Shown here: piece by piece, positions 1 through 64,000 of the stretch | Layout: each line of letters begins with the position of its first letter | How positions within the stretch are numbered: the stretch's first letter is position 1 | DNA from: Roseivirga sp. | GTDB lineage: Bacteria; Bacteroidota; Bacteroidia; Cytophagales; Cyclobacteriaceae | Direction of reading: 5' to 3' | Assembly: GCA_021404565.1 (NCBI GenBank) | Contig: JAAWWF010000007.1 | Location: 62,001-126,000 of the forward strand | DNA length: 64,000 nt | Translations under genes and position numbers: made by a program | The notes under the pieces: generated by a model | Databases searched by the model: none | Told to the model about the DNA's origin: nothing | What the model saw: only the letters and a program-made list of their open reading frames with translations

Positions 1-788
1 TTATCCAAATCTGAATTCTGATAGGCTCTGATCGTCACTCTCAATTCTCCTTCTCCAGGACTGATACCAAAACTTGGCTCTCCGACTTGCAGATGGGTTA
101 TCGTAAGCAGCGTAAAATCATCAAAGGCATGACTGTCTACCATGGAATCAAGAGAAGTTGCCAGCTGTGAAATGGCTATAGCGGGACTAATACCGGTTTC
201 AGGAGAGCTGGCATGAGCCGTTTTGCCATAGAGCTTAATCCTTATCCCTGTAGAAGCGGCACAGAAGGTTCCAGCTCTGCAGGTGATCTGATGCATAGGT
301 AATCCGGGTAAATTGTGCAGTGAAAAAGCATAGTCAGGTTTAATAGTCTGAAAGGCCTGTTCATCCAGCGTCCACTGAGCTCCCTGCCCTGTCTCTTCTG
401 CTGATTGAAACAGTAACACTATCGTCCCTTTCTCAGGAGGCACCTCTGCCAAAAGATGTGCCAAACCAGCCACCATACACATATGTCCGTCATGACCGCA
501 TTTATGAGATACACCAGCCCTGGTTGATCTGTATGGTATCTCGTTTACTTCCTGAATGGGCAAGGCATCCAGTTCGGCACGGATCATCGTGGTCGGTCCT
601 TCCGTACTTCCTTTATAAGTAGCAATTAGTCCCTTCCCAACTTCCTGTAGCTCAACACCTGGGGAAACTTTTTTCAAATAGGCACTGACCCGGTCACGAG
701 TTTCTGCCTCTTCTCCCGAAACTTCAGGGTGGCTATGAAGATCATGTCTTAAGGCAATCAGGTTCTTTAAATATTGCGACTGGAGCAT
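1..788 (-). CDS. M20 family amidohydrolase (partial)
   Basis: The 3' part of this gene lies beyond the left edge of the window; about 262 N-terminal residues are present. It resembles the hippurate hydrolase/IAA-amino-acid amidohydrolase branch of the M20 metallopeptidases, cytosolic enzymes that cleave N-acyl amino acids. The metal-site motif C-G-H-D-G-H is at residues 97-102 and the catalytic Glu pair (SAEE) at 131-132, both as in the family. The start is the ATG at 788; there is no signal peptide. The natural substrate cannot be told from sequence. It stands alone: the next gene on the same strand is separated by a terminator. Confidence 0.88.
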   Translation of the reverse strand, partial: MLQSQYLKNLIALRHDLHSHPEVSGEEAETRDRVSAYLKKVSPGVELQEVGKGLIATYKGSTEGPTTMIRAELDALPIQEVNEIPYRSTRAGVSHKCGHDGHMCMVAGLAHLLAEVPPEKGTIVLLFQSAEETGQGAQWTLDEQAFQTIKPDYAFSLHNLPGLPMHQITCRAGTFCAASTGIRIKLYGKTAHASSPETGISPAIAISQLATSLDSMVDSHAFDDFTLLTITHLQVGEPSFGISPGEGELRVTIRAYQNSDLD

Positions 789-835
789 GTCTCAATTTAA
801 GTGAAAACTCAAAAAGAGCATCACCGACAAAAAGA

Positions 836-860
836 AAAGGAGCCCCGTACGGACTCCTTT
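836..860 (-). terminator. Terminator of the di-haem peroxidase gene
   Basis: The arms AAAGGAG (836-842) and CTCCTTT (854-860) are complementary. Read on the minus strand the hairpin is followed by a T-rich run, so it should stop the transcript of the gene ending at 942. Confidence 0.7.
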
Positions 861-941
861 CTCAACCTAAGTAAATCCCGAGTTATTCAATGGGCTTTCT
901 ATTAAACAAAACGGGATAATAGTATATGAACTATTATTGTC

Positions 942-2108
942 TTATTGATCCACGAATGGATCGGAAAATTTTGGATCTTCAATGAAGGTCGGATCGGTCA
1001 AGGTCTCCAGAAAAGCTACAAGAGCATCTATATCCTGCGGGCTCAGGTTCATTCTTCTCACACCTCCATTGCCCATACGCAACCTGTTATCCAGGTTAGG
1101 ACTGTTCTGGATACCACTGTTGTAGAACTCTACCACCTCGCGCAAGGTAGAGAAGCGACCATCATGCATATAAGGTGCGCCTAACGCAATGTTGCGAAGC
1201 GAGCCCGTTTTGAATTCTCCGTTGTCCTGAGCACGTCCGTTGGCTCCACCTACTCCCAGGTCTGAAAGTATTGCATCAAGTCCGTTGTTTCTCGCGCGGT
1301 CTCCAGAGAAGGTAGCCGTTTCATGACAATTGCTACATTGTGTTCTTCCACTGAAGAACAGGTCCTTGCCACGGTTTTCAATGGCTGAGAAGTTCGGAAA
1401 GTCATCGTCTTCATCTCCGCCCACTGCGATGAGTCCTTCGTCATAGGGTGACTGGTAAGACACCATTGAGCGAACGAATTGTGACAAGGCCAGTGAGATT
1501 TTCTCAGAGGTTACCTCTGGAGAACCGAAAGCATCCTGAAATAAGATTTCATAGTAATCTTCAGATTGTAGTTTGACAACCAGTTCATCGAGTGTCATAC
1601 CCATTTCCACACCATCCTGAATCGGCATCAATACCTGATCTTCGAGGGTGGCAGCACGCTCATCCCAGAAGAAACGACCATTGTCATAGTAGCGGGCATT
1701 GGAGAGCCCCATAGAGTTTCTACCTGTCAATCCGCCTTCAAAGCCAGTACTGAACTGATCAGGATCGGAAAAGCCATTCTCTTGCAGGTGGCATGATGCA
1801 CAAGCAATGGTGTTATTGGCTGATAGTTTTCTGTCGTAGAAAAGTACTCTGCCCAAGGTGGCTCCTTCATCGGTCACCGGGTTACTTCCAGGGGTATTAT
1901 CGATGTTGGCAGTCTGCCCGTTTCTGAAATGTGCCGGCAGGGCAGGGTTTGAATAATTGTAGTAGCTGGCTGGCAGATTGAGCACATCGGAAACATCTTC
2001 ATTTACGGCATCCTCTATTTCTCCCAGCACATCGTCTTCACTATTACCAGAGCAGGCAAAGGCCAGCATGGCTACTAATCCGATAAATAATAATCCTCTC
2101 TTCTTCAT
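942..2108 (-). CDS. Di-haem cytochrome c peroxidase family lipoprotein
   Basis: This is a member of the bacterial di-haem peroxidase (CcpA/MauG) family, which reduces hydrogen peroxide or oxidises partner proteins in the periplasm. From the ATG at 2108 there is a lipoprotein signal with Cys19 in the lipobox, then two haem-attachment sites, CASCH (103-107) and CSNCH (258-262). The length of 388 residues is usual. An ATG at 2120 would add four residues, but the MKKR start makes a better signal peptide. It lies downstream of the sigma factor/Spy-like genes on the same strand, which suggests, without proving, an envelope oxidative-stress role. A 9-base inverted repeat (2116-2124 and 2185-2193) lies just upstream. 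Confidence 0.88.
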   Translation of the reverse strand: MKKRGLLFIGLVAMLAFACSGNSEDDVLGEIEDAVNEDVSDVLNLPASYYNYSNPALPAHFRNGQTANIDNTPGSNPVTDEGATLGRVLFYDRKLSANNTIACASCHLQENGFSDPDQFSTGFEGGLTGRNSMGLSNARYYDNGRFFWDERAATLEDQVLMPIQDGVEMGMTLDELVVKLQSEDYYEILFQDAFGSPEVTSEKISLALSQFVRSMVSYQSPYDEGLIAVGGDEDDDFPNFSAIENRGKDLFFSGRTQCSNCHETATFSGDRARNNGLDAILSDLGVGGANGRAQDNGEFKTGSLRNIALGAPYMHDGRFSTLREVVEFYNSGIQNSPNLDNRLRMGNGGVRRMNLSPQDIDALVAFLETLTDPTFIEDPKFSDPFVDQ

Positions 2109-2199
2109 GTTCACTTGCATTAGTTTGTACTTACTTTTTCAAGTCGTTCTCTTGATTTCAGGTTGACAGGTAACCTGAATCATTACTAATGCAGGTTAC

Positions 2200-2736
2200 T
2201 TATCGGCCGTCTCGTGGAGGTAGGTTGCCTCCCGGCCCTTGTCCTTGTCTGGGAGGTGGTCGATTGCCCGCAGGGCCCTCACGCCTCATTCCAGCTTGCA
2301 GCACATCTTCAATAATGCTGTCAAAGACTTTCTTTTGCTCATCGTCACATATCTCTCTGATATCAGAGAAATGCGTAAAGATTTCTAATTCAATGTCGGC
2401 TTGTAATCTGCCAACCTTTTCTGCCAGGCCTTTTGCCTGAGCAGCACCGTTCTCAACTTTCCAGAATTCGTGAAGTCCTTTTCGGGATTCATGAAACTCC
2501 TTTTTGAGACCATTCATTTTTTCAAAGTGGCTCCTTCTGAGCTCCTTCAGCTTTTCGGTTTGTTCAGGTCTCAGTTGGAGTCTTTGCTCCAGAAACCTGT
2601 CTCCTCCCTTACCGGGCTTATCCCGTCCGGGTCTTTGGTTATAACCGATCCACAGTGCGCTGAGTGAAACCACATTCATGACTACCAGCAGCATCACTAC
2701 CCATCCCAGTCGTTTGTTGCGTGTTATAGAATCCAT
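2200..2736 (-). CDS. Spy/CpxP-like periplasmic protein with N-terminal anchor
   Basis: This is a 178-residue protein with one N-terminal membrane segment (about residues 12-32) and a helical, charge-rich domain of the Spy/CpxP/ZraP type, beginning with the usual pattern of a basic patch and LRPEQ. These proteins act as periplasmic chaperones or metal/stress sensors. The C-terminal tail is rich in Pro, Gly and Arg and probably disordered. The ATG at 2736 follows the stop of the preceding gene (2739) by two bases; a TTG at 2742 would overlap it by four. Tight coupling to the sigma factor group suggests that it reports envelope state to the sigma system, as CnrX does in metal resistance; that is inference. 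Confidence 0.75.
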   Translation of the reverse strand: MDSITRNKRLGWVVMLLVVMNVVSLSALWIGYNQRPGRDKPGKGGDRFLEQRLQLRPEQTEKLKELRRSHFEKMNGLKKEFHESRKGLHEFWKVENGAAQAKGLAEKVGRLQADIELEIFTHFSDIREICDDEQKKVFDSIIEDVLQAGMRREGPAGNRPPPRQGQGPGGNLPPRDGR

Positions 2737-2738
2737 GA

Positions 2739-3077
2739 TCAATAGTCGTTTGAGTAGTATTGATCAGCCTCAGAGAAAAACTCCTCGCTAAAGGTTTCTA
2801 AAGTTGCTTCTTCCTGTACCGTGGTATCATTGCTGCTACCGCTGATGAGAAAGATGCTGACCACATTCAAGACCATGAAAAGGGTCAACACTGCAACACT
2901 CAACTTCAGGTTGCTTAAGAATGCAAAAGGGCCATTTGCCGGCAACAACTCTTGTTGCATTCTCGCCTCCAGACGTGTATAGAAAAACGGATTGGCTTTG
3001 GCCTTACCCAACCCCTCCAGTGAATTAATTGTGTCATTAATTCTTTTTTCTATTTCTTCGTTTTCGTTAGTACTCAT
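2739..3077 (-). CDS. Small membrane protein, probable anti-sigma factor
   Basis: A 112-residue protein with a cytoplasmic helical N-terminal half, one transmembrane segment (about 56-78) and a short acidic C-terminal tail. It has no zinc-binding HxxxCxxC motif, so it is not a ZAS-type anti-sigma factor. Bacteroidota ECF sigma genes are often followed by a small one-pass protein of this kind, with a short N-terminal motif around NPFFYTRLEARM. Its position between the sigma factor (54 bases upstream) and the Spy-like gene (2 bases downstream) supports an anti-sigma role. The sequence alone does not prove it. Confidence 0.6.
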   Translation of the reverse strand: MSTNENEEIEKRINDTINSLEGLGKAKANPFFYTRLEARMQQELLPANGPFAFLSNLKLSVAVLTLFMVLNVVSIFLISGSSNDTTVQEEATLETFSEEFFSEADQYYSNDY

Positions 3078-3131
3078 AAAAAGCCTCCTTTCGGTATTAT
3101 ATATAGATGCTGTCCAGCGATTAAACTTGTG

Positions 3132-3707
3132 CTAGCTCTTAAAATTTTTCTCATAGTAATTCCTAAGTGTCTTTTGAAGATTTTTTCGGGCCCGAAACAT
3201 AAGCGATTCAATAGACGACAAGCTTGTATCCATGATCTCGCATATTTCCTGATACGGAAGGCCTTCTACCTTGTGCAGGGTAAAAGCCACACGCTGGCTA
3301 TCGGGCAATTGCTCAATGGCCTTGAAAAGTACCTGGGCGTTTTCTTTTTGCTCCAATGCAAGGCCCGGATGCTCAAAATTTGAAACGGGAAGCTCTTCTC
3401 CTTCTTTAGCGGTAAGCGAACGAAGAAAAGCAAAACGCTTCTGGCGCTTTTGTTTTCGAATAAGTTCCAGTGATTTGGTAGTAGCAATTCTGTATACCCA
3501 GGTAGAGAGTTTGGCATCACCACGAAACTTGTTTATCGAGCGATATACCTCTATGAAAACATCCTGAGCACATTCCTCTGCATCTTCCTCATTTTGCACC
3601 AGCCCCAGACAGGTATTATATACCCGATCCTGATAGGTGGCTACCAGCTCGCGAAAAGCGGATTCAGACTGTTGCTGAAGTGAGGAAATGAGTTGGGTAT
3701 CGTCCAA
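3132..3707 (-). CDS. ECF-type RNA polymerase sigma factor
   Basis: 191 residues with sigma region 2 (about 15-85, including DAEECAQDVFIEVYRSI and the WVYRIATTKS segment) and region 4 (about 125-180, with LPYQEICEIMDTSLSSIESL as the helix-turn-helix). It should direct RNA polymerase to a small envelope-stress regulon. The start is TTG at 3707: an in-frame TAG lies close upstream, there is no ATG, and AGGAG sits nine bases before the TTG. It is first in a likely operon with the small membrane protein and the Spy-like gene. Confidence 0.93.
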   Translation of the reverse strand: MDDTQLISSLQQQSESAFRELVATYQDRVYNTCLGLVQNEEDAEECAQDVFIEVYRSINKFRGDAKLSTWVYRIATTKSLELIRKQKRQKRFAFLRSLTAKEGEELPVSNFEHPGLALEQKENAQVLFKAIEQLPDSQRVAFTLHKVEGLPYQEICEIMDTSLSSIESLMFRARKNLQKTLRNYYEKNFKS

Positions 3708-3775
3708 AACGGGATGCTCCTATGGGATCGGATTATATGAAAAAATAATCATTTGACGGGAGAGAAAAAAGAATG

Positions 3776-3798
3776 AGCACCTCCTCAGAGAAGGTGCT
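3776..3798 (-). terminator. Terminator of the second Spy/CpxP-like gene
   Basis: The arms AGCACCT (3776-3782) and AGGTGCT (3792-3798) form a hairpin followed on the minus strand by a T-run. It separates the gene at 3836-4342 from the sigma factor gene. Confidence 0.65.
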
Positions 3799-3835
3799 TC
3801 ATTAAATAAACCGGTAAACTAAAGCCTAAGTCTCA

Positions 3836-4342
3836 TTATCTTCCGCCTCTGGGTCCTTTCGGGCCTCTTCCTTCCTTAGGTCCGGTTTTTTTGTCCATGT
3901 GCTTATAAAGAAACAGCATTTGCTCTTCGGTGAGCACCTCTTTTGCCTTTTGCAGTCCGGCTATCTCCAGCTTCTTGACACTGGCTTTCAAATCACCCAT
4001 CTCATCCAGCACCTTGTTCACTGCCCTCTCATCATAGCTGGCTGCGGTAACCAACGTTCTCAGTCGGGCTTCCTTTTCGCCAATCTGGTTCCTGATCGGT
4101 AGTGCTTCCTTTTCAATTCCCAGGTGAATTGCCTTCATCTGCTCCTGCTGCTCCTCTGTCATATTGGGGATGGGTGGATGACCTGGCTTCTTTCCGTCAC
4201 GCTCTCCCTTTTCCACTTGCTCATGGCCAGGTCCTCCCTGACGTGGTCCTTGTCTTCTGTCTTGGGCCTGAACTGAAACCGTAGCGATCATCAGCATGAT
4301 GACTGCACCTATTACTCTACTTTTTAATGTGTTGCTTTTCAT
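3836..4342 (-). CDS. Spy/CpxP-like periplasmic protein
   Basis: From the ATG at 4342 this is a 168-residue protein with a cleavable signal peptide (ending VSVQAQ), a basic Gly/Arg/Pro-rich linker, a helical domain of the Spy/CpxP/ZraP type beginning near NMTEEQQEQMK, and a low-complexity Lys/Gly/Pro/Arg tail. The reading frame stays open a further 53 codons upstream, but the signal peptide fixes the start. It is the second protein of this class within 2.2 kb, and lies just upstream of the ECF sigma factor with a terminator between them. A role in envelope stress or metal sensing is likely by family. Confidence 0.72.
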   Translation of the reverse strand: MKSNTLKSRVIGAVIMLMIATVSVQAQDRRQGPRQGGPGHEQVEKGERDGKKPGHPPIPNMTEEQQEQMKAIHLGIEKEALPIRNQIGEKEARLRTLVTAASYDERAVNKVLDEMGDLKASVKKLEIAGLQKAKEVLTEEQMLFLYKHMDKKTGPKEGRGPKGPRGGR

Positions 4343-4577
4343 AATTCTAAACTTTAAATCAAATTCTTTGCTTGTATATCGGGTTAGATGTAGCAGTCCG
4401 AAAAAAACTTGCGCCAAGAATTTGTTAAAGGATGTTAAAACCAGAAAAAGGTCCCTAGAATGCTCTGAATACGGTTTTTCAGACATAGACCAGTAGATCA
4501 AAATTTAGAAAGGAGCTTCTTACCAACCACTGAAACAGTCCGAAGCATTGGAAATACGTGACAATATTGGAATTAAA

Positions 4578-5459
4578 TCAGTCTTTCTTAATGTCCTGAT
4601 TTTCACCCCAGCGTGGGGCAACTGACACCGCAGCATTTTTTACCTGAAAGCCTTTGTCTTCAATCAGGTCGGTATATTGTGGCCAGCTTTTGGGAGGCTC
4701 CATGGTCTGGCCCGGCTTCAGTACTTTCAGCGTCTGATGCACTAACTTAATTTCTCCCCAGGTAGTCTGCGACCAGTTCTCTTCTTCATAAACGGTAAGC
4801 GGTGTTTCCAATAGCGGACCGGAAACGGCCTTTCCGATAAGAGGCCACCAGGTACTTTCAGTTTCGCGATCCCAGAAGACAAAACCATCCATACCGTCCC
4901 ACACCTCGGGGTCGTAATAGGTATAACCGCTCAGGGCAAAAGTAAACTCTCTTCCATTGATCACCCGATGATACACTGCCCCCAAATCGGCCAGTATGCA
5001 GTAGGCGGCCATTACGGGTTGGCCATTGACTACATCATTCACCACCTCATGGTGGGTAAGCAGGTCTATGCCATAAGCCCTTACGTCTTCTCCTATTTGC
5101 AGTAGCAAAAAGCGGGCGCTGTCCGGGTAAACTTCATCTGCTTCTGCCCGCGAAATAAACTCTGGCTCAATCAAGGCCATAAATCGCTCACGCCCGATAC
5201 CATAGTGATACTGCTCATCCTTGAGTATGGTATTGCTGATATCAAAATGCCAGGTAGAGTCTTCCCCTCCAAACAGATACTTTCGGCCATCCTTCTCAAA
5301 GAATTTTCCAAGCTCAGCCGCTACAGGCCGTTTTGATCTTGAAGCCAAAGTCTCTGCCGTATTATTAACCAGATCCTTTGCCTGCTCTTCTTTAGGAGAG
5401 CAGCTGAAAACAAGGATAACGGAAAGAAGAAGCGGTAGGTAAAGATTGCGCCTGGTCAT
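4578..5459 (-). CDS. DUF3179 family lipoprotein
   Basis: 293 residues with a lipoprotein signal (LVFSCS) and the DUF3179 fold: the hallmark LTHHEVVNDVVNGQPV block, then AYCILADLGAVYHR, then a segment ending in an SGxxYYD-like motif and a WW pair. In many relatives the block after HEVVND reads as a Cys-containing CPLCG-type motif; here only one Cys is seen, in AYCIL. The biochemical role of the family is unknown. The gene appears to be transcribed alone and is divergent from the thioredoxin-fold gene at 5582. Confidence 0.75.
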   Translation of the reverse strand: MTRRNLYLPLLLSVILVFSCSPKEEQAKDLVNNTAETLASRSKRPVAAELGKFFEKDGRKYLFGGEDSTWHFDISNTILKDEQYHYGIGRERFMALIEPEFISRAEADEVYPDSARFLLLQIGEDVRAYGIDLLTHHEVVNDVVNGQPVMAAYCILADLGAVYHRVINGREFTFALSGYTYYDPEVWDGMDGFVFWDRETESTWWPLIGKAVSGPLLETPLTVYEEENWSQTTWGEIKLVHQTLKVLKPGQTMEPPKSWPQYTDLIEDKGFQVKNAAVSVAPRWGENQDIKKD

Positions 5460-5581
5460 AAGTCAAAAAATTAACAGCCTCAATTTCAGGAATTATTGGC
5501 AAAGGGCAAATCCGGATAGGTCCAACAAACTATATTTACTTTTCCGATGTTACTCTGGTAACATCCGCTAAAAATACGAAT

Positions 5582-6136
5582 ATGGCACGTACTCTTTCTA
5601 ATATGATTCCGCTGGGCACTCCAGCCCCTGATTTCACCTTGCCTGATACAGTTTCCGGCAAAACGGTTTCACTTCAGGAATTAAAATCGGACAGGGCTAC
5701 CCTGATCATGTTTATCTGTAACCACTGCCCCTTTGTAAAGCATGTGGATGAGCAATTGGTGGCCCTGGCCAAAGATTACCAGGCCAAGGGGGTATCCTTT
5801 ATTGCCATTAGCTCCAATGATGTTGATAATTATCCGCAGGACTCTCCTCAACTAATGATGGAAGAGGCTACAAAGCTGGGTTATACCTTCCCTTATCTGT
5901 ACGATGAAAGTCAGGCAGTAGCCAAAGCTTATGATGCAGCCTGCACACCCGATTTTTACATATTCGATAAGGACTTAAAATGTGCCTACCGCGGACAATT
6001 AGATGATTCCCGACCAGGTAATGGCAAAGCTGTTACCGGTTTGGACATTCGCCAGGCCCTAGATGAAGTATTGGATAGGAAGGCCGTTTCATCATCTCAG
6101 ATTCCCAGTGTAGGCTGTGGAATCAAGTGGAAATAG
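5582..6136 (+). CDS. Thioredoxin-fold AhpC/TSA family protein
   Basis: A 184-residue cytosolic protein without a signal peptide. It begins as an AhpC/TSA domain (APDFTLPD near residue 14) and has the motif C-N-H-C-P-F-V-K-H at about 46-54, which marks a distinct bacterial clade in which CNHC replaces the usual redox motif. Two further Cys lie near the C-terminus (VGCGIKWK) and one in ACTPDFYIF. It probably reduces thiols or peroxides; the partner is unknown. It is monocistronic, divergent from the DUF3179 gene. Confidence 0.85.
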   Translation: MARTLSNMIPLGTPAPDFTLPDTVSGKTVSLQELKSDRATLIMFICNHCPFVKHVDEQLVALAKDYQAKGVSFIAISSNDVDNYPQDSPQLMMEEATKLGYTFPYLYDESQAVAKAYDAACTPDFYIFDKDLKCAYRGQLDDSRPGNGKAVTGLDIRQALDEVLDRKAVSSSQIPSVGCGIKWK

Positions 6137-6158
6137 CCCGCTTAGTTATTAGAATTGA

Positions 6159-6815
6159 CTAGCTATCGGGAAAGGAGAGATAACCAGCATCTTCCAAATC
6201 CTCCAATCCATTTACAGGCTTTAAGGTTCCTGCCGTCATCAGCATCAATCTGTCACTTATAGGTAAGACAGACTTGTAGAGGTGGTCTGTAACGATTATC
6301 CCTTTCTCTGAAGAAACCTCTCTGATAAGTTCGCTCAATTGGTCTACCACTATGGGTGTAAGACCGGTAAAAGGTTCATCCAGAATGAGGAAGGGAGATT
6401 TTGAAAAGAGCAGCATCGAAGCCTCGAATAGTCTTCTCTTTCCTCCCGATAACTCATAAACACGCTTCATGCCGGTCTCCTGTAGCATATTGAGTATCCT
6501 ATTCTTTGTAGAACTGCCCAGTTTAAACAAGTCCATCGCATGATGTAGTTTGAAACTACCGGGAAGAAAGTCGACCTGTGGCAGGTATTGGAGTAAACCC
6601 TGGTCGTAGATGTTTTTGCGCCTTACACCATCTACACGCAGGTGGAAAGATTCGGCAGTGGCCAAGCCGAACATTAACTTGAAAAGAGAAGATTTACCTG
6701 ACCCATTCCTACCCAGTACACCCAATACTTCACCATCTGCGAGACTGAGGTGTATATCTGAGAGAATCACCTTTTCAGGCACCTGGTAAAAAACACTGTC
6801 TACTTCCAGCTTCAT
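6159..6815 (-). CDS. ABC transporter ATP-binding protein
   Basis: A 218-residue single ABC ATPase. Walker A is GRNGSGKS (about 33-40), the signature is LSGGKRR, and Walker B is FLILDEP followed by the switch His in VTDHL. The start is the ATG at 6815, whose ATGA overlaps the stop of the upstream gene; the open frame further upstream runs through that gene. ATPases of this size normally pair with a membrane permease, but the only partner here is the 97-residue membrane protein translated just before it. Confidence 0.88.
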   Translation of the reverse strand: MKLEVDSVFYQVPEKVILSDIHLSLADGEVLGVLGRNGSGKSSLFKLMFGLATAESFHLRVDGVRRKNIYDQGLLQYLPQVDFLPGSFKLHHAMDLFKLGSSTKNRILNMLQETGMKRVYELSGGKRRLFEASMLLFSKSPFLILDEPFTGLTPIVVDQLSELIREVSSEKGIIVTDHLYKSVLPISDRLMLMTAGTLKPVNGLEDLEDAGYLSFPDS

Positions 6816-7105
6816 AATTTGATGAGTATCAGTGTTAGGATGAGAATAAGCATATCCAATACATAAGTGAAGGTGAAGAGGTGGCGAAGCTTGATTCCCA
6901 GATTCATAAACCAAATCAGACTACCGGGGTTGAATCTCTTATAAAAGAAATAGATGCTCAGGTATTGACCTGACTTCAAAAACAACAGCAGGTGAATGAC
7001 CTTACCGAGGTCTCCTGATAAAGCCAGGTATACGGCAGCACCATGAATAAGCAAATAAACCAGCCAGGCTTGTTTGTAGAAGAGAAAAAATGCTTTGAGG
7101 TTCAA
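6812..7105 (-). CDS. Small multi-pass membrane protein paired with an ABC ATPase
   Basis: A 97-residue hydrophobic protein with about three membrane segments (near 12-30, 34-52 and 76-96). I do not recognise a family. The start is TTG at 7105, as there is no suitable ATG. Its stop codon overlaps the ABC ATPase start by four bases (ATGA at 6815-6812), so the two are very probably translationally coupled and form one complex. It is too short for a normal ABC permease. Confidence 0.6.
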   Translation of the reverse strand: MNLKAFFLFYKQAWLVYLLIHGAAVYLALSGDLGKVIHLLLFLKSGQYLSIYFFYKRFNPGSLIWFMNLGIKLRHLFTFTYVLDMLILILTLILIKL

Positions 7106-7279
7106 AAATTCAGTAGTTGAGAACGCAGTGTTACTACCAAAAACTAAGCCATAGTCATGAAATCAATACTTTACCTTTCGCTCTTTTCGCAACAACTTGT
7201 GAGACTTTAACCACATCAGGCAATACGCTGACTCAGGTTCAGGTGACAATTGAACTTCAGACATTATCTTACAGTATCG

Positions 7280-8074
7280 ATGCAGTCATTTGTTAAAAAG
7301 TATCCGATCATCTGTTTTATACTGATGGTACTTATACCTGTGCATGGTCTGCTTTGGCCTATGCGCTTGTCAGGCGTATCGCCACAAAGCATGCAGCCTC
7401 TGAAAATTCTATTCGCCTTTTTACCTACCACAGCCGCGTTTGTAATTACCTATATTTCTGAGGGCGAAAAAGGCACCCGCAAACTCTGGGGAAAAACCTT
7501 TCTGAAAAAGAACCGGATCAAATACTACGGTATCGGTTTATTGGGAATTCTACTTGTGGGTTGGCTGTCAATGGTTATCAGATTCACCTATGACGAACAC
7601 TGGCCGCTCTCAAGCGACTTTCCTGATTTGAGCAATAGCTTGGTTCTTGCTCCATTTTTACTACTCTTTCCGGGCTTTACCGAAGAATTTGGTTGGCGGG
7701 GTTTCCTGCAGGAAAAGGTTCAGGTGAGAAGGGGAGTATTTCTGGCCTCATTGATTACCGGTGTTATTTGGGGCGGCTGGCATAGTATGGACTTTTTAAT
7801 GGGCAATTATCCGGCTGATACTTTTACAGTTCTGGTATTCTTAGCCTATATAATCGCGACTTCCATTGTAATCGGAAACATATATAAATGGAGTGGTGGA
7901 AGTATTTTCGTTGCCATACTCGCTCACTTCAGTGCGAATATGGTCAACTCATTCTTACCGATCTGGAATGAAGAAGCAGGAATGACAACTCCCCTCATCT
8001 TTGTTGGTCTGCTCTGGCTGCTCTCGGTGATACTACTGGCAATTGAGCTGTTTCAAAAGCGAAGAACCAGCTGA
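7280..8074 (+). CDS. CPBP (CAAX/Abi-type) intramembrane metalloprotease
   Basis: 264 residues from the ATG at 7280, with about seven membrane segments. The family motifs are present: the EE pair in FTEEFGWRGFLQE, a His in GGWHSMDF, and HFSAN near the C-terminus, which supply the catalytic Glu and metal-ligand His residues of CPBP proteases. Substrates are unknown; relatives process prenylated or membrane-inserted peptides, or protect against self-made bacteriocins. A TTG at 7250, with AGGTGA a few bases before it, would add ten residues and cannot be ruled out. Confidence 0.87.
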   Translation: MQSFVKKYPIICFILMVLIPVHGLLWPMRLSGVSPQSMQPLKILFAFLPTTAAFVITYISEGEKGTRKLWGKTFLKKNRIKYYGIGLLGILLVGWLSMVIRFTYDEHWPLSSDFPDLSNSLVLAPFLLLFPGFTEEFGWRGFLQEKVQVRRGVFLASLITGVIWGGWHSMDFLMGNYPADTFTVLVFLAYIIATSIVIGNIYKWSGGSIFVAILAHFSANMVNSFLPIWNEEAGMTTPLIFVGLLWLLSVILLAIELFQKRRTS

Positions 8075-8103
8075 TTTTAAATGTTTCAGGTCTTATCCAA
8101 GCA

Positions 8104-9078
8104 TCAGACCACCGTAGTCTTTTCGAGGATCGCTTTCACGATCATACCTGAGTGTACACGCGTATTCTCAATAAAAAGCTTACTGGTCTGCATGCCTGCA
8201 TTGATCACTCCCGCCACATATACGTTGGGCAATGGTGTTTCCAGTGTTTCGGGGTCGTGAATAGGCTTTCTATTTTCATCATCACTAACCGGAAGTCCCA
8301 ATGCCTCGAACAAGGCATAATTAGGCTTGTAGCCAGTCATGGCCAGCACAAAGTCGTTCTTCAAAGTCAGCTCACCCTCCGGAGTCTCCAGCACTACTTC
8401 GCATTCGCGAATCTCTTTTACAGTGGTATTAAAATGTGCTGTGATCTCTCCGTTTTTAATCCTGTTTTCAATATTGGGCCTGATCCAGTATTTCACCTTT
8501 GGGTAAATCTCTGATTCGCGGATTGCCATCGTCACCTCTGCGCCCTTATAGTAAGTTTCCAGTGCCACATCACAGGCAGAATTGGCCGCACCAATGACAA
8601 GCACTCTCTGGTCTACATAGGGATGAGGATCATCATAGAAATGCTTCACCTTTGGCAAATCCTCACCGGGAATGTTGAGTGTTCGCGGGGTATCATAAAA
8701 ACCGGTAGAGATAATAACAGAGCTGGCAGTAAAGGCTCCTTTGTTTGTTTCAATCTGATACACACCATCCTCTCCGGCATGCATTGACTGCACCTCAGTA
8801 TACAATTTGATATTGAGGTTCCAGCTGTCTTGTACACGCCTGAAGTATTCCAGAGATTCCTTTCTTGTAGGCTTATCACTATGCGCGATAAAAGGCACAT
8901 CTCCTATCTCCAGCAGATTGGAAGTCGAGAAGAAAGTCATATTCGTAGGAAAGTTGTACAAAGAATTGACCAGTACACCCTTCTCAAGAATAATGTAATT
9001 GAGGCCGGCTTTCTTTGCTTCAATACCGCAATTCATGCCAATAGGGCCTCCCCCTATAATTACTAAATCGTACTTCAA
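8104..9078 (-). CDS. ypdA: YpdA-family bacillithiol disulfide reductase
   Basis: A 324-residue FAD/NAD(P)-dependent oxidoreductase. The N-terminal FAD-binding motif GGGPIG and a central NADPH-binding segment around VIGAANSACD are visible, as is the C-terminal PNVYVAGVI block. The protein matches YpdA (Bdr), which reduces bacillithiol disulfide in the cytosol of Firmicutes and Bacteroidota. It starts at TTG 9078: no ATG lies upstream, and the next internal Met falls inside the FAD motif. It appears to be transcribed alone. Confidence 0.88.
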   Translation of the reverse strand: MKYDLVIIGGGPIGMNCGIEAKKAGLNYIILEKGVLVNSLYNFPTNMTFFSTSNLLEIGDVPFIAHSDKPTRKESLEYFRRVQDSWNLNIKLYTEVQSMHAGEDGVYQIETNKGAFTASSVIISTGFYDTPRTLNIPGEDLPKVKHFYDDPHPYVDQRVLVIGAANSACDVALETYYKGAEVTMAIRESEIYPKVKYWIRPNIENRIKNGEITAHFNTTVKEIRECEVVLETPEGELTLKNDFVLAMTGYKPNYALFEALGLPVSDDENRKPIHDPETLETPLPNVYVAGVINAGMQTSKLFIENTRVHSGMIVKAILEKTTVV

Positions 9079-9131
9079 GCTGTCGGAATTTTGAATACTA
9101 ACTTAAGGCAAAAAACAGCTAATAAGTTCAG

Positions 9132-9608
9132 CTAAACAACTTTTGTTGCCCTGGATTTTTCGCTTCTGTGAGCCACCAACAGCATAAATGCTGCGCAGAT
9201 AATAACAATGTTCTTAACTATATACTGCCCCTCCAGGGTTAACTGAAACGGGAATTGCCGGAAGGTGATGCTTTGAAGTAAAAACAAGGGAGTGATGGTA
9301 CAAACCATGTGAAAGAGAAGAAGCCAAAACGTAAGGCGATATTCGCGAAATCCAATCAACAGAATACCAATTGATACCTCCAAAAAGGCCAGGAGTTTAA
9401 TGCTAACTGCATCAGGGATCAGATCAAAGGTCAGAACGCCAATAGACCTTATAGCCAACTCTTCGGCCTGACTCACTCCAGGGAAAAACTTAAGCGCACC
9501 GAACCAAAGAAAGAGTATGGCTATACAAATTCGCAGTATATGATATTGGTACCTTACGAAGAGCCTTTCAATTGATTTAACCATACCCGGTATTTGAGCA
9601 GGCAACAT
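9132..9608 (-). CDS. DoxX/DUF417-like four-helix membrane protein
   Basis: About 158 residues with four membrane segments and the LFLWFGALKFFPG opening characteristic of DoxX-like and YkgB/RclC-like proteins, small inner-membrane proteins linked to redox or reactive-chlorine stress. The ATG at 9608 is preferred; the reading frame extends to a TTG at 9638, and an ATG at 9584 is also possible. It follows the TetR gene by 33 bases on the same strand, so it may be part of the TetR-controlled unit. Confidence 0.65.
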   Translation of the reverse strand: MLPAQIPGMVKSIERLFVRYQYHILRICIAILFLWFGALKFFPGVSQAEELAIRSIGVLTFDLIPDAVSIKLLAFLEVSIGILLIGFREYRLTFWLLLFHMVCTITPLFLLQSITFRQFPFQLTLEGQYIVKNIVIICAAFMLLVAHRSEKSRATKVV

Positions 9609-9641
9609 AGCTAAACAGGCAGAGAAGAATCCTGACAAAAA

Positions 9642-10223
9642 TCAGTTTAAGGCAGAAAGGGCTACATCTACCACCTCATTCATTTCTTTTTCCGAAATGG
9701 TTCCCTTGGCCAGAACCCTCAGGCCACCAGCAGTATTGAAAACAAAACGGGCATAGGACTCGCTGCTGTGTTGGTTGGAAAATTCTCCCTGCTCCTGCCC
9801 CTCTTTGATAAGCTCATTCAGCACAGCCTCCATTTTTACCCGGTTTTCACTAAACATGGCATGAACAGACTGATCGCAGTTACCGAGTTCAGTGGCCGAG
9901 TTTGACAGAAAACAGCCCTTACGGGTCTGATCGCTCACAGAATCATGCACAATATCATAGAGAAAATCTTTAACGATCTCACTGGCAGATCGGTTTGATC
10001 TGAGCTTTTCCAGTAAGTGCGAGGAGGTGAATTTTCTGTAGTGCTTGAGCGTCTCGAGGTACAAGCCATGCTTATCACCCCAGGTATCATAAATACTCGC
10101 GCGATTAATCCCCAGGTGATCTACCAAATCCTGGATGGACGTGGCATTATAGCCTTGCTCCCAAAAAAGCATCAGCGCTTTCTCCAGAACCTCCGTCTCA
10201 TCAAAATTCTTTTTCCTTGCCAT
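9642..10223 (-). CDS. TetR/AcrR family transcriptional regulator
   Basis: 193 residues. The N-terminal helix-turn-helix is at about 24-55 (SIQDLVDHLGINRASIYDTW) and the C-terminal ligand domain has a Cys in KGCFLSNSA. The pattern matches the branch that represses a neighbouring reductase or short-chain dehydrogenase gene in response to electrophiles. The SDR gene lies upstream and the DoxX-like gene downstream on the same strand. An 11-base motif occurs upstream of both the TetR and the SDR gene, consistent with self-repression and SDR control. Confidence 0.92.
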   Translation of the reverse strand: MARKKNFDETEVLEKALMLFWEQGYNATSIQDLVDHLGINRASIYDTWGDKHGLYLETLKHYRKFTSSHLLEKLRSNRSASEIVKDFLYDIVHDSVSDQTRKGCFLSNSATELGNCDQSVHAMFSENRVKMEAVLNELIKEGQEQGEFSNQHSSESYARFVFNTAGGLRVLAKGTISEKEMNEVVDVALSALN

Positions 10224-10258
10224 CTCAGGTACTTCCTGGTAATTCGATAATCAAAAGA

Positions 10259-10280
10259 CCTCCACTATAAAGAGTGGAGG
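10259..10280 (-). terminator. Terminator of the SDR gene
   Basis: CCTCCACT (10259-10266) and AGTGGAGG (10273-10280) are perfectly complementary, with a six-base loop. On the minus strand the hairpin is followed by TTTT, between the SDR stop and the TetR start. Confidence 0.6.
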
Positions 10281-10304
10281 CACATTTGATTAATTAAAAC
10301 TAAC

Positions 10305-10315
10305 TGATCGTTCTG
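10305..10315. promoter_or_regulatory. Candidate TetR operator, copy 1
   Basis: On the minus strand this reads CAGAACGATCA and differs at one base from the motif upstream of the SDR gene (11128-11138). It lies 82 bases before the TetR start codon. Confidence 0.35.
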
Positions 10316-10329
10316 AAAGGACCAAGTTA

Positions 10330-11082
10330 TCAGATAGTGGCTATACCACCATCTACAAGAATCTCTTCGCCCAACACATAAGAAGAATCGTCCGATGCCA
10401 GGAAAAGCACTGCCTTTGACACTTCATCCGAGCTTCCGAATCGTTTCATTGGTACTAAAGCTGCAAAGCCTTCGGCCATACCTTTCAGCTGCTCCTCGGT
10501 CATACCCATCTTACCATAAATTGGCGTTTCGATTGGGCCGGGGCTTACCACGTTTACACGAATACCTCTTGGTGCAAGATCGGTCGAAAAAGTCCTGGCA
10601 AGATTTCTTACAGCACCTTTTGTAGCGGAGTAAACAGAACCGTTTTCAAAACCTTTGTGCACAACGGCTGAGGCATTCAATACGATTGCTCCTTTATCAT
10701 TGAATATTGGTAATAGCTTTTGAACTGTGAAAAAGAGTCCTTTCACATTTGTATTGAAATGTGCATCAAAGAAAGCCTCATCTACCTGATCGACAGGCGC
10801 AAACCAGGCAATACCCGCATTGGCAAACAGTATATCGATAGTACCAAACTGCTCTTTTACCCGATCGGCCAGGGTCTGAATTTCATCCAGCTTTGAAGTG
10901 TCTGACTGAATAGCCGTAAGGTTACTATCCTTGATCTCAGCTACAGCAGCATCCAGGGTTTCTTTTGTTCTTCCTGTGATTACCACTTTAGCACCTTCTG
11001 CCAGAAATGTCTTAGCTGAAGCTAGTCCGATACCAGTACTACCACCGGTGATTACAGCTACTTTGTTATCTAATTTTCCCAT
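10330..11082 (-). CDS. Short-chain dehydrogenase/reductase (SDR)
   Basis: A 250-residue classical SDR. The cofactor motif TGGSTGIG is at about 12-19, NAG is in the LFANAGIAWF segment, and the catalytic Ser-Tyr-Lys is given by NASAVV and YSATK (about 151-155). Cofactor preference looks like NADP(H), given the GRTKET segment after beta strand 2. It reduces an unknown carbonyl compound. It is the first gene of the group with TetR and the DoxX-like protein, a common arrangement in which the regulator senses a reactive aldehyde or quinone. Confidence 0.93.
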   Translation of the reverse strand: MGKLDNKVAVITGGSTGIGLASAKTFLAEGAKVVITGRTKETLDAAVAEIKDSNLTAIQSDTSKLDEIQTLADRVKEQFGTIDILFANAGIAWFAPVDQVDEAFFDAHFNTNVKGLFFTVQKLLPIFNDKGAIVLNASAVVHKGFENGSVYSATKGAVRNLARTFSTDLAPRGIRVNVVSPGPIETPIYGKMGMTEEQLKGMAEGFAALVPMKRFGSSDEVSKAVLFLASDDSSYVLGEEILVDGGIATI

Positions 11083-11127
11083 GTCTTTAGTAATAGAATG
11101 ATTGTTCCAGAATTGATTTGATAATTA

Positions 11128-11138
11128 CAGAACGTTCA
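11128..11138. promoter_or_regulatory. Candidate TetR operator, copy 2
   Basis: CAGAACGTTCA lies 45 bases before the SDR start and contains the perfect palindrome GAACGTTC (11130-11137). It matches copy 1 at 10 of 11 positions. Regulation by the neighbouring TetR protein is inference. Confidence 0.4.
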
Positions 11139-11191
11139 TTCCAAAAAATAGTTCAGACACTGAGAAAAATATTTTAAGGCTTAAAAGGAAG

Positions 11192-11509
11192 CTATTTGTT
11201 CTGCTCTTCCTGGTCGCGAAAGTCTTTGAAATGCAGGTAAACGGTGTTGATAAAGGCGAGAATCATTCCAATGCCTACTACTATATAGACGATCGTAAAA
11301 ATTTTGCCGGCATCCGTCTGGGGAGCAAAATCACCAAAACCAATGGTAGTGAGGGTAATGGTGGAGAAGTAGAGAGAGTCCAGCCATGTCCAGCCCTCCA
11401 GATAGTGATAGACTACCGTACCTATCGTTACAATACCCGCAGAGGCAAACAGAAGCCCCCTGTATTCAGGGTCTTTGAGAAAAGAAATCAGGGTTCTGAT
11501 AAAAATCAT
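11192..11509 (-). CDS. Two-helix potassium channel subunit
   Basis: A 105-residue protein with two membrane segments flanking a pore loop. The selectivity filter reads T-I-G-F-G-D (LTTIGFGDFAP), the K+-channel signature with Phe in place of Tyr. It belongs to the Ion_trans_2 family, which forms tetramers. There is no RCK/TrkA-N ligand domain, so it is a minimal pore subunit. The ATG at 11509 is clear. It lies just downstream of the M28 peptidase gene on the same strand. Confidence 0.88.
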   Translation of the reverse strand: MIFIRTLISFLKDPEYRGLLFASAGIVTIGTVVYHYLEGWTWLDSLYFSTITLTTIGFGDFAPQTDAGKIFTIVYIVVGIGMILAFINTVYLHFKDFRDQEEQNK

Positions 11510-11533
11510 TCCAAGCGAAAATACGAAATGTGC

Positions 11534-12769
11534 CTAGAACTTAATTTGCGCAGCTTTCAATTCTTCTCCCCGTTTATACTCTACTACTGCCTGATCACCT
11601 GATTTGAAACTGCTTAATGCACGCATATAGCTCATCATATCCACTATGGTAGAGTCTCCAAGTTTCACTACTACATCACCTTTGGCCAGTCCTGCTGATT
11701 GTGCAGGCTTGCCTTCGGTAACGCCATCAATGCGCATGCCTTTTCCATCGAACAAATAGTCTGGTACAACTCCCAGCGAAACAGAGAAACGGGGAGAATT
11801 TCCTGACTCTTCCTTCGTCTTGGTAAAAGCCAGCTTCTCTTCGCTGTCCAACTCTTCTACCAGTCTTTCGAGAAAACGTACAATAGTCACCATTCCTTCA
11901 TAATTGATTTTGTCGGCATCATCAGTAGGCCTGTGATAATCGCTGTGCTGCCCGGTGAACATATGCAACACCGGCAGGTCTTGCAGATAGAAAGAGGTGT
12001 GGTCGGATGGGCCTACACCCGATTCAGAAGTAACCAGCTTAAGGCTGTCGGCATTAGCAGCATTCAATTTGTCTGTCCATACGGGGCTGGTACCTACACC
12101 ATTTACTGCGAGTGTGTTTTCATCGTTCAGGCGACCAACCATATCCAGGTTGATCATATAATTGACCGTAGCAAGATCAACGGTAGCATTTTTGGAAAAA
12201 TAGTTGGACCCCCAAAGCCCGTTTTCCTCTCCACTAAAGGCCAAAAAAAGATAATTGAAATTATCGCTCTTCTCCTTGAGCAGGCCGGCCAATTGTATAA
12301 TCGTAGCTGTACCACTGGCATTGTCATCAGCACCATTGTGAATGGCCCTTTCTCCTCTGTGAAGCGAGCCCTCGCTTCCATAACCCAAATGATCGAAGTG
12401 CGCACCGATTACGACCGTGCTGGAGGCACCATTGTCAATATACCCAGCGACATTACGTCCGGTCACTCCCTCCCCATCGGTACCGACAACTGCTTGCTCG
12501 TGAGGGTTGGTAGCCTTCTTTACAGTAAAGGGCTGAAAGTATCCCTCAGTTCCTTTAGGCACGAGTCCGATTCGCTCAAAAGCCGCTGCAATGTACTCTG
12601 CTGCTAGTTTTTCACCCTCAGTACCTATTGCCCTCCCTTCGAGCTTATCATCAGCCAGATAACCGACATCTGCTTTTAATGATGCCAGTATTTCCTTGTC
12701 AGTAGTGAAGTCTGTACAAGCAGTAAAAAAAACTGCCAGAATAATCAGGAGAAAAGATGTTTTATACAT
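11534..12769 (-). CDS. M28 family zinc peptidase lipoprotein with PDZ domain
   Basis: 411 residues from the ATG at 12769, starting with a lipoprotein signal (LAVFFTACTD). The M28 metal ligands are visible in order: H in GAHFDHLGYG, D in NGADDNASGT, the EE pair in SGEENGLWGS, D in INLDMVGRL, and the final H in HSDYHRPTDD. A PDZ domain occupies the last 90 or so residues. This is an exported aminopeptidase, probably anchored in the outer envelope and used to degrade peptides. An upstream in-frame ATG at 12790 would spoil the signal peptide. Confidence 0.92.
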   Translation of the reverse strand: MYKTSFLLIILAVFFTACTDFTTDKEILASLKADVGYLADDKLEGRAIGTEGEKLAAEYIAAAFERIGLVPKGTEGYFQPFTVKKATNPHEQAVVGTDGEGVTGRNVAGYIDNGASSTVVIGAHFDHLGYGSEGSLHRGERAIHNGADDNASGTATIIQLAGLLKEKSDNFNYLFLAFSGEENGLWGSNYFSKNATVDLATVNYMINLDMVGRLNDENTLAVNGVGTSPVWTDKLNAANADSLKLVTSESGVGPSDHTSFYLQDLPVLHMFTGQHSDYHRPTDDADKINYEGMVTIVRFLERLVEELDSEEKLAFTKTKEESGNSPRFSVSLGVVPDYLFDGKGMRIDGVTEGKPAQSAGLAKGDVVVKLGDSTIVDMMSYMRALSSFKSGDQAVVEYKRGEELKAAQIKF

Positions 12770-12836
12770 GGTCTTCGGGTTTTCGGTCAAAGATAATTAA
12801 TGATTATCTTCGCGCCATTATTAAACACTCAATACT

Positions 12837-13946
12837 ATGCAATCCAAAGCGGCACTCCTCCTTTTAGCCATTTTATTATGCTCTTGTGGGGCAGAAAAAA
12901 AAGAAAAAGAGCAGGTAACTGAAGTAAACAACCAGGATGAGGAGCTTCTCAGCCCCCAGGAGCGCAAGTATTTAAAAAACATTAAGCAGATCACCTTTGG
13001 TGGTAACAATGCAGAAGCTTACTGGAGCTTTGACGACAAACACCTCGTGTTTCAATCAGACCTGAAGGCCTGGGGAGCAGACTGTGATCAAATCTATGTA
13101 ACCGACTGGCGCAATGATGACCTGAAGAATAACAGGCCTGAGCTGGTGAGCACAGGCATGGGACGAACTACCTGCTCGTATTTCTTACCTGGCAATAAAA
13201 CGATTGTGTATGGCTCTACACACTTAGGAGATGAAAACTGCCCTCCTGTGCCTGAAAGAAGGGAAGATGGCAAATACGTATGGCCGATCTACCCCAGTTT
13301 CGATATCTTCACCGCTGACCTGGAAGGCAACATTATAGCTCAGCTGACTACTGAAGAAGGATATGATGCTGAAGCAACTGTTTCTCCGAAAGGCGACAAG
13401 ATTGTATTTACCTCAATGCGTACTGGTGACCTGGAGTTATTTACCATGAACATAGATGGCTCTGACGTAAAGCAAATCACTAACGAGCTCGGCTATGACG
13501 GTGGCGCCTTCTTTTCACCTGACGGTTCTAAACTGATTTTCCGTTCTTCACGTCCACAGACTGAGGCGGAGATCAAGGAATACCAGGATCTGCTAAAAGA
13601 TGGCCTCGTTGCTCCAACGGACATGGAACTGTATGTGTGTAATGCAGATGGTTCTGACCTGAAAAAACTGACTGATCTCGGGCAGGCCAACTGGGCACCT
13701 TTCTTTCATCCTTCAGGTGAGAAAATCATCTTTGCCTCTAACCACACTGCTACGCGAGGTTTCCCTTTTAATCTTTATATGATCAATATCGATGGTACCG
13801 GGCTTACCCGTATTACGGAAGATGAAACCTTCGATGCTTTCCCGGTATTTTCAAATGACGGTAAATACCTCGTATTCTCTTCCAACCGAAATAATGGTGG
13901 CAACAGAGATACAAACCTCTTTGTAGCCGAATGGATCGGGGGTTGA
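12837..13946 (+). CDS. TolB-like beta-propeller lipoprotein (PD40 repeats)
   Basis: 369 residues with a lipoprotein signal (LLCSCG). Several PD40 blades follow, recognisable from repeats of the form YDAEATVSPKGDKIVFTSMR and AFFSPDGSKLIFRSSRP, as in TolB and prolyl oligopeptidase propellers. There is no peptidase domain, so it is probably a binding or scaffold protein in the periplasm. TATCTTCG at 12805-12812, near the TAnnTTTG consensus, may be its -10 box; it is divergent from the M28 gene. Confidence 0.85.
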   Translation: MQSKAALLLLAILLCSCGAEKKEKEQVTEVNNQDEELLSPQERKYLKNIKQITFGGNNAEAYWSFDDKHLVFQSDLKAWGADCDQIYVTDWRNDDLKNNRPELVSTGMGRTTCSYFLPGNKTIVYGSTHLGDENCPPVPERREDGKYVWPIYPSFDIFTADLEGNIIAQLTTEEGYDAEATVSPKGDKIVFTSMRTGDLELFTMNIDGSDVKQITNELGYDGGAFFSPDGSKLIFRSSRPQTEAEIKEYQDLLKDGLVAPTDMELYVCNADGSDLKKLTDLGQANWAPFFHPSGEKIIFASNHTATRGFPFNLYMINIDGTGLTRITEDETFDAFPVFSNDGKYLVFSSNRNNGGNRDTNLFVAEWIGG

Positions 13947-14105
13947 GCCTACGCTAAGGTTTCGGCTCTTGAATGCTTGAAGATTCAAGGCCTAGACTTC
14001 AAACCTTAGATTTTAGTGAAAGAGACATTCAAGAACTGACTCCGTTTTATAATGCTCTTTGCTGACCAATAGAAATCGATAAGGAATATTATTAAAAAAC
14101 ATTAG

Positions 14106-14119
14106 GCGAAATATTTCGC
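14106..14119. repeat. 14-base perfect palindrome between convergent genes
   Basis: GCGAAATATTTCGC is its own reverse complement. It lies in the 227-base gap between the propeller gene and gldD. Function unknown; no T-run follows on either strand. Confidence 0.4.
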
Positions 14120-14173
14120 ATCTGAGTCTGATGTGACTGCAGAGCGATTGACTATCGACTAAAAGCTCCCAAA

Positions 14174-14773
14174 CTATTGATATTTCCACTCCAGTGAGTT
14201 GAGCATTTCTACAATGTCTTTCTTGATGAAATCAATTACAGGCGCAAGAGAATCATTTTTAGAGGCTGTATTAAAGTAGAGCGCTCCCCTAAAGAAATGG
14301 TGCGTGGTATCAGTAGTAAAGAACTGAAATTGCGTGGGTACTTCACCGGAAAGTTCTGTGACACTGGCTACCTGACCATTTTTAATCCGGATCAGACTTT
14401 CCTGAATATCATAGGCCTTTGGGTTGTGCTTCATTGTAAGAGCAAAAGCATCCGTCAAAAGCCTTTCAACATCCATTTTCGGATCTTTTAAGTCTTTGTA
14501 AGTGATCTGTACCAGCCCATCAAACTCGGGGTAATACAGGTTAATGTAATAGCGGCCTGCACTCGGAAAAGTATCTCTCGACAGCTCTGCATAATTAGAA
14601 TACACAAAGGAGTAGGGAAAGGTATCGGGTAAAAACTGATAGGCGAATTCCGGTAAATCGATACGGTTATAGCCTCTTGGTTTGGGAACGTAACTTTCTT
14701 CACCACCACATGCAGACAGAAAGAGCAGGCCCATAAAAGTGGCTAGCAGAAAGCCCGTTAGTTTCTTTTTCAC
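14174..14773 (-). CDS. gldD: Gliding motility lipoprotein GldD
   Basis: 199 residues with a lipoprotein signal (FLSACG) and the GldD hallmark PKPRGYNRIDLP right after it, then the conserved YPEFDGLVQITY and YFNTASKNDSLAPVIDF segments. GldD is needed for gliding and T9SS function in Flavobacterium johnsoniae, though its exact role is not settled. Its start overlaps the gldE stop by four bases, so the two are co-translated. A complete type IX system should exist elsewhere in the genome. Confidence 0.95.
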   Translation of the reverse strand: MKKKLTGFLLATFMGLLFLSACGGEESYVPKPRGYNRIDLPEFAYQFLPDTFPYSFVYSNYAELSRDTFPSAGRYYINLYYPEFDGLVQITYKDLKDPKMDVERLLTDAFALTMKHNPKAYDIQESLIRIKNGQVASVTELSGEVPTQFQFFTTDTTHHFFRGALYFNTASKNDSLAPVIDFIKKDIVEMLNSLEWKYQ

Positions 14774-16125
14774 AGTTCTTTTAACGCCTTCTGGTTCACA
14801 AATATTCTTACCCGCTTGATTCTTCTGGCGTCTACCGCAACAATGGTAAAGAGAAAGGGCCCGAATTCAATTTTCTCTCCTGCGCGGGGCAACTTTGCGT
14901 GCAGTTCGAGTAGCAGCCCTCCTAAAGACTCGCTTTCACCCTTTACTTCATCAAAGATGGACGTGTCTACTTCCATTATTTTGCATAGATCGTTGAGCGA
15001 TGTCTTTCCCTCAAACACATAAGTAGAAGCATCGAGTTTGTTATAAGCGACATCATCATCGTCAAATTCATCATTGATTTCACCAACAATCTCTTCAATA
15101 ATATCCTCCATCGTGATCAGCCCGGAAGTCCCCCCGTATTCATCTACTATGATGGCCATATGCACCCGCTTGTCCTGAAAGTCTTTGAGCAGGGCATCCA
15201 CCTTTTTGTTTTCGGGCACGAAATAGCCCGGCCTTATCAGCTCCTGCCATTTAAAGTCTTCCTCTTTCTCAATATGTCCCAGCAAGTCTTTGATGTAAAG
15301 AATACCCTCTATCTTGTCTATGGTCTCATTAAACACCGGAATCCTTGAAAAGCCACTTTTGTTGATGAGATCCATCAGCTCGTGAAAATCGTACTCAATA
15401 TCCACCGTAGTAATTTCAGTCCGTGACTTCATGATTTGCTTCACGGTCAGCGTACTGAAGTTTACAATGCCTTTCAGTATTCCCTTTTCCTCCTCGGTAG
15501 TATTTTCATCCGTAGTCATCTCCAGGGCCTGGTTAAGCTCATCTACCGTTATGTTATGGCCTTTCTTCTCAACATTTTTCTCGATGATATTCGTAAACCT
15601 GATCAGAATTCCAGCCATAGGACTAAAAACAAACCTGAGGAAAATCAACAAACGAGCCGTTATCCTTGCAAACCTCATGTTATGCTGGGTAGCATAATTT
15701 TTGGGTACTACTTCACCAAAAAAGAGGATGACAAAGGTCACGATTATCGTAAGTATGACCACTATGGTTTTCTCAGGGTTTTTCGTACCTACAAGCTGCC
15801 AGGTAAAAAATGTCGCCAGGGTCACAATGGCTACATTCAGCAGGTTATTCATGATCAGAATGGTGGCCAAAAGCTCCCTCCGCTTTCCCAGAAGCTTTAG
15901 AATGGCCGAACTTTTAGCATCAGCATCTTCCTTACAACCCTCAAGGTCATCATCGTTTAGGGAAAAGAAGGCTACCTCCGAACCCGAAATAAGTGCAGAC
16001 ATAATGATCAAAAACACAAAAACCAATGCGTTGATCAACACATAGGTAAGCGTAACCTGATTTTGTAAGATATGTACCAGTAAGCTTAAACTGGGGGGGT
16101 AGGGATCGTCTGTCGGAACTTCCAA
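14770..16125 (-). CDS. gldE: Gliding motility-associated protein GldE (CNNM/CBS/CorC_HlyC)
   Basis: A 451-residue membrane protein: a DUF21/CNNM domain of about four membrane segments (about 25-190), a CBS pair (about 205-325) and a C-terminal CorC_HlyC domain (about 345-430). It resembles magnesium/cobalt efflux proteins and supports GldD function. It starts at TTG 16125: an in-frame TAG, which is also the ssb stop, lies 21 bases upstream with no ATG between. It sits between ssb and gldD, the usual order in the phylum. Confidence 0.94.
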   Translation of the reverse strand: MEVPTDDPYPPSLSLLVHILQNQVTLTYVLINALVFVFLIIMSALISGSEVAFFSLNDDDLEGCKEDADAKSSAILKLLGKRRELLATILIMNNLLNVAIVTLATFFTWQLVGTKNPEKTIVVILTIIVTFVILFFGEVVPKNYATQHNMRFARITARLLIFLRFVFSPMAGILIRFTNIIEKNVEKKGHNITVDELNQALEMTTDENTTEEEKGILKGIVNFSTLTVKQIMKSRTEITTVDIEYDFHELMDLINKSGFSRIPVFNETIDKIEGILYIKDLLGHIEKEEDFKWQELIRPGYFVPENKKVDALLKDFQDKRVHMAIIVDEYGGTSGLITMEDIIEEIVGEINDEFDDDDVAYNKLDASTYVFEGKTSLNDLCKIMEVDTSIFDEVKGESESLGGLLLELHAKLPRAGEKIEFGPFLFTIVAVDARRIKRVRIFVNQKALKEL

Positions 16126-16146
16126 ATGCTGCTTATTATCTAAAAC

Positions 16147-16587
16147 CTAGAATGGCAGATCGTCCGTATCGTCTTCAGGAATACTGGATACTGGGCTTTC
16201 CACCTTAGCTCCTGCTGCCGAAGCCATGGCTCCACCGCCACCACCAGGATTATCGGCCTTAGACCCCAACAGGGTCATTTCGCGACCTACCACCTCAGTA
16301 GTGTATCTTTTGTTGCCTTCCTGATCATCCCAGGAACGCGTGGTTAGCTTACCTTCAATGTAAACCTGATTCCCTTTTTTGAGATACTTCTCTGCTATTT
16401 CAGCTAACGGGCTCCATAATACAATGTTATGCCATTCTGTATTCGTTACGCGCTCTCCTTGCCTGTTCTTATAGGTTTCACTGGTAGCCAGAGAAAAATT
16501 AGCTACAGCCCTTCCGTTATCTAAATGTCTTACTTCCGGATCTTTACCCAAATTACCAACGAGGATCACTTTATTTACGCCTGCCAT
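16147..16587 (-). CDS. ssb: Single-stranded DNA-binding protein
   Basis: A 146-residue SSB with the OB-fold N-terminal domain ([17 protein letters not shown] at the start), a Gly/Ala-rich linker and the acidic tip EDDTDDLPF, which recruits replication and repair partners. It binds single-stranded DNA as a tetramer. The ATG at 16587 is clear. It is followed closely by gldE and preceded by mutY on the same strand. Confidence 0.97.
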
Positions 16588-16627
16588 ATTATTGTACTTT
16601 CTGTATAAGTCGTTTACATTAAATTAA

Positions 16628-17683
16628 TTAAAAAATCTCTCGTTCCAAATACTTCTGGATCAGGATAGGCTTAGGTAATTCTTTCAATTCGTCAACCGTA
16701 CAAGCCCTTAATCCATCCATTTCGGCTATAGAGGATTCATTTTCGAGTTCTACCAGGTAGAACTTTGCAAATATACGTTGATGCGTGAGAATATGCTTAT
16801 ATACTTGCGAATCATCTTCAATCACCGCTGCCCTTTTTACAGCCTCAGAAAGTCGTTCTAACAAAACATCCCCCGGCTCCTCCTTGGGAGTTTCTATCAG
16901 GTAAAAGTCATAAAGTCCCTGCCAAACATCTTTGGGCCCACGCTCCTTTACATAGTAGCTTTCACCTACTCGGAATACTATATAATTAAAGTGTCGCTCC
17001 CGCACCTTTACCTTTTTTGTTTTAACAGGCAGTTTCAGCTGCTCATTATGATTAAAGGCATAGCACTCCAGCGAGACTGGGCATAGCCCGCAGGCTGGTG
17101 TAGCCGGGGAACACTGCATGGCCCCAAATTCCATAATGCCCTGGTTATAATCAGCGGGCCGATCCTGAGAAATCAGCTCATTGGCCTTTTTCCGAAAAAC
17201 CCTGGGGCCCTGCGATGAGGCTATATCATCTTTGATACCAAATACGCGGCTAAGCACCCGGTAAACATTTCCATCTACTACGGCATTCGCCTTGTCGAAA
17301 GCAAAAGAAGCAATAGCCGCAGCCGTATATGTACCGATGCCTTTGAGTTTTAGTAACTCATCATAGCTATCGGGAAAACTCCCATTGTATGCTGTCACTA
17401 CCATTTTTGCACAGGCATGAAGGTTTCTGGCGCGGGAGTAATAGCCCAGTCCCTGCCACAAACGCAGCACCTCTGTTTCGCTGGCTTTAGCCAGGTCGAA
17501 AACCGTGGGGTAGGTCATCACAAATTTTTCATAGTAGGGCAAACCCTGCGCAACGCGGGTCTGCTGAAGTATGATCTCAGACAGCCATATTTTATAGGGG
17601 TCTTTGGTATGGCGCCAGGGTAAATCGCGCTTGTGATAGTCGTACCACTTAATGATCTGATTAGCAAAGAGTTTAGCTTCCAA
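16628..17683 (-). CDS. mutY: A/G-specific adenine glycosylase MutY
   Basis: 351 residues. MutY removes adenine mispaired with 8-oxoguanine. Visible are Glu36 in LSEIILQQTRV, the helix-hairpin-helix LKGIGTYTA (113-121), Asp137 in VVDGNVYRV, and the 4Fe-4S ligands C191, C198, C201 and C207. A NUDIX-like C-terminal domain that reads 8-oxoG follows. The start is TTG at 17683; an in-frame TAG lies nine bases upstream and no ATG fits. It is divergent from the HU gene. Confidence 0.96.
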   Translation of the reverse strand: MEAKLFANQIIKWYDYHKRDLPWRHTKDPYKIWLSEIILQQTRVAQGLPYYEKFVMTYPTVFDLAKASETEVLRLWQGLGYYSRARNLHACAKMVVTAYNGSFPDSYDELLKLKGIGTYTAAAIASFAFDKANAVVDGNVYRVLSRVFGIKDDIASSQGPRVFRKKANELISQDRPADYNQGIMEFGAMQCSPATPACGLCPVSLECYAFNHNEQLKLPVKTKKVKVRERHFNYIVFRVGESYYVKERGPKDVWQGLYDFYLIETPKEEPGDVLLERLSEAVKRAAVIEDDSQVYKHILTHQRIFAKFYLVELENESSIAEMDGLRACTVDELKELPKPILIQKYLEREIF

Positions 17684-17746
17684 TGTCGGCTATCATTTAT
17701 ATAGATTGAGACCTGATGGATGACAGGCTAAAATTTTGTAGGATCG

Positions 17747-17778
17747 TTTTTTTAATTCGAAATGAACTCGTAGTTTTG
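17747..17778 (+). promoter_or_regulatory. Promoter of the HU gene
   Basis: TAGTTTTG at 17771-17778 matches the Bacteroidota -10 consensus TAnnTTTG. TTTT at 17747-17750 is a weak -33 element, with a 20-base spacer. The HU start codon lies 62 bases downstream. Confidence 0.55.
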
Positions 17779-17840
17779 CAGGCCAAAAATACTGGTAATT
17801 AGTTTATTACAAATTTTTCGTAAACCTAAAATTTAATTCA

Positions 17841-18143
17841 GTGACGAAAGCAGATGTTATCAGCCAGATAGCTGAGAAGACCGGAATAGATAAAGCTGAT
17901 GTTACTACTACAGTAGAAACTCTTTTCGCAGTAGTGAAAGACTCAATGGCGGAAGGTGAGAATATTTATGTAAGAGGTTTTGGCAGCTTTGTGAACAAGA
18001 GAAGAGCAAAGAAAATCGCCAGAAACATATCGCAGAATACGGCCATCGTAATAGATGAGCACTATGTACCTAGCTTCAAACCATCAAAAGTGTTTGTAGA
18101 GCAGGTTAAGACAAGCGACCGCGTAAAGGCAGCGAACAAATAA
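17841..18143 (+). CDS. HU family DNA-binding protein
   Basis: A 100-residue histone-like protein that bends DNA as a dimer. It begins with the standard TKADVISQIAEKTGIDK and carries the beta-arm segment FGSFVNKRRAKKIARN. The start is GTG at 17841, with no ATG near. It is the first gene of a plus-strand run with the TPR protein, the small basic protein and RNase G. It is less likely to be IHF, as this phylum encodes several HU paralogues. Confidence 0.95.
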   Translation: MTKADVISQIAEKTGIDKADVTTTVETLFAVVKDSMAEGENIYVRGFGSFVNKRRAKKIARNISQNTAIVIDEHYVPSFKPSKVFVEQVKTSDRVKAANK

Positions 18144-18161
18144 ATAAGCCTGAAGGCTTAG

Positions 18162-18986
18162 ATGAAGAGATTACAAATTATCATCATAGTACTAGCAGTT
18201 CTCTCTATAGCAGGACTTTATAGTCTGCCTAGGGTAGTAATAGACAATGATGAAGGTGAAACACAGGACTTTGGTGGTTCGACTCTTCCGGAAGGAGGTA
18301 CGGCTGACCATAGTGCTGAGATTCCCGAAGAGGTTCTTCCCAGACTTGAGCACTGGAAAAATGAACTGATTCTTTCCGGAAAGATACAGAACAACGAATC
18401 GGCACTCGATTCTTTGATGTTGGTATTTCAGGGAATAAATAAATATGATAGTGCAGCACATTATGCTGCAGCTTTTGCAGACAGCTATCAGGAAGTAAAG
18501 CATTGGCGGAAGGCCGGTGATGCATTTTATGAAGCTTTTACCTTTTCGGTAGACGAGGCTAAATCATTGCTTCTGGCACAAAAAGCCAGAACCTACTACG
18601 ACAAGATTTTTGATTCTGGTGTAAATGACCTGGATGCAAAAACTAACGTAGCCATGTTAATGGTTGATAGCTCAACTCCCATGCAGGGGATTATGATGCT
18701 CAGAGAAATTCTGGAAGAAGACCCTACGCATGAAAAGGCACGCTTGAATATGGGATGGCTCTCAATTCGCTCACAACAGTTTGAGCGGGGAGTAGAGCAC
18801 TTTGAAAGCCTTATAGAAAATCATCCTGATAACCTGGAAGGAAACTACTATTTAGGAGTTTGCTACTTTGAGACAGGACAGCTGGAAAAAGCAAAAGCAC
18901 AGCTTGAGAAAGTAAAAACAATGGATACAGATCCGATGGTTCAAACAGCCGCGGACGAGTTTCTTGAAAGAATAAATAATAATTAA
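18162..18986 (+). CDS. Membrane-anchored TPR protein
   Basis: 274 residues with one N-terminal membrane anchor (about 5-22), an acidic linker and a helical TPR region (about 90-270; clear units near EKARLNMGWLSIRSQQFERG and LEGNYYLGVCYFETGQLEKA). It probably faces the periplasm and serves as a protein-binding scaffold; the partner is unknown. It follows HU by 18 bases and precedes the small ribosomal-type gene by 12, a neighbourhood repeated in many Bacteroidota. Confidence 0.85.
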   Translation: MKRLQIIIIVLAVLSIAGLYSLPRVVIDNDEGETQDFGGSTLPEGGTADHSAEIPEEVLPRLEHWKNELILSGKIQNNESALDSLMLVFQGINKYDSAAHYAAAFADSYQEVKHWRKAGDAFYEAFTFSVDEAKSLLLAQKARTYYDKIFDSGVNDLDAKTNVAMLMVDSSTPMQGIMMLREILEEDPTHEKARLNMGWLSIRSQQFERGVEHFESLIENHPDNLEGNYYLGVCYFETGQLEKAKAQLEKVKTMDTDPMVQTAADEFLERINNN

Positions 18987-18998
18987 AACATTAACATT

Positions 18999-19088
18999 AT
19001 GCCTTGCGGTAAAAAAAGAAAAAGACATAAGATTTCTACTCACAAGAGAAAGAAGAGACTTAGAAAGAACAGACATAAGAAGAAGTAA
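18999..19088 (+). CDS. 29-residue bS22/AURKAIP1-COX24-like ribosomal protein
   Basis: The ATG at 18999 opens a 29-codon frame encoding a very basic peptide that starts MPCGKKRKRHK and ends RKNRHKKK, with 20 Lys/Arg/His residues. This matches the AURKAIP1/COX24 C-terminal family, which includes mycobacterial bS22 and mitochondrial mS38, a small peptide bound to the small ribosomal subunit. It lies 12 bases after the TPR gene. The stop codon is inside a perfect 30-base palindrome. A role in the ribosome is by family. Confidence 0.85.
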   Translation: MPCGKKRKRHKISTHKRKKRLRKNRHKKK

Positions 19089-19103
19089 TTACTTCTTCTT
19101 ATG
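19074..19103. repeat. Perfect 30-base palindrome over the stop codon of the small ribosomal gene
   Basis: CATAAGAAGAAGTAA (19074-19088) is followed directly by its exact reverse complement TTACTTCTTCTTATG (19089-19103). The left half encodes the last four codons plus the stop. In RNA it can fold into a stem of about 13 pairs. No T-run follows, so it is not a standard terminator. Confidence 0.75.
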
Positions 19104-19116
19104 GTGCTTAGGCACC
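19103..19116 (+). repeat. Second hairpin before RNase G
   Basis: GGTGC (19103-19107) and GCACC (19112-19116) with a TTAG loop, directly abutting the 30-base palindrome. Together they make a tandem structure in the leader of the RNase G gene. Confidence 0.5.
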
Positions 19117-19153
19117 CCATAAAGTTCTATTTCTAACATAAACTTCCCTCAAA

Positions 19154-20710
19154 TTGAGTAACGAATTAGTAATCAATTCGACTCAGGATGGAAGTCGTAT
19201 AGCCCTTCTAAAGGACAAAAGCCTGGTAGAATTTCATCATGACACTGATGAAAACCAGTTCAAAGTAGGTGATATGTACCTGGGTACGGTCAAGAAGATC
19301 GTTCAGGGACTTAATGCAGCCTTCATTGATATAGGCTTTGAAAAAGATGCTTTCTTACACTATCTGGACTTGGGGCCTCAATTGAGGTCCTTGACCAAGT
19401 ACACAAAATCCGTACAGGGGTCTAAAGAAGTAACAGGTTTACTCAACAAGTTCAAAGGAGAACCGGATATCAACAAGCTTGGCAAAATGAGCCAGGTGCT
19501 GACAAGAGGTCAGCAAATTTTGGTACAGGTAGTAAAAGAACCTATTTCCACAAAAGGGCCACGACTATCCTGCGAATTGTCATTGGCTGGGCGCTACATG
19601 GTATTAGTACCATTTTCAAGCGCCATCAACATCTCCAAGAAAATAACAGACGGAGATGAAAGAAGACGACTCCATAGGCTTATATCCTCTATCAAGCCCG
19701 AAAACTTTGGCGTAATTATCAGAACAGTCGCTAAAGGAAAAGACGTAGCAGAACTCGATAAAGACTTACGAAACCTTGTTGAAACCTGGCAGGAAGGCAT
19801 GCAACGCCTGAAAAAAGCCAAACCAAGAGACAAGGTAATCGGTGAAATGAGTCGGGCCTCTTCCCTGATCAGAGATATGATGAACGAATCTTTCGACAGT
19901 GTTTACACTGACGACAAGATAATTCATGACGAGATCAAGCAGTACGTAAAAAAGATTGCTCCTGAAAAGGAGAAAATCGTGAAGATGTACAATGGCAAGG
20001 CTAAGATTTTTGAGACCTTCGGAATCGAAAAGCAAGTAAAATCGCTCTTCGGAAAATCTGTGAGCCTGCAAAAAGGCGGCTACCTCATCATTGAGCATAC
20101 CGAGGCCCTCCACGTAATTGACGTAAACAGTGGCAATAAATCCAATGCCGGCTCCGACCAGGAGGCTACAGCCCTTGCCGTAAACCGAGAGGCTGCCAAG
20201 GAAATCGCCCGCCAGTTGAGGCTACGTGATATGGGTGGTATCATTGTGATTGACTTCATTGATATGAGGAAGGCTGATAACAAGAAGGCCCTCTTTCAGA
20301 TCATGAAAGAAGCCATGAAGGATGATAGGGCCAAAAACACTATTCTTCCGGTTACGAAATTCGGCCTGATGCAAATTACGCGGCAACGTGTAAGGCCTGA
20401 AATGGATATCAAGACCAAAGAGGTTTGTTCCAGCTGTGGTGGTACCGGTAAGGTCTCTGCCACAATTTTAGTCTCAGATCAGATTGAAAAGAACCTGGAG
20501 TATATACTAACCACACAGAATCAGAAAGGTGTGACCATGACCGTACATCCATTTCTACATGCTTACTTCACAAAAGGCATGTTTTCGATCAGATGGGACT
20601 GGTATAAGAAATATCGTACCTGGGTGAAAATAGAAAAAGACAGTTCTCTGAGTCTCTCTGATTATGTCTTCTATGATAAAGCAGGTGAAGAGATAGAAAT
20701 GAAACCCTGA
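19154..20710 (+). CDS. rng: Ribonuclease G (Rne/Rng family)
   Basis: 518 residues: an N-terminal S1-like RNA-binding segment (LNAAFIDIGFEKDAFLHYLDL), the RNase E/G catalytic core with the Asp-bearing ALHVIDVNSG and GGIIVIDFIDM motifs, and the zinc-link Cys pair in EVCSSCGGTGK. It trims rRNA and mRNA in the cytosol. The start is TTG at 19154: an in-frame TAA lies 15 bases upstream with no ATG, and the N-terminus MSNELVINSTQ matches relatives. It ends the HU-TPR-small protein run and is followed by a strong terminator. Confidence 0.95.
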   Translation: MSNELVINSTQDGSRIALLKDKSLVEFHHDTDENQFKVGDMYLGTVKKIVQGLNAAFIDIGFEKDAFLHYLDLGPQLRSLTKYTKSVQGSKEVTGLLNKFKGEPDINKLGKMSQVLTRGQQILVQVVKEPISTKGPRLSCELSLAGRYMVLVPFSSAINISKKITDGDERRRLHRLISSIKPENFGVIIRTVAKGKDVAELDKDLRNLVETWQEGMQRLKKAKPRDKVIGEMSRASSLIRDMMNESFDSVYTDDKIIHDEIKQYVKKIAPEKEKIVKMYNGKAKIFETFGIEKQVKSLFGKSVSLQKGGYLIIEHTEALHVIDVNSGNKSNAGSDQEATALAVNREAAKEIARQLRLRDMGGIIVIDFIDMRKADNKKALFQIMKEAMKDDRAKNTILPVTKFGLMQITRQRVRPEMDIKTKEVCSSCGGTGKVSATILVSDQIEKNLEYILTTQNQKGVTMTVHPFLHAYFTKGMFSIRWDWYKKYRTWVKIEKDSSLSLSDYVFYDKAGEEIEMKP

Positions 20711-20724
20711 TAGTATACAACATC

Positions 20725-20763
20725 AAAAAAGGCCAGTCTGAATCTTCAGATTGGCCTTTTTAT
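20725..20763. terminator. Bidirectional terminator between rng and the substrate-binding gene
   Basis: A 13-pair stem (20729-20741 with 20746-20758, one G-T pair) and a four-base loop has an A-run before it and a T-run after it. It serves both convergent genes. Confidence 0.88.
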
Positions 20764-20780
20764 TTATTTTGGGTGCCTGT

Positions 20781-21926
20781 CTAGCCTAACAGATAGGGAT
20801 TGGTCCAGCCCGTCTTAATCAGGTTTTTAATACCCCAAGCCAGGTCTTCATAGTACTTTTCAGGTACTTCTACCTCTCTGAGCTTCTTTCTCAAGACCTT
20901 TCCATCTTCTTCCACAATCTCAAATTCATAATCAGTGGTGTTCGTCATCCGTGTTTCGGGATCAAAATTTAAATCACCACGCGGGCCCGAAACAGACACC
21001 TTTGTCAACGCTTCTTTCACGGCTTCAGGAGCTGAGTTCTCAGCTTTCAGTAGTGCTCTCCCAAGTAATTCGCCCGTTTCATAAGCCAGCAAACCATAAG
21101 GATGAGGTTTTTTGTGAAGGCTGGTTTCAAAAAATGACTTAAACGCCAGATTAGCCTCACTTTTTCCATCACGGTCCCAGCAGCCCATGGTCCTTTGCCC
21201 TATCAATTTCTTTCCACAGGCTTCTAATACATCATCCGCATGCAACATATAGCTCGGAATAAATGGCGTCTTTTCCCCTTCAATCTCAGACCAGGTTTCT
21301 ACGAAAGAAATTCCTTCTTTTCCCGAGTAAAACCCAAAGATAAAATCTGCCTTTTCGTCCAGGGCTTCCTTAATTTGTTTTGCAGGAGATTCCGTTCTGC
21401 TTTCCTTATGCGTTACAGTAGCAAAACTCATCTTGCCGCCAGCCACCTCAAAGGCCCTTGTAAAGGCTATGGAAGTTCCATAGCCCACATCGTGAATTGC
21501 TCCCATGTGCACGCCTTTGATACCATAGCGTGTAGCCACATCATAGCCTTGCAACCAGGCAGATTTGGCCAGATCAAATGTATTGATGAAGGCAAACTCA
21601 GACTTGCAATCTTCGTGAATAACATCCTCTCCCATGTAAGTCAATAACAAGAGCACTTCATTTGAATCCAGCAAAGGGGCTATATCTATCAAAAAAGCAG
21701 GGTTAAACGGAGCTACAATCGCATCCACCTGTTCTCTAATAATGAGAGACTGGACCTTTTCAGCCATGATCTTCATCTGGTTGTTATAACCACCCGGTTC
21801 AACCACCAGCTCGCAATCAGTAAAACCGGACTTCTGCAAGCCTGCCTCCACTGATGTGCGGTAATCCTTACCAAATCGTTTGAAATAATTCGAATCCGGA
21901 AGGATCAAACCAATTTTGTATTTCAT
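20781..21926 (-). CDS. Substrate-binding-protein-fold protein without signal peptide
   Basis: 381 residues of the type I periplasmic binding fold (Peripla_BP_6, the leucine/branched-chain amino acid binding family). The protein starts straight at the first beta strand (MKYKIGLILPDSNYFKRFG) with no signal peptide or lipobox, so it should stay in the cytosol. No permease or ATPase genes of a branched-chain transporter lie nearby. It may be a cytosolic sensor or binding protein. It is transcribed alone, with terminators on both sides. Confidence 0.75.
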   Translation of the reverse strand: MKYKIGLILPDSNYFKRFGKDYRTSVEAGLQKSGFTDCELVVEPGGYNNQMKIMAEKVQSLIIREQVDAIVAPFNPAFLIDIAPLLDSNEVLLLLTYMGEDVIHEDCKSEFAFINTFDLAKSAWLQGYDVATRYGIKGVHMGAIHDVGYGTSIAFTRAFEVAGGKMSFATVTHKESRTESPAKQIKEALDEKADFIFGFYSGKEGISFVETWSEIEGEKTPFIPSYMLHADDVLEACGKKLIGQRTMGCWDRDGKSEANLAFKSFFETSLHKKPHPYGLLAYETGELLGRALLKAENSAPEAVKEALTKVSVSGPRGDLNFDPETRMTNTTDYEFEIVEEDGKVLRKKLREVEVPEKYYEDLAWGIKNLIKTGWTNPYLLG

Positions 21927-22005
21927 GTATCAGTTTATTCTGTTAAAAGTGAAACCTGCAATCCGGGCGGGTCTAAAAGTCTGACAAAATAAGGGGGTAT
22001 GGACA

Positions 22006-22033
22006 AAAAAAAACCGGCTATGCCGGTTTTTTT
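22006..22033 (-). terminator. Terminator of the first tail-collar gene
   Basis: AAACCGGC (22011-22018) and GCCGGTTT (22022-22029) with outer A/T runs. On the minus strand the hairpin is followed by T residues, after the gene ending at 22049. Confidence 0.85.
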
Positions 22034-22048
22034 GAATTTCATAGTTAA

Positions 22049-22564
22049 TTAGCTTCTTGAAGGATAAACACCTTCCATGGCAAAGCCGATATAGAGCCCC
22101 AGGAAAGGATTATCAATATCAAAAGGAATGTTACTTCCTGTATTTAAAATAGAGCCACTGTTCATACTTGAATCAGGGTTACTATCTGCATAGCTAAATC
22201 CTCCTGTATCTCCTGCAATAGTTCTGCCAACAGGAATTCTTTCAGTACCCACTGCATTGGCACACCTTAGAGTATGACTATGTGAGGGCATATTCTGAGT
22301 CAACAAAGTAACACTATTTGTACCACCTCTCATACCCCAGGTTCTCGTCTCAAGACCAGGACCACTTCCTACTCCTACCATAGATCTGCCGCGCAAATCC
22401 GGCACACCAAAAGTAGTACGGCCGTCACCACCAAACGTAGTACCTACCAGTGAAAAAATAGCTGAGTATTGTGCAATCGGTAAAAGTTGCCCGTTGCAGA
22501 GCGTCCATCCGCGTGGAGCGAAATTAAAGGCGAAGGGTTGAATTTGTGCAATAAAAGGTACCAT
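22049..22564 (-). CDS. Phage tail-collar / microcystin-dependent-protein-like protein 1
   Basis: A 171-residue tail-collar domain protein. It has the standard elements: an N-terminal IQPFAFNFAPRGWTLCNGQLL, a FSLVGTTFGGDGRTTFGVPDLRGR core and a C-terminal VYPSRS. In phage these domains form short tail fibres; in bacteria many stand-alone copies exist (the MdpB group) whose function is not known. There is no signal peptide and no other phage gene. It is a separate transcription unit, with a second copy 1.4 kb upstream. Confidence 0.88.
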   Translation of the reverse strand: MVPFIAQIQPFAFNFAPRGWTLCNGQLLPIAQYSAIFSLVGTTFGGDGRTTFGVPDLRGRSMVGVGSGPGLETRTWGMRGGTNSVTLLTQNMPSHSHTLRCANAVGTERIPVGRTIAGDTGGFSYADSNPDSSMNSGSILNTGSNIPFDIDNPFLGLYIGFAMEGVYPSRS

Positions 22565-22950
22565 AATTTAAAATGTGTTTTGATTAAAAAAAGTCACTGT
22601 TTGCAGTTAATATAAAACTTTTCTTTGAGAAATGACATGATTCTTGATTGCTATTTCATGAATTTGATTTTAAACGGCATCTCCAGCCATGTAGACTGGC
22701 CTCATAAAAATATAGTGTATCAAAATATACTGACAATCTGCAACCGACCAAACAAAGAAAACATCAACCCACAGCTTATAAATACTCCGTTGAGATAACC
22801 CCAAGAAATATCAGAAAAATCAATTTTTAGTACCTGGTTTTGACTCTAAGCAGAACAGGTTTGAAAATACAGATGGACAAAGGCCTGATACCTGATTGAG
22901 TATCAGGAGTAGCCTTGGCTGAAGTCGGACAATGGGAAGTGAGGACTACC
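22565..22950. other. 386-base gap upstream of tail-collar gene 1
   Basis: AT-rich with no open frame I can support. An 8-base inverted repeat, CCTGATAC (22884-22891) and GTATCAGG (22900-22907), lies just after the formyltransferase stop and may be its terminator, though the T-run is poor. I found no TAnnTTTG promoter match on the minus strand. Confidence 0.5.
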
Positions 22951-23874
22951 TCAGCCAAATTTGGCCCCCTTAAAAAAGCCAAAAGTAGTCAGTTTTATTC
23001 CTGAAATATAAGCCCCGGCTATTTCGGCTACCGAAACACGCAAAAACTCTCCATCAGCGCAAATAACTATTATACCATAGGTAAGGTCTGCATGTACTAT
23101 TTCACCTGGTTGCCCTTTCATATCATCATTTCCACCCATCGGTGTAACCTCCAGAATACGCAGAGGTTGACCTGCAAAAGTGGTAATGGCTCCACCGTAT
23201 CGCGGGTTAGCGGCATTTACCAGGTTCTCTATCTCCAAGGCTGTCTGTTCGGCCCAGTTTATGGTCAGGTCAGTTTGTGTCGGAGATCTGTCAGGGGCTG
23301 ACTCACCAGCCTCCAGTTCAAGAAATTGAAGTGGTTCCGTCTGAAGCTTGTTCAGTAAAGCATCGGTCCAGGCTCCAATACTTTGTGTTAGCTGATTGCA
23401 GTAAAGGCCATAGCTGATTCCAGGCCCGATCGGGGCCTTTTCCTGCATGATCACTGCCCCCTCATCAATTTCCTCATTCATAACATGCACTGTCAAACCT
23501 CCTTCAGGTTCGTAGTTTTTTACTTCCCAAAAAATGGGGTCTGCCCCCTTATATTTTGGTAGTAAGCCAAAATGAAAATTGATAAAGCTTCCTGGCAGCA
23601 GGTTAAGAAGGTTTGAGGGGATCTTCCATGGAAAAGTCAAAACAAAAACATAGTCCGGTTTTAACTCAGAGATAGCCTCCTGTAAAGAATTGACCCAGTT
23701 TTCTTTAGAAAGAGAATAAATCTTTTCATCGGCTATCCCTATACTTTTGAATGAATGGATCAGGGGAACATATCGTTCCACATAACTCACTCCCACTAAA
23801 AAATCAAGCTCCTTTAACCTGACAACGGTGGGTAATCCTAATTGGTCTGAATTACAAATGGCAAAAATTTTCAT
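22951..23874 (-). CDS. Formyltransferase family protein (Fmt-like)
   Basis: 307 residues with two domains: an N-terminal formyltransferase domain (about 1-190) and an Fmt C-terminal-like domain (about 205-300). The N10-formyl-THF catalytic region is present: INFHFGLLPKYKGADP, with N-x-H and the SLLP-like GLLP, followed by GLTVHVMNEEIDEGAVI. It differs from housekeeping Fmt at the N-terminus (MKIFAICNSDQLGLPTVVRL) and is more like sugar-nucleotide or amino-acid N-formyltransferases. It lies between two tail-collar genes; its acceptor is unknown. Confidence 0.8.
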   Translation of the reverse strand: MKIFAICNSDQLGLPTVVRLKELDFLVGVSYVERYVPLIHSFKSIGIADEKIYSLSKENWVNSLQEAISELKPDYVFVLTFPWKIPSNLLNLLPGSFINFHFGLLPKYKGADPIFWEVKNYEPEGGLTVHVMNEEIDEGAVIMQEKAPIGPGISYGLYCNQLTQSIGAWTDALLNKLQTEPLQFLELEAGESAPDRSPTQTDLTINWAEQTALEIENLVNAANPRYGGAITTFAGQPLRILEVTPMGGNDDMKGQPGEIVHADLTYGIIVICADGEFLRVSVAEIAGAYISGIKLTTFGFFKGAKFG

Positions 23875-23931
23875 ATGTTCCTCTTAAAAAATACGGGACA
23901 AAAGATAAGACTTTTCTTTACCGGGTACTTA

Positions 23932-23966
23932 AAAAGAAAGCCAGTATCTGAAACTGACTTTCTTTT
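23932..23966 (-). terminator. Terminator of tail-collar gene 2
   Basis: Arms at 23932-23945 and 23953-23966 pair over 14 positions, one being a G-U pair on the minus strand, and the minus strand then runs into T residues. It lies between tail-collar gene 2 and the formyltransferase. Confidence 0.75.
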
Positions 23967-23990
23967 ATGCTTCAGCTCATTTCTGATCCA

Positions 23991-24566
23991 TCAGGACCTT
24001 GATGGGTAAAGCCCTTCTATACAGATAATGTAACTCACCACTTGAAATGGCTGCATATTATCATGCGGTTGTGAGCCTCCAGTATCTCCTATTACAACAG
24101 TTTCTCCACCTGAGGTTACAGGCAATGGAGTATCAACTGTATTGGTATTCGGACCATAAATTTCCAAAGATGGAGTTGCCAGTACATCGCCCGCATTTGG
24201 AGTTTCACGAACAGCCTCGGTCTGGCTAAGAGGCAAATTGGCACTGGCCGAACCAGCACCTGAAGCTGTGGCTGTATGATTGTGTGCAGGCATTTGAGCC
24301 GTGTTTAAAGTCACAGACTCTGCTCCACCAAACTGGCCTTGTGATCTGGGTGTGAGCCCGACACCACGGCCAGCACCAACGGCCACCCGGCCCTGAAGGT
24401 TCGGCAATCCAAAAGTGGTTCGACCATCACCTCCGTACATGGTACCAATCAGTGAAAAAAGAGAGGGGTTTTGCTCGATGGAGATTAAACCTCCATTGCA
24501 AAATGCCCAGTTTCTGGGTGCCCAGTTTGGTCCCCAGGCCATAATTTGTCCTAAATATCCGTCCAT
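23991..24566 (-). CDS. Phage tail-collar / microcystin-dependent-protein-like protein 2
   Basis: A 191-residue tail-collar domain protein with the same plan as its neighbour at 22049: IMAWGPNWAPRNWAFCNGG, then FSLIGTMYGGDGRTTFGLPNLQGR, then a variable middle, and a C-terminus ending GLYPSRS. The shared YPSRS end and the core suggest an old duplication. The variable region holds two Thr/Ala-rich stretches. Function unknown; as far as the window shows there is no prophage. Confidence 0.88.
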   Translation of the reverse strand: MDGYLGQIMAWGPNWAPRNWAFCNGGLISIEQNPSLFSLIGTMYGGDGRTTFGLPNLQGRVAVGAGRGVGLTPRSQGQFGGAESVTLNTAQMPAHNHTATASGAGSASANLPLSQTEAVRETPNAGDVLATPSLEIYGPNTNTVDTPLPVTSGGETVVIGDTGGSQPHDNMQPFQVVSYIICIEGLYPSRS

Positions 24567-24701
24567 TTAATTTTGTGATTTTTTGACTAAAAAATTGAGT
24601 TTCTGAATATATAACATCAAGCTCGAATTGAAATGGAAAAAACAGGATTACGGAACAGAAATTACAGGCATAATCTGTCTCTTGAGCAGCAGTAAAAATA
24701 A

Positions 24702-24728
24702 AAGGGCCATATCAATGATATAGCCCTT
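24702..24728 (-). terminator. Terminator of the aldehyde dehydrogenase gene
   Basis: An imperfect stem of about 11 pairs (24702-24713 with 24717-24728) with a three-base loop. On the minus strand a T-rich run follows. It lies between the dehydrogenase stop (24754) and tail-collar gene 2. Confidence 0.75.
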
Positions 24729-24753
24729 CGTTTCTTATTCAATAAGTAACTTA

Positions 24754-26304
24754 TTATAAATCAAACTTAATTCCCTGGGCCAACGGTAGCTCAGTAGAAT
24801 AGTTAAGGGTATTAGTTTGTCTTCTCATGTAGGCCTTCCAGGCATCAGAACCTGATTCACGTCCGCCACCAGTTTCTTTTTCACCACCAAAGGCTCCGCC
24901 AATCTCAGCTCCTGAGGTTCCAATATTTACGTTGGCAATACCACAATCAGACCCTACGGCCGAAAGAAACTTATGAGCGTCACGCATATTATTCGTCATA
25001 ATGGCAGAAGAAAGGCCCTGCACCACACCGTTTTGAATATCGATAGCATTGTCCACTTCTCCCGAGTATTTGATCAGGTATAAGATGGGAGCAAAAGTCT
25101 CTTCCTGTACAATCTTGAAGCTATTCTCGGCCTCAATAATACAAGGTTTCACATAGCAACCACTTTCGTAGCCTTCACCACTCATTACACCACCTTCTAT
25201 CACCACATTACCACCTTCGGCTTTTGCTGCCTCTATGGCCTTGCTATAGTTATCTACAGCCATAGTATCGATCAACGGTCCCACGTGATTGCTTTCATCT
25301 AATGGATTACCGATTTTCAATTGACCGTAGGCATCGACAATAGCCTGCTTTACTTTGTCATAAATGGTTTCATGGATGATGATTCTACGGGTAGAGGTAC
25401 ATCGCTGACCCGCAGTACCCACCGCTCCAAATACGCCACCAATTACGGTCATCTTCAGGTCGGCATCGGGGGTCACAATAATAGCGTTGTTACCTCCCAG
25501 CTCCAGAATAGATTTACCTAGTCTTTCTGCAACGGCTCTTCCTACAATCTTGCCCATGCGGATAGAACCCGTAGCAGATACCAAAGGCACACGGCTATCG
25601 GCCGTCATCCACTCTCCTACTTCATAGTTTCCATTGATCATACAAGAGATACCCTCCGGTAAATCATTGTCTCTCAGCACTTCGGCTATAATATTTTGAC
25701 AGGCCACTCCACAGAGTGGTGTTTTTTCAGAAGGCTTCCATATAGCTACATCGCCACATACCCAGGCCAGAGCGGTGTTCCATGCCCAAACGGCTACAGG
25801 AAAGTTAAAGGCAGAGATAATACCCACAATACCCAATGGGTGGTACTGCTCCTGCATATGGTGAGCAGGTCTTTCTGATTTGATAGTAAGCCCATGCAGC
25901 TGACGGGAGAGCCCTACCGCAAAGTCGCAGATATCAATCATTTCCTGCACCTCACCCAGACCTTCCTGATAAGATTTGCCCATTTCGTAAGACACCAGTT
26001 TACCCAGGTCTTCTTTGTACTCTCTGAGTTTTTGTCCAAACTGACGAACAATCTCGCCTCTTTTTGGAGCGGGTGCATCGCGCCATTCTTTAAAGGTGTT
26101 TTGTGCACTTGCTATGGTACGATCGTATTCTTCACGTGTCGTAGAGGTTACAGCTCCAATGAGCGCACCATCTACAGGAGAATAGGACTTAATAAGTTCG
26201 CCATGCCCCTCAGAAAATGAGCCGGTAGAAGTACCATTATTTTCGGCTTTGATGCCCAGTGTATGCAGTGCATCAAGAATGCCAAAGTCTTTTTGAATAT
26301 TCAT
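24754..26304 (-). CDS. ALDH7-family aldehyde dehydrogenase
   Basis: 516 residues from the ATG at 26304 (MNIQKDFGI). It belongs to the antiquitin/ALDH7 group, which includes alpha-aminoadipate-semialdehyde (piperideine-6-carboxylate) dehydrogenase of lysine breakdown. The catalytic Glu lies in LELGGNNAI and the catalytic Cys in AGQRCTSTRR. The open frame runs 43 codons further upstream, but family length and the match start at 26304. It appears to be transcribed alone; the lysine pathway is inferred from family only. Confidence 0.93.
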   Translation of the reverse strand: MNIQKDFGILDALHTLGIKAENNGTSTGSFSEGHGELIKSYSPVDGALIGAVTSTTREEYDRTIASAQNTFKEWRDAPAPKRGEIVRQFGQKLREYKEDLGKLVSYEMGKSYQEGLGEVQEMIDICDFAVGLSRQLHGLTIKSERPAHHMQEQYHPLGIVGIISAFNFPVAVWAWNTALAWVCGDVAIWKPSEKTPLCGVACQNIIAEVLRDNDLPEGISCMINGNYEVGEWMTADSRVPLVSATGSIRMGKIVGRAVAERLGKSILELGGNNAIIVTPDADLKMTVIGGVFGAVGTAGQRCTSTRRIIIHETIYDKVKQAIVDAYGQLKIGNPLDESNHVGPLIDTMAVDNYSKAIEAAKAEGGNVVIEGGVMSGEGYESGCYVKPCIIEAENSFKIVQEETFAPILYLIKYSGEVDNAIDIQNGVVQGLSSAIMTNNMRDAHKFLSAVGSDCGIANVNIGTSGAEIGGAFGGEKETGGGRESGSDAWKAYMRRQTNTLNYSTELPLAQGIKFDL

Positions 26305-26475
26305 CGAAATTGAATCGTTTTTGGAAATCGAATGCATAGTTAGAGAGAATTTTATAGGAGTGCAACACTTAGGCAAAATGGCTTGGAGGGATTCGCTGAT
26401 TAGTCTCAGGCGAGACTGGCCAGGAGTGGCCATTCAAAGCGGGCACTTTAACGACAAGGAGCTAAAGAAAATAAA

Positions 26476-26502
26476 ATGGTCGAAGTGAAACGCTTCGACC
26501 AT
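26476..26502 (-). terminator. Terminator of the HtrA gene
   Basis: A perfect 10-base stem, ATGGTCGAAG (26476-26485) with CTTCGACCAT (26493-26502). On the minus strand it is followed by a T-rich run. Confidence 0.85.
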
Positions 26503-26541
26503 GCAGGGAGTCTAAAATTCTTTTAAGCCGAGTCTAGAGGC

Positions 26542-27999
26542 TTACCAATCGATTCGGTAGTAGTGCTTTTTACCGTCAGGGTATTTACCCAGCACGTAGA
26601 AGTCATCACTTTTCGTTTCCAGAATGCTTTCCAGGTCTGTAATATCGACCACATCATCTTCTCCGATTTTGGTGATGATAAAACCTTCCTTCACACCGCT
26701 CTTTCTCCATGCTCCTCTACCCAATTCTTCAATCTGCACTCCACCATCGATGGTCAGGGCATTTTGAATCCGTTTAGAAACATTTCTAAACTGGGCGCCT
26801 TCTATTTCAAAGGTCAAAGGTATTTCACTATTCAGAGGCTCTTCCGGGCTCTCGCCTACCGCCAGCATCTGCTCCCGTCTTTTCAGCGTCAAAGTAGATT
26901 CAAGCAGATCGCCATCTCTTTTGAATTTTACCAGTACGGCATCACCCGGTCTTTTTCTGGCCACCAGCTCCTGCAGTCTACTGGTAGTTTTCACTTCATT
27001 CTGGTCGATCCCGACAATTACATCATTTACTCGCAGGCCTGCTCCCTCTGCTGCACCTCCCGGTGTAATGCTTCTGATCCATACACCACTCAGTTCGCTG
27101 GTACCCAAACCCTCTGCATCTCTGATTTGAATTCCCAGGAGCCCCCTCTGCACTGAACCAAATTCTAACAGATCATCCATCACCTTCTTAACGAGTATTG
27201 AGGGAACCGCAAAGGAATAGCCACTGAAGGTTCCGGTATTGGTGGCAATGGCCGTATTGATACCTATTAAATCACCTTCCAGGTTTACCAGGGCTCCCCC
27301 ACTATTGCCGCTATTGACAACGGCATCAGTCTGAATAAACGATTCTATACCGTATTGATTCTGGATGCCGCTGATCAGGTTGATATTACGTGCCTTGGCA
27401 CTCACGATACCCGCAGTCACCGTATTGTTCAAATCGAAGGGGTTACCAACGGCCAGCACCCATTCGCCTATTTGTACACCATCAGAATCACCAAAATCTA
27501 CATAAGGCATGTCTTGTGTATTTACTTTGATCAGGGCCAGGTCAGTGTCCTTATCTGTACCAATCAGGGTAGCCTCAAGTCTTCGATTGTCATCCAATCT
27601 TACCTCCAGTTCATCGGCATCTTCCACTACATGGTAGTTGGTAGCGATATAACCATCGTGTGAAATCAGCACACCGGAACCGGTAGATTGCCGTGACCTT
27701 CTGTTGCCCCTGAACCGGCCCCAGACTCCGGACCTTCCTGATGTCATGGTATTGGTAATGTGTACCACAGCGGGTACAGCCTTGTGAGATGCCTTGATAA
27801 AGTTAATTCCCTCAGGCACCACATAATCGCGTGGCTCTGTATCGATCTTTTGAAACTCAGTAGTAACCGGACCCACCGGATTGTCAGAAAAGGCTGGATA
27901 AGAAGAGTTTTTATTCAGCAAACTCAAACCTAACAACACAATGATGCCCCCGAAAAGAGAGGAACCAATCATACCCAATACAAACTGCTTCTTATTCAT
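26542..27999 (-). CDS. HtrA/Deg family serine protease
   Basis: 485 residues: an N-terminal signal anchor (about 8-28), a trypsin-like domain with the triad His123 (NYHVVED), Asp153 (DTDLALI) and Ser233 (GNSGGAL), a first PDZ domain (about 285-375) and a second, shorter PDZ-like region at the C-terminus. It degrades or refolds damaged proteins in the periplasm. It is transcribed alone with its own terminator. In this phylum it is usually the main DegP-type protease. Confidence 0.95.
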   Translation of the reverse strand: MNKKQFVLGMIGSSLFGGIIVLLGLSLLNKNSSYPAFSDNPVGPVTTEFQKIDTEPRDYVVPEGINFIKASHKAVPAVVHITNTMTSGRSGVWGRFRGNRRSRQSTGSGVLISHDGYIATNYHVVEDADELEVRLDDNRRLEATLIGTDKDTDLALIKVNTQDMPYVDFGDSDGVQIGEWVLAVGNPFDLNNTVTAGIVSAKARNINLISGIQNQYGIESFIQTDAVVNSGNSGGALVNLEGDLIGINTAIATNTGTFSGYSFAVPSILVKKVMDDLLEFGSVQRGLLGIQIRDAEGLGTSELSGVWIRSITPGGAAEGAGLRVNDVIVGIDQNEVKTTSRLQELVARKRPGDAVLVKFKRDGDLLESTLTLKRREQMLAVGESPEEPLNSEIPLTFEIEGAQFRNVSKRIQNALTIDGGVQIEELGRGAWRKSGVKEGFIITKIGEDDVVDITDLESILETKSDDFYVLGKYPDGKKHYYRIDW

Positions 28000-28107
28000 A
28001 ATGACTGCTTTAAGAAATTGACCTGGTGATAATGCTTAACGATTGGGAAAAGCATCATGTTCTAATTTATTGAAAATGAGGAAGCTTTTAACAGGATTTA
28101 ACAAGAA

Positions 28108-28145
28108 AAACCCTCACCTCCGGTCGTCACCGAAAGGGAGGGTTT
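28108..28145 (-). terminator. Terminator of the M57-like protease gene
   Basis: AAACCCTC (28108-28115) pairs with GAGGGTTT (28138-28145), with an inner CCGGT/ACCG stem. On the minus strand a run of T follows. Confidence 0.8.
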
Positions 28146-28169
28146 CTCATGTACTCTACTTTGTATTGA

Positions 28170-29024
28170 CTAGTACAGGAACTCTAATGCAGTTACATCA
28201 TTTCCGTTGAAAGTAGTAGCCGGACCGCAGGCCTGCATCCAGGAGGAAGCATCTGAGCCTGTAGGGGTGCCCGGAATGTAGATGGCACCTACCCCAGCGC
28301 TACCCTCATTGGTATTAGAACCACAGCTTACACGAGTAGCATAGTCTGTATGACGGAAACCAATGGTATGACCAATTTCATGAGCCATTACTCCTTTGAT
28401 TTCTTCAACAGACGGACCGAGGTTGTCAATCCAGTAAGTGTTCAACCCAAAGCCATCAGCAGGATCTCCTCCATTTGTAGGGAACCCAGCCGCTATACCC
28501 AATGTGATAAAACCTCTTCTGGGTCTTTCTCTGAAAGCCGTGATCAAAATGTCCGCATCTGTATTATAGGTTTTCTTTTTCCCTTTTCCTGATACCGTTA
28601 CGGAAGTCAACTGGAATGTGAGGTTGATATTCTCAGCATTGTACATGGCTATGGTATTGTTAAGCGCTGTAACAGCACTTGAGCCAAAAGCAGGATCAAT
28701 ACCTACCTTAATGGTTCTCGGTGTTCCGGTTACCAGATTCGTAGTACGGTAGTGCTCAGTATTAGGCACTTTATCATCTAGCTTCAGGTCAGAAATTTCA
28801 GCTTCCGTAAAAAAGATGTCATACTCAACGAGGTAGCCATCTACCCCATTATAGTTCCATTTAAATACATCTTCAGGATTGTAACCAGCTTCAGCTAGTT
28901 GATCTTTGATTGCCTGAGAAGCTTCCTCCAGTTCAACGGGCGCTTCTTCAATAGATTCCTGGCAAGCAGTAAATACGAGACTGAACGCTGCCAACAGGCA
29001 GAGCGTAGCAAATACTCTCTTCAT
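28170..29024 (-). CDS. M57/matrixin-like zinc metalloprotease lipoprotein
   Basis: 284 residues from the ATG at 29024, with a lipoprotein signal (LVFTACQES). The zinc motif HEIGHTIGFRH, that is HExxHxxGxxH, sits about two thirds along and is followed by a Tyr (TDY), as in the metzincin-like M57 family of Bacteroidota. The last residues have two Cys-containing segments. It is secreted to the cell surface or periplasm and degrades proteins; substrates are unknown. The reading frame continues 17 codons upstream but lacks a signal there. Confidence 0.9.
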   Translation of the reverse strand: MKRVFATLCLLAAFSLVFTACQESIEEAPVELEEASQAIKDQLAEAGYNPEDVFKWNYNGVDGYLVEYDIFFTEAEISDLKLDDKVPNTEHYRTTNLVTGTPRTIKVGIDPAFGSSAVTALNNTIAMYNAENINLTFQLTSVTVSGKGKKKTYNTDADILITAFRERPRRGFITLGIAAGFPTNGGDPADGFGLNTYWIDNLGPSVEEIKGVMAHEIGHTIGFRHTDYATRVSCGSNTNEGSAGVGAIYIPGTPTGSDASSWMQACGPATTFNGNDVTALEFLY

Positions 29025-29175
29025 AGTAGTGATTTGTTTAAATAAGGTTGTTAAAAAACCTTCCCGGGAGGGCATATATTATCGACAGCGTGAATGTATC
29101 AGATGGTTATTTAAAATCAAATAAATACAATAAAATATTTGACATGACAAACTATAAAATACAAAACTTTGTTTT

Positions 29176-29190
29176 TTACATATAATGTAA
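29176..29190. promoter_or_regulatory. 15-base palindrome TTACAT-ATA-ATGTAA, candidate operator
   Basis: TTACAT and ATGTAA are exact reverse complements with a three-base centre. The site lies 152 bases before the M57-like protease start, in the AT-rich gap, and the half-site recurs at 29205-29210. The regulator is unknown. Confidence 0.4.
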
Positions 29191-29315
29191 CACAATATGG
29201 TTTATTACATATATTATTCTTTATCAAAAAACCTTATGAAACTTTAGCTTTCAGAGTTTGACACTATAACAGAAGTTGAGGTAACAGAAGTTCTGTTGGT
29301 GCCTGTCGTGCATAA

Positions 29316-29346
29316 AAAAAGCCCTGACGTTTCCGCCAGGACTTTT
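29316..29346 (-). terminator. Terminator of nrdA
   Basis: An A-run, a stem of about 12 pairs (29318-29329 with 29334-29345, two G-U pairs on the minus strand), and T residues following on the minus strand. Confidence 0.8.
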
Positions 29347-29370
29347 TGAGTTAGTAGTATCAACCCCGTA

Positions 29371-31740
29371 CTAACTACCGCATGCTTCGCAGGCATCCGG
29401 ATTATCTAATGAGCAGGCCATATCAGCTGCCTGTTGCTCCAATTCTGCAGCAGTAGGTGCTTTGGCTGCTGATTTATCCACCGTAAACTGGATAGCATCA
29501 GCCGCTGCTCTTGATCTCAGGTAATACATTCCCGTTTTCAGTCCTTTCTTCCAGGCATAGAAGTGCATGGAAGTCATTTTACCGAAGTTAGGATCTTGTA
29601 TATGTATGTTCAGACTTTGTGACTGGCAGATATAGGCTCCTCTGTCAGCAGACATATCGATGATCGCCTTCTGAGAAATTTCCCAAACTGTCTTATACAA
29701 ATCTTTGATGTGCTGTGGAATCTCAGGAATGCTCTGTACAGAACCTTTCGCTGCGATCAGCTTATTTTTCATGCTCTCATTCCAGATGCCCAGCTTGATC
29801 AGGTCTTTCATCAGGTGCTTGTTCACCACAATGAATTCTCCTGAAAGGGTTCTTCGGGTATAAATGTTTGAGGTATAAGGCTCAAAACATTCGTTATTAC
29901 CCAAAATCTGAGAAGTAGAAGCGGTAGGCATTGGCGCTACCAGCAGGGAGTTACGCACCCCGTGCTTCTTCACTTCTTTCTTAAGGCTATCCCAGTCCCA
30001 AAGTCCAGACTCTGGAGTAACCCCCCACATATCGTACTGGAAGATACCCTTTGATACCGGAGAACCTTTAAAAGTCTCGTAAGGCCCGTCAACAACCGCC
30101 TCATCTTTTGACGCAGTCATTGCTGCGAAATAAATGGTTTCGAAGATATCCTTGTTCAGTTGTCTTGCCTCTTCAGATTCGAAGGGCATGCCCATTTTGA
30201 TGAAGGCATCTGCCAGACCCTGCACCCCCAGTCCGATAGGACGGTGGCGCATGTTTGAGTTTTTAGCCTCAGCTACCGGATAGTAGTTTACATCAATCAC
30301 CCTGTTCAGGTTCTTGGTGGCCACATAGGTCACATCATAAAGCTTCTGGAAGTCATACTTACCAGTTTCTTCATTTACGTATTTAGGCAGCGCAATAGAG
30401 GCCAGATTACAAACCGCTACTTCATCAGGAGCAGTATACTCAATAATCTCAGTACACAGGTTGGAAGACTTAATGGTACCCAGGTTCTTCTGGTTCGACT
30501 TCTTATTGGCTGAGTCCTTATACAGCATATAAGGCGTACCAGTCTCTATCTGAGATTCAAGTACTTCAAACCAAAGGTCCTGTGCTTTTACAGTTCTGCG
30601 ACCTTTACCTTCTCTCTCGTATTTCTCATAAAGCTTCTTGAACTCATCGCCATATACATCCGCCAGTCCGGGGCATTCGTTAGGGCATAAAAGTGTCCAG
30701 TCTTCATTATTCTCAACACGCTCCATGAAAAGGTCCGGAATCCAGAGTGCATAGAACAAGTCTCTCGCTCTCATTTCTTCTTTACCATGGTTCTTTTTCA
30801 GATCCAGGAAGTCGAAAATATCAGCATGCCATGGCTCCATATAGATAGCGAACGAGCCTTTTCTCTTTCCTCCACCCTGGTCTACATAGCGAGCAGTCAT
30901 ATCAAAGTTTCTGAGCATTGGTACAATACCGTTAGAAACTCCTCCGGTTCCTTTGATGTAAGAACCTTTCGCTCTTACATGGTGAATGCTAAGGCCAATA
31001 CCTCCGGCAGACTGTGAAATCTTAGCGCATTGCTTCAATGTATCATAGATACCATCGATGCTGTCATCTTTCATTGTTAAGAGGAAGCATGATGAAAGTT
31101 GAGGCTTAGGTGTACCGGCATTGAAAAGCGTAGGTGTAGCATGCGTAAACCACTTTTCAGAAAGCAGGTTATAGGTTTCAATTACTTTTTCTATGTTTTC
31201 ACCATGAATACCCACGGCTACTCTCATCAGCATGTGCTGAGGACGCTCTACAATTTTACCGTCAATTTTCATCAGGTAAGAACGCTCGAGGGTTTTGTAG
31301 CCAAAGTAGTCGTAGCTGAAGTCACGATCATAAATTATCGTGGAATCCAGGGTGGCAGCATTTTTCTTAATGATGCCGTAAATTTCTTTTGAGATCAGCG
31401 GAGCATTCTCATCAGTTTTTGGGTCTACATAGGTGTAGAGCCTCTTCATGGTGTTGGAGAAAGACTTGCTGGTGGTCTTGTGCATATTTGAGATTGCGAT
31501 CCTGGCAGCCAGCTTGGCATAGTCCGGGTGGCTCACCGTCATGGTGGCGGCAATCTCAGCTGCCAGGTTATCCAGGTCCTGGGTGCTCACACCATCGTAC
31601 AGGCCCTCGATTACTTTTTTGGCAACATCAATAGGTTCAACAAAACCGGAGTCAAGACCATAGGACAGCTTGTCTATCCTGGCGGTAATTTTGTCGAACT
31701 TGACAGACTCTCGTCTGCCATCTCTTTTTACTACTAACAT
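29371..31740 (-). CDS. nrdA: Class Ia ribonucleoside-diphosphate reductase, alpha subunit
   Basis: A 789-residue catalytic subunit that makes deoxyribonucleotides from ribonucleoside diphosphates. The N-terminal ATP-cone (about 1-95, beginning MLVVKRDGR), the core with SSCFLLT and the NLCTEI Cys, and the C-terminal Cys pair in ACEACGS that re-reduces the active site are all visible. The ATP-cone supports allosteric on/off control. It follows nrdB on the same strand by 29 bases, so the two form an operon. Confidence 0.97.
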
Positions 31741-31769
31741 ATTTACGGGGTTTGGGGGTTGGGTATTAT

Positions 31770-32768
31770 TTAAAAGTCTTCATCCATACTGAACTTGTGC
31801 GCGTTGGCATCATCACCTTCCTTCATCACACCTGCTTTTTGGTATTCACCCACTCGTTTTTCAAAGAAGTTGGTTTTTCCCTGCAGGGAAATCATCTCCA
31901 TGAAATCGAATGGGTTAGTCGAGTTGTAAACTTTTTCACAATTCAACTCAACCAACAGTCGGTCGGTAACGAATTCAAGGTACTGAGCCATCAAGTCAGA
32001 GTTCATACCGATTAAGCGGACCGGTAATGATTCTGTGATGAATTCTCTTTCTATATCTAACGCATCAAGGATGATTTCTTTGATACGCTCTTTAGGAACT
32101 TGATTAATGAGGTGTTCATTGTGCAAATGCACAGCGAAATCACAATGCAGGCCTTCATCTCTTGAGATGAGCTCATTAGAGAAGGTAAGTCCAGGCATCA
32201 GGCCTCTTTTCTTAAGCCAGAAGATAGAGCAAAAGCTACCTGAGAAGAAGATACCTTCTACCGCAGCAAAAGCGATGAGTCTTTCGGCAAAGCTTGGAGA
32301 TTCGATCCATTTCAAAGCCCATTCGGCTTTCTTCTTAATGGCATCGAAGGTTTCTATAGCATTAAAGAGAGCATTCGCCTCTTTAGGATCTTTAATATAG
32401 GTATCGATCAGGAGTGAGTAGGTTTCAGAGTGGATGTTCTCCATCATGATCTGGAAACCATAGAAAAACTTGGCTTCTGTGTACTGAACTTCATTCACAA
32501 AGTTCTCGGCCAGGTTTTCATTTACGATTCCGTCTGAAGCAGCAAAAAAAGCAAGGATATGCTTTATAAAATACTTTTCGTCATCGTTGAGTTTATCGTT
32601 CCAGTCTGTAAGGTCCTGGTGGAGGTCAATCTCCTCAGCAGTCCATATACTTGCTTCAGCCTTTTTGTAGAAGTTCCAGATATCGTCATGCTGAATGGGG
32701 AACAGCACAAAACGATTCTTATTTTCTTTCAATAAAGGCTCCTCTACATGCGTAGTTAGCTCACTCAT
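31770..32768 (-). CDS. nrdB: Class Ia ribonucleoside-diphosphate reductase, beta subunit
   Basis: 332 residues from the ATG at 32768 ([13 protein letters not shown]). This is the ferritin-like di-iron/tyrosyl-radical subunit. Iron-ligand segments are visible: the E in [11 protein letters not shown], the E and H in [11 protein letters not shown], and the E and H of the later [10 protein letters not shown] motif. The open frame continues 48 codons upstream, but nothing there looks like NrdB. It is the first gene of the nrdB-nrdA pair. Confidence 0.96.
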
Positions 32769-32952
32769 TTTGTTTGTTATTGGGGTTGAAACAGGTTCCA
32801 TTGAAAGAGGTAACCTCTTTCTAAAAACCGCATTATCACGCAAAAAACGGGATAATACTCTCCTAACTTTTTTCAGGGTTCCAGAGGCGATCATGTATGC
32901 TCTTGGGAGCATTAATCAATTCCAGAAGATAGGTCGTTTTTGTGGGTCGAAA

Positions 32953-33006
32953 CCTTCAACAAATATTACAAAAAGCGTCTAGAAAATCAACGCCATTTGT
33001 TGAAGG
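32953..33006. repeat. Perfect 12-base inverted repeat upstream of nrdB
   Basis: CCTTCAACAAAT (32953-32964) and ATTTGTTGAAGG (32995-33006) are exact complements, with a 30-base spacer. The repeat lies 185-238 bases upstream of the nrdB start. It may be an operator or an RNA structure. Confidence 0.55.
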
Positions 33007-33174
33007 AAATCGATTTCAGTGATAGGTCTGAATCCATGTATAAGGTATTGAAAAAAAATGACTTACGCTACAGTTTTTTGATCATTACTTCTGCGAAAAC
33101 TTTCGATACAGCGGGGTAAAAAAAACTGAAAATTTAATATTGGGATTTGACTTGGATTTATGCTTTTATTTCAG

Positions 33175-33205
33175 TTTGGATTTAGAAATCATTCCCTTAT
33201 CTTTG
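33175..33205 (+). promoter_or_regulatory. Promoter of rplU-rpmA
   Basis: TTTG (33175-33178), a 19-base spacer and TATCTTTG (33198-33205): a full match to the Bacteroidota primary-sigma consensus. The rplU ATG follows 30 bases later. Confidence 0.9.
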
Positions 33206-33235
33206 CAGTCCGTTTTTGAAAACACATTCAAAATA

Positions 33236-33547
33236 ATGTACGCAATTGTAGATATAGCAGGAAAGCAGTTCAAAGTAACGCAAGACCAATTCGTTTATGC
33301 TCCATTGATGGCAGGCGAAGAAGGCGCTTCCGTAGAATTCGACAAGGTATTATTGTTAGACAATGATGGCAATGTCGAGGTAGGCGCGCCCACCGTAAGT
33401 GGTGCAAAAGTATCCGGTAAAATTATCGGACATGTACGTGGTGACAAAGTGATCGTCTTCAAAAAGAAAAGAAGAAAAGGTTACAAGAAGAAAAATGGTC
33501 ACCGCCAGGATTTCACTAAAGTATTAATTGAAAACATCGCTAAATAA
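33236..33547 (+). CDS. rplU: Ribosomal protein bL21
   Basis: 103 residues from the ATG at 33236 (MYAIVDIAGKQFKV, the standard opening). It binds 23S rRNA in the large subunit. The frame upstream is open for 32 codons but covers the promoter, so the start is secure. It is followed by rpmA after nine bases, the usual order. Confidence 0.98.
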   Translation: MYAIVDIAGKQFKVTQDQFVYAPLMAGEEGASVEFDKVLLLDNDGNVEVGAPTVSGAKVSGKIIGHVRGDKVIVFKKKRRKGYKKKNGHRQDFTKVLIENIAK

Positions 33548-33556
33548 TTAATTACC

Positions 33557-33835
33557 ATGGCACATAAGAAAGGAGCAGGTAGTTCTAATAACGGTCGCGA
33601 ATCACAGAGTAAACGACTGGGTGTTAAGATTTATGGTGGCCAGGCTGCTATTGCCGGCAACATCATTGTAAGACAAAGAGGAACCTCACACCACCCTGGT
33701 AAGAACGTAGGGATGGGTAAAGACCACACACTGTTTGCATTGACAGATGGTGTTGTTGAGTTTAAAAAAGGAAGACAAGACAGATCTTTTGTTTCAGTTA
33801 CTCCATTTGAAGGAGCTGAGCAAGCAGAAGCATAA
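33557..33835 (+). CDS. rpmA: Ribosomal protein bL27
   Basis: A 92-residue bL27, beginning [16 protein letters not shown] as in nearly all bacteria without a Firmicutes-type N-terminal extension. It lies near the peptidyl transferase centre. It ends the rplU-rpmA operon. Confidence 0.98.
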
Positions 33836-33856
33836 GATCGGGCTATAGAATTAAAG

Positions 33857-33893
33857 TAAAAACCCTGATTCCATATAGGAGTCAGGGTTTTTT
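33857..33893. terminator. Terminator of rplU-rpmA
   Basis: AAACCCTGATTCC pairs with the AGGAGTCAGGGTTT side (one G-T pair, five-base loop), with an A-run before and T-run after. It overlaps the last codons of the opposing gene at 33882. Confidence 0.88.
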
Positions 33894-35399
33894 ATTGTCC
33901 ATTTTCAGAAAGGCCAGGAGCTTGCGATCATAACTACCGTACTTCGCCTGAATCTTTTTATCAGTGATGGCCATTCGTTTCTTTATCAATTCTGTATTGA
34001 ATGGATTAAGTGCTATTGCTTCACTCAAGGCCTGGCCCGCCTTCTTCAATTTACCTTCACTTAGCCAGGATTCATAAGCACTGAGGGCTTCTTCATATTC
34101 CTGATAAAGAAGACTCATTCCCATGGCCTCCACTGCCTTGTCCTCGCTGACCTCCATGTCTTCCTTGTATACAGTTTGCATCTTGAGGCCTGAGATTTCC
34201 AGAGGTCTCATATAGCGATCGTTTTTCAAAAGGCGATAGTCAGGCATAAACCTGGCCATACCTGTCGACACTGATTCTCTTGAACCAAAAAAGACCGGCA
34301 GCACTTTATGAAAAGGCTTCTGCATGCCCTTCCAGTTGAGTGCCATGACTCTGAGGGCATTTTCAAGCCCTTTAGAGGCCGGGGAGCTAAAACTGGTGAG
34401 CAACTGTGTTTCGATCTGACCCTCCTCGTTGCTCTTGAGTTCAACCAGGAGCACACCAGAAGATTTTGATATGTACTGTATAGACGGAAGCTGATAGTAA
34501 AGCATAAAATCGTTCGTAAACCGGCTTTGTCCTCCATTATATATTGTATCATAAACATTGAATGACATGTCGATGATGTTATCTCCTGTACCATCATCGG
34601 CAAAACTAGCTCCTCTGGTTTCAAAAGAGTCTGGCTTCTCTGCCCCATCCACAAAATCGGTAAGCAGCTGGGCATCATATGCCTGGTACTTGTTTCGGCC
34701 CAGTTCTTTTTCCAGGTTAATACGTGCCAGAAGAAAATCCTTTTCCAGGGGATTGAACCTGATCATTTCACTAAGGGCATCATGGGCATATTCCGGTTTC
34801 TTTAGCTCCTGCATCCTCTCATATTGGGCTTTGGCCTTTACATATACATCTTCATTGGCTCCTTTGCTTAGCGAAGTATCGCGCTCGGCAAGGTCAAAGT
34901 CGGGTGTAAGCCTACGGGATTTTATAAACACCAGCATTTGTAAAAACTTATCAGGCAAAGCCCCGGGTAGTTCAGGCAAATCACCCTCGACCACATCGGG
35001 GTAGAAGGGCAAAAGTGAATACACTATAGGTTGATAAAACCGATAGGTACTTTTAGCCGGGAGCTTCCATAGCGACCTGGACAGCTGAACAGTTTTTCGT
35101 ATTTCTTCCTCGATATGCTCATCCAGCAGGGTAAGAAAGGTAACGTCTATGGCCTCCTTTTCCGGAGTGATATCGAAGTAAAACAGCATAAGCCCCTCTA
35201 CCTGACTTTTGTAAGAGGTTTTGGGAAATACCAGGTTATCCTGAAAGAACTTCACATAGGCATCATAGCCTCCCTGAAAGGACACATTGATATAATCCTC
35301 ATTAAGCTGTGAACCTGACTGGACATTAGATTGGGCCCGCATTTTTGCAGAACAGCACATAAGGAGGCAGACAACTCCTAAAAAACGAATGACACTCAT
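33882..35399 (-). CDS. Exported protein with duplicated TonB-C-like and helical modules
   Basis: A 505-residue protein with a signal peptide (ending MRAQ). I do not recognise a named family. Two halves look alike: each has a TonB C-terminal-like segment (FYFDITPEKEAIDVTFLTLL in the first, LLVELKSNEEGQIETQLLTSF in the second) and a helical TPR-like end with matching lines (ALSEMIRFNPLEKDFLLARI and ALSEAIALNPFNTELIKKRM). Its last codons fall inside the rpmA terminator. Probably periplasmic; the partner is unknown. Confidence 0.75.
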   Translation of the reverse strand: MSVIRFLGVVCLLMCCSAKMRAQSNVQSGSQLNEDYINVSFQGGYDAYVKFFQDNLVFPKTSYKSQVEGLMLFYFDITPEKEAIDVTFLTLLDEHIEEEIRKTVQLSRSLWKLPAKSTYRFYQPIVYSLLPFYPDVVEGDLPELPGALPDKFLQMLVFIKSRRLTPDFDLAERDTSLSKGANEDVYVKAKAQYERMQELKKPEYAHDALSEMIRFNPLEKDFLLARINLEKELGRNKYQAYDAQLLTDFVDGAEKPDSFETRGASFADDGTGDNIIDMSFNVYDTIYNGGQSRFTNDFMLYYQLPSIQYISKSSGVLLVELKSNEEGQIETQLLTSFSSPASKGLENALRVMALNWKGMQKPFHKVLPVFFGSRESVSTGMARFMPDYRLLKNDRYMRPLEISGLKMQTVYKEDMEVSEDKAVEAMGMSLLYQEYEEALSAYESWLSEGKLKKAGQALSEAIALNPFNTELIKKRMAITDKKIQAKYGSYDRKLLAFLKMDNKKP

Positions 35400-35460
35400 A
35401 TGACTAATATACTAAAGCCATGGTATTTCAGTCATTACTTTTTTTAGCTTAATGCCTTCT

Positions 35461-36066
35461 TTAAAAAAGCTTGTCGATAAAATTATTGAAAGTCTCCGGC
35501 CTCAGTGCCAGCGTGAAAATCATCCCGTATAAGGCTCCGAACAAGTGAGCATCATGATTAATGTTATCAACATTTCGCTTGCTCATAATCACCGAATAGA
35601 CTATAAATAAGAGCCCCAACAGATAGCCCGGCAAACAAATCAAGGCATAGAGACAAAGCTCTTGCAGGGGATCGAATAGAATAAAGGCCAGCACCAGAGC
35701 CGAAACAGCCCCCGATGCTCCCAGTGAATTATAATGAGGACTATCCTTATACTTCAATGTGGTAGGGATATTGGCCACAATCACTGCAGTGACAAATAAA
35801 AGCACGTATAACACAGTACCAGAGGCTCCGAAAGTATTGGCAAAGGTGGTCTCAATTGCCCTGCCGAAAAAGTAAAGTGTAAACAGGTTAAGAAAGAGGT
35901 GCATAGAATTGTTATGCACAAAACCGGAGGTGAGTAGTCTGTAATATTGCTTAGCCCTTATCGTATCATAAGGGTTCAACATAAGCTTTCTGTGTAATTC
36001 AGGCTTTTGCCAGGCTACATAAGTAACCAGGCCAATGACAATCATAAGACCATAAGTGATATCCAT
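35461..36066 (-). CDS. Rhomboid family intramembrane serine protease
   Basis: 201 residues with about six membrane segments. The catalytic Ser is in SLGASGAVSALV (GxSG) and the catalytic His in DAHLFGALYG; the N-terminal HxxxNxx-like segment is HNNSMHLFLNLF. It cleaves membrane proteins inside the bilayer. Its ATG follows directly on the stop of the prenyl synthase gene, so the two are likely co-transcribed. Confidence 0.93.
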   Translation of the reverse strand: MDITYGLMIVIGLVTYVAWQKPELHRKLMLNPYDTIRAKQYYRLLTSGFVHNNSMHLFLNLFTLYFFGRAIETTFANTFGASGTVLYVLLFVTAVIVANIPTTLKYKDSPHYNSLGASGAVSALVLAFILFDPLQELCLYALICLPGYLLGLLFIVYSVIMSKRNVDNINHDAHLFGALYGMIFTLALRPETFNNFIDKLF

Positions 36067-37041
36067 CTAGCTCTCTCTGTCTATCAGATACTCTGTAAAA
36101 GCAATCAGCGGTTTTTTACGACCTTCTGACACATCCAGAGCCTCTAAAGAAGTGAAACCCTGTGCAAACCATGCATCAATCTTATCTGAAGTGAGTTGTC
36201 TGATGCCAATTTCATTATAGATCGCTGTAACGGATTCCACTTTATCCATCTTATTGAAAGTAACCGCAGCCAGCCAATGATCAAGTTTTGCCTTTTGATC
36301 GGCATCAGCGAGTTCAAGCGCTTTTAAGAGCAGAAAAGTCTTTTTGTTAGAAATAATATCTCCACCTACCTGCTTACCGAATTTTTCCTGATCGGCATAC
36401 ACGTCCAGCAAATCGTCTTTCAATTGAAAACCAATGCCAATGGAAACCCCAAAATCGTAAACTGATTCTGCCTGTGTGGAAGAGGCCCCCGCCAGCATAG
36501 CACCAAGCTTCAGGCTGAACCCTAAGAGTACAGCTGTTTTCAACCTGATCATATTCACATAGGTTTCTTCGGCTACAGTAGGCAGATTCTCGAAGTTCAT
36601 ATCAAACTGCTGCCCCTCACATACCCCGGCAGCACAATCGTTAAAGGCCTTCAGAATAGCTTTCAGATCACCCGGGGCATCCAGCAAGAGACCGTAGGCT
36701 TTTACCAGCATTACATCACCAGAAAGAATGGCTGTATTCTCATTCCATTTTTCATGCACGGTGGGTTTGCCCCTTCTTATAGGAGCCTCATCCATGATAT
36801 CATCGTGTAGCAGGGTGAAGTTATGGAAGACCTCTACTGCTATGGCCTGATCGAGAACCGAGTCTGAATCATCTTTGAACAGTTCATAGCCCAGCAACAC
36901 GAGCAAAGGGCGCATGCGCTTACCCCCAAGTGACATAATATACCTGATGGGCTCATAAAGCTCATTGGGTTGCTGACCAAATTTAAGTTCTGAAATCCTA
37001 TTGTTAATCAGCGCTATGCGCTTCAGAAGCTCATTATTCAT
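36067..37041 (-). CDS. Polyprenyl (trans-prenyl) diphosphate synthase
   Basis: A 324-residue isoprenoid synthase with both Asp-rich motifs: LLHDDIMDEA (first, FARM) and FQLKDDLLDVY (second). It condenses isopentenyl diphosphate with an allylic diphosphate; product length cannot be read safely. It overlaps the end of rnr by eight bases and abuts the rhomboid gene, an operon of rnr, this gene and rhomboid. Confidence 0.93.
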   Translation of the reverse strand: MNNELLKRIALINNRISELKFGQQPNELYEPIRYIMSLGGKRMRPLLVLLGYELFKDDSDSVLDQAIAVEVFHNFTLLHDDIMDEAPIRRGKPTVHEKWNENTAILSGDVMLVKAYGLLLDAPGDLKAILKAFNDCAAGVCEGQQFDMNFENLPTVAEETYVNMIRLKTAVLLGFSLKLGAMLAGASSTQAESVYDFGVSIGIGFQLKDDLLDVYADQEKFGKQVGGDIISNKKTFLLLKALELADADQKAKLDHWLAAVTFNKMDKVESVTAIYNEIGIRQLTSDKIDAWFAQGFTSLEALDVSEGRKKPLIAFTEYLIDRES

Positions 37042-39193
37042 CTTCGAAAGTTAAATCGATGGTTCGCCTGTCGATGTCTGTGGATTTGACACTCACCTTC
37101 ACTTCATCACCCAGGGTAAACATTCGCTTATTCCTTCTACCGACAACACGGTAGTTTTGTTCATCAAATTCGTAAAAATCGTCATCCATGTCCACCATTC
37201 TTACCATGCCTTCGCATTTGGTCTCGGTGATTTCCACATAGATGCCCCATTCTGTCACGCCACTGATGATACCGTCAAAGACTTTCTCCTCAACCAAAGA
37301 CATGAACTCTACCTGCTTGTACTTAATAGAGGCTCGTTCAGCATCGGCTGCCCGCTTTTCACGGTCTGAGGAATGTAGGCACACTTTTTCGAATTCTTCT
37401 CTATCCTCAGATTTACCTCCATCCAGATAGTGCTGTAGCAGTCTGTGGACCATCATATCAGGATAACGCCTGATAGGAGAGGTAAAATGGGTATAGTGTG
37501 GAAAGGCCAATCCGAAATGCCCCTTCTCATTGGTCGTATACTTAGCCTTCGACATGGTACGAATGGCCAGTTGTTGCAAAACGTTCTGTTCAGGACTTCC
37601 CTCAATTTTTGAAATCAGACCGTTCAATGACTTAGAAATTCCTTTTCTCTCAAAGTCTAACTGGTGACCGAATCTTCTGGCGAAGTTTGAAAAGGTATCT
37701 AGCTTCTCCGGATCGGGATCATCATGAGTTCGGTACACAAAGGTGACCGGATTGGCTTTGGTGCCTTTTTCGAAAATAAAGGTGGCCACCCTCTTATTGG
37801 CCAGGAGCATGAACTCTTCGATCAACTTATGTGCGTCTTTCCTTTCTTTTGGAATCACACCTAATGGCTTTCCATCTTCGGCCAGCTTAAATTTGACTTC
37901 TACTGTTTCAAAGTTTACTGCACCGCTTTTAAAGCGCTTGTCTTTAAGCTTATAGGCGAGCTGGTTGAGCTGGTTGATTTCTTCATGAAAGTCTCCCTCC
38001 CCGTTGTCAAGTCGCTCCTGAGCTTCTTCATAAGCAAATCTGCGATCAGAATAGATCACCGTGCGACCAAACCACTCTGACTTGATGTTGGCCTCAGCAT
38101 CCAGCTCAAAAACAGCTGAGAAAGTCAGTTTTTCTTCATTGGGCCTGAGAGAGCAGAGCCCGTTGGAGAGTCTTTCCGGAAGCATAGGAATGGTCCTATC
38201 TACCAGGTAGACTGAGGTTGCCCGTTCTACTGCTTCTTCTTCCAGGGCAGTTTTCTCCTGCACATAATGTGTTACATCTGCAATGTGAATACCTACCTCC
38301 GTATTGCCATTGGGCAAATCACGGATGGAAAGCGCATCATCAAAGTCCTTTGCATCAGCAGGGTCAATAGTAAAGGTGGTAATCTTCCTAAAGTCTTTTC
38401 GCTTCTTAATTTCCTGTGTTGAAATAGTATCCGGAATTTTTTCAGCTTCCTGCTCAATGCGCTCGGGAAATTCGAGCGGCAGCCCAAACTCAGCAATGAT
38501 GGAATGAATTTCTGCATTGTGCTCTCCGGCCTTGCCCAGTACGCGAAGGATCTGACCCTCGGGCTTTTTATCACGCTCGGGCCATTGGGTTACCTTAACA
38601 ATTACCTTGTCATTGTGCCTGGCTCCTTTGAGTTCGTTCAGGTGTACGTAAATGTCGTGATGCATTTTCCTGAAATCAGGAATCACAAAGGCATAACGAG
38701 CCGACATTTCAATGCGCCCCACAAACTCATCACGGTGCCTGGCAACAATCTCAACGACCTTGCCTTCAGGGCTTTTACCATGTTTCTTATGTTTGAGCAC
38801 AACTTTGACCGTGTCATCGTCCATTGCTCCTAAAAGGTCTTCTTTTGAGACCCAGATATCGCCCTCAGCTTCCGGATCTTCCGGTACTACATAGGCGAAT
38901 CGTGCATTGACATAGTCGACAATGCCCGTAATTGTTTCCAACTCCCGTTGTTCTGAGGTGAAAGAGCCATTACGGAGCCTTTTGAGCACTCCGGTGTCTT
39001 CCAATCTAAAGATTACATCGGTAACAATTTGCTTAGATTTCTTATCGCGGATATTCAGTCCCTGAAGGATCTGTTTCATTTGGTAACTTCTCCCCGGGTG
39101 TTCCCCGAAGAATTCCATAATGATTGGTTGGATTTGTTTGATTCCGCGTTTTGTTGCTTTTGCGGCCGGTTGGCCTTTTCGTTTTCTACCCAT
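37034..39193 (-). CDS. rnr: Ribonuclease R
   Basis: A 719-residue 3'-5' exoribonuclease. In order: an N-terminal helix-turn-helix-like segment, two cold-shock domains (about 75-230), the RNB catalytic domain with the Asp cluster TIDPADAKDFDDALS (about 270-600), and an S1 domain (about 625-715). It degrades structured RNA and takes part in RNA quality control. ATG at 39193. Confidence 0.96.
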   Translation of the reverse strand: MGRKRKGQPAAKATKRGIKQIQPIIMEFFGEHPGRSYQMKQILQGLNIRDKKSKQIVTDVIFRLEDTGVLKRLRNGSFTSEQRELETITGIVDYVNARFAYVVPEDPEAEGDIWVSKEDLLGAMDDDTVKVVLKHKKHGKSPEGKVVEIVARHRDEFVGRIEMSARYAFVIPDFRKMHHDIYVHLNELKGARHNDKVIVKVTQWPERDKKPEGQILRVLGKAGEHNAEIHSIIAEFGLPLEFPERIEQEAEKIPDTISTQEIKKRKDFRKITTFTIDPADAKDFDDALSIRDLPNGNTEVGIHIADVTHYVQEKTALEEEAVERATSVYLVDRTIPMLPERLSNGLCSLRPNEEKLTFSAVFELDAEANIKSEWFGRTVIYSDRRFAYEEAQERLDNGEGDFHEEINQLNQLAYKLKDKRFKSGAVNFETVEVKFKLAEDGKPLGVIPKERKDAHKLIEEFMLLANKRVATFIFEKGTKANPVTFVYRTHDDPDPEKLDTFSNFARRFGHQLDFERKGISKSLNGLISKIEGSPEQNVLQQLAIRTMSKAKYTTNEKGHFGLAFPHYTHFTSPIRRYPDMMVHRLLQHYLDGGKSEDREEFEKVCLHSSDREKRAADAERASIKYKQVEFMSLVEEKVFDGIISGVTEWGIYVEITETKCEGMVRMVDMDDDFYEFDEQNYRVVGRRNKRMFTLGDEVKVSVKSTDIDRRTIDLTFEDE

Positions 39194-39456
39194 CGAAGGG
39201 ATTAATTAGGAATATTATAATTATTAAAGCACCTCTGCCAATTCATTCTTGGCCCTGCGAAAAACCTCTTTGGTTTTTCCTGTTTGCTTTATTTCATCTC
39301 ACTTTGTGCTGTGAAGTGGTTAGTGCAGCAATTTTTGAATTGCTTTCCCCTACACTTCGGCAGGGCTCTCAATAGCTTCTTGCGCTATTCTGAATTGTTA
39401 GAAGTCGCTACAAAGCTAGGAAGAAAAAAATGAAGGAATGCTTTTTCACTTAAAAT

Positions 39457-40164
39457 TTAAAGCATAACGATGTTTTCAGGCGCTATGGGATCTTCCTGGA
39501 TAAGTTTAAGAAAGACCTGAGCCATGACAGAAACATCTTTTTTGCAGTAATGCCCGATTCGTTCCAGGTCATTATCTTCATAATACACCTCATTTACCTG
39601 GCTTCCATCAATGTCATCTTTACTGGTGGGCACCTCCAATACAGCTGCCAAAAGATCCAATGAAGTGAAGTTTTTATAGTCCCCGAATTTCCAGTAGTCC
39701 ATCGTGTCAATATGAGGCACCTCCCAGGGCTTTTTACCCGCCAGCCTGAGGCAATCCGGAAGTTGAACTCCATTGATAATCATTCTTCGGGCCATATAGG
39801 GGAAATCAAACTCTCTCCCGTTATGAGCACAGAGTCTGAGTTGCTTTTGGTTAAAGCGCTCTTCTACCAATTTTTTGAACTGAGAGAGCACTTCCACTTC
39901 GTTGTGTGAAGAAATATCTTTGACCCTCAGCTGAAAGGTATCTCCTTCTTTCTTGAAATAACCAACCCCTATGGTCACGATCTTGCCAAATTCGGCATAG
40001 ATTCCTGCCCGCTCATAGAGCTCGCTTGAGCTTAGTTCTTCCGGATTATTGAGAAAAGCAGCTTTCTTATTCCATAAGTGACGCATACGGTCAGAGAGAT
40101 CATGATAGGTTCGGGCTCCAGCCACGGTTTCAATGTCCAGGAAGAGGATATTAGTCAGGTCCAT
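39457..40164 (-). CDS. DnaQ-like 3'-5' exonuclease (PolB-exonuclease-like)
   Basis: 235 residues of the DEDD nuclease fold. Motif I is LFLDIETVAG, motif II lies in LCAHNGREFDFPYMARR, and motif III near the C-terminus is HYCKKDVSVMAQ. It is related to the exonuclease domain of family B polymerases (the predicted PolB exonuclease-like family) but has no polymerase. Probably a cytosolic DNA or RNA trimming enzyme. It appears to be transcribed alone; a weak hairpin (39259-39279) lies downstream. Confidence 0.85.
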   Translation of the reverse strand: MDLTNILFLDIETVAGARTYHDLSDRMRHLWNKKAAFLNNPEELSSSELYERAGIYAEFGKIVTIGVGYFKKEGDTFQLRVKDISSHNEVEVLSQFKKLVEERFNQKQLRLCAHNGREFDFPYMARRMIINGVQLPDCLRLAGKKPWEVPHIDTMDYWKFGDYKNFTSLDLLAAVLEVPTSKDDIDGSQVNEVYYEDNDLERIGHYCKKDVSVMAQVFLKLIQEDPIAPENIVML

Positions 40165-40286
40165 GCAATAGGTTATCTTATTATTTGATTTGAATTATAA
40201 CATTTAAAATTCCTAAAACAAAATTTCAAATATTAGGATCAGACAATCAATAAAGGCGAAACGCTGAAAAACCAATCAGTCAGGTA

Positions 40287-40682
40287 TTAATCTGCCAATA
40301 CTCCGCTCATCTCCAGTTCGGCAATTTCCTCTAATGCGAACTCCTGAAAAGGGGCCACTACAAATTTCTTGTCAAAAAGCTCATTCATGATGTAGTAGCT
40401 TACCCAAAATTCATTGTGAAAGGAGAAGACGGCCTGATCGATGGATTCTACTTTGGCCATACTCCGGGCTTCAAGTTTCTCTATCATATGTCGTAAAATG
40501 GATGTTTTACGACCTTCTCCACCATTTTCATAACCCTTGGATACGACCATTACATTTTCCAGCTCAATGAGGTTTTTGTTGATGATATACACCCCCCATT
40601 CACTTTCTCCCAGCTGATTGATGCTTTTGGCTATGGCGATTTTCACACCAGCTACTTGCGGAAAATCTATGTCTTTTTTCAT
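40287..40682 (-). CDS. Conserved hypothetical protein
   Basis: 131 residues, acidic and soluble, with no signal peptide or membrane segment. It has a mixed alpha-beta pattern: strands near VKIAIAKSI, WGVYIINKNLI, ENVMVVSKG and KKFVVAPFQEF. I recognise no domain. Composition resembles its neighbours, and the clear ATG and codon pattern make it a real gene. It appears to be monocistronic. Confidence 0.7.
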   Translation of the reverse strand: MKKDIDFPQVAGVKIAIAKSINQLGESEWGVYIINKNLIELENVMVVSKGYENGGEGRKTSILRHMIEKLEARSMAKVESIDQAVFSFHNEFWVSYYIMNELFDKKFVVAPFQEFALEEIAELEMSGVLAD

Positions 40683-40745
40683 GGGGTAAAGCTAATAGGT
40701 ACGAAGGGTTATTAGCAAGAGGAAAAGCCACCAACTCTTTTATCT

Positions 40746-40777
40746 CTACTTTTCTTTGTATGTGCAAAGAAAGGTAG
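40746..40777. repeat. 13-pair hairpin of the TTTCTTTG..CAAAGAAA type
   Basis: CTACTTTTCTTTG (40746-40758) and CAAAGAAAGGTAG (40765-40777) pair at 13 positions (one G-T pair) around a six-base loop. It may belong to a dispersed repeat family; copies elsewhere were not searched. Confidence 0.65.
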
Positions 40778-40841
40778 CAAAAGAAAACACACCACAGTCA
40801 AAGCCACACCTCCCCGCTAAACCCACAGACCCACCCGGCAG

Positions 40842-40896
40842 TAAAATGGATTGGTATTGAAGTTAAAGCAAACTTATACAGAGTGAATCCATTTTA
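40842..40896. repeat. 11-base perfect inverted repeat
   Basis: TAAAATGGATT (40842-40852) and AATCCATTTTA (40886-40896), with a 33-base spacer. It may mark the ends of a small non-coding element. Confidence 0.5.
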
Positions 40897-41110
40897 AAGG
40901 CCAGCCAGACCAAAGCCCTTGGTGTGGCCACGCTGACCGTGGACAGCCTCCCTCCTGCCTGACTAACCCTGCACATAGTTACTTTAGGTCAATTAAGAAA
41001 AGTGTATCAAAACCCAGGTAAAGAATGGTAAAATCGGCTCTTAGAGATGTAATCCACTCTACAGTCAACATACCAGACAGGCTTAACTTAGAGAACAAGA
41101 CTCCCGTTCC

Positions 41111-42220
41111 TCACTTAGCGAATTTGGCGAACCAGTCGGTCATGACCTGCTCGGCAGCTTTGGCCTGGGGTGTGAAATCGATGCTGTAATAGGGACTGTT
41201 GCCTCTACGCGAATTGAGGCGTTTTTCGTAGTTGGGGTACCATTTCCACAGGTGGACGCCCGCCAGCCAGGGTTCATCCATTACCTCTGCAAAGAGGGCT
41301 TCATAGCAGGCTGCCTGAGTTTCTTCAGAATAGATCGCTGCTCTTTGATCTCTTTCAATATTCTGTGGCCAGGTCCAGGGCTCAATACCAGAATCTTTGG
41401 TGCTTTTGTAACCTACTTCGGTAAACAGAATAGGCTTACCAAAGCGGGCTGAGAATTTCTTCAACTCTTTCATAGGCTTCTGCCAGCCTTCTCTTAATGA
41501 TTTCACACTGGGGTTTTCCTTATTGGTGAGCGGGAAGTAAGCCTGCACTCCTATATAGTCAAGGTCATCCCAAAAGGTCACATCCTGATATTCATCACTG
41601 AAATTGGCTGCATAGGTCAAAGGCCCTGAATAGACCTTTCTCACTTTGGCTATGAGCTTGCGCCAGTCATCAGCTCTTTCCACACAGGTTTGGTGCAACT
41701 CGGTACCAATACAGAGCATCTCCATTTTTTGTTCTTCGGCAAGCTTAGCGTAGTGAAGAATGAAGCCCGTGTAATCTTCAAACCATTTCAACCAATCTTC
41801 TTCAGATTTCATTTTTATCTCTCCGCGCCATTTGCCCCCGTCATCACGCAGCCAGATGTGGGGTTTCAAAATGGTTTTAATACCATGTGCCTGAGCCAGC
41901 TCAGTTGTTTTCTTCAGGCCTTCATCGCGTTCGCCCCACCAGGTATAATCAGAGTTCTTATTGGTACCAATTTCGGGGTTATCATGGCCACGCTGCCAGC
42001 CAAAGGGGGTTTGAGAAATCCAGTTGACATTTTTCGTAACAAGGACTTCAATATCTTTTTCAAAAACCTGATTGGGCCCACCTACCCAACAAACACCTCT
42101 GTGTTTTTCTATTCGGGGAATGTTAACAGATATACCTTCTGAATTATCAGCGGAAAAAATCGCAAATACACCAAATACAATAGCCAGGGGTACCAGGGTA
42201 ACAGCTAATTTCTGCTTCAT
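41111..42220 (-). CDS. GH113-like glycoside hydrolase
   Basis: 369 residues with an N-terminal signal anchor and a TIM-barrel matching GH113 beta-mannanase relatives. The likely catalytic residues are Glu174 (LCIGTELHQ) and Glu268 (LFTEVGYKS). GH113 includes endo-beta-1,4-mannanases, but a mannan substrate is not certain. Its start overlaps the lipB stop by four bases (42217-42220), an odd pairing with a lipoylation gene. Confidence 0.8.
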   Translation of the reverse strand: MKQKLAVTLVPLAIVFGVFAIFSADNSEGISVNIPRIEKHRGVCWVGGPNQVFEKDIEVLVTKNVNWISQTPFGWQRGHDNPEIGTNKNSDYTWWGERDEGLKKTTELAQAHGIKTILKPHIWLRDDGGKWRGEIKMKSEEDWLKWFEDYTGFILHYAKLAEEQKMEMLCIGTELHQTCVERADDWRKLIAKVRKVYSGPLTYAANFSDEYQDVTFWDDLDYIGVQAYFPLTNKENPSVKSLREGWQKPMKELKKFSARFGKPILFTEVGYKSTKDSGIEPWTWPQNIERDQRAAIYSEETQAACYEALFAEVMDEPWLAGVHLWKWYPNYEKRLNSRRGNSPYYSIDFTPQAKAAEQVMTDWFAKFAK

Positions 42221-42945
42221 TCTGAGGTCAGTTGCATCTCAAACAGATCGGAAATATGCCCAATGAGCTTATTTTCGACTTCAGACATGTTTACGGAATG
42301 ACCCAGCTCCTGGTTTATGGAAGTGACGGCCTTGTCATCGATTCCGCAGGGAATGATGTGGCCAAAGTAAGAGAGATCGGTATTTACGTTAAGCGCCAGC
42401 CCATGCATAGTTACCCATCGGCTGGTCTTAACACCCATCGCACAGATTTTCCGCGGATTGGGAGCACCCTCGGCATGATCGATCCAGACTCCGGTTAATC
42501 CCGGGATTCTGCCTGAATCGATGCCAAATTCTTTCAGGGTGAGAATAATACCTTCTTCCAACATCCGCAAATACTTGTGGATGTCGGTGAAGAAGTTTTC
42601 TAAATCCAAAATTGGATAGATAACAAGTTGACCAGGACCGTGATAGGTTATATCACCTCCCCGATTAATCTTGTAAAAGGTCGCTTGGTGCTCCTTCAGT
42701 TCCTGCTCATCGAGCAAGAGATTGTCTAAAGAACCACTCTTTCCAAGAGTATAGACATGAGGATGTTCACAAGTAACAAGAAAGTTGTGAGTAGGAATTT
42801 GCAGACCGGGGTCTTCGACCCTCCTGTTTTCAATTTTTAAATCAACTGTTTTTTTGAAAACAGTCTCCTGATAATCCCATACACGTTTATAATCAACCTC
42901 ACCGAGCTTGATTACTTCAACTGTCTTATTAATATGAAAATTCAT
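42217..42945 (-). CDS. lipB: Lipoyl(octanoyl) transferase LipB
   Basis: A 242-residue enzyme that moves octanoate from acyl carrier protein to lipoyl domains of 2-oxoacid dehydrogenases. Motifs visible: RGGDITYHGPGQLVIYP, the Lys in KICAMGVK, and the catalytic Cys in IIPCGIDDKAVTS. It overlaps the glycoside hydrolase gene, so both are probably co-transcribed. ATG at 42945. Confidence 0.96.
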   Translation of the reverse strand: MNFHINKTVEVIKLGEVDYKRVWDYQETVFKKTVDLKIENRRVEDPGLQIPTHNFLVTCEHPHVYTLGKSGSLDNLLLDEQELKEHQATFYKINRGGDITYHGPGQLVIYPILDLENFFTDIHKYLRMLEEGIILTLKEFGIDSGRIPGLTGVWIDHAEGAPNPRKICAMGVKTSRWVTMHGLALNVNTDLSYFGHIIPCGIDDKAVTSINQELGHSVNMSEVENKLIGHISDLFEMQLTSE

Positions 42946-42979
42946 GTCTTACGCGATTACACAGCCACACACACACATT

Positions 42980-43168
42980 TTAGGCCGACATCTGGCTACC
43001 TTCGATTTCGTCTACCGATAATACACGAACGTGTTTCGTGATTTGTCGGTTCGCTTTGCGAAGGGCCGATGTATGATTACGCGCTAGAAACTCCTTTCTT
43101 ACCACACTCTCATCTTTCATGTTAAAGAACGTGGCTTCGAAATTTTTCATATTCTTTTTTCCAGCCAT
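42980..43168 (-). CDS. Small conserved protein, 62 residues
   Basis: From the ATG at 43168 (MAGKKNMKNFEATFF) a 62-residue basic, soluble protein. I recognise no domain. A TTG at 43174 would add two residues. It lies between lipB and manA on the same strand with short gaps, so co-expression is likely. Small proteins of this kind occur in Bacteroidota without known function. Confidence 0.55.
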   Translation of the reverse strand: MAGKKNMKNFEATFFNMKDESVVRKEFLARNHTSALRKANRQITKHVRVLSVDEIEGSQMSA

Positions 43169-43181
43169 ACGCAAAAATAAC

Positions 43182-44171
43182 TTAAGGTACGAACGTTTCC
43201 AAGATTTTAAATCCCGATTTTGTTCTGATATGGACTTCAGGGAACTTTTGTGGCACTAAAACAGCATTTCCCATACTAATTTTTGTTGTTTGTCCCAAAG
43301 TTTGAATTTCCGCCTCTCCCTCGGTACAAGTATAAATTATAAATGAATCCTTATCATAATGTTCACGAATTATACCTGTGGTGAACTCTAAAAGATTGGT
43401 CTGGAAGTACTCTGATTTGACAAGTGGTATGGCTTCATTCAGGCCTTTGGACACCCTTGTTTTATAGTTAGTATAGTGATGATAATCGAGGGCGTCCAGG
43501 GCCTGTTCGGTGTGGAGCTCCCGTTTATTCCCCTGATCATCAGTACGATCAAAATCATAGATGCGATAGGTCACATCTGAGGTCTGTTGGATTTCGGCCA
43601 AAAGGAGCCCTTTGCCAATAGTATGTACCCTGCCTGCGGGAAGGTAAAAAGTATCCCCTGCCACTGCCTCTTCGATATTCAAGAGGTCCGTCAGCCTACC
43701 GGAATTGAGGTGTTCTAAATATTCTTCTTTTGAGGTGTCTTTGTTAAATCCCGTGATGAGTTTTGCTCCTTCATCAGCTTGAAAAATATACCACATCTCA
43801 GTCTTACCCAGGGAATTGTGCCGCTCCTTTGCCAGCTTGTCATCAGGATGCACCTGAATGGACAGGTCCTGAGCAGCATCGATGAACTTGATCAATAGCG
43901 GGAACTCGTTACCATAACGTTCATATACCCGTTTACCTACCAAATCGCCTCCATATGTATCGATCAGCTCCGGTAGAGTCTGCCCCTTCAATACGCCTTC
44001 ACTTACTTTAGAGAGGTTGCCAGGGACTCCTGAGATCTCCCAGGTTTCACCGCAATTACTGAGTGGGGCAAAGTCTTTTCCAAGTATATCTTTGATCTTG
44101 GTACCCCCCCAGATTTTCTCCTTGAAGATGGTATCAAACTTAAGTGGATATAAATATTTCTTATCAGTCAT
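43182..44171 (-). CDS. manA: Mannose-6-phosphate isomerase, class I
   Basis: A 329-residue zinc isomerase that interconverts mannose 6-phosphate and fructose 6-phosphate. The cupin zinc ligands are visible: [12 protein letters not shown] (Gln and His), GKTEMWYIF (Glu) and GRVHTIGKG (His). Its start overlaps the pgi stop by four bases, so both sugar-phosphate isomerases are co-translated around fructose 6-phosphate. Confidence 0.95.
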
Positions 44172-45826
44172 TGTGCGTTTCTCATGGTTTTGTAAGCATT
44201 GATCAATCCGTTGGTGGAAGGATCATGCGAGCTAATCTCAGCTTCATTTTCTAATTCAGGAAGGATTTTCTTGGCCAGAACTTTGCCCAGTTCTACACCC
44301 CATTGATCGAAGCTGTAAATATTCCAGATAACTCCCTGTACGAAGATTTTATGCTCATACATAGCGATGAGCGAGCCGAGCACTTTAGGGGTCAGTTGCT
44401 GAAAGAGAATGGAATTAGTGGGTCTGTTACCCTGAAACACTTTAAAAGGGGCTATCTCCTGAATTTCCGCGGCTGTTTTTCCTGCAGCTTCCAATTCCCC
44501 TGTCACTTCTTCCAATGTCTTTCCATTGAGCAAAGCTTCTGTTTGCGCAAAGAAATTGGACATGAGTTTTTCATGGTGATCACCTACAGGATTGTGGCTG
44601 ACGGCCGGGGCCATAAAGTCACAGGGAATCAATTTGGTCCCCTGATGAATCAGCTGGTAAAATGCATGCTGCCCGTTGGTTCCGGGCTCTCCCCACACGA
44701 GAGGGCCTGTTTGGTAGTCAACCGCCTTGCCATCACGCCCTACATACTTACCGTTGCTTTCCATGTTGCCTTGCTGAAAGTAAGCGGCAAAACGATGCAT
44801 GTACTGGTCATAAGGCAATATTGCTTCGGACTCCGAACCAAAGAAATTACCATACCATAAACCAATAAGTGCCAGGATTACCGGCAGATTCTCATCGAAA
44901 TCCGCAGTTCTGAAATGTTCGTCCATTTCAAAGGCTCCTGTAAGCAGCTCTTCGAAATTATCGTAACCAATGGTACAGGCGATGGACAGACCAATGGAGG
45001 ACCACAGGGAGTATCTGCCTCCTACCCAATCCCAAAATTCGAACATATTGGCTGTATCAATGCCAAAATCCGCCACAGCCGTTGCATTGGTAGAAAGTGC
45101 TACAAAGTGCTTTGCTATGTCTGCTTCAGCAGCTCCCTGATTTAAAAACCAGGTACGGGCAGAATGAGCGTTGGTCATCGTCTCCTGAGTGGTAAATGTC
45201 TTGGACGCAATCATAAAGAGGGTTTCTTCTGCCTTTACCTGCTTCAGGGTTTCGGCCATATGTGTACCATCTACATTGGATACGAAGAAGGTTTTAATGC
45301 CTTCAACAGTGTATGATTTGAGGGCTTCCGTAACCATTACAGGACCCAGGTCTGAGCCTCCGATACCAATATTGACGATGTATTTTACAGGTTTACCTGT
45401 ATACCCGAGCCAGGTTGCCCCGGTTACTTTGTCAGCAAAGGTCTTCATTTTAGCCAGGGCAGCTCTGACGTCCGGCATTACATCCTGTCCATCTACATTA
45501 ATGGCACTTTCGGATTGATTTCTGAGCGCAACATGTAGCACTGACCGGCCTTCGGTTGCGTTGATTTTATCACCGGTAAACATGGCCTGAATGGCTTCCT
45601 TCACCCCACACTCACGTGCCAGGGCCTGTAGATTAGCCATTGTTTCAGCGGTAATAATGTTCTTGGAGTAGTCCACCAGGATGTCATTAAAACGAATAGA
45701 AAACTCAATGAAGCGGTCCTTGTTCTGGCCGAACAAGTCACGCATATGCGTATCGGACATTTGATCAAAGTGGGCTGAAAGCTTTTGCCAGGCGGCCGTA
45801 GTGGTGGGGTTTGTAGAATTAAGCAT
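44168..45826 (-). CDS. pgi: Glucose-6-phosphate isomerase
   Basis: A 552-residue PGI with the standard signatures: [14 protein letters not shown], the phosphate-binding [10 protein letters not shown] segment and the C-terminal signature [10 protein letters not shown]. It connects glucose 6-phosphate and fructose 6-phosphate in glycolysis and gluconeogenesis. It is the first gene of the pgi-manA operon. ATG at 45826. Confidence 0.98.
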
Positions 45827-45899
45827 TTCTCAGAAAATTTTGGGTTGGTGAAGTTAATGCATTTTAGTGCTTAAATTGGACCCTAAGGAAATCTATTGC

Positions 45900-46244
45900 A
45901 TGCAATCGTTTGGAAAGCTTGGAGAGGAGAATGCGGCCACTTTTCTGCATGAAAAGGGCTATAAGATTTTGCAGCGGAACTACCGTTTTAAGAAGTCAGA
46001 GATAGACCTTATTTGCCTTTACGAAAACCTATTGGTATTTGTAGAAGTGAAAACCAGAAGCTCCAGGACCTTTGGCAATCCCGAGTCTTTTGTAAGTCAT
46101 AATCAGCAGGAAGCTATTATCAGAGCAGCGGAGGAATACATGCTTGAAACCGATTGGGAGGGAGACATTCGTTTTGATATTGTGGCCATTTACAAAAAGG
46201 GGAAGGAAGAGGAGCTGGTGCATTTTGAAGATGCTTTTTATTGA
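45900..46244 (+). CDS. YraN family (UPF0102) nuclease-like protein
   Basis: 114 residues from the ATG at 45900 (MQSFGKLGEENAATFL). The endonuclease-like core has the E, DLI and EVKTR elements (KSEIDLICLYENLLVFVEVKTRS) of the restriction-endonuclease fold. YraN is conserved in most bacteria but its substrate is not settled. A GTG at 45867 would extend the frame by 11 codons; the family begins near 45900. Divergent from pgi. Confidence 0.88.
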   Translation: MQSFGKLGEENAATFLHEKGYKILQRNYRFKKSEIDLICLYENLLVFVEVKTRSSRTFGNPESFVSHNQQEAIIRAAEEYMLETDWEGDIRFDIVAIYKKGKEEELVHFEDAFY

Positions 46245-46377
46245 ATTGGTATCCGGTAATAAGTCAGGTTTGGTAGTGTTTACATTTCATGAGCATCAGC
46301 GATGATTAGGGAAGGGGTATGGAGTAGTGGGTAGTGAGTATTGTGGATAGGGTATTTAGTACTGGTGGTGGGTGACT

Positions 46378-47241
46378 TCAACCTGTCTGGGAGAGCTTAG
46401 GGGATACGTAAAGCAGGTTTCCTAGTTTGTCCCACTCTTTGCGGATGAAGGAGCGGAAGTTTTTTTGGTAGGGATCGGGAGCATATTGGATTTCACGCTT
46501 GATCACCACGTTGTTCACCTCATGGAATTCCTCCCAGACTCCCACTTTTTTATCAAACTCATATCGACCGCGCATGGCAAGTCGACCACTCGGAAAAAAG
46601 TGAATATACATGCCTTCCTTTTTGCCATACTGAATGGGAGTTACTGATCTGATCTGTTGTTTGGCATCGCCATCGTAGTAGGTAATCTCAGAGTCGCGGT
46701 ACCAGCCTTTGTGATAGTGTTCTTTTTGCAGGAGTTTATTCTGACGATCGAGCAATACCCAGCGCTGGTGCTTGGTACCGTAAAAGAACATACCTTCCTC
46801 GACTACTTCATCATTAACCAGCTTTTTATAAGGCCCATGTAATACTCTGTCTACCAACCTGCCCTTGGCTCCTCTCACAGCTTTTACCTCTTCCCGCTGC
46901 TGATCATGTACAAAAATCTGGAGAACGTAAGGGTCCACAGCTACTGCTTCCGGCAAGATGTAGAAGTCTTCAATTACTGTTCGGCCGCTGATTTTATTTA
47001 CCGTGTAGGCCCTCTTGGTTTTGACACCGAAGAAGTGATTTTTCTTTTTTTTGAGCTCTACATCAGGAATCGTATCCTGACGCTCTTCTTTGTAAATCAG
47101 GAGCGAATCTTTCTGGACATTGGTATTGAGTAATTCCTGCACTCTTTCTTTGAGTGTTCTCTTATCCTTCTTCTTTTTTTTCTGTGCAAAAGAAGCAAGG
47201 GGTAGTAATACCAGTAATATGATCAGCAGGCGCATTCTCAT
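46378..47241 (-). CDS. Exported MORN/YwqK-like repeat protein
   Basis: A 287-residue protein with a signal peptide (ending SFAQ) and a Lys-rich start. The second half carries MORN-like repeats (SEITYYDGDAKQQIRSVTP; KKEGMYIHFFPSGRLAMRGR; KKVGVWEEFHE), the pattern annotated as YwqK antitoxin-like in Bacteroidota, although those exported copies are not known to be antitoxins. Function unknown. It lies downstream of the T9SS pair on the same strand. Confidence 0.75.
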   Translation of the reverse strand: MRMRLLIILLVLLPLASFAQKKKKKDKRTLKERVQELLNTNVQKDSLLIYKEERQDTIPDVELKKKKNHFFGVKTKRAYTVNKISGRTVIEDFYILPEAVAVDPYVLQIFVHDQQREEVKAVRGAKGRLVDRVLHGPYKKLVNDEVVEEGMFFYGTKHQRWVLLDRQNKLLQKEHYHKGWYRDSEITYYDGDAKQQIRSVTPIQYGKKEGMYIHFFPSGRLAMRGRYEFDKKVGVWEEFHEVNNVVIKREIQYAPDPYQKNFRSFIRKEWDKLGNLLYVSPKLSQTG

Positions 47242-47331
47242 GTCGCCAAAAATAACGAAAAAACTCAGAGCGTATTTTCTCTCTTATCAAAAGACTTTGA
47301 GTTTCAAATGCAAACCTCAGTTCTCTCCTGA

Positions 47332-48348
47332 TTACCAGAACTCATCGGGGCAAATGACCCTGGGTTTGATAAAGAGGCGATACCCCAGGGAAATCTCGTT
47401 GCTACCGGAAGCATTATTTTGAATGGCCGAGGTAATCAGATCGTAGGAGTAACCAAACTCGATTCGCTTATTAATCACCAGTCCGAGGGCTATGGCAAAG
47501 GAGTCTTCCTTTCTATAGCTGGTGCTCAACCAATAGTCATCTTTCCAGACCAGTTTGACGTTCAGATCGTAGGAAAGTGGGAATGACGGTACCTGCTTGA
47601 TCAGCACTGAAGGCACTGCAAACAAGTCATGGTCGAGATCAACCTTGACACCTGCCATGGCAAAATAATGTTTGAGCAAGGTACCGTTAAAGACCTGCTG
47701 ACCACCCAAGTCTCCTGCAATAGGGTTTTCAAGCAGTTGATAGGAGGAAAGCCCAAGAAAGAACTTTGGACTGTATAGCCAGAAACCTACGGCCGCATCC
47801 ATGGAAGTCTTATTGGTAGCTCCCTGGAGCAAGGGGTCTCCCGGGTTAGGAATATTGCCCAGAAACTCACCAGGATCAAAGGAAAAATTCTGCAGCCCTA
47901 TGTTCAGCCCGAAAGAGAGCCTGAGGCCATTTGCATCAAGTGGCAGGTTATAGGCCAGGGTAAGATAGCTGCCTGTATTGCTTAAGGGTCCTGTTTTGTC
48001 ATAAGAGACGATTCCTCCGAGGGAAATCCAGGTGCCTGTCACAAACTTTGCTCCCTTATACTTTTGCCCCACCATTTTGTTATTCAGAGGTGCATGCAGC
48101 GATAGGTATCCTGTTTCAGGAGCTCCGTCAAAGCCCTTCCACTGCGACCTGAAGGCACTTTGAATGTGAACAAAACCTTCCGTTCCGGCCAGGGCTGGAT
48201 TGACCATATAAGGATTGACGGTGATCTGCGTGTATTGAGGAAGCTGTTGTGCCTTGAGATCTCCCATCAGGCAGCACAAAGCCAGCAAGGGCAAAAAGGT
48301 CCTTAAAAGGGCCCGAATTGATGAGATATTGAATATTGGCCTTAACAT
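47332..48348 (-). CDS. PorP/SprF family T9SS outer-membrane protein
   Basis: A 338-residue outer-membrane beta-barrel with a signal peptide (MGDLKAQQLPQY) and the PorP/SprF start PQYTQITVNPYMVNPALAGTE. SprF-type proteins help secretion or surface attachment of a specific partner with a type B sorting domain. Its ATG is two bases after the stop of the 1181-residue metalloprotease, which makes that its probable client. Confidence 0.92.
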   Translation of the reverse strand: MLRPIFNISSIRALLRTFLPLLALCCLMGDLKAQQLPQYTQITVNPYMVNPALAGTEGFVHIQSAFRSQWKGFDGAPETGYLSLHAPLNNKMVGQKYKGAKFVTGTWISLGGIVSYDKTGPLSNTGSYLTLAYNLPLDANGLRLSFGLNIGLQNFSFDPGEFLGNIPNPGDPLLQGATNKTSMDAAVGFWLYSPKFFLGLSSYQLLENPIAGDLGGQQVFNGTLLKHYFAMAGVKVDLDHDLFAVPSVLIKQVPSFPLSYDLNVKLVWKDDYWLSTSYRKEDSFAIALGLVINKRIEFGYSYDLITSAIQNNASGSNEISLGYRLFIKPRVICPDEFW

Positions 48349-48350
48349 AC

Positions 48351-51300
48351 TTATCTCATTATGGTTACACTACCCGTGACCGCCTCCCGCTCATAAGCAG
48401 AGAGGTCAACTACATAATAATAAGTACCTACCGGAAGCTCCTGATTGTTATGTACACCCCGCCAGTTATTCTGATAGTTCGCACTCTTAAATACCAGATT
48501 GCCCCAGCGATTGAAAACACTTATAGTGCCTTCCGGAAATTGCTCGATGAAACCCACATTCCACTCATCGTTAAACCCATCGCTATTAGGAGTGAAAATT
48601 TCCGCTGGCCTCAGGTCCATGATGACGGTAACTTCTATTTGCCTGATTTCTATGCAGCCCTCGTCTGTTACCACCTCAACAGTATAAGAAGTGGTTCGCT
48701 CGGGATATTGGGTAGTCGTGAGTCCATTACCAACCACGGTACCTGACTCGTTCTTCCAGGTGACACTGAAGTTACTTTCAATGGGTTCGGTCTCTACTTT
48801 CACTTCCATATTGAGAGGATTGCCTTCATCAACTTCATAGAAGTCCTGATAGGCTACATCTATGAAGTTGACCTGAAAGGTGACCTCTGCGGGAGGTCCT
48901 TCACATCCATTAAGCGCCTGTGTGACCCAGTATTTAGCCACCCCTGCTGTATCCATTCTCAGTGGAGCCGGGGAGGGATTGCCCGTACCGGTACTGAAAT
49001 CGGTATACCATTTTAAGTCCGTACCGGTAACAAAGGAGCTCAGGTCAGGGTCTGGATCATCTACACAGAAATGAATCAGGGGATCGACCGTAGGAATGGG
49101 TGGTAAATCTATGATCGCGAAGGAAAGGGGCACTCTGGGACTTTCACATCCATTGGTGGTTTGGGTTACCCAAAAGTTGACCGGACCCGCTGTGCCTGTA
49201 TTCACCGTGGGAGCTGTAGCACTACCGACTCCTCCAAATGCAGTGCTATACCAACGCAGGTTTGTGCCGCTGACTGCTGCCAAAAGATCGGGGGTCGGTT
49301 CATTCAAACAGATATCTGCCACGACCGACACTACAGGCAAGGGAGCAGGCTTGATCAACATAGAAAGCTTCTCTCTGGGTCCTTCACAGCCATTCACAGT
49401 CTGACTTACCCAAAAGTCGTAGGTACCAGGAATATCAGGATCCAGAACTGGTGTTTGATTTGTGCCACTACCTCCAGTTTCCGCTGTGTACCAGCGAATA
49501 TCCTGCCCTGTAACAAAACCGCCCAGGTCGGCCAGTAAACTGAACTGGCAAGCATCTCCGGGCTGAGTGACCATTGGCGCTTCATATGGCCTGGTATCTA
49601 TCACCACGGTAGTAGAATCTGAGCAACCACAACTACTGGTCACTATGATTTCTTTAGTAACCGTCTGATCGGTCATGCTGACTAAGGGATTGAGACAATC
49701 GGTACAGGAAAGGTCTGAGGCCGGAATCCATCGAATAGTAGAGCCGCCAGGGTCATTCAAAATTTTTGCTTCAATCTGATGATCGGAAAAGGCACATGCG
49801 AGATCGTTGGGGGTAACTAACTCTACAACAAACTGAAAATTCGCTCGTTGTGCAAAATTGTCATCATAACTTAGCTCATTCGAGCCGGATGGGGGAAATA
49901 CTGACCGGTCGCTCGACACATTATTGTCATTGTTGACAAAAGTGACAGGTGTGGCTCCAGCTCCATCATGATTAAAAACCACATACAATTGATCCAGACG
50001 AGGCATGCTGCCTTTCATCCGAACCTCAAAGGTTTGCGGAAAGTCTTTGCCATAGACCGGGCGCTCTGTCTGATAAGTAGTGAGTAAATTGGGTGAGGTT
50101 GTGGTACTTCGTGGATCAGCATCATAGAAGGCAACCGGTGTACCCACATTGATGGTGTCAAAACCCACATTCCAGATATCCAATTGTACTTTAATGCTAT
50201 CTTGATTGAGGCAGTCGGCCCGAGCTATAACCGGCACCCCATTCATAGTAGGATCAACAACATAAAGACTGTAAGGCCCGACTACATCACTACAAGTACC
50301 TTTAAATGCTTCGAGTTGGACTGCGTAAACACCAGGTTCCAAAAATGTATGGTTCAGATGTTCGTCTGCTGTTGTGTAGACAGGCAATGTTGTAGAAATG
50401 GAAGGGTCATAAGGGTAATGGGTAACAGTCCATAAATAACTGTCAGCACCCTGTGATAAGTTCTGAAAGTAGACTGAGTCGATATATTTGGCAGCTGGCT
50501 GTTTTGAGGCAATAAGTCGTTTGGTTGGTACAAACCGCGCATCCAGGCCGCCACAGGTTACCCTTACAATCTGCGAATAAGAAGCAAAACAGGAAGGGTC
50601 CGTTCCCTCCCACATTTTCATGTAAACTCTATACTTACCCTCTTCTGTAAAGCTATGGGTAATTTCTTTGGTCGTGGCCACTACCGGAGTTGTGGGTGTA
50701 TAACCCTGCGGCATGGCAGTGGAGTAATTGGAGGAAATACCTCCGACTTTTTCAATATACCATTCGTATTTGCTTCCTCCGCGAGTAGTGCTGGTGAAGT
50801 TTACAGGATCGTTTACCGAGATGGTAGTGCTCCCGGGAGTAATATATTCGATGAGAACATTGCTATTACAGGGTTTGGAGCAGGCATCTTCCCCCAGCAT
50901 ACTTCGAAAACTATCGATACTAAAGTGCATACGGTCACGCTGACCCAAGGTAAAATCAGTCTGACATGAAGCAGGCGAGTAATCCATAAAATTACTGGTC
51001 ATATCCGGCACATCCGTCATGAAGTGGTTGTTACTATAGTTGGAAAGAGTATCTGTGCCGCAGGAGTTATCTGCACAAAAACCTCCGGTTTTTTTATCGG
51101 GCGGAGTATCACAAACCAAATCACCATCCAGCTCACAATCATTATTGGGACAACCTCCCTGAAAGGTGTGCAACAAGCCCAAATAGTGTCCCACCTCATG
51201 AGCCAGGAGTGTAGGGTCCATACCCTGAGCTACAATACCATCCCTGAAAGCACCCAATGTAGTTGGGCTTCCCGGCAGTGTGGCATAGCCTCCGGCTCCT

Positions 51301-51896
51301 ACCCTCACCCAACCTACGCGTCCATTGAACCCTCGACCTATCTCCGAGTAAATACCTCCAACTACCCAAATATTGAGATAATAACGAGGATCCCATTGCA
51401 GGGTAGTTTTTAGCTTCAAGTCTTCGAGGTCCATATCAAACTCACTGTATTCTGATGCAATGCGATTTATACCATACGTAATTCCTCCATCAGGTGCTTT
51501 CTGTGCGAGACAGAACTGGATGTTGGTGTTCACCCCTTCATTCATATCGAAAGCGTTCAAGTGAGCAAAAGCATCATTCAGCTGATCCACAGCTCCCTGA
51601 ACGTCAGTATTGGTGGTTCCCTGTACGTTCTCAAAAATGTGAAAGACTATCGGAATTCTGTATTGATTAGGAGAACTCTCAGTACCAATCAGGTTACCTT
51701 CTTCATCTATGATAACTCGCTCCCGTTGCTGCCTCCACTGCTTAAACTTTTCAAATTGTTCCAGTTTTTGCTCAGGAGTGAGTTCAGCACCAATACCGCA
51801 TTTCAAATCGATAATGGTCTCTGACAAATCCTGTGCTCCGAGATAGCTACTCAATGCTATACACATCACTAATACAAATAGGCTACATCTGTTCAA
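48351..51896 (-). CDS. Secreted M43-type zinc metalloprotease with T9SS type B sorting domain
   Basis: A 1181-residue cell-surface protein. Signal peptide; M43 (cytophagalysin/PAPP-A-like) domain (about 75-335) with zinc motif H233-E-x-x-H237-x-x-G-x-x-H243 and Met-turn NFMDYSP; two PKD-like domains (about 345-545); three repeats of about 80 residues with a WY..GCE pattern (about 770-1010); and a gliding-motility-type C-terminal domain (last 85 residues, IFTPNSDGFNDEWNV to the end). The start is TTG at 51896; the next Met (11) would weaken the signal peptide. It pairs with the PorP/SprF gene downstream. Confidence 0.93.
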   Translation of the reverse strand: MNRCSLFVLVMCIALSSYLGAQDLSETIIDLKCGIGAELTPEQKLEQFEKFKQWRQQRERVIIDEEGNLIGTESSPNQYRIPIVFHIFENVQGTTNTDVQGAVDQLNDAFAHLNAFDMNEGVNTNIQFCLAQKAPDGGITYGINRIASEYSEFDMDLEDLKLKTTLQWDPRYYLNIWVVGGIYSEIGRGFNGRVGWVRVGAGGYATLPGSPTTLGAFRDGIVAQGMDPTLLAHEVGHYLGLLHTFQGGCPNNDCELDGDLVCDTPPDKKTGGFCADNSCGTDTLSNYSNNHFMTDVPDMTSNFMDYSPASCQTDFTLGQRDRMHFSIDSFRSMLGEDACSKPCNSNVLIEYITPGSTTISVNDPVNFTSTTRGGSKYEWYIEKVGGISSNYSTAMPQGYTPTTPVVATTKEITHSFTEEGKYRVYMKMWEGTDPSCFASYSQIVRVTCGGLDARFVPTKRLIASKQPAAKYIDSVYFQNLSQGADSYLWTVTHYPYDPSISTTLPVYTTADEHLNHTFLEPGVYAVQLEAFKGTCSDVVGPYSLYVVDPTMNGVPVIARADCLNQDSIKVQLDIWNVGFDTINVGTPVAFYDADPRSTTTSPNLLTTYQTERPVYGKDFPQTFEVRMKGSMPRLDQLYVVFNHDGAGATPVTFVNNDNNVSSDRSVFPPSGSNELSYDDNFAQRANFQFVVELVTPNDLACAFSDHQIEAKILNDPGGSTIRWIPASDLSCTDCLNPLVSMTDQTVTKEIIVTSSCGCSDSTTVVIDTRPYEAPMVTQPGDACQFSLLADLGGFVTGQDIRWYTAETGGSGTNQTPVLDPDIPGTYDFWVSQTVNGCEGPREKLSMLIKPAPLPVVSVVADICLNEPTPDLLAAVSGTNLRWYSTAFGGVGSATAPTVNTGTAGPVNFWVTQTTNGCESPRVPLSFAIIDLPPIPTVDPLIHFCVDDPDPDLSSFVTGTDLKWYTDFSTGTGNPSPAPLRMDTAGVAKYWVTQALNGCEGPPAEVTFQVNFIDVAYQDFYEVDEGNPLNMEVKVETEPIESNFSVTWKNESGTVVGNGLTTTQYPERTTSYTVEVVTDEGCIEIRQIEVTVIMDLRPAEIFTPNSDGFNDEWNVGFIEQFPEGTISVFNRWGNLVFKSANYQNNWRGVHNNQELPVGTYYYVVDLSAYEREAVTGSVTIMR

Positions 51897-52285
51897 TGTT
51901 TCTTGTCTGGTTAATCAATCAATTCCTGATCTACGAAATCCTTAGTATTAAACTATCATAGCAGGTTTGACAGGCAAGTCCACCAGATTTTGACAATACC
52001 AAGGTATTGCTACACTCAGATTAGACCGACAACAGACTTACAGGGAGGTTACTCCTACTTCAAAAAAGTACTGTCAAATAGAATACTCGGGAAAACGACA
52101 CTTTTCGAATTTGCCAACAGACACCATTTTAAGGCAAATTACATCCTTGTACACTGCAACTAAGATAAGAGGCATTGTTTAGAAATCATACTGGTCCCTC
52201 TTTTTGCCTTAAATACAGCGATGACCCCAGAAGAGTCAATAGATAAACGCAGACTTATTAATTCGTTACAGTTCGTTGCTACGAG
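51897..52285. other. 389-base gap upstream of the T9SS protease
   Basis: AT-rich. It holds a palindrome CAATACC-AA-GGTATTG (51994-52009) and a perfect 11-base inverted repeat, TTTAAGGCAAA (52128-52138) and TTTGCCTTAAA (52203-52213). A 22-codon plus-strand frame starts at 52221, just after the repeat, and ends at 52289, antisense to the end of the next gene; I do not call it a gene. Confidence 0.5.
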
Positions 52286-53236
52286 CTAAGGAATCGTGTT
52301 TTGCAGAATATAGGATGAGATTTTAATATCCTGAGTGGCTATTCCTGTCAAGTCAGCTACTGTAATATCATCTTCCTTTCTTTGAACGGGAGTCTTCAGC
52401 AGACTCCCTATTTCCTTCAGCTCATCTTCTTTAACCAGTCCTTTCGACACAGCAAGATGACTTTCTCCTTGGTGAAGGCACTGGGCTTTGCTGTCACAGG
52501 CCACGAGGTTTGCCTTGGCTAAAATAACCGCATCCAATTCCTGTTTGCCGGGAGCATCGGCACCCATGGCAGTGATATGCGTACCAGGCCTGATATCGCT
52601 GGCGAAAAGCAGAGGTTGCTGAGAGGCCGTGGTCGTGACAATGAGATTGCAATGAGCGGCCACCTCGGCAGGGCTTGTACAAACAGAAACGTTAAAGCCA
52701 AGCTTGTTCATATCCTCCTGATATTGCCCTGACTTCGCTGTTGAGCGTCCGTAAACATAGACTTCTTTACAGTCCGTAATCCAGCTCAGCATTTCGAGCT
52801 GCATTCTGGCCTGTATGCCTGTACCGATGATACCAATGGATTTGACATTTTCAGGACCTATGTGTTTTGCGGCTACAGCTCCCGCCAGGGCAGTTCTTAA
52901 ATCGGTCAGGTAACCTTCGTCTTGCAGCAGGCATTCGGGTAAGCCTGTTTTGGCATTGAATACCAGCATCATGCCATTGTTATTGGGCAAACCTAAGCTT
53001 TGATTTTGGTAAAACCCCGAGGCAATTTTTACTACATAATAGGGATCACTCTGGATGTAGCCATACTTGATATGCATATCTCCGGGAGGTGCAGTGAAGC
53101 CAAGATGACCTACAGGAGGTACATTGGCAGAACCATCGGAAAGTGAAATAAAGGCTTCTTCAATACACTGAAGCAGGTCTTCATTAGAGGATCCGGCTAT
53201 GATTTCACGAATTTGAATTATGTCAATGATTCTCAT
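52286..53236 (-). CDS. Ornithine cyclodeaminase/mu-crystallin family enzyme, EutC/BhcD-like
   Basis: A 316-residue NAD(P)-dependent enzyme of the ornithine cyclodeaminase family. The Rossmann motif IGIIGTGIQARMQLE and the DEGYLTDLRTALAGA block match the EutC-like branch (HIKYGYI at the N-terminal end, MGADAPGKQELD later). Relatives in that branch include the iminosuccinate reductase BhcD. Third gene of the operon; overlaps the EutB-like gene by four bases. Substrate inferred, not shown. Confidence 0.82.
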   Translation of the reverse strand: MRIIDIIQIREIIAGSSNEDLLQCIEEAFISLSDGSANVPPVGHLGFTAPPGDMHIKYGYIQSDPYYVVKIASGFYQNQSLGLPNNNGMMLVFNAKTGLPECLLQDEGYLTDLRTALAGAVAAKHIGPENVKSIGIIGTGIQARMQLEMLSWITDCKEVYVYGRSTAKSGQYQEDMNKLGFNVSVCTSPAEVAAHCNLIVTTTASQQPLLFASDIRPGTHITAMGADAPGKQELDAVILAKANLVACDSKAQCLHQGESHLAVSKGLVKEDELKEIGSLLKTPVQRKEDDITVADLTGIATQDIKISSYILQNTIP

Positions 53237-54186
53237 ATAAGCTCCTTTAGTTTGCTGGTAGTGATATTGGCACCACAGATGATGATCACTACCCGTTGGC
53301 CCGGATAATCCGCAGCATTATTCATAAAGGCAGAAAGTGCTACCGCTGCTGCGCCTTCCACAATCTTATGATGTTTGTCTACCATGTATTTGATCCGGGC
53401 AGCAATGTCTTCTTCGCTCACCAGCTCGTAGTCGTCAATAAGTTTTTGACAAAGCTCAAAGGTGATGGAATCTTCTTCCAGGCCACCCGCAGAACCATCA
53501 GACAGGGTAGGCTGATATTCATCCAGCACGACTACTTCTCCCTTCTCAACACTGAGGTACATTTCGGGTGAGTTGGCTGGCAGACAACCTATGACTTTGG
53601 TCTCCAGGCTCTTTTGCTTGAACCAGGAAGCTACCCCCGACATCATGCCTCCTCCGCCAATACAGCCAAACACAGCATCAATGGTTTCTAACTCATTGGT
53701 AACCTCTACCGCCAGGGTACCCTGACCTGCAATTACATCCAGGTCATTGTAAGGTGATACCCAGGTTTGCCCCAAATCTTTGGCCACCTGTTTTGCATGA
53801 AGTTCCGTAGTCAGTGGGTCATCGCCATGGAACTGTAGATCGGCATCATAATATTTCAACGCTTCTACCTTGGAGGGTTCAGCATTGGTGGGCAGGAAAA
53901 TCGTTCCTTTTGCTTTGGCAATGGTAAGAGCCCTGGCAAAGCCCTGTGCGTGATTGCCTGTAGATGCAGTGATTAGTCCTTTATCTCTTTCTTCCTTACT
54001 GAGCTTAAGCACCTTATTCAAGGCTCCTCTTGCCTTGAAAGAGCCTGTATACTGTTCGCTTTCCAATTTCAGGTATACCTCTCCCTTGTTCAGGTCGCTG
54101 AGGTAGGTAGAGTAAAAAAGCGGGGTTTTAAGAATTTCCGAGCCGATGCGTTCGCTGGCATCCACTATTTCCTGATATAAGCTCAT
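53233..54186 (-). CDS. PLP-dependent threonine dehydratase family enzyme, EutB/BhcB-like
   Basis: 317 residues of the fold type II PLP family. The PLP Lys is in TGSFKARGALN and the phosphate-binding loop is GCIGGGGMMSG. Segments SPYNDLDVIAGQGTLAVEV and GCLPANSPEMY match the EutB-like branch, which includes beta-hydroxyaspartate dehydratase. There is no ACT domain, so it is not the allosteric IlvA. It overlaps the neighbours on both sides by four bases. Confidence 0.85.
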   Translation of the reverse strand: MSLYQEIVDASERIGSEILKTPLFYSTYLSDLNKGEVYLKLESEQYTGSFKARGALNKVLKLSKEERDKGLITASTGNHAQGFARALTIAKAKGTIFLPTNAEPSKVEALKYYDADLQFHGDDPLTTELHAKQVAKDLGQTWVSPYNDLDVIAGQGTLAVEVTNELETIDAVFGCIGGGGMMSGVASWFKQKSLETKVIGCLPANSPEMYLSVEKGEVVVLDEYQPTLSDGSAGGLEEDSITFELCQKLIDDYELVSEEDIAARIKYMVDKHHKIVEGAAAVALSAFMNNAADYPGQRVVIIICGANITTSKLKELI

Positions 54187-55313
54187 TCAAATGACAGATT
54201 AAATTTCTCTTTTATGGCCTTGCTCATTTTGGTTAGTCCTTCAATGAGGTAGACTGACCTTTCTCCCACACCAATGCGGATATGTCCGTCCATGCCATAG
54301 CAATCTCCCGGGACAATAAATACGCTCTCCTGCTTTCTCAACCAGGTAGACAGCTCTGTAGAATTGATATCAATATCGTATTTCATAAAGGCCATACCTC
54401 CTGCCTTGGGAGGAATAAATTTAAAAAGATCACCATGGTCAGAAATCCACTGGCTGAGAATTTGCACGTTTTTATTCAGCATATCTCTGTTTCTTTTAAG
54501 AATGGTAGGCCTCACTTCTTCGGAGAGCGCGATTTCGGCTACATATTGGCTGACAATTCCTGTGGAGATGGAAGTATAATCGTGGTAAGACCAGGTATTG
54601 TAGATTTCGGTCTTTGGTCCGGCCAGCCAGCCAATGCGAATGCCGGGTAAGGCATAGGCTTTTGACAAGCCTGCTGATACCACCACCTTTTCGTAGATAT
54701 GCTGGAAGCTCGGAGTTTCCTGATAATTGAGCTCTGCACCTCTGTAGACTTCATCGGCATAAATCCAGGCATCTACTCCTCTGGCTATTTCTACTATTTC
54801 CTGCATCTCTTCATCGGTAAGTACATAACCGGTAGGGTTGTTAGGATTACAAATGATGATCATTTTGGTGTTATGAGTCACCAATGCTCTTAGCTCATCC
54901 ATATCCGGTGCCCAGTTGTTTTCGCTTCTGAGGTTAAACGCTTTAGGAATGCAACCCATCTCTTCTATAGCTCCCCATATCTGCATATAATTAGGATTCA
55001 TTACTACTACTTCATCTCCTTTTTGGAGGAGCGTATGCATGGCCAGGAAATTGGCTTCTGAAGAGCCATTAGTCACCATGATGCTATCTTCATCGAGGTC
55101 TTTATAGAGGGTAGTGGCGATTCTGCGCCTCAGAGGTATAGAACCATTTGTTTGTCCATAGCCGAGAGTCAGCTGCTGCATTTCCTCAAGTTGAGCGGGT
55201 GTGAGTAATTCTGCCAGCGAGAAAGGATGAAAACCGCTTTCTGTCAGGTTGTAGTCCACCGTGTTTTCATACAAAGATTGGATTCGCTCCAATTCGAATG
55301 TTCTGATTGCCAT
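54183..55313 (-). CDS. Class I/II PLP-dependent aminotransferase
   Basis: A 376-residue fold type I aminotransferase from the ATG at 55313 (MAIRTFELERIQ). The PLP Lys is in SAGLSKAYALPGIRIGW and the Asn/Asp pair in ICNPNNPTG and YADEVYRG. It should act on an amino acid with a 2-oxo acid acceptor; specificity is not readable. The reading frame continues to 55388, but that part overlaps the possible leader and does not fit the family. First gene of the three-gene operon. Confidence 0.85.
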   Translation of the reverse strand: MAIRTFELERIQSLYENTVDYNLTESGFHPFSLAELLTPAQLEEMQQLTLGYGQTNGSIPLRRRIATTLYKDLDEDSIMVTNGSSEANFLAMHTLLQKGDEVVVMNPNYMQIWGAIEEMGCIPKAFNLRSENNWAPDMDELRALVTHNTKMIIICNPNNPTGYVLTDEEMQEIVEIARGVDAWIYADEVYRGAELNYQETPSFQHIYEKVVVSAGLSKAYALPGIRIGWLAGPKTEIYNTWSYHDYTSISTGIVSQYVAEIALSEEVRPTILKRNRDMLNKNVQILSQWISDHGDLFKFIPPKAGGMAFMKYDIDINSTELSTWLRKQESVFIVPGDCYGMDGHIRIGVGERSVYLIEGLTKMSKAIKEKFNLSFE

Positions 55314-55341
55314 AACGTAATTTAATATATGATCGAAACGA

Positions 55342-55437
55342 TCAGGGTATGTGCCAGAGTTGGCAACAAGAAGCAATACCTTTCTCAATCTCTTCCCTGA
55401 TGTTAGTAAGGTATCGGGCCGGGAGGCCGGTCTTCAT
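55342..55437 (-). CDS. Possible 31-codon leader peptide
   Basis: ATG at 55437 only six bases after a consensus -10 element, then 31 codons ending GIASCCQLWHIP and a stop 28 bases before the aminotransferase ATG. It is in a different frame from the upstream extension of the aminotransferase. The peptide starts MKTGLPARYLTNIREE. Either it is a leader/attenuation peptide or the stretch is a structured RNA leader. No Leu/Ile/Val-type codon run is seen. Confidence 0.4.
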   Translation of the reverse strand: MKTGLPARYLTNIREEIEKGIASCCQLWHIP

Positions 55438-55443
55438 CTGACA

Positions 55444-55474
55444 CAAATATAGAAAACCGCGACTATTCCACAAT
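55444..55474 (-). promoter_or_regulatory. Promoter of the aminotransferase-EutB-EutC operon
   Basis: On the minus strand: ATTG (55474-55471), a 19-base spacer and TATATTTG (55451-55444), an exact TAnnTTTG match. The -33 box lies at the very end of the cupredoxin gene. Transcription should start at about the leader ATG (55437). Confidence 0.75.
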
Positions 55475-55819
55475 CAATTTACCTTTCATGATTACATGCA
55501 GAGTGCAGAAATAGTCCGTGGTTTCAGTAATTGCCATTTTCCAAACGTCTTCTTTGTTCATAACCCCGGAGGTCCAGGTTTGATTTGTCTCTTCGGTTAC
55601 ATCATGCTTCACCAGGTCTTTATTGATCCACTTGACTGTATCACCTTTGCGGATGGTTAGTTCATACGGTAGAAATTTCAGTCCCTTTATTACCACCACA
55701 TGGGTAACAGGGGTATAAGATTTACCACAGCCACCAAATGTAAGCATACACACAGCGGCAATAAGCAAGCCTGAGAACAACTTCCTCAGACGTGCTTTAT
55801 TGGTTGATATAAAACTCAT
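55463..55819 (-). CDS. Cupredoxin-fold lipoprotein
   Basis: 118 residues from the ATG at 55819, with a lipoprotein signal (LTFGGCGK). The cupredoxin copper ligands are visible: a His in DLVKHDVTE, then Cys-x-x-His-x-x-Met in YFCTLHVIMKG near the C-terminus. This is a type 1 copper site, for small electron transfer. It starts 11 bases after the DUF4142 gene, so both are one unit. Confidence 0.85.
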   Translation of the reverse strand: MSFISTNKARLRKLFSGLLIAAVCMLTFGGCGKSYTPVTHVVVIKGLKFLPYELTIRKGDTVKWINKDLVKHDVTEETNQTWTSGVMNKEDVWKMAITETTDYFCTLHVIMKGKLIVE

Positions 55820-55829
55820 TTTGCTCAGG

Positions 55830-56375
55830 TTATTTAGATACTTTTTCCTGAACAGACTTGGCATGGGCCAGGTGAGTTTTAAAGATAGGTACTGCTGATA
55901 TCAGTAAATCTTTCAATTCCTGATTCTCAGTTTCTGGAATCAATAAACCCTCTACCGCATTGATCACGGCTTCGTGATAGGCCACTTCATTATCGATATA
56001 AAACTTATCGAACTTCTTCCCCCTCATAGAGTTCAGCTCCTTTTTAGTTTTGTCAGCCCCTTCCAGCAATGATTTGCTGACAGCATTTTCTTTTGGTGTA
56101 ACACCAAGTTTTTTGGCAAGCTCACCCGCCAGACCCAACACCGAATTGTGATCATTGAGCATGGTTTCGGCAAATTTCTTTACATCTGCATTTCTCGATT
56201 TCTTTTGGGCGATTTCGGCATAACTGACATCAATCTGATTGGCAACGACTGCCACCATGGCTACTTCCGCATCAGAGAGTTTCGGGTTACCCTGAGCGAA
56301 AGTCATGTTCAGGCTAAGCAATGCTAAGGCGATCATAAGTCCACCTTGTTTCAATTGATTTCTTAAAATTCTCAT
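55830..56375 (-). CDS. DUF4142 family exported protein
   Basis: A 181-residue protein with a signal peptide (ending NMTFAQ) and a four-helix bundle of the DUF4142 family, predicted ferritin-like. His residues that could bind metal occur in MLNDHNSV, AYHEAVIN and FKTHLAHA. The biochemical role of the family is not settled. First gene of a pair with the cupredoxin, divergent from the cysteine-rich regulator. Confidence 0.82.
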   Translation of the reverse strand: MRILRNQLKQGGLMIALALLSLNMTFAQGNPKLSDAEVAMVAVVANQIDVSYAEIAQKKSRNADVKKFAETMLNDHNSVLGLAGELAKKLGVTPKENAVSKSLLEGADKTKKELNSMRGKKFDKFYIDNEVAYHEAVINAVEGLLIPETENQELKDLLISAVPIFKTHLAHAKSVQEKVSK

Positions 56376-56415
56376 AGGAGTTGATTTATTAATTGTTGTT
56401 AAAAACTATTCAGGT

Positions 56416-56448
56416 CAAAGGTAAATGAATTAAACATATTAAATCAAG
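56416..56448 (-). promoter_or_regulatory. Promoter of the DUF4142-cupredoxin pair
   Basis: On the minus strand CTTG (56448-56445), a 21-base spacer and TACCTTTG (56423-56416). The left arm of the inverted repeat lies inside the spacer. Confidence 0.7.
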
Positions 56449-56471
56449 TATTTACTGTGTTTAATATGTTT
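56432..56471. promoter_or_regulatory. Perfect 12-base inverted repeat, candidate operator for the divergent genes
   Basis: AAACATATTAAA (56432-56443) and TTTAATATGTTT (56460-56471) are exact reverse complements with a 16-base spacer. The left arm is in the spacer of the minus promoter, and the right arm covers the -33 box of the plus promoter. It is well placed to repress both genes. Confidence 0.7.
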
Positions 56472-56492
56472 TGAATTTTTTCACTACTTTTG
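56460..56492 (+). promoter_or_regulatory. Promoter of the cysteine-rich regulator gene
   Basis: TTTA (56460-56463), a 21-base spacer and TACTTTTG (56485-56492), an exact TAnnTTTG match. The start codon is at 56512. The -33 box overlaps the right arm of the inverted repeat. Confidence 0.7.
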
Positions 56493-56511
56493 GCGAGCAC
56501 GAGAGCGTCTT

Positions 56512-57132
56512 ATGAGCACAGATCGTAACAGGAATTTATTTGGCCAATCGAGGTGGCACATCATTTCTCTTCTCAGGAAAAAACCCATGGGAGTGAAAGA
56601 GCTTTCTGCTGAGCTTGGTGTTACACCGAATGGTATCAGACCTCACCTGGTCTCCCTGGAAAGGGACAAGCTGGTAAGACAGATTGGTGTGAAACTGAGC
56701 GGTGGCCAGCCCGCACATATTTTTGAGCTTACCGCTGAGGCAGAGAATTTTTTCCCAAAAGCATATGGGGTTCTGCTGGCTCATATGCTCACCGAAGTGC
56801 GCTCAACTCTGGATGATAAAGCTTTTAATCAATTGCTTGCCTCTACTGCGCTTCGCCTGGCTAGAAACTGGCCGAAAGCTACGGGGGATCGACTCAATAA
56901 AATCGAAACAGGGGCCAGTGTACTCAACGAGTTGGGTGGTCTGGCCGAACTGTCACAAGAAGAGGGTGGAGATTTTATTCAGGGTTACAGCTGCCCTCTA
57001 TCTGAAGCCACCAAAACTCATCCTGAAACCTGCTATCTGGCACAAATACTCCTTGAAGATCTTACCGATTTAAAGTTTGAGAGATGTTGCTCGTATGGTG
57101 AGAAGCCTAAGTGCCGTTTTCAGGTGCTGTAG
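56512..57132 (+). CDS. Winged-helix regulator with C-terminal cysteine cluster (COG2345/SufR-like)
   Basis: 206 residues. N-terminal winged-helix (about 10-75; MGVKELSAELGVTPNGIRPHLVSLE) and a C-terminal domain with Cys at 161, 174, 192, 193 and 201. The C-x12-C spacing and the late Cys group match SufR and related Fe-S-sensing repressors of COG2345. It probably senses iron-sulfur or redox state. It is divergent from the DUF4142-cupredoxin pair and, with the inverted repeat, its likely regulator. Confidence 0.85.
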   Translation: MSTDRNRNLFGQSRWHIISLLRKKPMGVKELSAELGVTPNGIRPHLVSLERDKLVRQIGVKLSGGQPAHIFELTAEAENFFPKAYGVLLAHMLTEVRSTLDDKAFNQLLASTALRLARNWPKATGDRLNKIETGASVLNELGGLAELSQEEGGDFIQGYSCPLSEATKTHPETCYLAQILLEDLTDLKFERCCSYGEKPKCRFQVL

Positions 57133-57250
57133 GTTTTCATCTAATAAAAGTATTCTTACCTGATTGACGCTGTACCGTTACCTCCGTAGACAACGAAGAT
57201 GCTGGATGAGCTTTACTTATAACTTGAGTCAGCATGCTTAATACTCAAAA

Positions 57251-57526
57251 TTAAATGGTCAGTGCCTGTATCCAGGGCAGGCCTGGACTGATGTTCAGCT
57301 TTCTCCTGAGCCTGTGCTTTGCCTTCTTAACGCTATCTGGGGTAATATTGAGTAAAATTGCAATCTCTTTAGTAGACATATTGGCTTTGAGGTAGGTACA
57401 TAGCCTGATATCGTAAGCCGTCAAAACCGGAAACTGGTGTTTGAGTTTTGTCTGAAAAAACCGGTTGGAGATCTCCAGTTCCATTAACAAGTGGTTCATT
57501 AATTCACGTTCGGGTAGTGTCATCAT
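57251..57526 (-). CDS. Small LuxR-type HTH protein
   Basis: A 91-residue protein that is almost only a GerE/LuxR helix-turn-helix domain (about 35-88; LTAYDIRLCTYLKANMSTKEIAILLNITPDSVKKAKHRL). In most Bacteroidota such domains end a longer TPR or kinase-like protein; here it stands alone. Its start overlaps the stop of the 688-residue exported protein by four bases, so both are translated together. Confidence 0.8.
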   Translation of the reverse strand: MMTLPERELMNHLLMELEISNRFFQTKLKHQFPVLTAYDIRLCTYLKANMSTKEIAILLNITPDSVKKAKHRLRRKLNISPGLPWIQALTI

Positions 57527-59589
57527 GAGGTACCAGGTACTTGCCGGCTTTTTGAAGTATTCTTTTGCTGAAAATTATTTCTATCTATGGCATTGATGAC
57601 TCCATCCAGATTAAAATCAGCTATACCACTAGAGCCGTAATTAAAAACGGCTCCATTGTGACCTCGCCAGGTGCTCAGATCAGTCGTATTGATTAGTCCG
57701 TCTCCATTAGTGTCTCCCGCAGGCATTCCAAACTTGCCTCCTGAAAGACTTACAAGGGCCGAGGTGCTTTGGTAGGTAGCAGCAGAAGAGCTGGTAAAGT
57801 CAATCGTATAGACATCACTACTGGCAGATACGGTTGTGGCGGACATAATGGGCAGATGGTTACGGTGATAGATGACTACATAGAAATCTGCTCCTGAATT
57901 CCCGGAGAGTGATATGGAAAGGTTGCTGGAGCCATCAGTAGCCTTGATACTTCCATTACTCATAAGAAACCCTGCAGCGGAGCCTACCCTGGTTGTATTA
58001 AGGGCTGAAGCTGCTGAACCAGCTTCTCTGAGTTCCACCAATACCCAATCTACGGCACCTGAAGGGACAGCTGCGTTCTCAGTTCCTATATGGTTATTAT
58101 AAATACTACCACTATAGGGCTGGCTGGCGGGAATACTACCCTGAATTGCATTATTCAGATCAGTACCATTGTAAGCTCCTTCCAAAAATACTTTGGCTAC
58201 CACGGTAGCGGAAGAAGGAGTAGTCACCGCGCTACCAATAGTGATATGATCAAATCGCATGTTAGAAGCCTTTGTGCTGCCTCCCTGATTAACAGCTGTC
58301 AGGCGAAACTCGTCAACATCATTGAAGTTATCATTACCATCTATATTGATGAGGCTTAAGGTATTCCCTGTAATTGTTCCTGTTACTGTAGCTCCGCTAA
58401 CCATACTACCACTTTTGTAGCCTGTGACTGTGTAGTCAACATTGTTAGTGGTAAGACCGGCTATCGCCCGATAGTAGAAGGATTTGAGATCGAAAGCGGA
58501 GGCATCGCTGCTTTTAAATGAGATATAATCCATTTGGCTGATGAGTACATTCAGGCTGGCAGATCCCCCAAAACCATTAGATCCATCTCCCTGAATTTTT
58601 AAAGTAACAGAAGCACTGGTTGCCTCAGCCACGATATCCCAACCAGATTGGTTTGCAATTGACGCTGAAAGACCTGCTCCTCCTCCACTTAAAGTCCCCT
58701 GATTGTCAAGCACTGTGAAAGCAGGCCCCGTAGCATAGCCCAGGGCATCAAAGGTACTGGTACCGATCACAGGAGTGGGTTGTGTGATGGTGAAAACAGG
58801 GTTTGTCCCGGTAAACCTCGTACCTCCCACAGTCAAATCCACAAAATTGACATCATCCGTAGTCCAGTTAGATGGATTTCCTATGGCTGTAAGGATTTCT
58901 TCTTTAGTACCGGTGTAGGTACCTGTATAGACCATATTGTCTTGATGCAGGCCCGAAATCATTGCATGTGCCGTGGCCACGTTGGTACCATTACTGTTGA
59001 GCAGACCGGTTGGCAGAATGCTTTTCTGTGGGCTTCCGGCATCTGTATGCCAGTCTTCATTGGAATCAGGAGAGCCTGGCGTAACGGAGTTTATAAAGGC
59101 ATATATGTAGTTTGGGGAAGTTGTCGTCCCTGTATAAACGATAATGTTTTCTCCGGCCCCGTTGTTGAAAGGAGAACCGTTTGAGGAGGTGCTGGTCCAG
59201 CCACTCACGGAAAACGTACCAAGATTGGGGCTTACTGAAAGATTGTTGGTTGCATTCGGTACACTGAACACCAGCACGGTACCCGCATCGACCCCTCCTA
59301 CAGGGGTTGTCCAGGTAATGATCGCCTCCAAAGCATCAAAGGCCTGACCGGTCTTGATAGTTGCCCCGTCAGAACCAAAATCGGTAAGAAAGACCTGTGT
59401 ACTTCCGGGTAGATCTACCAGGGCTACAATGGCAAATTCATCATTGTGTGATGCAGTCCCCGAATCCGGACCAATATTTATCCCGATAACCGCTATGTCT
59501 CCAGCCTCTATCTGGGTAAGAGCTGGGTTCAGCAGAAGAAGTAGTAACCAGCTTACAAGTATTTTGCACAGGTATCGAGATCTGACCAT
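57523..59589 (-). CDS. Large exported protein with dockerin-like C-terminus
   Basis: 688 residues from the ATG at 59589, with a signal peptide (LLLLLLNPALTQ). The first part (about 20-230) resembles a beta-sandwich surface module; the middle is rich in Ser, Thr and Gly. Near the C-terminus two calcium-loop-like dockerin motifs (GDTNGDGLINTTDLSTW and ADFNLDGVINAIDRNNF) are followed by a terminal N-x-S-K-S-R-Q-V-P segment that resembles the N-x-G-x-S-S-Q-V-P tail of other Bacteroidota exported proteins. No T9SS type A or B domain is clear. Function unknown. Confidence 0.75.
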   Translation of the reverse strand: MVRSRYLCKILVSWLLLLLLNPALTQIEAGDIAVIGINIGPDSGTASHNDEFAIVALVDLPGSTQVFLTDFGSDGATIKTGQAFDALEAIITWTTPVGGVDAGTVLVFSVPNATNNLSVSPNLGTFSVSGWTSTSSNGSPFNNGAGENIIVYTGTTTSPNYIYAFINSVTPGSPDSNEDWHTDAGSPQKSILPTGLLNSNGTNVATAHAMISGLHQDNMVYTGTYTGTKEEILTAIGNPSNWTTDDVNFVDLTVGGTRFTGTNPVFTITQPTPVIGTSTFDALGYATGPAFTVLDNQGTLSGGGAGLSASIANQSGWDIVAEATSASVTLKIQGDGSNGFGGSASLNVLISQMDYISFKSSDASAFDLKSFYYRAIAGLTTNNVDYTVTGYKSGSMVSGATVTGTITGNTLSLINIDGNDNFNDVDEFRLTAVNQGGSTKASNMRFDHITIGSAVTTPSSATVVAKVFLEGAYNGTDLNNAIQGSIPASQPYSGSIYNNHIGTENAAVPSGAVDWVLVELREAGSAASALNTTRVGSAAGFLMSNGSIKATDGSSNLSISLSGNSGADFYVVIYHRNHLPIMSATTVSASSDVYTIDFTSSSAATYQSTSALVSLSGGKFGMPAGDTNGDGLINTTDLSTWRGHNGAVFNYGSSGIADFNLDGVINAIDRNNFQQKNTSKSRQVPGTS

Positions 59590-59698
59590 TAGCCTGAGTG
59601 TTTTGGATGGTCTAATGAAATGATAATGAGATGAAACCAACAGGCTGCCTACTGAATTTTAGTATACTGGTGGTCTTAGCTAGGATTTGGTAGCATTA

Positions 59699-60433
59699 CT
59701 AAGCTGATTTCATAAACTCTTTGAGCTTTTGCTTTCTTGCCCGGGATACGGGGACACTGAAGTCATTTTTGAGTAGCAGTTCACTCTCACCCAAGAGCAG
59801 TTTCTTGATGTAATTGGTATTGACAATGTAAGATTGATGCACCCTGATGAATGTTTCTGGCGGTAATAAGTCTTCAAAGTGCTTCAGGGTTTTGGTCACT
59901 ACAATCTGTTCATTATCCACCAGTTCCAACTGAGTATAATTGTTATCCGCTCTACAGTAGATCACCTCATTGAGGCTGGCCAGTCGAATCTGGTCTTTGA
60001 CCGGTAAGGAAAGTCTCTTGACATTATACTGCTCCAGCAATTGGTTCAGCTCCAGAATCAAATGGTCCTTATCCAGCTCGGTACAGGCTTTATCCACAGC
60101 CTCTTTCAGTTCGGAAGATCTGATGGGCTTTAGGAGGTAGTCTGCTGCGCGGGCCTTGATCGCCTGGAAGGCATATTGATCGTGTGCTGTGGTAAAGATG
60201 AGTCTTGCATTGATGGCCTGCTTACCCAGCAGTTCAAAGATCAATGAGTGGCCCAATTCCACATCGAGGAACAGAATATCGGGATTAATTCTGGCCAATA
60301 TCGCTTCGGCTTCTTCAATATTTGCCGCTTCTGCAACAATATCCAGATAGCCAACATGACGTTTCACCAACAATGTGAGCGCTTCTCTGGCATCCTGCTC
60401 ATCATCCACAATCATGCAAGTATATCTCCTCAT
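59699..60433 (-). CDS. LytTR-family response regulator
   Basis: 244 residues: a CheY-like receiver (about 1-120; acidic Asp10/Asp11 and phospho-acceptor Asp57 in ILFLDVELG, Lys in DYLLKPI) and a LytTR DNA-binding domain (about 140-240). It is translationally coupled to the histidine kinase upstream (60430-60433 overlap) and should be its partner. Targets are not known; the exported protein/HTH operon just downstream is a candidate by position. Confidence 0.94.
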   Translation of the reverse strand: MRRYTCMIVDDEQDAREALTLLVKRHVGYLDIVAEAANIEEAEAILARINPDILFLDVELGHSLIFELLGKQAINARLIFTTAHDQYAFQAIKARAADYLLKPIRSSELKEAVDKACTELDKDHLILELNQLLEQYNVKRLSLPVKDQIRLASLNEVIYCRADNNYTQLELVDNEQIVVTKTLKHFEDLLPPETFIRVHQSYIVNTNYIKKLLLGESELLLKNDFSVPVSRARKQKLKEFMKSA

Positions 60434-62307
60434 GACAGCCTTATCTTTAATTTCACCATCACTCCCCCTTCTTTTCTGTTCCCGATCTCCAGTGTATTTC
60501 TTTTGTCCTTGAGCTTTAACCTCTCTTCTACCAGCTGTAGCCCTTTTGATATGTGCTTGCCTGGGTTCTCAAGCTGTAGCCCCTGACCGTTGTCGCTGAT
60601 GTGAATCCGCAGATAATCTTGCCGCTCTTTTACGGAAACTTCAATTTTCCCGTCTTGCTGATCAGGCTTAAATGCATGTTTCAGCGAGTTTTCAACAATG
60701 GGTTGGAGCAACATGGGTAAGATGCGCACTGACTCCTTATTAACCACCTCGTCCAGGTTGATTTTGAAATTCAAGCGCTCTTTGAACCTTAATTTTTCAA
60801 GATTCAGATAGGCTTCTAAGTTGGACAACTCTTCTGCCAGGCTTATCTCATTCTGATCGTAGGCATTGAGATCCCGTCTCATCAGATGAGCAAATTCCGA
60901 GAGGTATTCGCTGGCTTCATCGGTATTGCCCTTTAAGACTGAGTTATGTACAGAGTTGAGCACGTTGAAAATAAAATGTGGTCTGAATTGTGATCGAAGG
61001 AGGTGAAGCTTGTTGAGCGTGACTTCGTGTTTGTAGATGATTTTTCTACGGTTGAAAAAAAGAGCTATGGCAACAGCCAATACCACAACCACACCCAGGG
61101 CGTAATTCCTCTGTCTGATTTTAAGGTCTTTGATTTGCCCTTCCTGCAAGGCCGCTTCATTCTCACTTCTTAGCTTTGCATTCTCAAATTTCACAACCAT
61201 TTCATCAATGGCCTTTTGCTTATCAATTGCAAATAAAGAGTCTTTGGTACTATTGTAACGCTGAAACATCGTGAGGGCCTCCTTTAGCCTACCTGCTTCT
61301 TCATACATTTTGTAAGCAAACTGCCTTACTTCCTGTATGGTCATTACCCTGTTGGATACTTTGGCAGTATTCATGCTGGATTCAATCAGCTCAAATACTT
61401 TTGCCAGATCGCCTTGCTTCTTAAACACTTTCGCCTTGTTAAGAAGAACTTTTGCTACACCCGAGAGGTCATTGAGCTCTTTTCGGATAATCATTGATCG
61501 GTCATAATAAGCGAGTGACTCAACAAATCTGCCTTGCTCATACAGGCCGAAACCAATGTTGTTGAGGCAGATTCCTATACGCTGTTTATCCTGATACTTA
61601 TCAAAAATGGCAAGGGCCTCTTTGTTTTTCTCAAGGGAAGTTGACAAATCACCTTGCAGATAAGCTAGTAAAGCCACATTAACCATGATAACCGCCTTAT
61701 TGTATTCCAGGTCATTTTTATCGCAGACATCGATGGCCTGATTAAAGCTTGCTTCAGCCTTCTTATATTGACCTAAAATCTGTTGTATTCTGCCGATGTT
61801 ATTCAGTAAATCTGAGTGGAGTCGGGCATCATCTGCCTTCTCAGCATAGGCTAAAGCTGCAATGGATTGGCTTACAGAAAGTTCGTATTCGCCTATATGT
61901 GCATAAAAGCCACCTAGTGCAAAGTGTGCTTTAAAAATACCCTGTTCAAAATTTATTTCCTTAGCTAATTCTAAAGCCTCTTTTGCAAGCTCAATTGCTC
62001 CTTGAAATTCATTACGAATACCAAGGATGGTCGAAAGATTTAGCTGCGCTCTGATCAGTCCTTCTCCATAGCCCAAAGTAGTCGCAAGCTCAATGGCCTC
62101 ATCTGCCAGTATCAATCCTGCTGCCTGATCTTGTCTTTGGAGGTCTTTCACTAATTCATTGAGAATATCCACTCTCATCGTGCCTTTACTAGCCCGGAGC
62201 GCCTGTTGCAAACTGTCAATTTTAAATTGGCCATGAAGCAGTGACACGTGCCAAACAAAGCATAGAAGGATTAACACAGGGACTCTCCCACCACAAGAAT
62301 TATTCAC
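60430..62307 (-). CDS. TPR sensor histidine kinase (LytS-like)
   Basis: 625 residues: a signal peptide, a periplasmic TPR domain (about 30-370), a coiled coil, one membrane segment (about 402-419), and a His-kinase domain of the LytS/YehU type with the phospho-acceptor His444 in SQFRPHFIFN. The HATPase domain has the N-box Asn540 (PIVENSLKHAF) and D572NGQG. The start is GTG at 62307. It pairs with the LytTR regulator; the ligand is unknown. Confidence 0.93.
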   Translation of the reverse strand: MNNSCGGRVPVLILLCFVWHVSLLHGQFKIDSLQQALRASKGTMRVDILNELVKDLQRQDQAAGLILADEAIELATTLGYGEGLIRAQLNLSTILGIRNEFQGAIELAKEALELAKEINFEQGIFKAHFALGGFYAHIGEYELSVSQSIAALAYAEKADDARLHSDLLNNIGRIQQILGQYKKAEASFNQAIDVCDKNDLEYNKAVIMVNVALLAYLQGDLSTSLEKNKEALAIFDKYQDKQRIGICLNNIGFGLYEQGRFVESLAYYDRSMIIRKELNDLSGVAKVLLNKAKVFKKQGDLAKVFELIESSMNTAKVSNRVMTIQEVRQFAYKMYEEAGRLKEALTMFQRYNSTKDSLFAIDKQKAIDEMVVKFENAKLRSENEAALQEGQIKDLKIRQRNYALGVVVVLAVAIALFFNRRKIIYKHEVTLNKLHLLRSQFRPHFIFNVLNSVHNSVLKGNTDEASEYLSEFAHLMRRDLNAYDQNEISLAEELSNLEAYLNLEKLRFKERLNFKINLDEVVNKESVRILPMLLQPIVENSLKHAFKPDQQDGKIEVSVKERQDYLRIHISDNGQGLQLENPGKHISKGLQLVEERLKLKDKRNTLEIGNRKEGGVMVKLKIRLS

Positions 62308-62453
62308 AGCCTTAAGTTAGGAGAAATCATACAATACCAGATACACATGTGGCTGGTAAAGGGTATTTGCTTTTAGTAGAATTCTAGTATTTGGTCGATC
62401 CAAACAAGAATTCGGTTTCGCCCCTACATGAGAAAATCTCAACCAATAGTACC

Positions 62454-63935
62454 TTAAGGCTCTGTACTGGCCTTATACACCTCAATATTTGAAATTGTGG
62501 GGCTGGCTTTAGCATCCAGAATAGTGATTTTAAGCTTTGTTGCCTTTGTCTCGGGTAGTCTGAGAATGCGTTTATAGCCAATCGTAGTTTCAGTAGCCAG
62601 TGTTTGATAATCCCCATCTATCAGCGCTTCTACCCTAAAGGCTTTTACCCGTTGGCCTAAAGCTATATACTCCTGAAGTACTAATCGGTTAAAAGTGGTT
62701 TCCTCTTCAAAATCTATTTCCAAAGAGCTTTCAATGGTTTTATCATCAGTTGCCCAATAAGTTGTCTTATCTCCATCCAGTACTCCATCTGCTGAGTATT
62801 GGCTGCCCCTGGTATTTGAGGCACTAATGCGCTTACCCGTAGCAAGATTATTCGTGAAGGTTTGGTCTAATGTCTTCCTTAACTCCATCAGGGCTTTTAC
62901 ATCATTTTCATGCACAAGGCCTCTTCGATCCACAGGGAGATTGAGTAACAGATTGCCATTTCTGCCCACGGATTTATAGTAGATATCCAGCAAGTGTTCG
63001 AGCGATTTTACCTTATCATCCTGGCTCTCGTGGTAATACCAGCCTGGCCTGATCGAAACATCACATTCGGCAGGCACCCAATGCGTGCCATCTTCATGAC
63101 CTGTACCTAGTTGTTTGCTATCTGCTACACCGGGAGCAAATTCTGCTCTCCGCAAGGGGGCCCAGTTCGTAGCATTGGCAAAGCCGTTTTCATTGCCCAC
63201 CCAGCGCACCTCTGGTCCGCCATCGCTGAAGGTTACGATTCTGGGTTGGTATTCACGAGCGAGAGCAAATGTGTTCTCCCAGTCGTAATAGGTCGTTCGG
63301 TCCACATTGCGCGTTTCGTTGGCACCTCCATAATAGCCGTCACCTCCATTAGCACCATCTACCCAAAGTTCAAATACTTCACCATAGTTGGTGAGGAGTT
63401 CTTTTAGCTGGTTGCGGTAGTAGGTGATGTATTCCGGCTTTCCATATTCAGCATGATTGCGATCCCATGGAGAGAGGTAAAGCCCCATTTTCAAACCATA
63501 TTCTTTACAGGCAGCGGCCAGTTCTTTGATCACATCCCCTGCTCCATTTTTCCAGGGGCTGTTCTTTACAGAATGCTCGGTAAATTCAGATGGCCACAGA
63601 CAGAATCCGTCATGGTGTTTGGCCGTTAGAATGATCGCCTTCATACCTGCCTCTTTCGCCACCCTTGCCCACTGTCGTGTATCAAGTTCCGTTGGATTGA
63701 AAAGCTCTGGAGATTCACCTCCCAGCCCCCATTCAATGTCTGTGAAGGTGTTCATATTGAAATGCACAAAAGCATAGTACTCCATTTCATGCCAATCGAG
63801 CTGCTGTGAGCTGGGCAACGGGCCGACCGGAGCAGGCGGGGGTACATCTTTATCACAGGATATTATTTGAAGACTCAAAGCGAGCAGGCAAAAGAGTCTT
63901 GCGAAATCTCGATATCCGTTTGTTTGTGCTTTCAT
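62454..63935 (-). CDS. GH29 alpha-L-fucosidase lipoprotein
   Basis: 493 residues from the ATG at 63935, with a lipoprotein signal (LQIISCDKD). A GH29 catalytic domain (about 45-370) has the opening WHEMEYYAFVHFNMNTF and the nucleophile Asp in FELWVDGANG. A C-terminal F5/8-type (discoidin) sugar-binding domain follows (about 375-490). It removes fucose from glycans at the cell surface or in the periplasm. No SusC/SusD pair is seen, so a utilisation locus could continue beyond the window. Confidence 0.92.
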   Translation of the reverse strand: MKAQTNGYRDFARLFCLLALSLQIISCDKDVPPPAPVGPLPSSQQLDWHEMEYYAFVHFNMNTFTDIEWGLGGESPELFNPTELDTRQWARVAKEAGMKAIILTAKHHDGFCLWPSEFTEHSVKNSPWKNGAGDVIKELAAACKEYGLKMGLYLSPWDRNHAEYGKPEYITYYRNQLKELLTNYGEVFELWVDGANGGDGYYGGANETRNVDRTTYYDWENTFALAREYQPRIVTFSDGGPEVRWVGNENGFANATNWAPLRRAEFAPGVADSKQLGTGHEDGTHWVPAECDVSIRPGWYYHESQDDKVKSLEHLLDIYYKSVGRNGNLLLNLPVDRRGLVHENDVKALMELRKTLDQTFTNNLATGKRISASNTRGSQYSADGVLDGDKTTYWATDDKTIESSLEIDFEEETTFNRLVLQEYIALGQRVKAFRVEALIDGDYQTLATETTIGYKRILRLPETKATKLKITILDAKASPTISNIEVYKASTEP

Positions 63936-64000
63936 TTTGTTTTCTATCTGGTGATGATGCCGATCTCGCCTACTGAAACCCATGGTTCATCGGCAGCTCC

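What the first reader, a model, noticed from the sequence alone, without database searches (positions are those of the whole stretch)
52286..55313. Operon of an aminotransferase with EutB-like and EutC-like enzymes, without ectoine genes
Three genes overlap by four bases each: an aminotransferase, a threonine-dehydratase-family enzyme and an ornithine-cyclodeaminase-family enzyme. The last two match the EutB and EutC branches. In proteobacteria the close relatives BhcB and BhcD turn beta-hydroxyaspartate into iminosuccinate and then aspartate. Here an aminotransferase joins them, but no aldolase and no ectoine hydrolase is in the window. The set could be a shortened hydroxyaspartate or other beta-hydroxy/amino acid salvage route, not described for this phylum as far as I know.
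Basis: partly seen in the sequence, partly recalled or inferred. Interest (0 to 1): 0.72.

Follow-up and report, generated by a model that had tools for sequence, protein, structure and literature searches.

The report
Unassigned amino-acid enzyme operon, Bacteroidota
Three overlapping genes for amino-acid enzymes form a real, conserved operon that fits neither the hydroxyaspartate cycle nor ectoine breakdown; its aminotransferase belongs to an uncharacterised group that recurs beside the same kind of reductase in several bacterial phyla, so it probably belongs to an amino-acid pathway that has not yet been assigned.

Summary
In detail: an aminotransferase (AT), a threonine-dehydratase-like enzyme (TD) and an ornithine-cyclodeaminase-like reductase (OCD) overlap by four bases each. 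The same trio occurs in three of 18 other genomes of the genus, in Aquimarina and in one other Bacteroidota genome, under strong purifying selection within the genus.

The Bhc/Eut reading is mostly not supported. TD scores 386 bits for 'threonine/serine dehydratase' PRK06815 (cut-off 371), 223-254 for EutB models and 205 for BhcB, all below theirs. OCD lies in the PRK06823 clade, sister to EutC; BhcD is outside. The genome has another, far more BhcB-like gene (445 bits), no convincing BhcC, no EutE-family protein, and no DoeA among the six of 11 M24 proteins profiled.

New is the context. The AT is of an uncharacterised subfamily (motif N-x-[TS]-[ED]-S-G-[VF]-H-P), kin of PRK07324 and GntC. 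OCD lies near it in 11 of 24 loci and TD in 3; near other class-I aminotransferases, 0 of 55.

Best reading: an amino-acid module around a shared 2-imino/2-oxo acid. TD makes it from a beta-hydroxy amino acid, OCD reduces it, AT exchanges its amino group. The substrate is unknown; hydroxyaspartate is unlikely.

The parts
54183..55313 (-). AT: class I/II PLP enzyme of an uncharacterised subfamily (motif N-x-[TS]-[ED]-S-G-[VF]-H-P at residues 22-30; K218 binds PLP, R346 the alpha-carboxylate by homology)
   Evidence: best models PRK07324 323/476, GntC 264/415 and VioD 237/391 bits, all below cut-off; best folds 3op7 and GntC (8ffu)
53233..54186 (-). TD: fold-type II PLP dehydratase/ammonia-lyase, 'threonine/serine dehydratase' PRK06815 family
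   Evidence: PRK06815 386.1 bits (cut-off 371); grouped apart from EutB, BhcB, TdcB and IlvA
52286..53236 (-). OCD: NAD(P)-dependent ornithine-cyclodeaminase/mu-crystallin family reductase, PRK06823 clade, sister to EutC
   Evidence: PRK06823 391 bits (cut-off 438); 19-row clade with 100/98 support; folds 6rqa (BhcD), 1omo (AlaDH) and 6t3e (Pyr2C reductase) about equal
54183..54186 (-). four-base overlap AT/TD
   Evidence: same in G619
53233..53236 (-). four-base overlap TD/OCD
   Evidence: same in G619

Best explanation
The operon encodes a three-enzyme amino-acid interconversion module built around one 2-imino/2-oxo acid. TD removes water from a beta-hydroxy amino acid, giving an enamine/imine that becomes the 2-oxo acid if hydrolysed. 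OCD takes the imine (or the 2-oxo acid plus ammonia) and reduces it with NAD(P)H to the L-amino acid. AT exchanges the amino group of the same 2-oxo acid with another amino acid, so TD and AT are alternative entries or exits to the intermediate that OCD reduces. It works like EutB-EutC and BhcB-BhcD but on another substrate, probably not hydroxyaspartate or hydroxyectoine. Shown here: gene content, families, overlaps, purifying selection, repeated association of AT with OCD, and separation from Eut and Bhc enzymes. Inferred: the reactions, the direction, and that all three share one intermediate. Not known: the substrate and whether the route is catabolic or biosynthetic.
For: TD-OCD pairs of the same clades or nearest profiles occur without AT nearby: L165 with a YheO/PAS regulator, amino-acid ABC genes and an M20 hydrolase; L183, on a 4.8 kb contig; L206 and L207, two near-identical loci where OCD diverges from a YheO/PAS regulator and TD; L218. 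This parallels EutB-EutC and BhcB-BhcD. OCD is sister to EutC. L205 has a distant TD (32%) and an OCD (50%) around an SHMT-like gene, the kind of enzyme that makes beta-hydroxy amino acids. OCD is near AT in 11 of 24 loci and TD in 3 of 24, against neither in 55 of 55 generic class-I aminotransferase loci (Fisher p 2.8e-7 for OCD). AT keeps canonical aminotransferase features: Y52 where GntC has N52, I249 where GntC has H250, plus K218, D187, R226 and R346 (GntC residues from PMC10367076). A RidA-family gene (imine hydrolases) is next to OCD-AT in Mesorhizobium, on the other strand.
Against: AT-OCD without TD is the commoner arrangement (8 of the 11 OCD-positive loci). A simple exchange of amino groups does not explain why AT and OCD alone would travel together unless the 2-oxo acid is changed in between. 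Thirteen of the 24 AT loci show neither gene nearby (at least six of these, L070, L075, L077, L078, L081 and L086, are cut by a contig end close to AT), and one of the 11 has only a distant OCD (30%, L068). In four Acidobacteriota loci AT is instead followed by a homoserine dehydrogenase gene. No catalytic step was measured.
Confidence: 0.42

Rival explanations
1. Transaminase plus ketimine reductase, like plant ALD1-SARD4 (recalled): AT removes the alpha-amino group of a diamino acid, the 2-oxo acid closes to a cyclic imine, and OCD reduces it to an L-pipecolate- or proline-like acid. TD feeds the same ring from a hydroxylated diamino acid.
For: Explains AT-OCD pairs without TD. The OCD superfamily holds ketimine and pyrroline-2-carboxylate reductases (PMC4113996 passages), and 6t3e and 7rbp are among the fold matches. 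A Streptomyces plasmid cluster has a 2OG-Fe oxygenase and a DapF-like epimerase beside AT, a distant OCD and a TD.
Against: OCD scores far better for EutC (252.6), archaeal AlaDH (212.1) and BhcD (156.9), all thought to act on open-chain imines, than for pyrroline/piperideine-2-carboxylate reductases (PRK06141 109.1, LhpI 74.6).
Confidence: 0.18
2. Dissimilation by transaminase plus amino-acid dehydrogenase, on the logic of taurine:pyruvate aminotransferase with alanine dehydrogenase (recalled): AT moves the amino group of an imported amino acid onto pyruvate or 2-oxobutyrate, OCD acts as an alanine-type dehydrogenase that regenerates the acceptor, and TD supplies it from serine or threonine.
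For: Best solved relative of OCD by sequence is archaeal alanine dehydrogenase 1omo. TD passes the threonine/serine dehydratase model. Amino-acid ABC genes lie near AT or OCD in several loci and an SSF symporter lies upstream of the trio in G139.
Against: OCD is below the AlaDH cut-off (212 of 409) and in the tree is sister to EutC (AlaDH itself was not in the tree). The genome already has an IlvA that passes its models.
Confidence: 0.2
3. AT is not a transaminase but a PLP eliminase or cyclase like GntC, VioD or OrfR; its unsaturated or imine product is reduced by OCD.
For: GntC is the second-best fold and second-best profile. E9 and S26, equivalent to GntC E9 and S25, are kept (PMC10367076 section 9 and part 1 of section 10).
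Against: GntC N52 and H250, proposed for gamma-hydroxyl recognition and the guanidinium pocket, are Y52 and I249, and the second serine is G27. GntC and VioD models are below cut-off. The PRK07324 group (ArcT-like by recall), of unknown reaction, is nearer.
Confidence: 0.13
4. A shortened beta-hydroxyaspartate route: TD = BhcB, OCD = BhcD.
For: The iminosuccinate reductase 6rqa is the top fold match of the OCD model, by a small margin.
Against: TD 204.8 of 550 for BhcB while another gene of the genome scores 444.8; OCD 156.9 of 500 for BhcD and outside its clade; the only PF14031 protein found scores 74.5 of 690 for BhcC; AT shows no match to BhcA.
Confidence: 0.05

Closest known systems
EutB-EutC of (hydroxy)ectoine catabolism
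   Same: A fold-type II PLP dehydratase next to an OCD-family reductase in one operon; OCD is in the sister clade of EutC.
   Different: TD is outside the EutB clade, OCD differs from EutC at 19 of 83 clade-conserved positions, no DoeA among the six of 11 M24 proteins profiled and no EutE-family protein in the genome, and an AT is added. EutBC's own reactions are still only proposed (PMC13188858 section 3).
BhcB-BhcD of the beta-hydroxyaspartate cycle
   Same: Same two superfamilies and the same formal logic; an aminotransferase gene (bhcA) also adjoins bhcB.
   Different: Both enzymes fall outside the Bhc clades; no BhcC by profile; the AT has no BLASTP match to BhcA.
NCBIfam PRK06815 / PRK06823 proteins (uncharacterised TD and OCD)
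   Same: TD passes the PRK06815 cut-off; OCD groups with the S. meliloti pSymA protein that passes PRK06823 (499 bits, cut-off 438).
   Different: Window OCD is below that cut-off (391); the model descriptions give no specific function.
PRK07324 aminotransferases (and Streptococcus suis 3op7) and GntC/VioD/OrfR cyclases
   Same: Same fold and N-terminal E9...S26 elements; best structural matches.
   Different: Window AT is below all three curated cut-offs, has the distinct SGxHP motif, and keeps aminotransferase residues where GntC departs.

Membership tests
Beta-hydroxyaspartate cycle | BhcB: passes NF045641 (550 bits) and groups with BhcB | tested here: not met
   204.8 bits; outside the BhcB/THA clade, in which another gene of this genome falls
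Beta-hydroxyaspartate cycle | BhcD: passes NF045643 (500 bits) and groups with BhcD | tested here: not met
   156.9 bits; BhcD outside the 23-row clade of EutC plus PRK06823
Beta-hydroxyaspartate cycle | BhcC aldolase in the genome | tested here: not met
   one PF14031 protein, 74.5 bits against a cut-off of 690
Beta-hydroxyaspartate cycle | BhcA-type aminotransferase in the operon | tested here: not met
   window AT against two BhcA proteins: no BLASTP match. A BhcA elsewhere in the genome was not searched for
Ectoine/hydroxyectoine catabolism | EutB and EutC orthologues | tested here: not met
   EutB 222.8 and 253.6 of 413, EutC 252.6 of 472, cyclodeaminase PRK08291 310.3 of 408 bits; separate clades
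Ectoine/hydroxyectoine catabolism | EutD/DoeA hydrolase in the genome | tested here: inconclusive
   11 M24 proteins; the six profiled at E 1e-20 show at best 78.2 of 575 bits for DoeA_2; five of 11 not profiled
Ectoine/hydroxyectoine catabolism | EutE/DoeB deacetylase (PF04952 searched) in the genome | tested here: not met
   no match (the control search rang in 1 of 14 genomes, E. coli); the M20-type DoeB2 was not searched for
PRK06815 threonine/serine dehydratase | NF005292 cut-off 371 bits | tested here: met
   386.1 bits
PRK06823 OCD-family protein | NF005296 cut-off 438 bits | tested here: not met
   391 bits; but in one clade with a member at 499 bits
PRK07324 aminotransferase | NF005593 cut-off 476 bits | tested here: not met
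   323.4 bits; orthologues L011, L059, L061, L078 and L214 likewise below it, L062 and L064 of the outer group above it
GntC/VioD/OrfR cyclases | cut-offs 415 (GntC) and 390.9 (VioD) bits; E9, S25-S26, N52, H250 equivalents | tested here: not met
   264.3 and 237.2 bits; E9 and S26 kept, but G27, Y52 and I249 (residue roles from PMC10367076)
Ornithine cyclodeaminase (true) | groups with a Ti-plasmid OCD | tested here: not met
   far apart in the tree; only one OCD row, and it is long-branched
Any of these | catalytic activity on the family's substrate | not testable with these tools
   needs purified enzymes

The most novel reading that the evidence does not exclude
A widespread, undescribed amino-acid pathway is marked by a new PLP-enzyme subfamily (N-x-[TS]-[ED]-S-G-[VF]-H-P) wired to PRK06823-type imine reductases. 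The AT-like enzyme itself makes the imine, by elimination or by transamination and ring closure, and TD is a second, interchangeable generator of the same intermediate: a modular reductive remodelling of hydroxy- or diamino acids in which the front enzyme is swapped between lineages.
Probability: 0.2. Interest if true: 0.68.

Novelty: new variant of a known kind. Interest (0 to 1): 0.4.

Why it matters
Annotation pipelines label these genes ornithine cyclodeaminase, threonine dehydratase and aminotransferase, and a reader can easily mistake them for ectoine or hydroxyaspartate genes. The tests here separate them from both and show an uncharacterised aminotransferase-reductase pair kept together across phyla. 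Finding its substrate would put a function on two unassigned families (PRK06823 OCDs and the SGxHP aminotransferases) and would test whether 'make an imine, then reduce it' is a general way for bacteria to remodel amino acids.

Tried and rejected
Considered and dropped: a true Bhc or Eut operon (profiles, trees, genome search). DauB-like arginine dehydrogenase: the name and its YheO-type regulator come from memory. YheO/PAS_6 regulators do lie next to OCD or TD in L059, L069, L165, L206 and L207, and in the same cluster about 3 kb from OCD in S. meliloti L063, but no DauB sequence was available to test. Canavanine gamma-lyase: the paper is not held, only a citing paper was seen in passages; nothing ties the AT to canavanine. 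The 'atf' of putative Bacillaceae ectoine clusters (PMC13188858, sections 3 and 8 and passages) as our AT: in the one Priestia plasmid cluster of that type opened, the aminotransferase slot holds a cystathionine-gamma-synthase-like gene, so not our AT there. The promoter and terminator scan gave no more than shuffles. Fold searches did not separate BhcD, AlaDH and Pyr2C reductase. Conserved-neighbour clustering gave mostly spurious frames in GC-rich loci; only the families named in the report were used.

Rows left out before counts: L007 from the second TD tree and column table as a long branch. From the OCD tree: L154 and L155 (copies of L065 and L080) never entered, four duplicate rows removed, and the OCDs of L060, L072 and L084 (broken or fused frames; L072's entered as L157), L165, L206, L207 and L218 not entered. 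From the AT tree: L065 and L077, whose aligned slice held a stop character. L088 (34%) is not in the 24-locus count; L075 was not in the 23-genome search.
Full report
1. Observation. The window lies in an 8.57 Mb genome. In 39 genomes drawn as relatives (the window's own included), the window TD has a match of 80-88% identity in three of 18 other genomes of the genus (G619, G620, G621) and 44-55% matches in three further genomes (G633, G632, G640) at E 1e-60. The three congeners all carry AT-TD-OCD in this order, with the same four-base overlaps in G619. Of the other three, G640 has TD next to OCD without AT, and G632 and G633 have TD without either nearby. Gene neighbours partly differ: by eye, cytochrome bd-like genes are upstream in G619 and a cupredoxin-like gene in the window. 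pN is 0.045-0.24 against pS 0.71-0.90 in 18 pairwise comparisons. The operon is real and selected, but patchy in the genus. In phylum samples, close OCD matches (49%) were found in 2 of the 295 other genomes (G254, G139), and an AT of 64% in one of the 394 others, next 44% and 39%.

2. What each protein is. TD: PRK06815 386.1 bits, above its 371 cut-off; EutB 222.8 and 253.6, BhcB 204.8, threo-3-hydroxy-L-aspartate ammonia-lyase 211.3, all below cut-off. In a 24-row tree it groups with the TDs of Roseivirga L065, Aquimarina, G139 and Rhizobium BG4 (94/97); in a 27-row tree with these and those of G406, G488 and G570 (91/91, some inner forks open); neither fork reaches the strict support mark. 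EutB (4 rows), BhcB with THA ammonia-lyase, and TdcB/IlvA lie elsewhere. OCD: PRK06823 391 bits (cut-off 438), cyclodeaminase PRK08291 310.3, EutC 252.6, AlaDH 212.1, BhcD 156.9, pyrroline-2-carboxylate reductases 109.1 or less, all below cut-off. In a 50-row tree it lies in a 19-row clade (100/98) sister to four EutC proteins (23 rows, 100/98), BhcD outside. The clade has its own H55-I56-K57-Y58-G59 pattern; of 83 conserved positions, 19 differ from EutC, 37 from BhcD and 14 from both. AT: nearest models PRK07324, GntC and VioD, none passed. An AlphaFold2 model (pLDDT 91.7) matches 3op7 and then GntC, both at 2.0-2.2 A, before ordinary aminotransferases. GntC residues proposed for the gamma-hydroxyl and the guanidinium pocket (N52, H250; PMC10367076 section 10 part 1) are Y52 and I249 here, by my reading of the alignment and the columns.

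3. BhcC: one PF14031 protein in the genome, 74.5 bits of 690. EutE family PF04952: none. M24 (EutD/DoeA): 11 proteins, six profiled, none near a DoeA cut-off; five were not profiled. The genome's BhcB-like protein is elsewhere (G000:C18, 444.8 of 550 bits) and falls with BhcB/THA in the tree. The AT has no match to two BhcA proteins. Against this, the top fold match of the OCD model is iminosuccinate reductase 6rqa (5.9e-31), but AlaDH (1.1e-30) and Pyr2C reductase (1.2e-30) are equal for practical purposes.

4. Context elsewhere. OCD lies near AT in 11 of the 24 (L065, L066, L067, L068, L069, L071, L072, L080, L084, L087, L089) and TD in 3 (L065, L066, L068); in L068 the OCD is a distant one (30%) beyond TD, so the strict count is 10. 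Of the 13 with neither, at least six (L070, L075, L077, L078, L081, L086) are cut by a contig end close to AT. None of 55 lower-scoring class-I aminotransferase loci from the same scan (L090-L144, flanks of uneven length) had TD or OCD nearby (p 2.8e-7 for 11 of 24 against 0 of 55; not phylogeny-corrected). OCD-family matches occur in 22 of 23 of these genomes at E 1e-20, 12 of them at 43% identity or more, so some carriers have the reductase away from AT. In eight plasmid regions opened from the AT search (8 of 290 records, my choice from the top of the list: L059, L060, L061, L062, L064, L168, L169, L170), an OCD-family gene is near in six and a TD in two. L060's frames look broken, and in L062, L168 and L169 the OCD is a different, distant one (24-28%). 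Re-use of unrelated OCDs beside AT argues for a functional link. TD-OCD without AT nearby: L165, L183, L206/L207 and L218. AT followed on the same strand by homoserine dehydrogenase: four Acidobacteriota loci, L075, L076, L078, L086.

5. Mechanism. Fold-type II dehydratases turn beta-hydroxy amino acids into enamines/imines, and OCD-family enzymes reduce imines of amino acids (family knowledge; OCD superfamily functions as listed in PMC4113996 passages; the serine-derived imine and RidA in PMC5619798 passages). TD plus OCD therefore most simply means reductive loss of a beta-hydroxyl, as proposed for eutABC (PMC13188858 section 3). AT most simply trades the amino group of the same 2-oxo acid. 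The weak point is the commoner AT-OCD pair without TD, which fits the ketimine or dehydrogenase-recycling rivals at least as well. I therefore give the best reading 0.42 and spread the rest.

6. Novelty. Ten paper searches over open PMC text listed no title or abstract opening that describes this AT-OCD(-TD) set. Three of the lists were cut short (20 of 34, 8 of 13 and 10 of 18 papers shown). I saw passages or sections of six papers only (PMC10367076, PMC13188858, PMC10018355, PMC5619798, PMC4113996, PMC11166783), and subscription literature is not covered. It is a new variant of a known kind: known superfamilies and known chemistry, an unassigned combination with an uncharacterised AT subfamily. 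Interest is moderate: no mechanism is shown, but the pair is conserved, unannotated and directly testable.

Noticed in passing
L168:44-10451 (Streptomyces sp. NBC_01216 plasmid): Cluster of an iron-containing redox protein, 2OG-Fe dioxygenase (PF10014), DapF-like epimerase, molybdopterin oxidoreductase, aldo/keto reductase, AT, OCD and TD: looks like biosynthesis of an unusual amino acid.
   Followed up: partly
L205:2629-8741 (G542): TD (32%), Orn/Arg-decarboxylase-like, SHMT-like, OCD (50% to window), YqcI/YcgG and EamA exporter genes in a row: possible biosynthetic cluster.
   Followed up: partly
L075, L076, L078, L086: In four Acidobacteriota loci the AT gene is followed within about 125 bases by a homoserine dehydrogenase gene instead of OCD.
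   Followed up: partly
L181:6774-8898 and L087:6046-8113: Exilibacterium genome G416 carries two separate OCD-AT pairs; upstream of the first lie genes for a 3-hydroxyacyl-CoA dehydrogenase-like protein and a beta-lactamase-family serine hydrolase.
   Followed up: no
L002:1471-2415 (G000:C18): The genome's best beta-hydroxyaspartate dehydratase-like gene (445 bits to BhcB), away from the window; its neighbours were fetched (L189) but not identified.
   Followed up: partly
L060:8001-10681 (Rhizobium sp. RCAM05350 plasmid): AT and OCD open frames look interrupted, unlike the intact ones in Pararhizobium L059; described only.
   Followed up: no
L164:6963-18438 (Priestia megaterium plasmid): EutB, M24 and cyclodeaminase genes with a cystathionine-gamma-synthase-like enzyme, M20 hydrolase, homoserine dehydrogenase and ALDH: resembles the cluster type recently called putative ectoine catabolism in Bacillaceae.
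   Followed up: no
L218:6358-10356 (G640): TD-OCD pair (43/49%) preceded by genes that look, from the sequence alone, like a sterol desaturase and a class-V aminotransferase.
   Followed up: no
L068 and L170: AT lies near trimethylamine-methyltransferase-like (MttB) genes in Aerophobetes and Leisingera; in L068 a proline-racemase-family gene as well.
   Followed up: no
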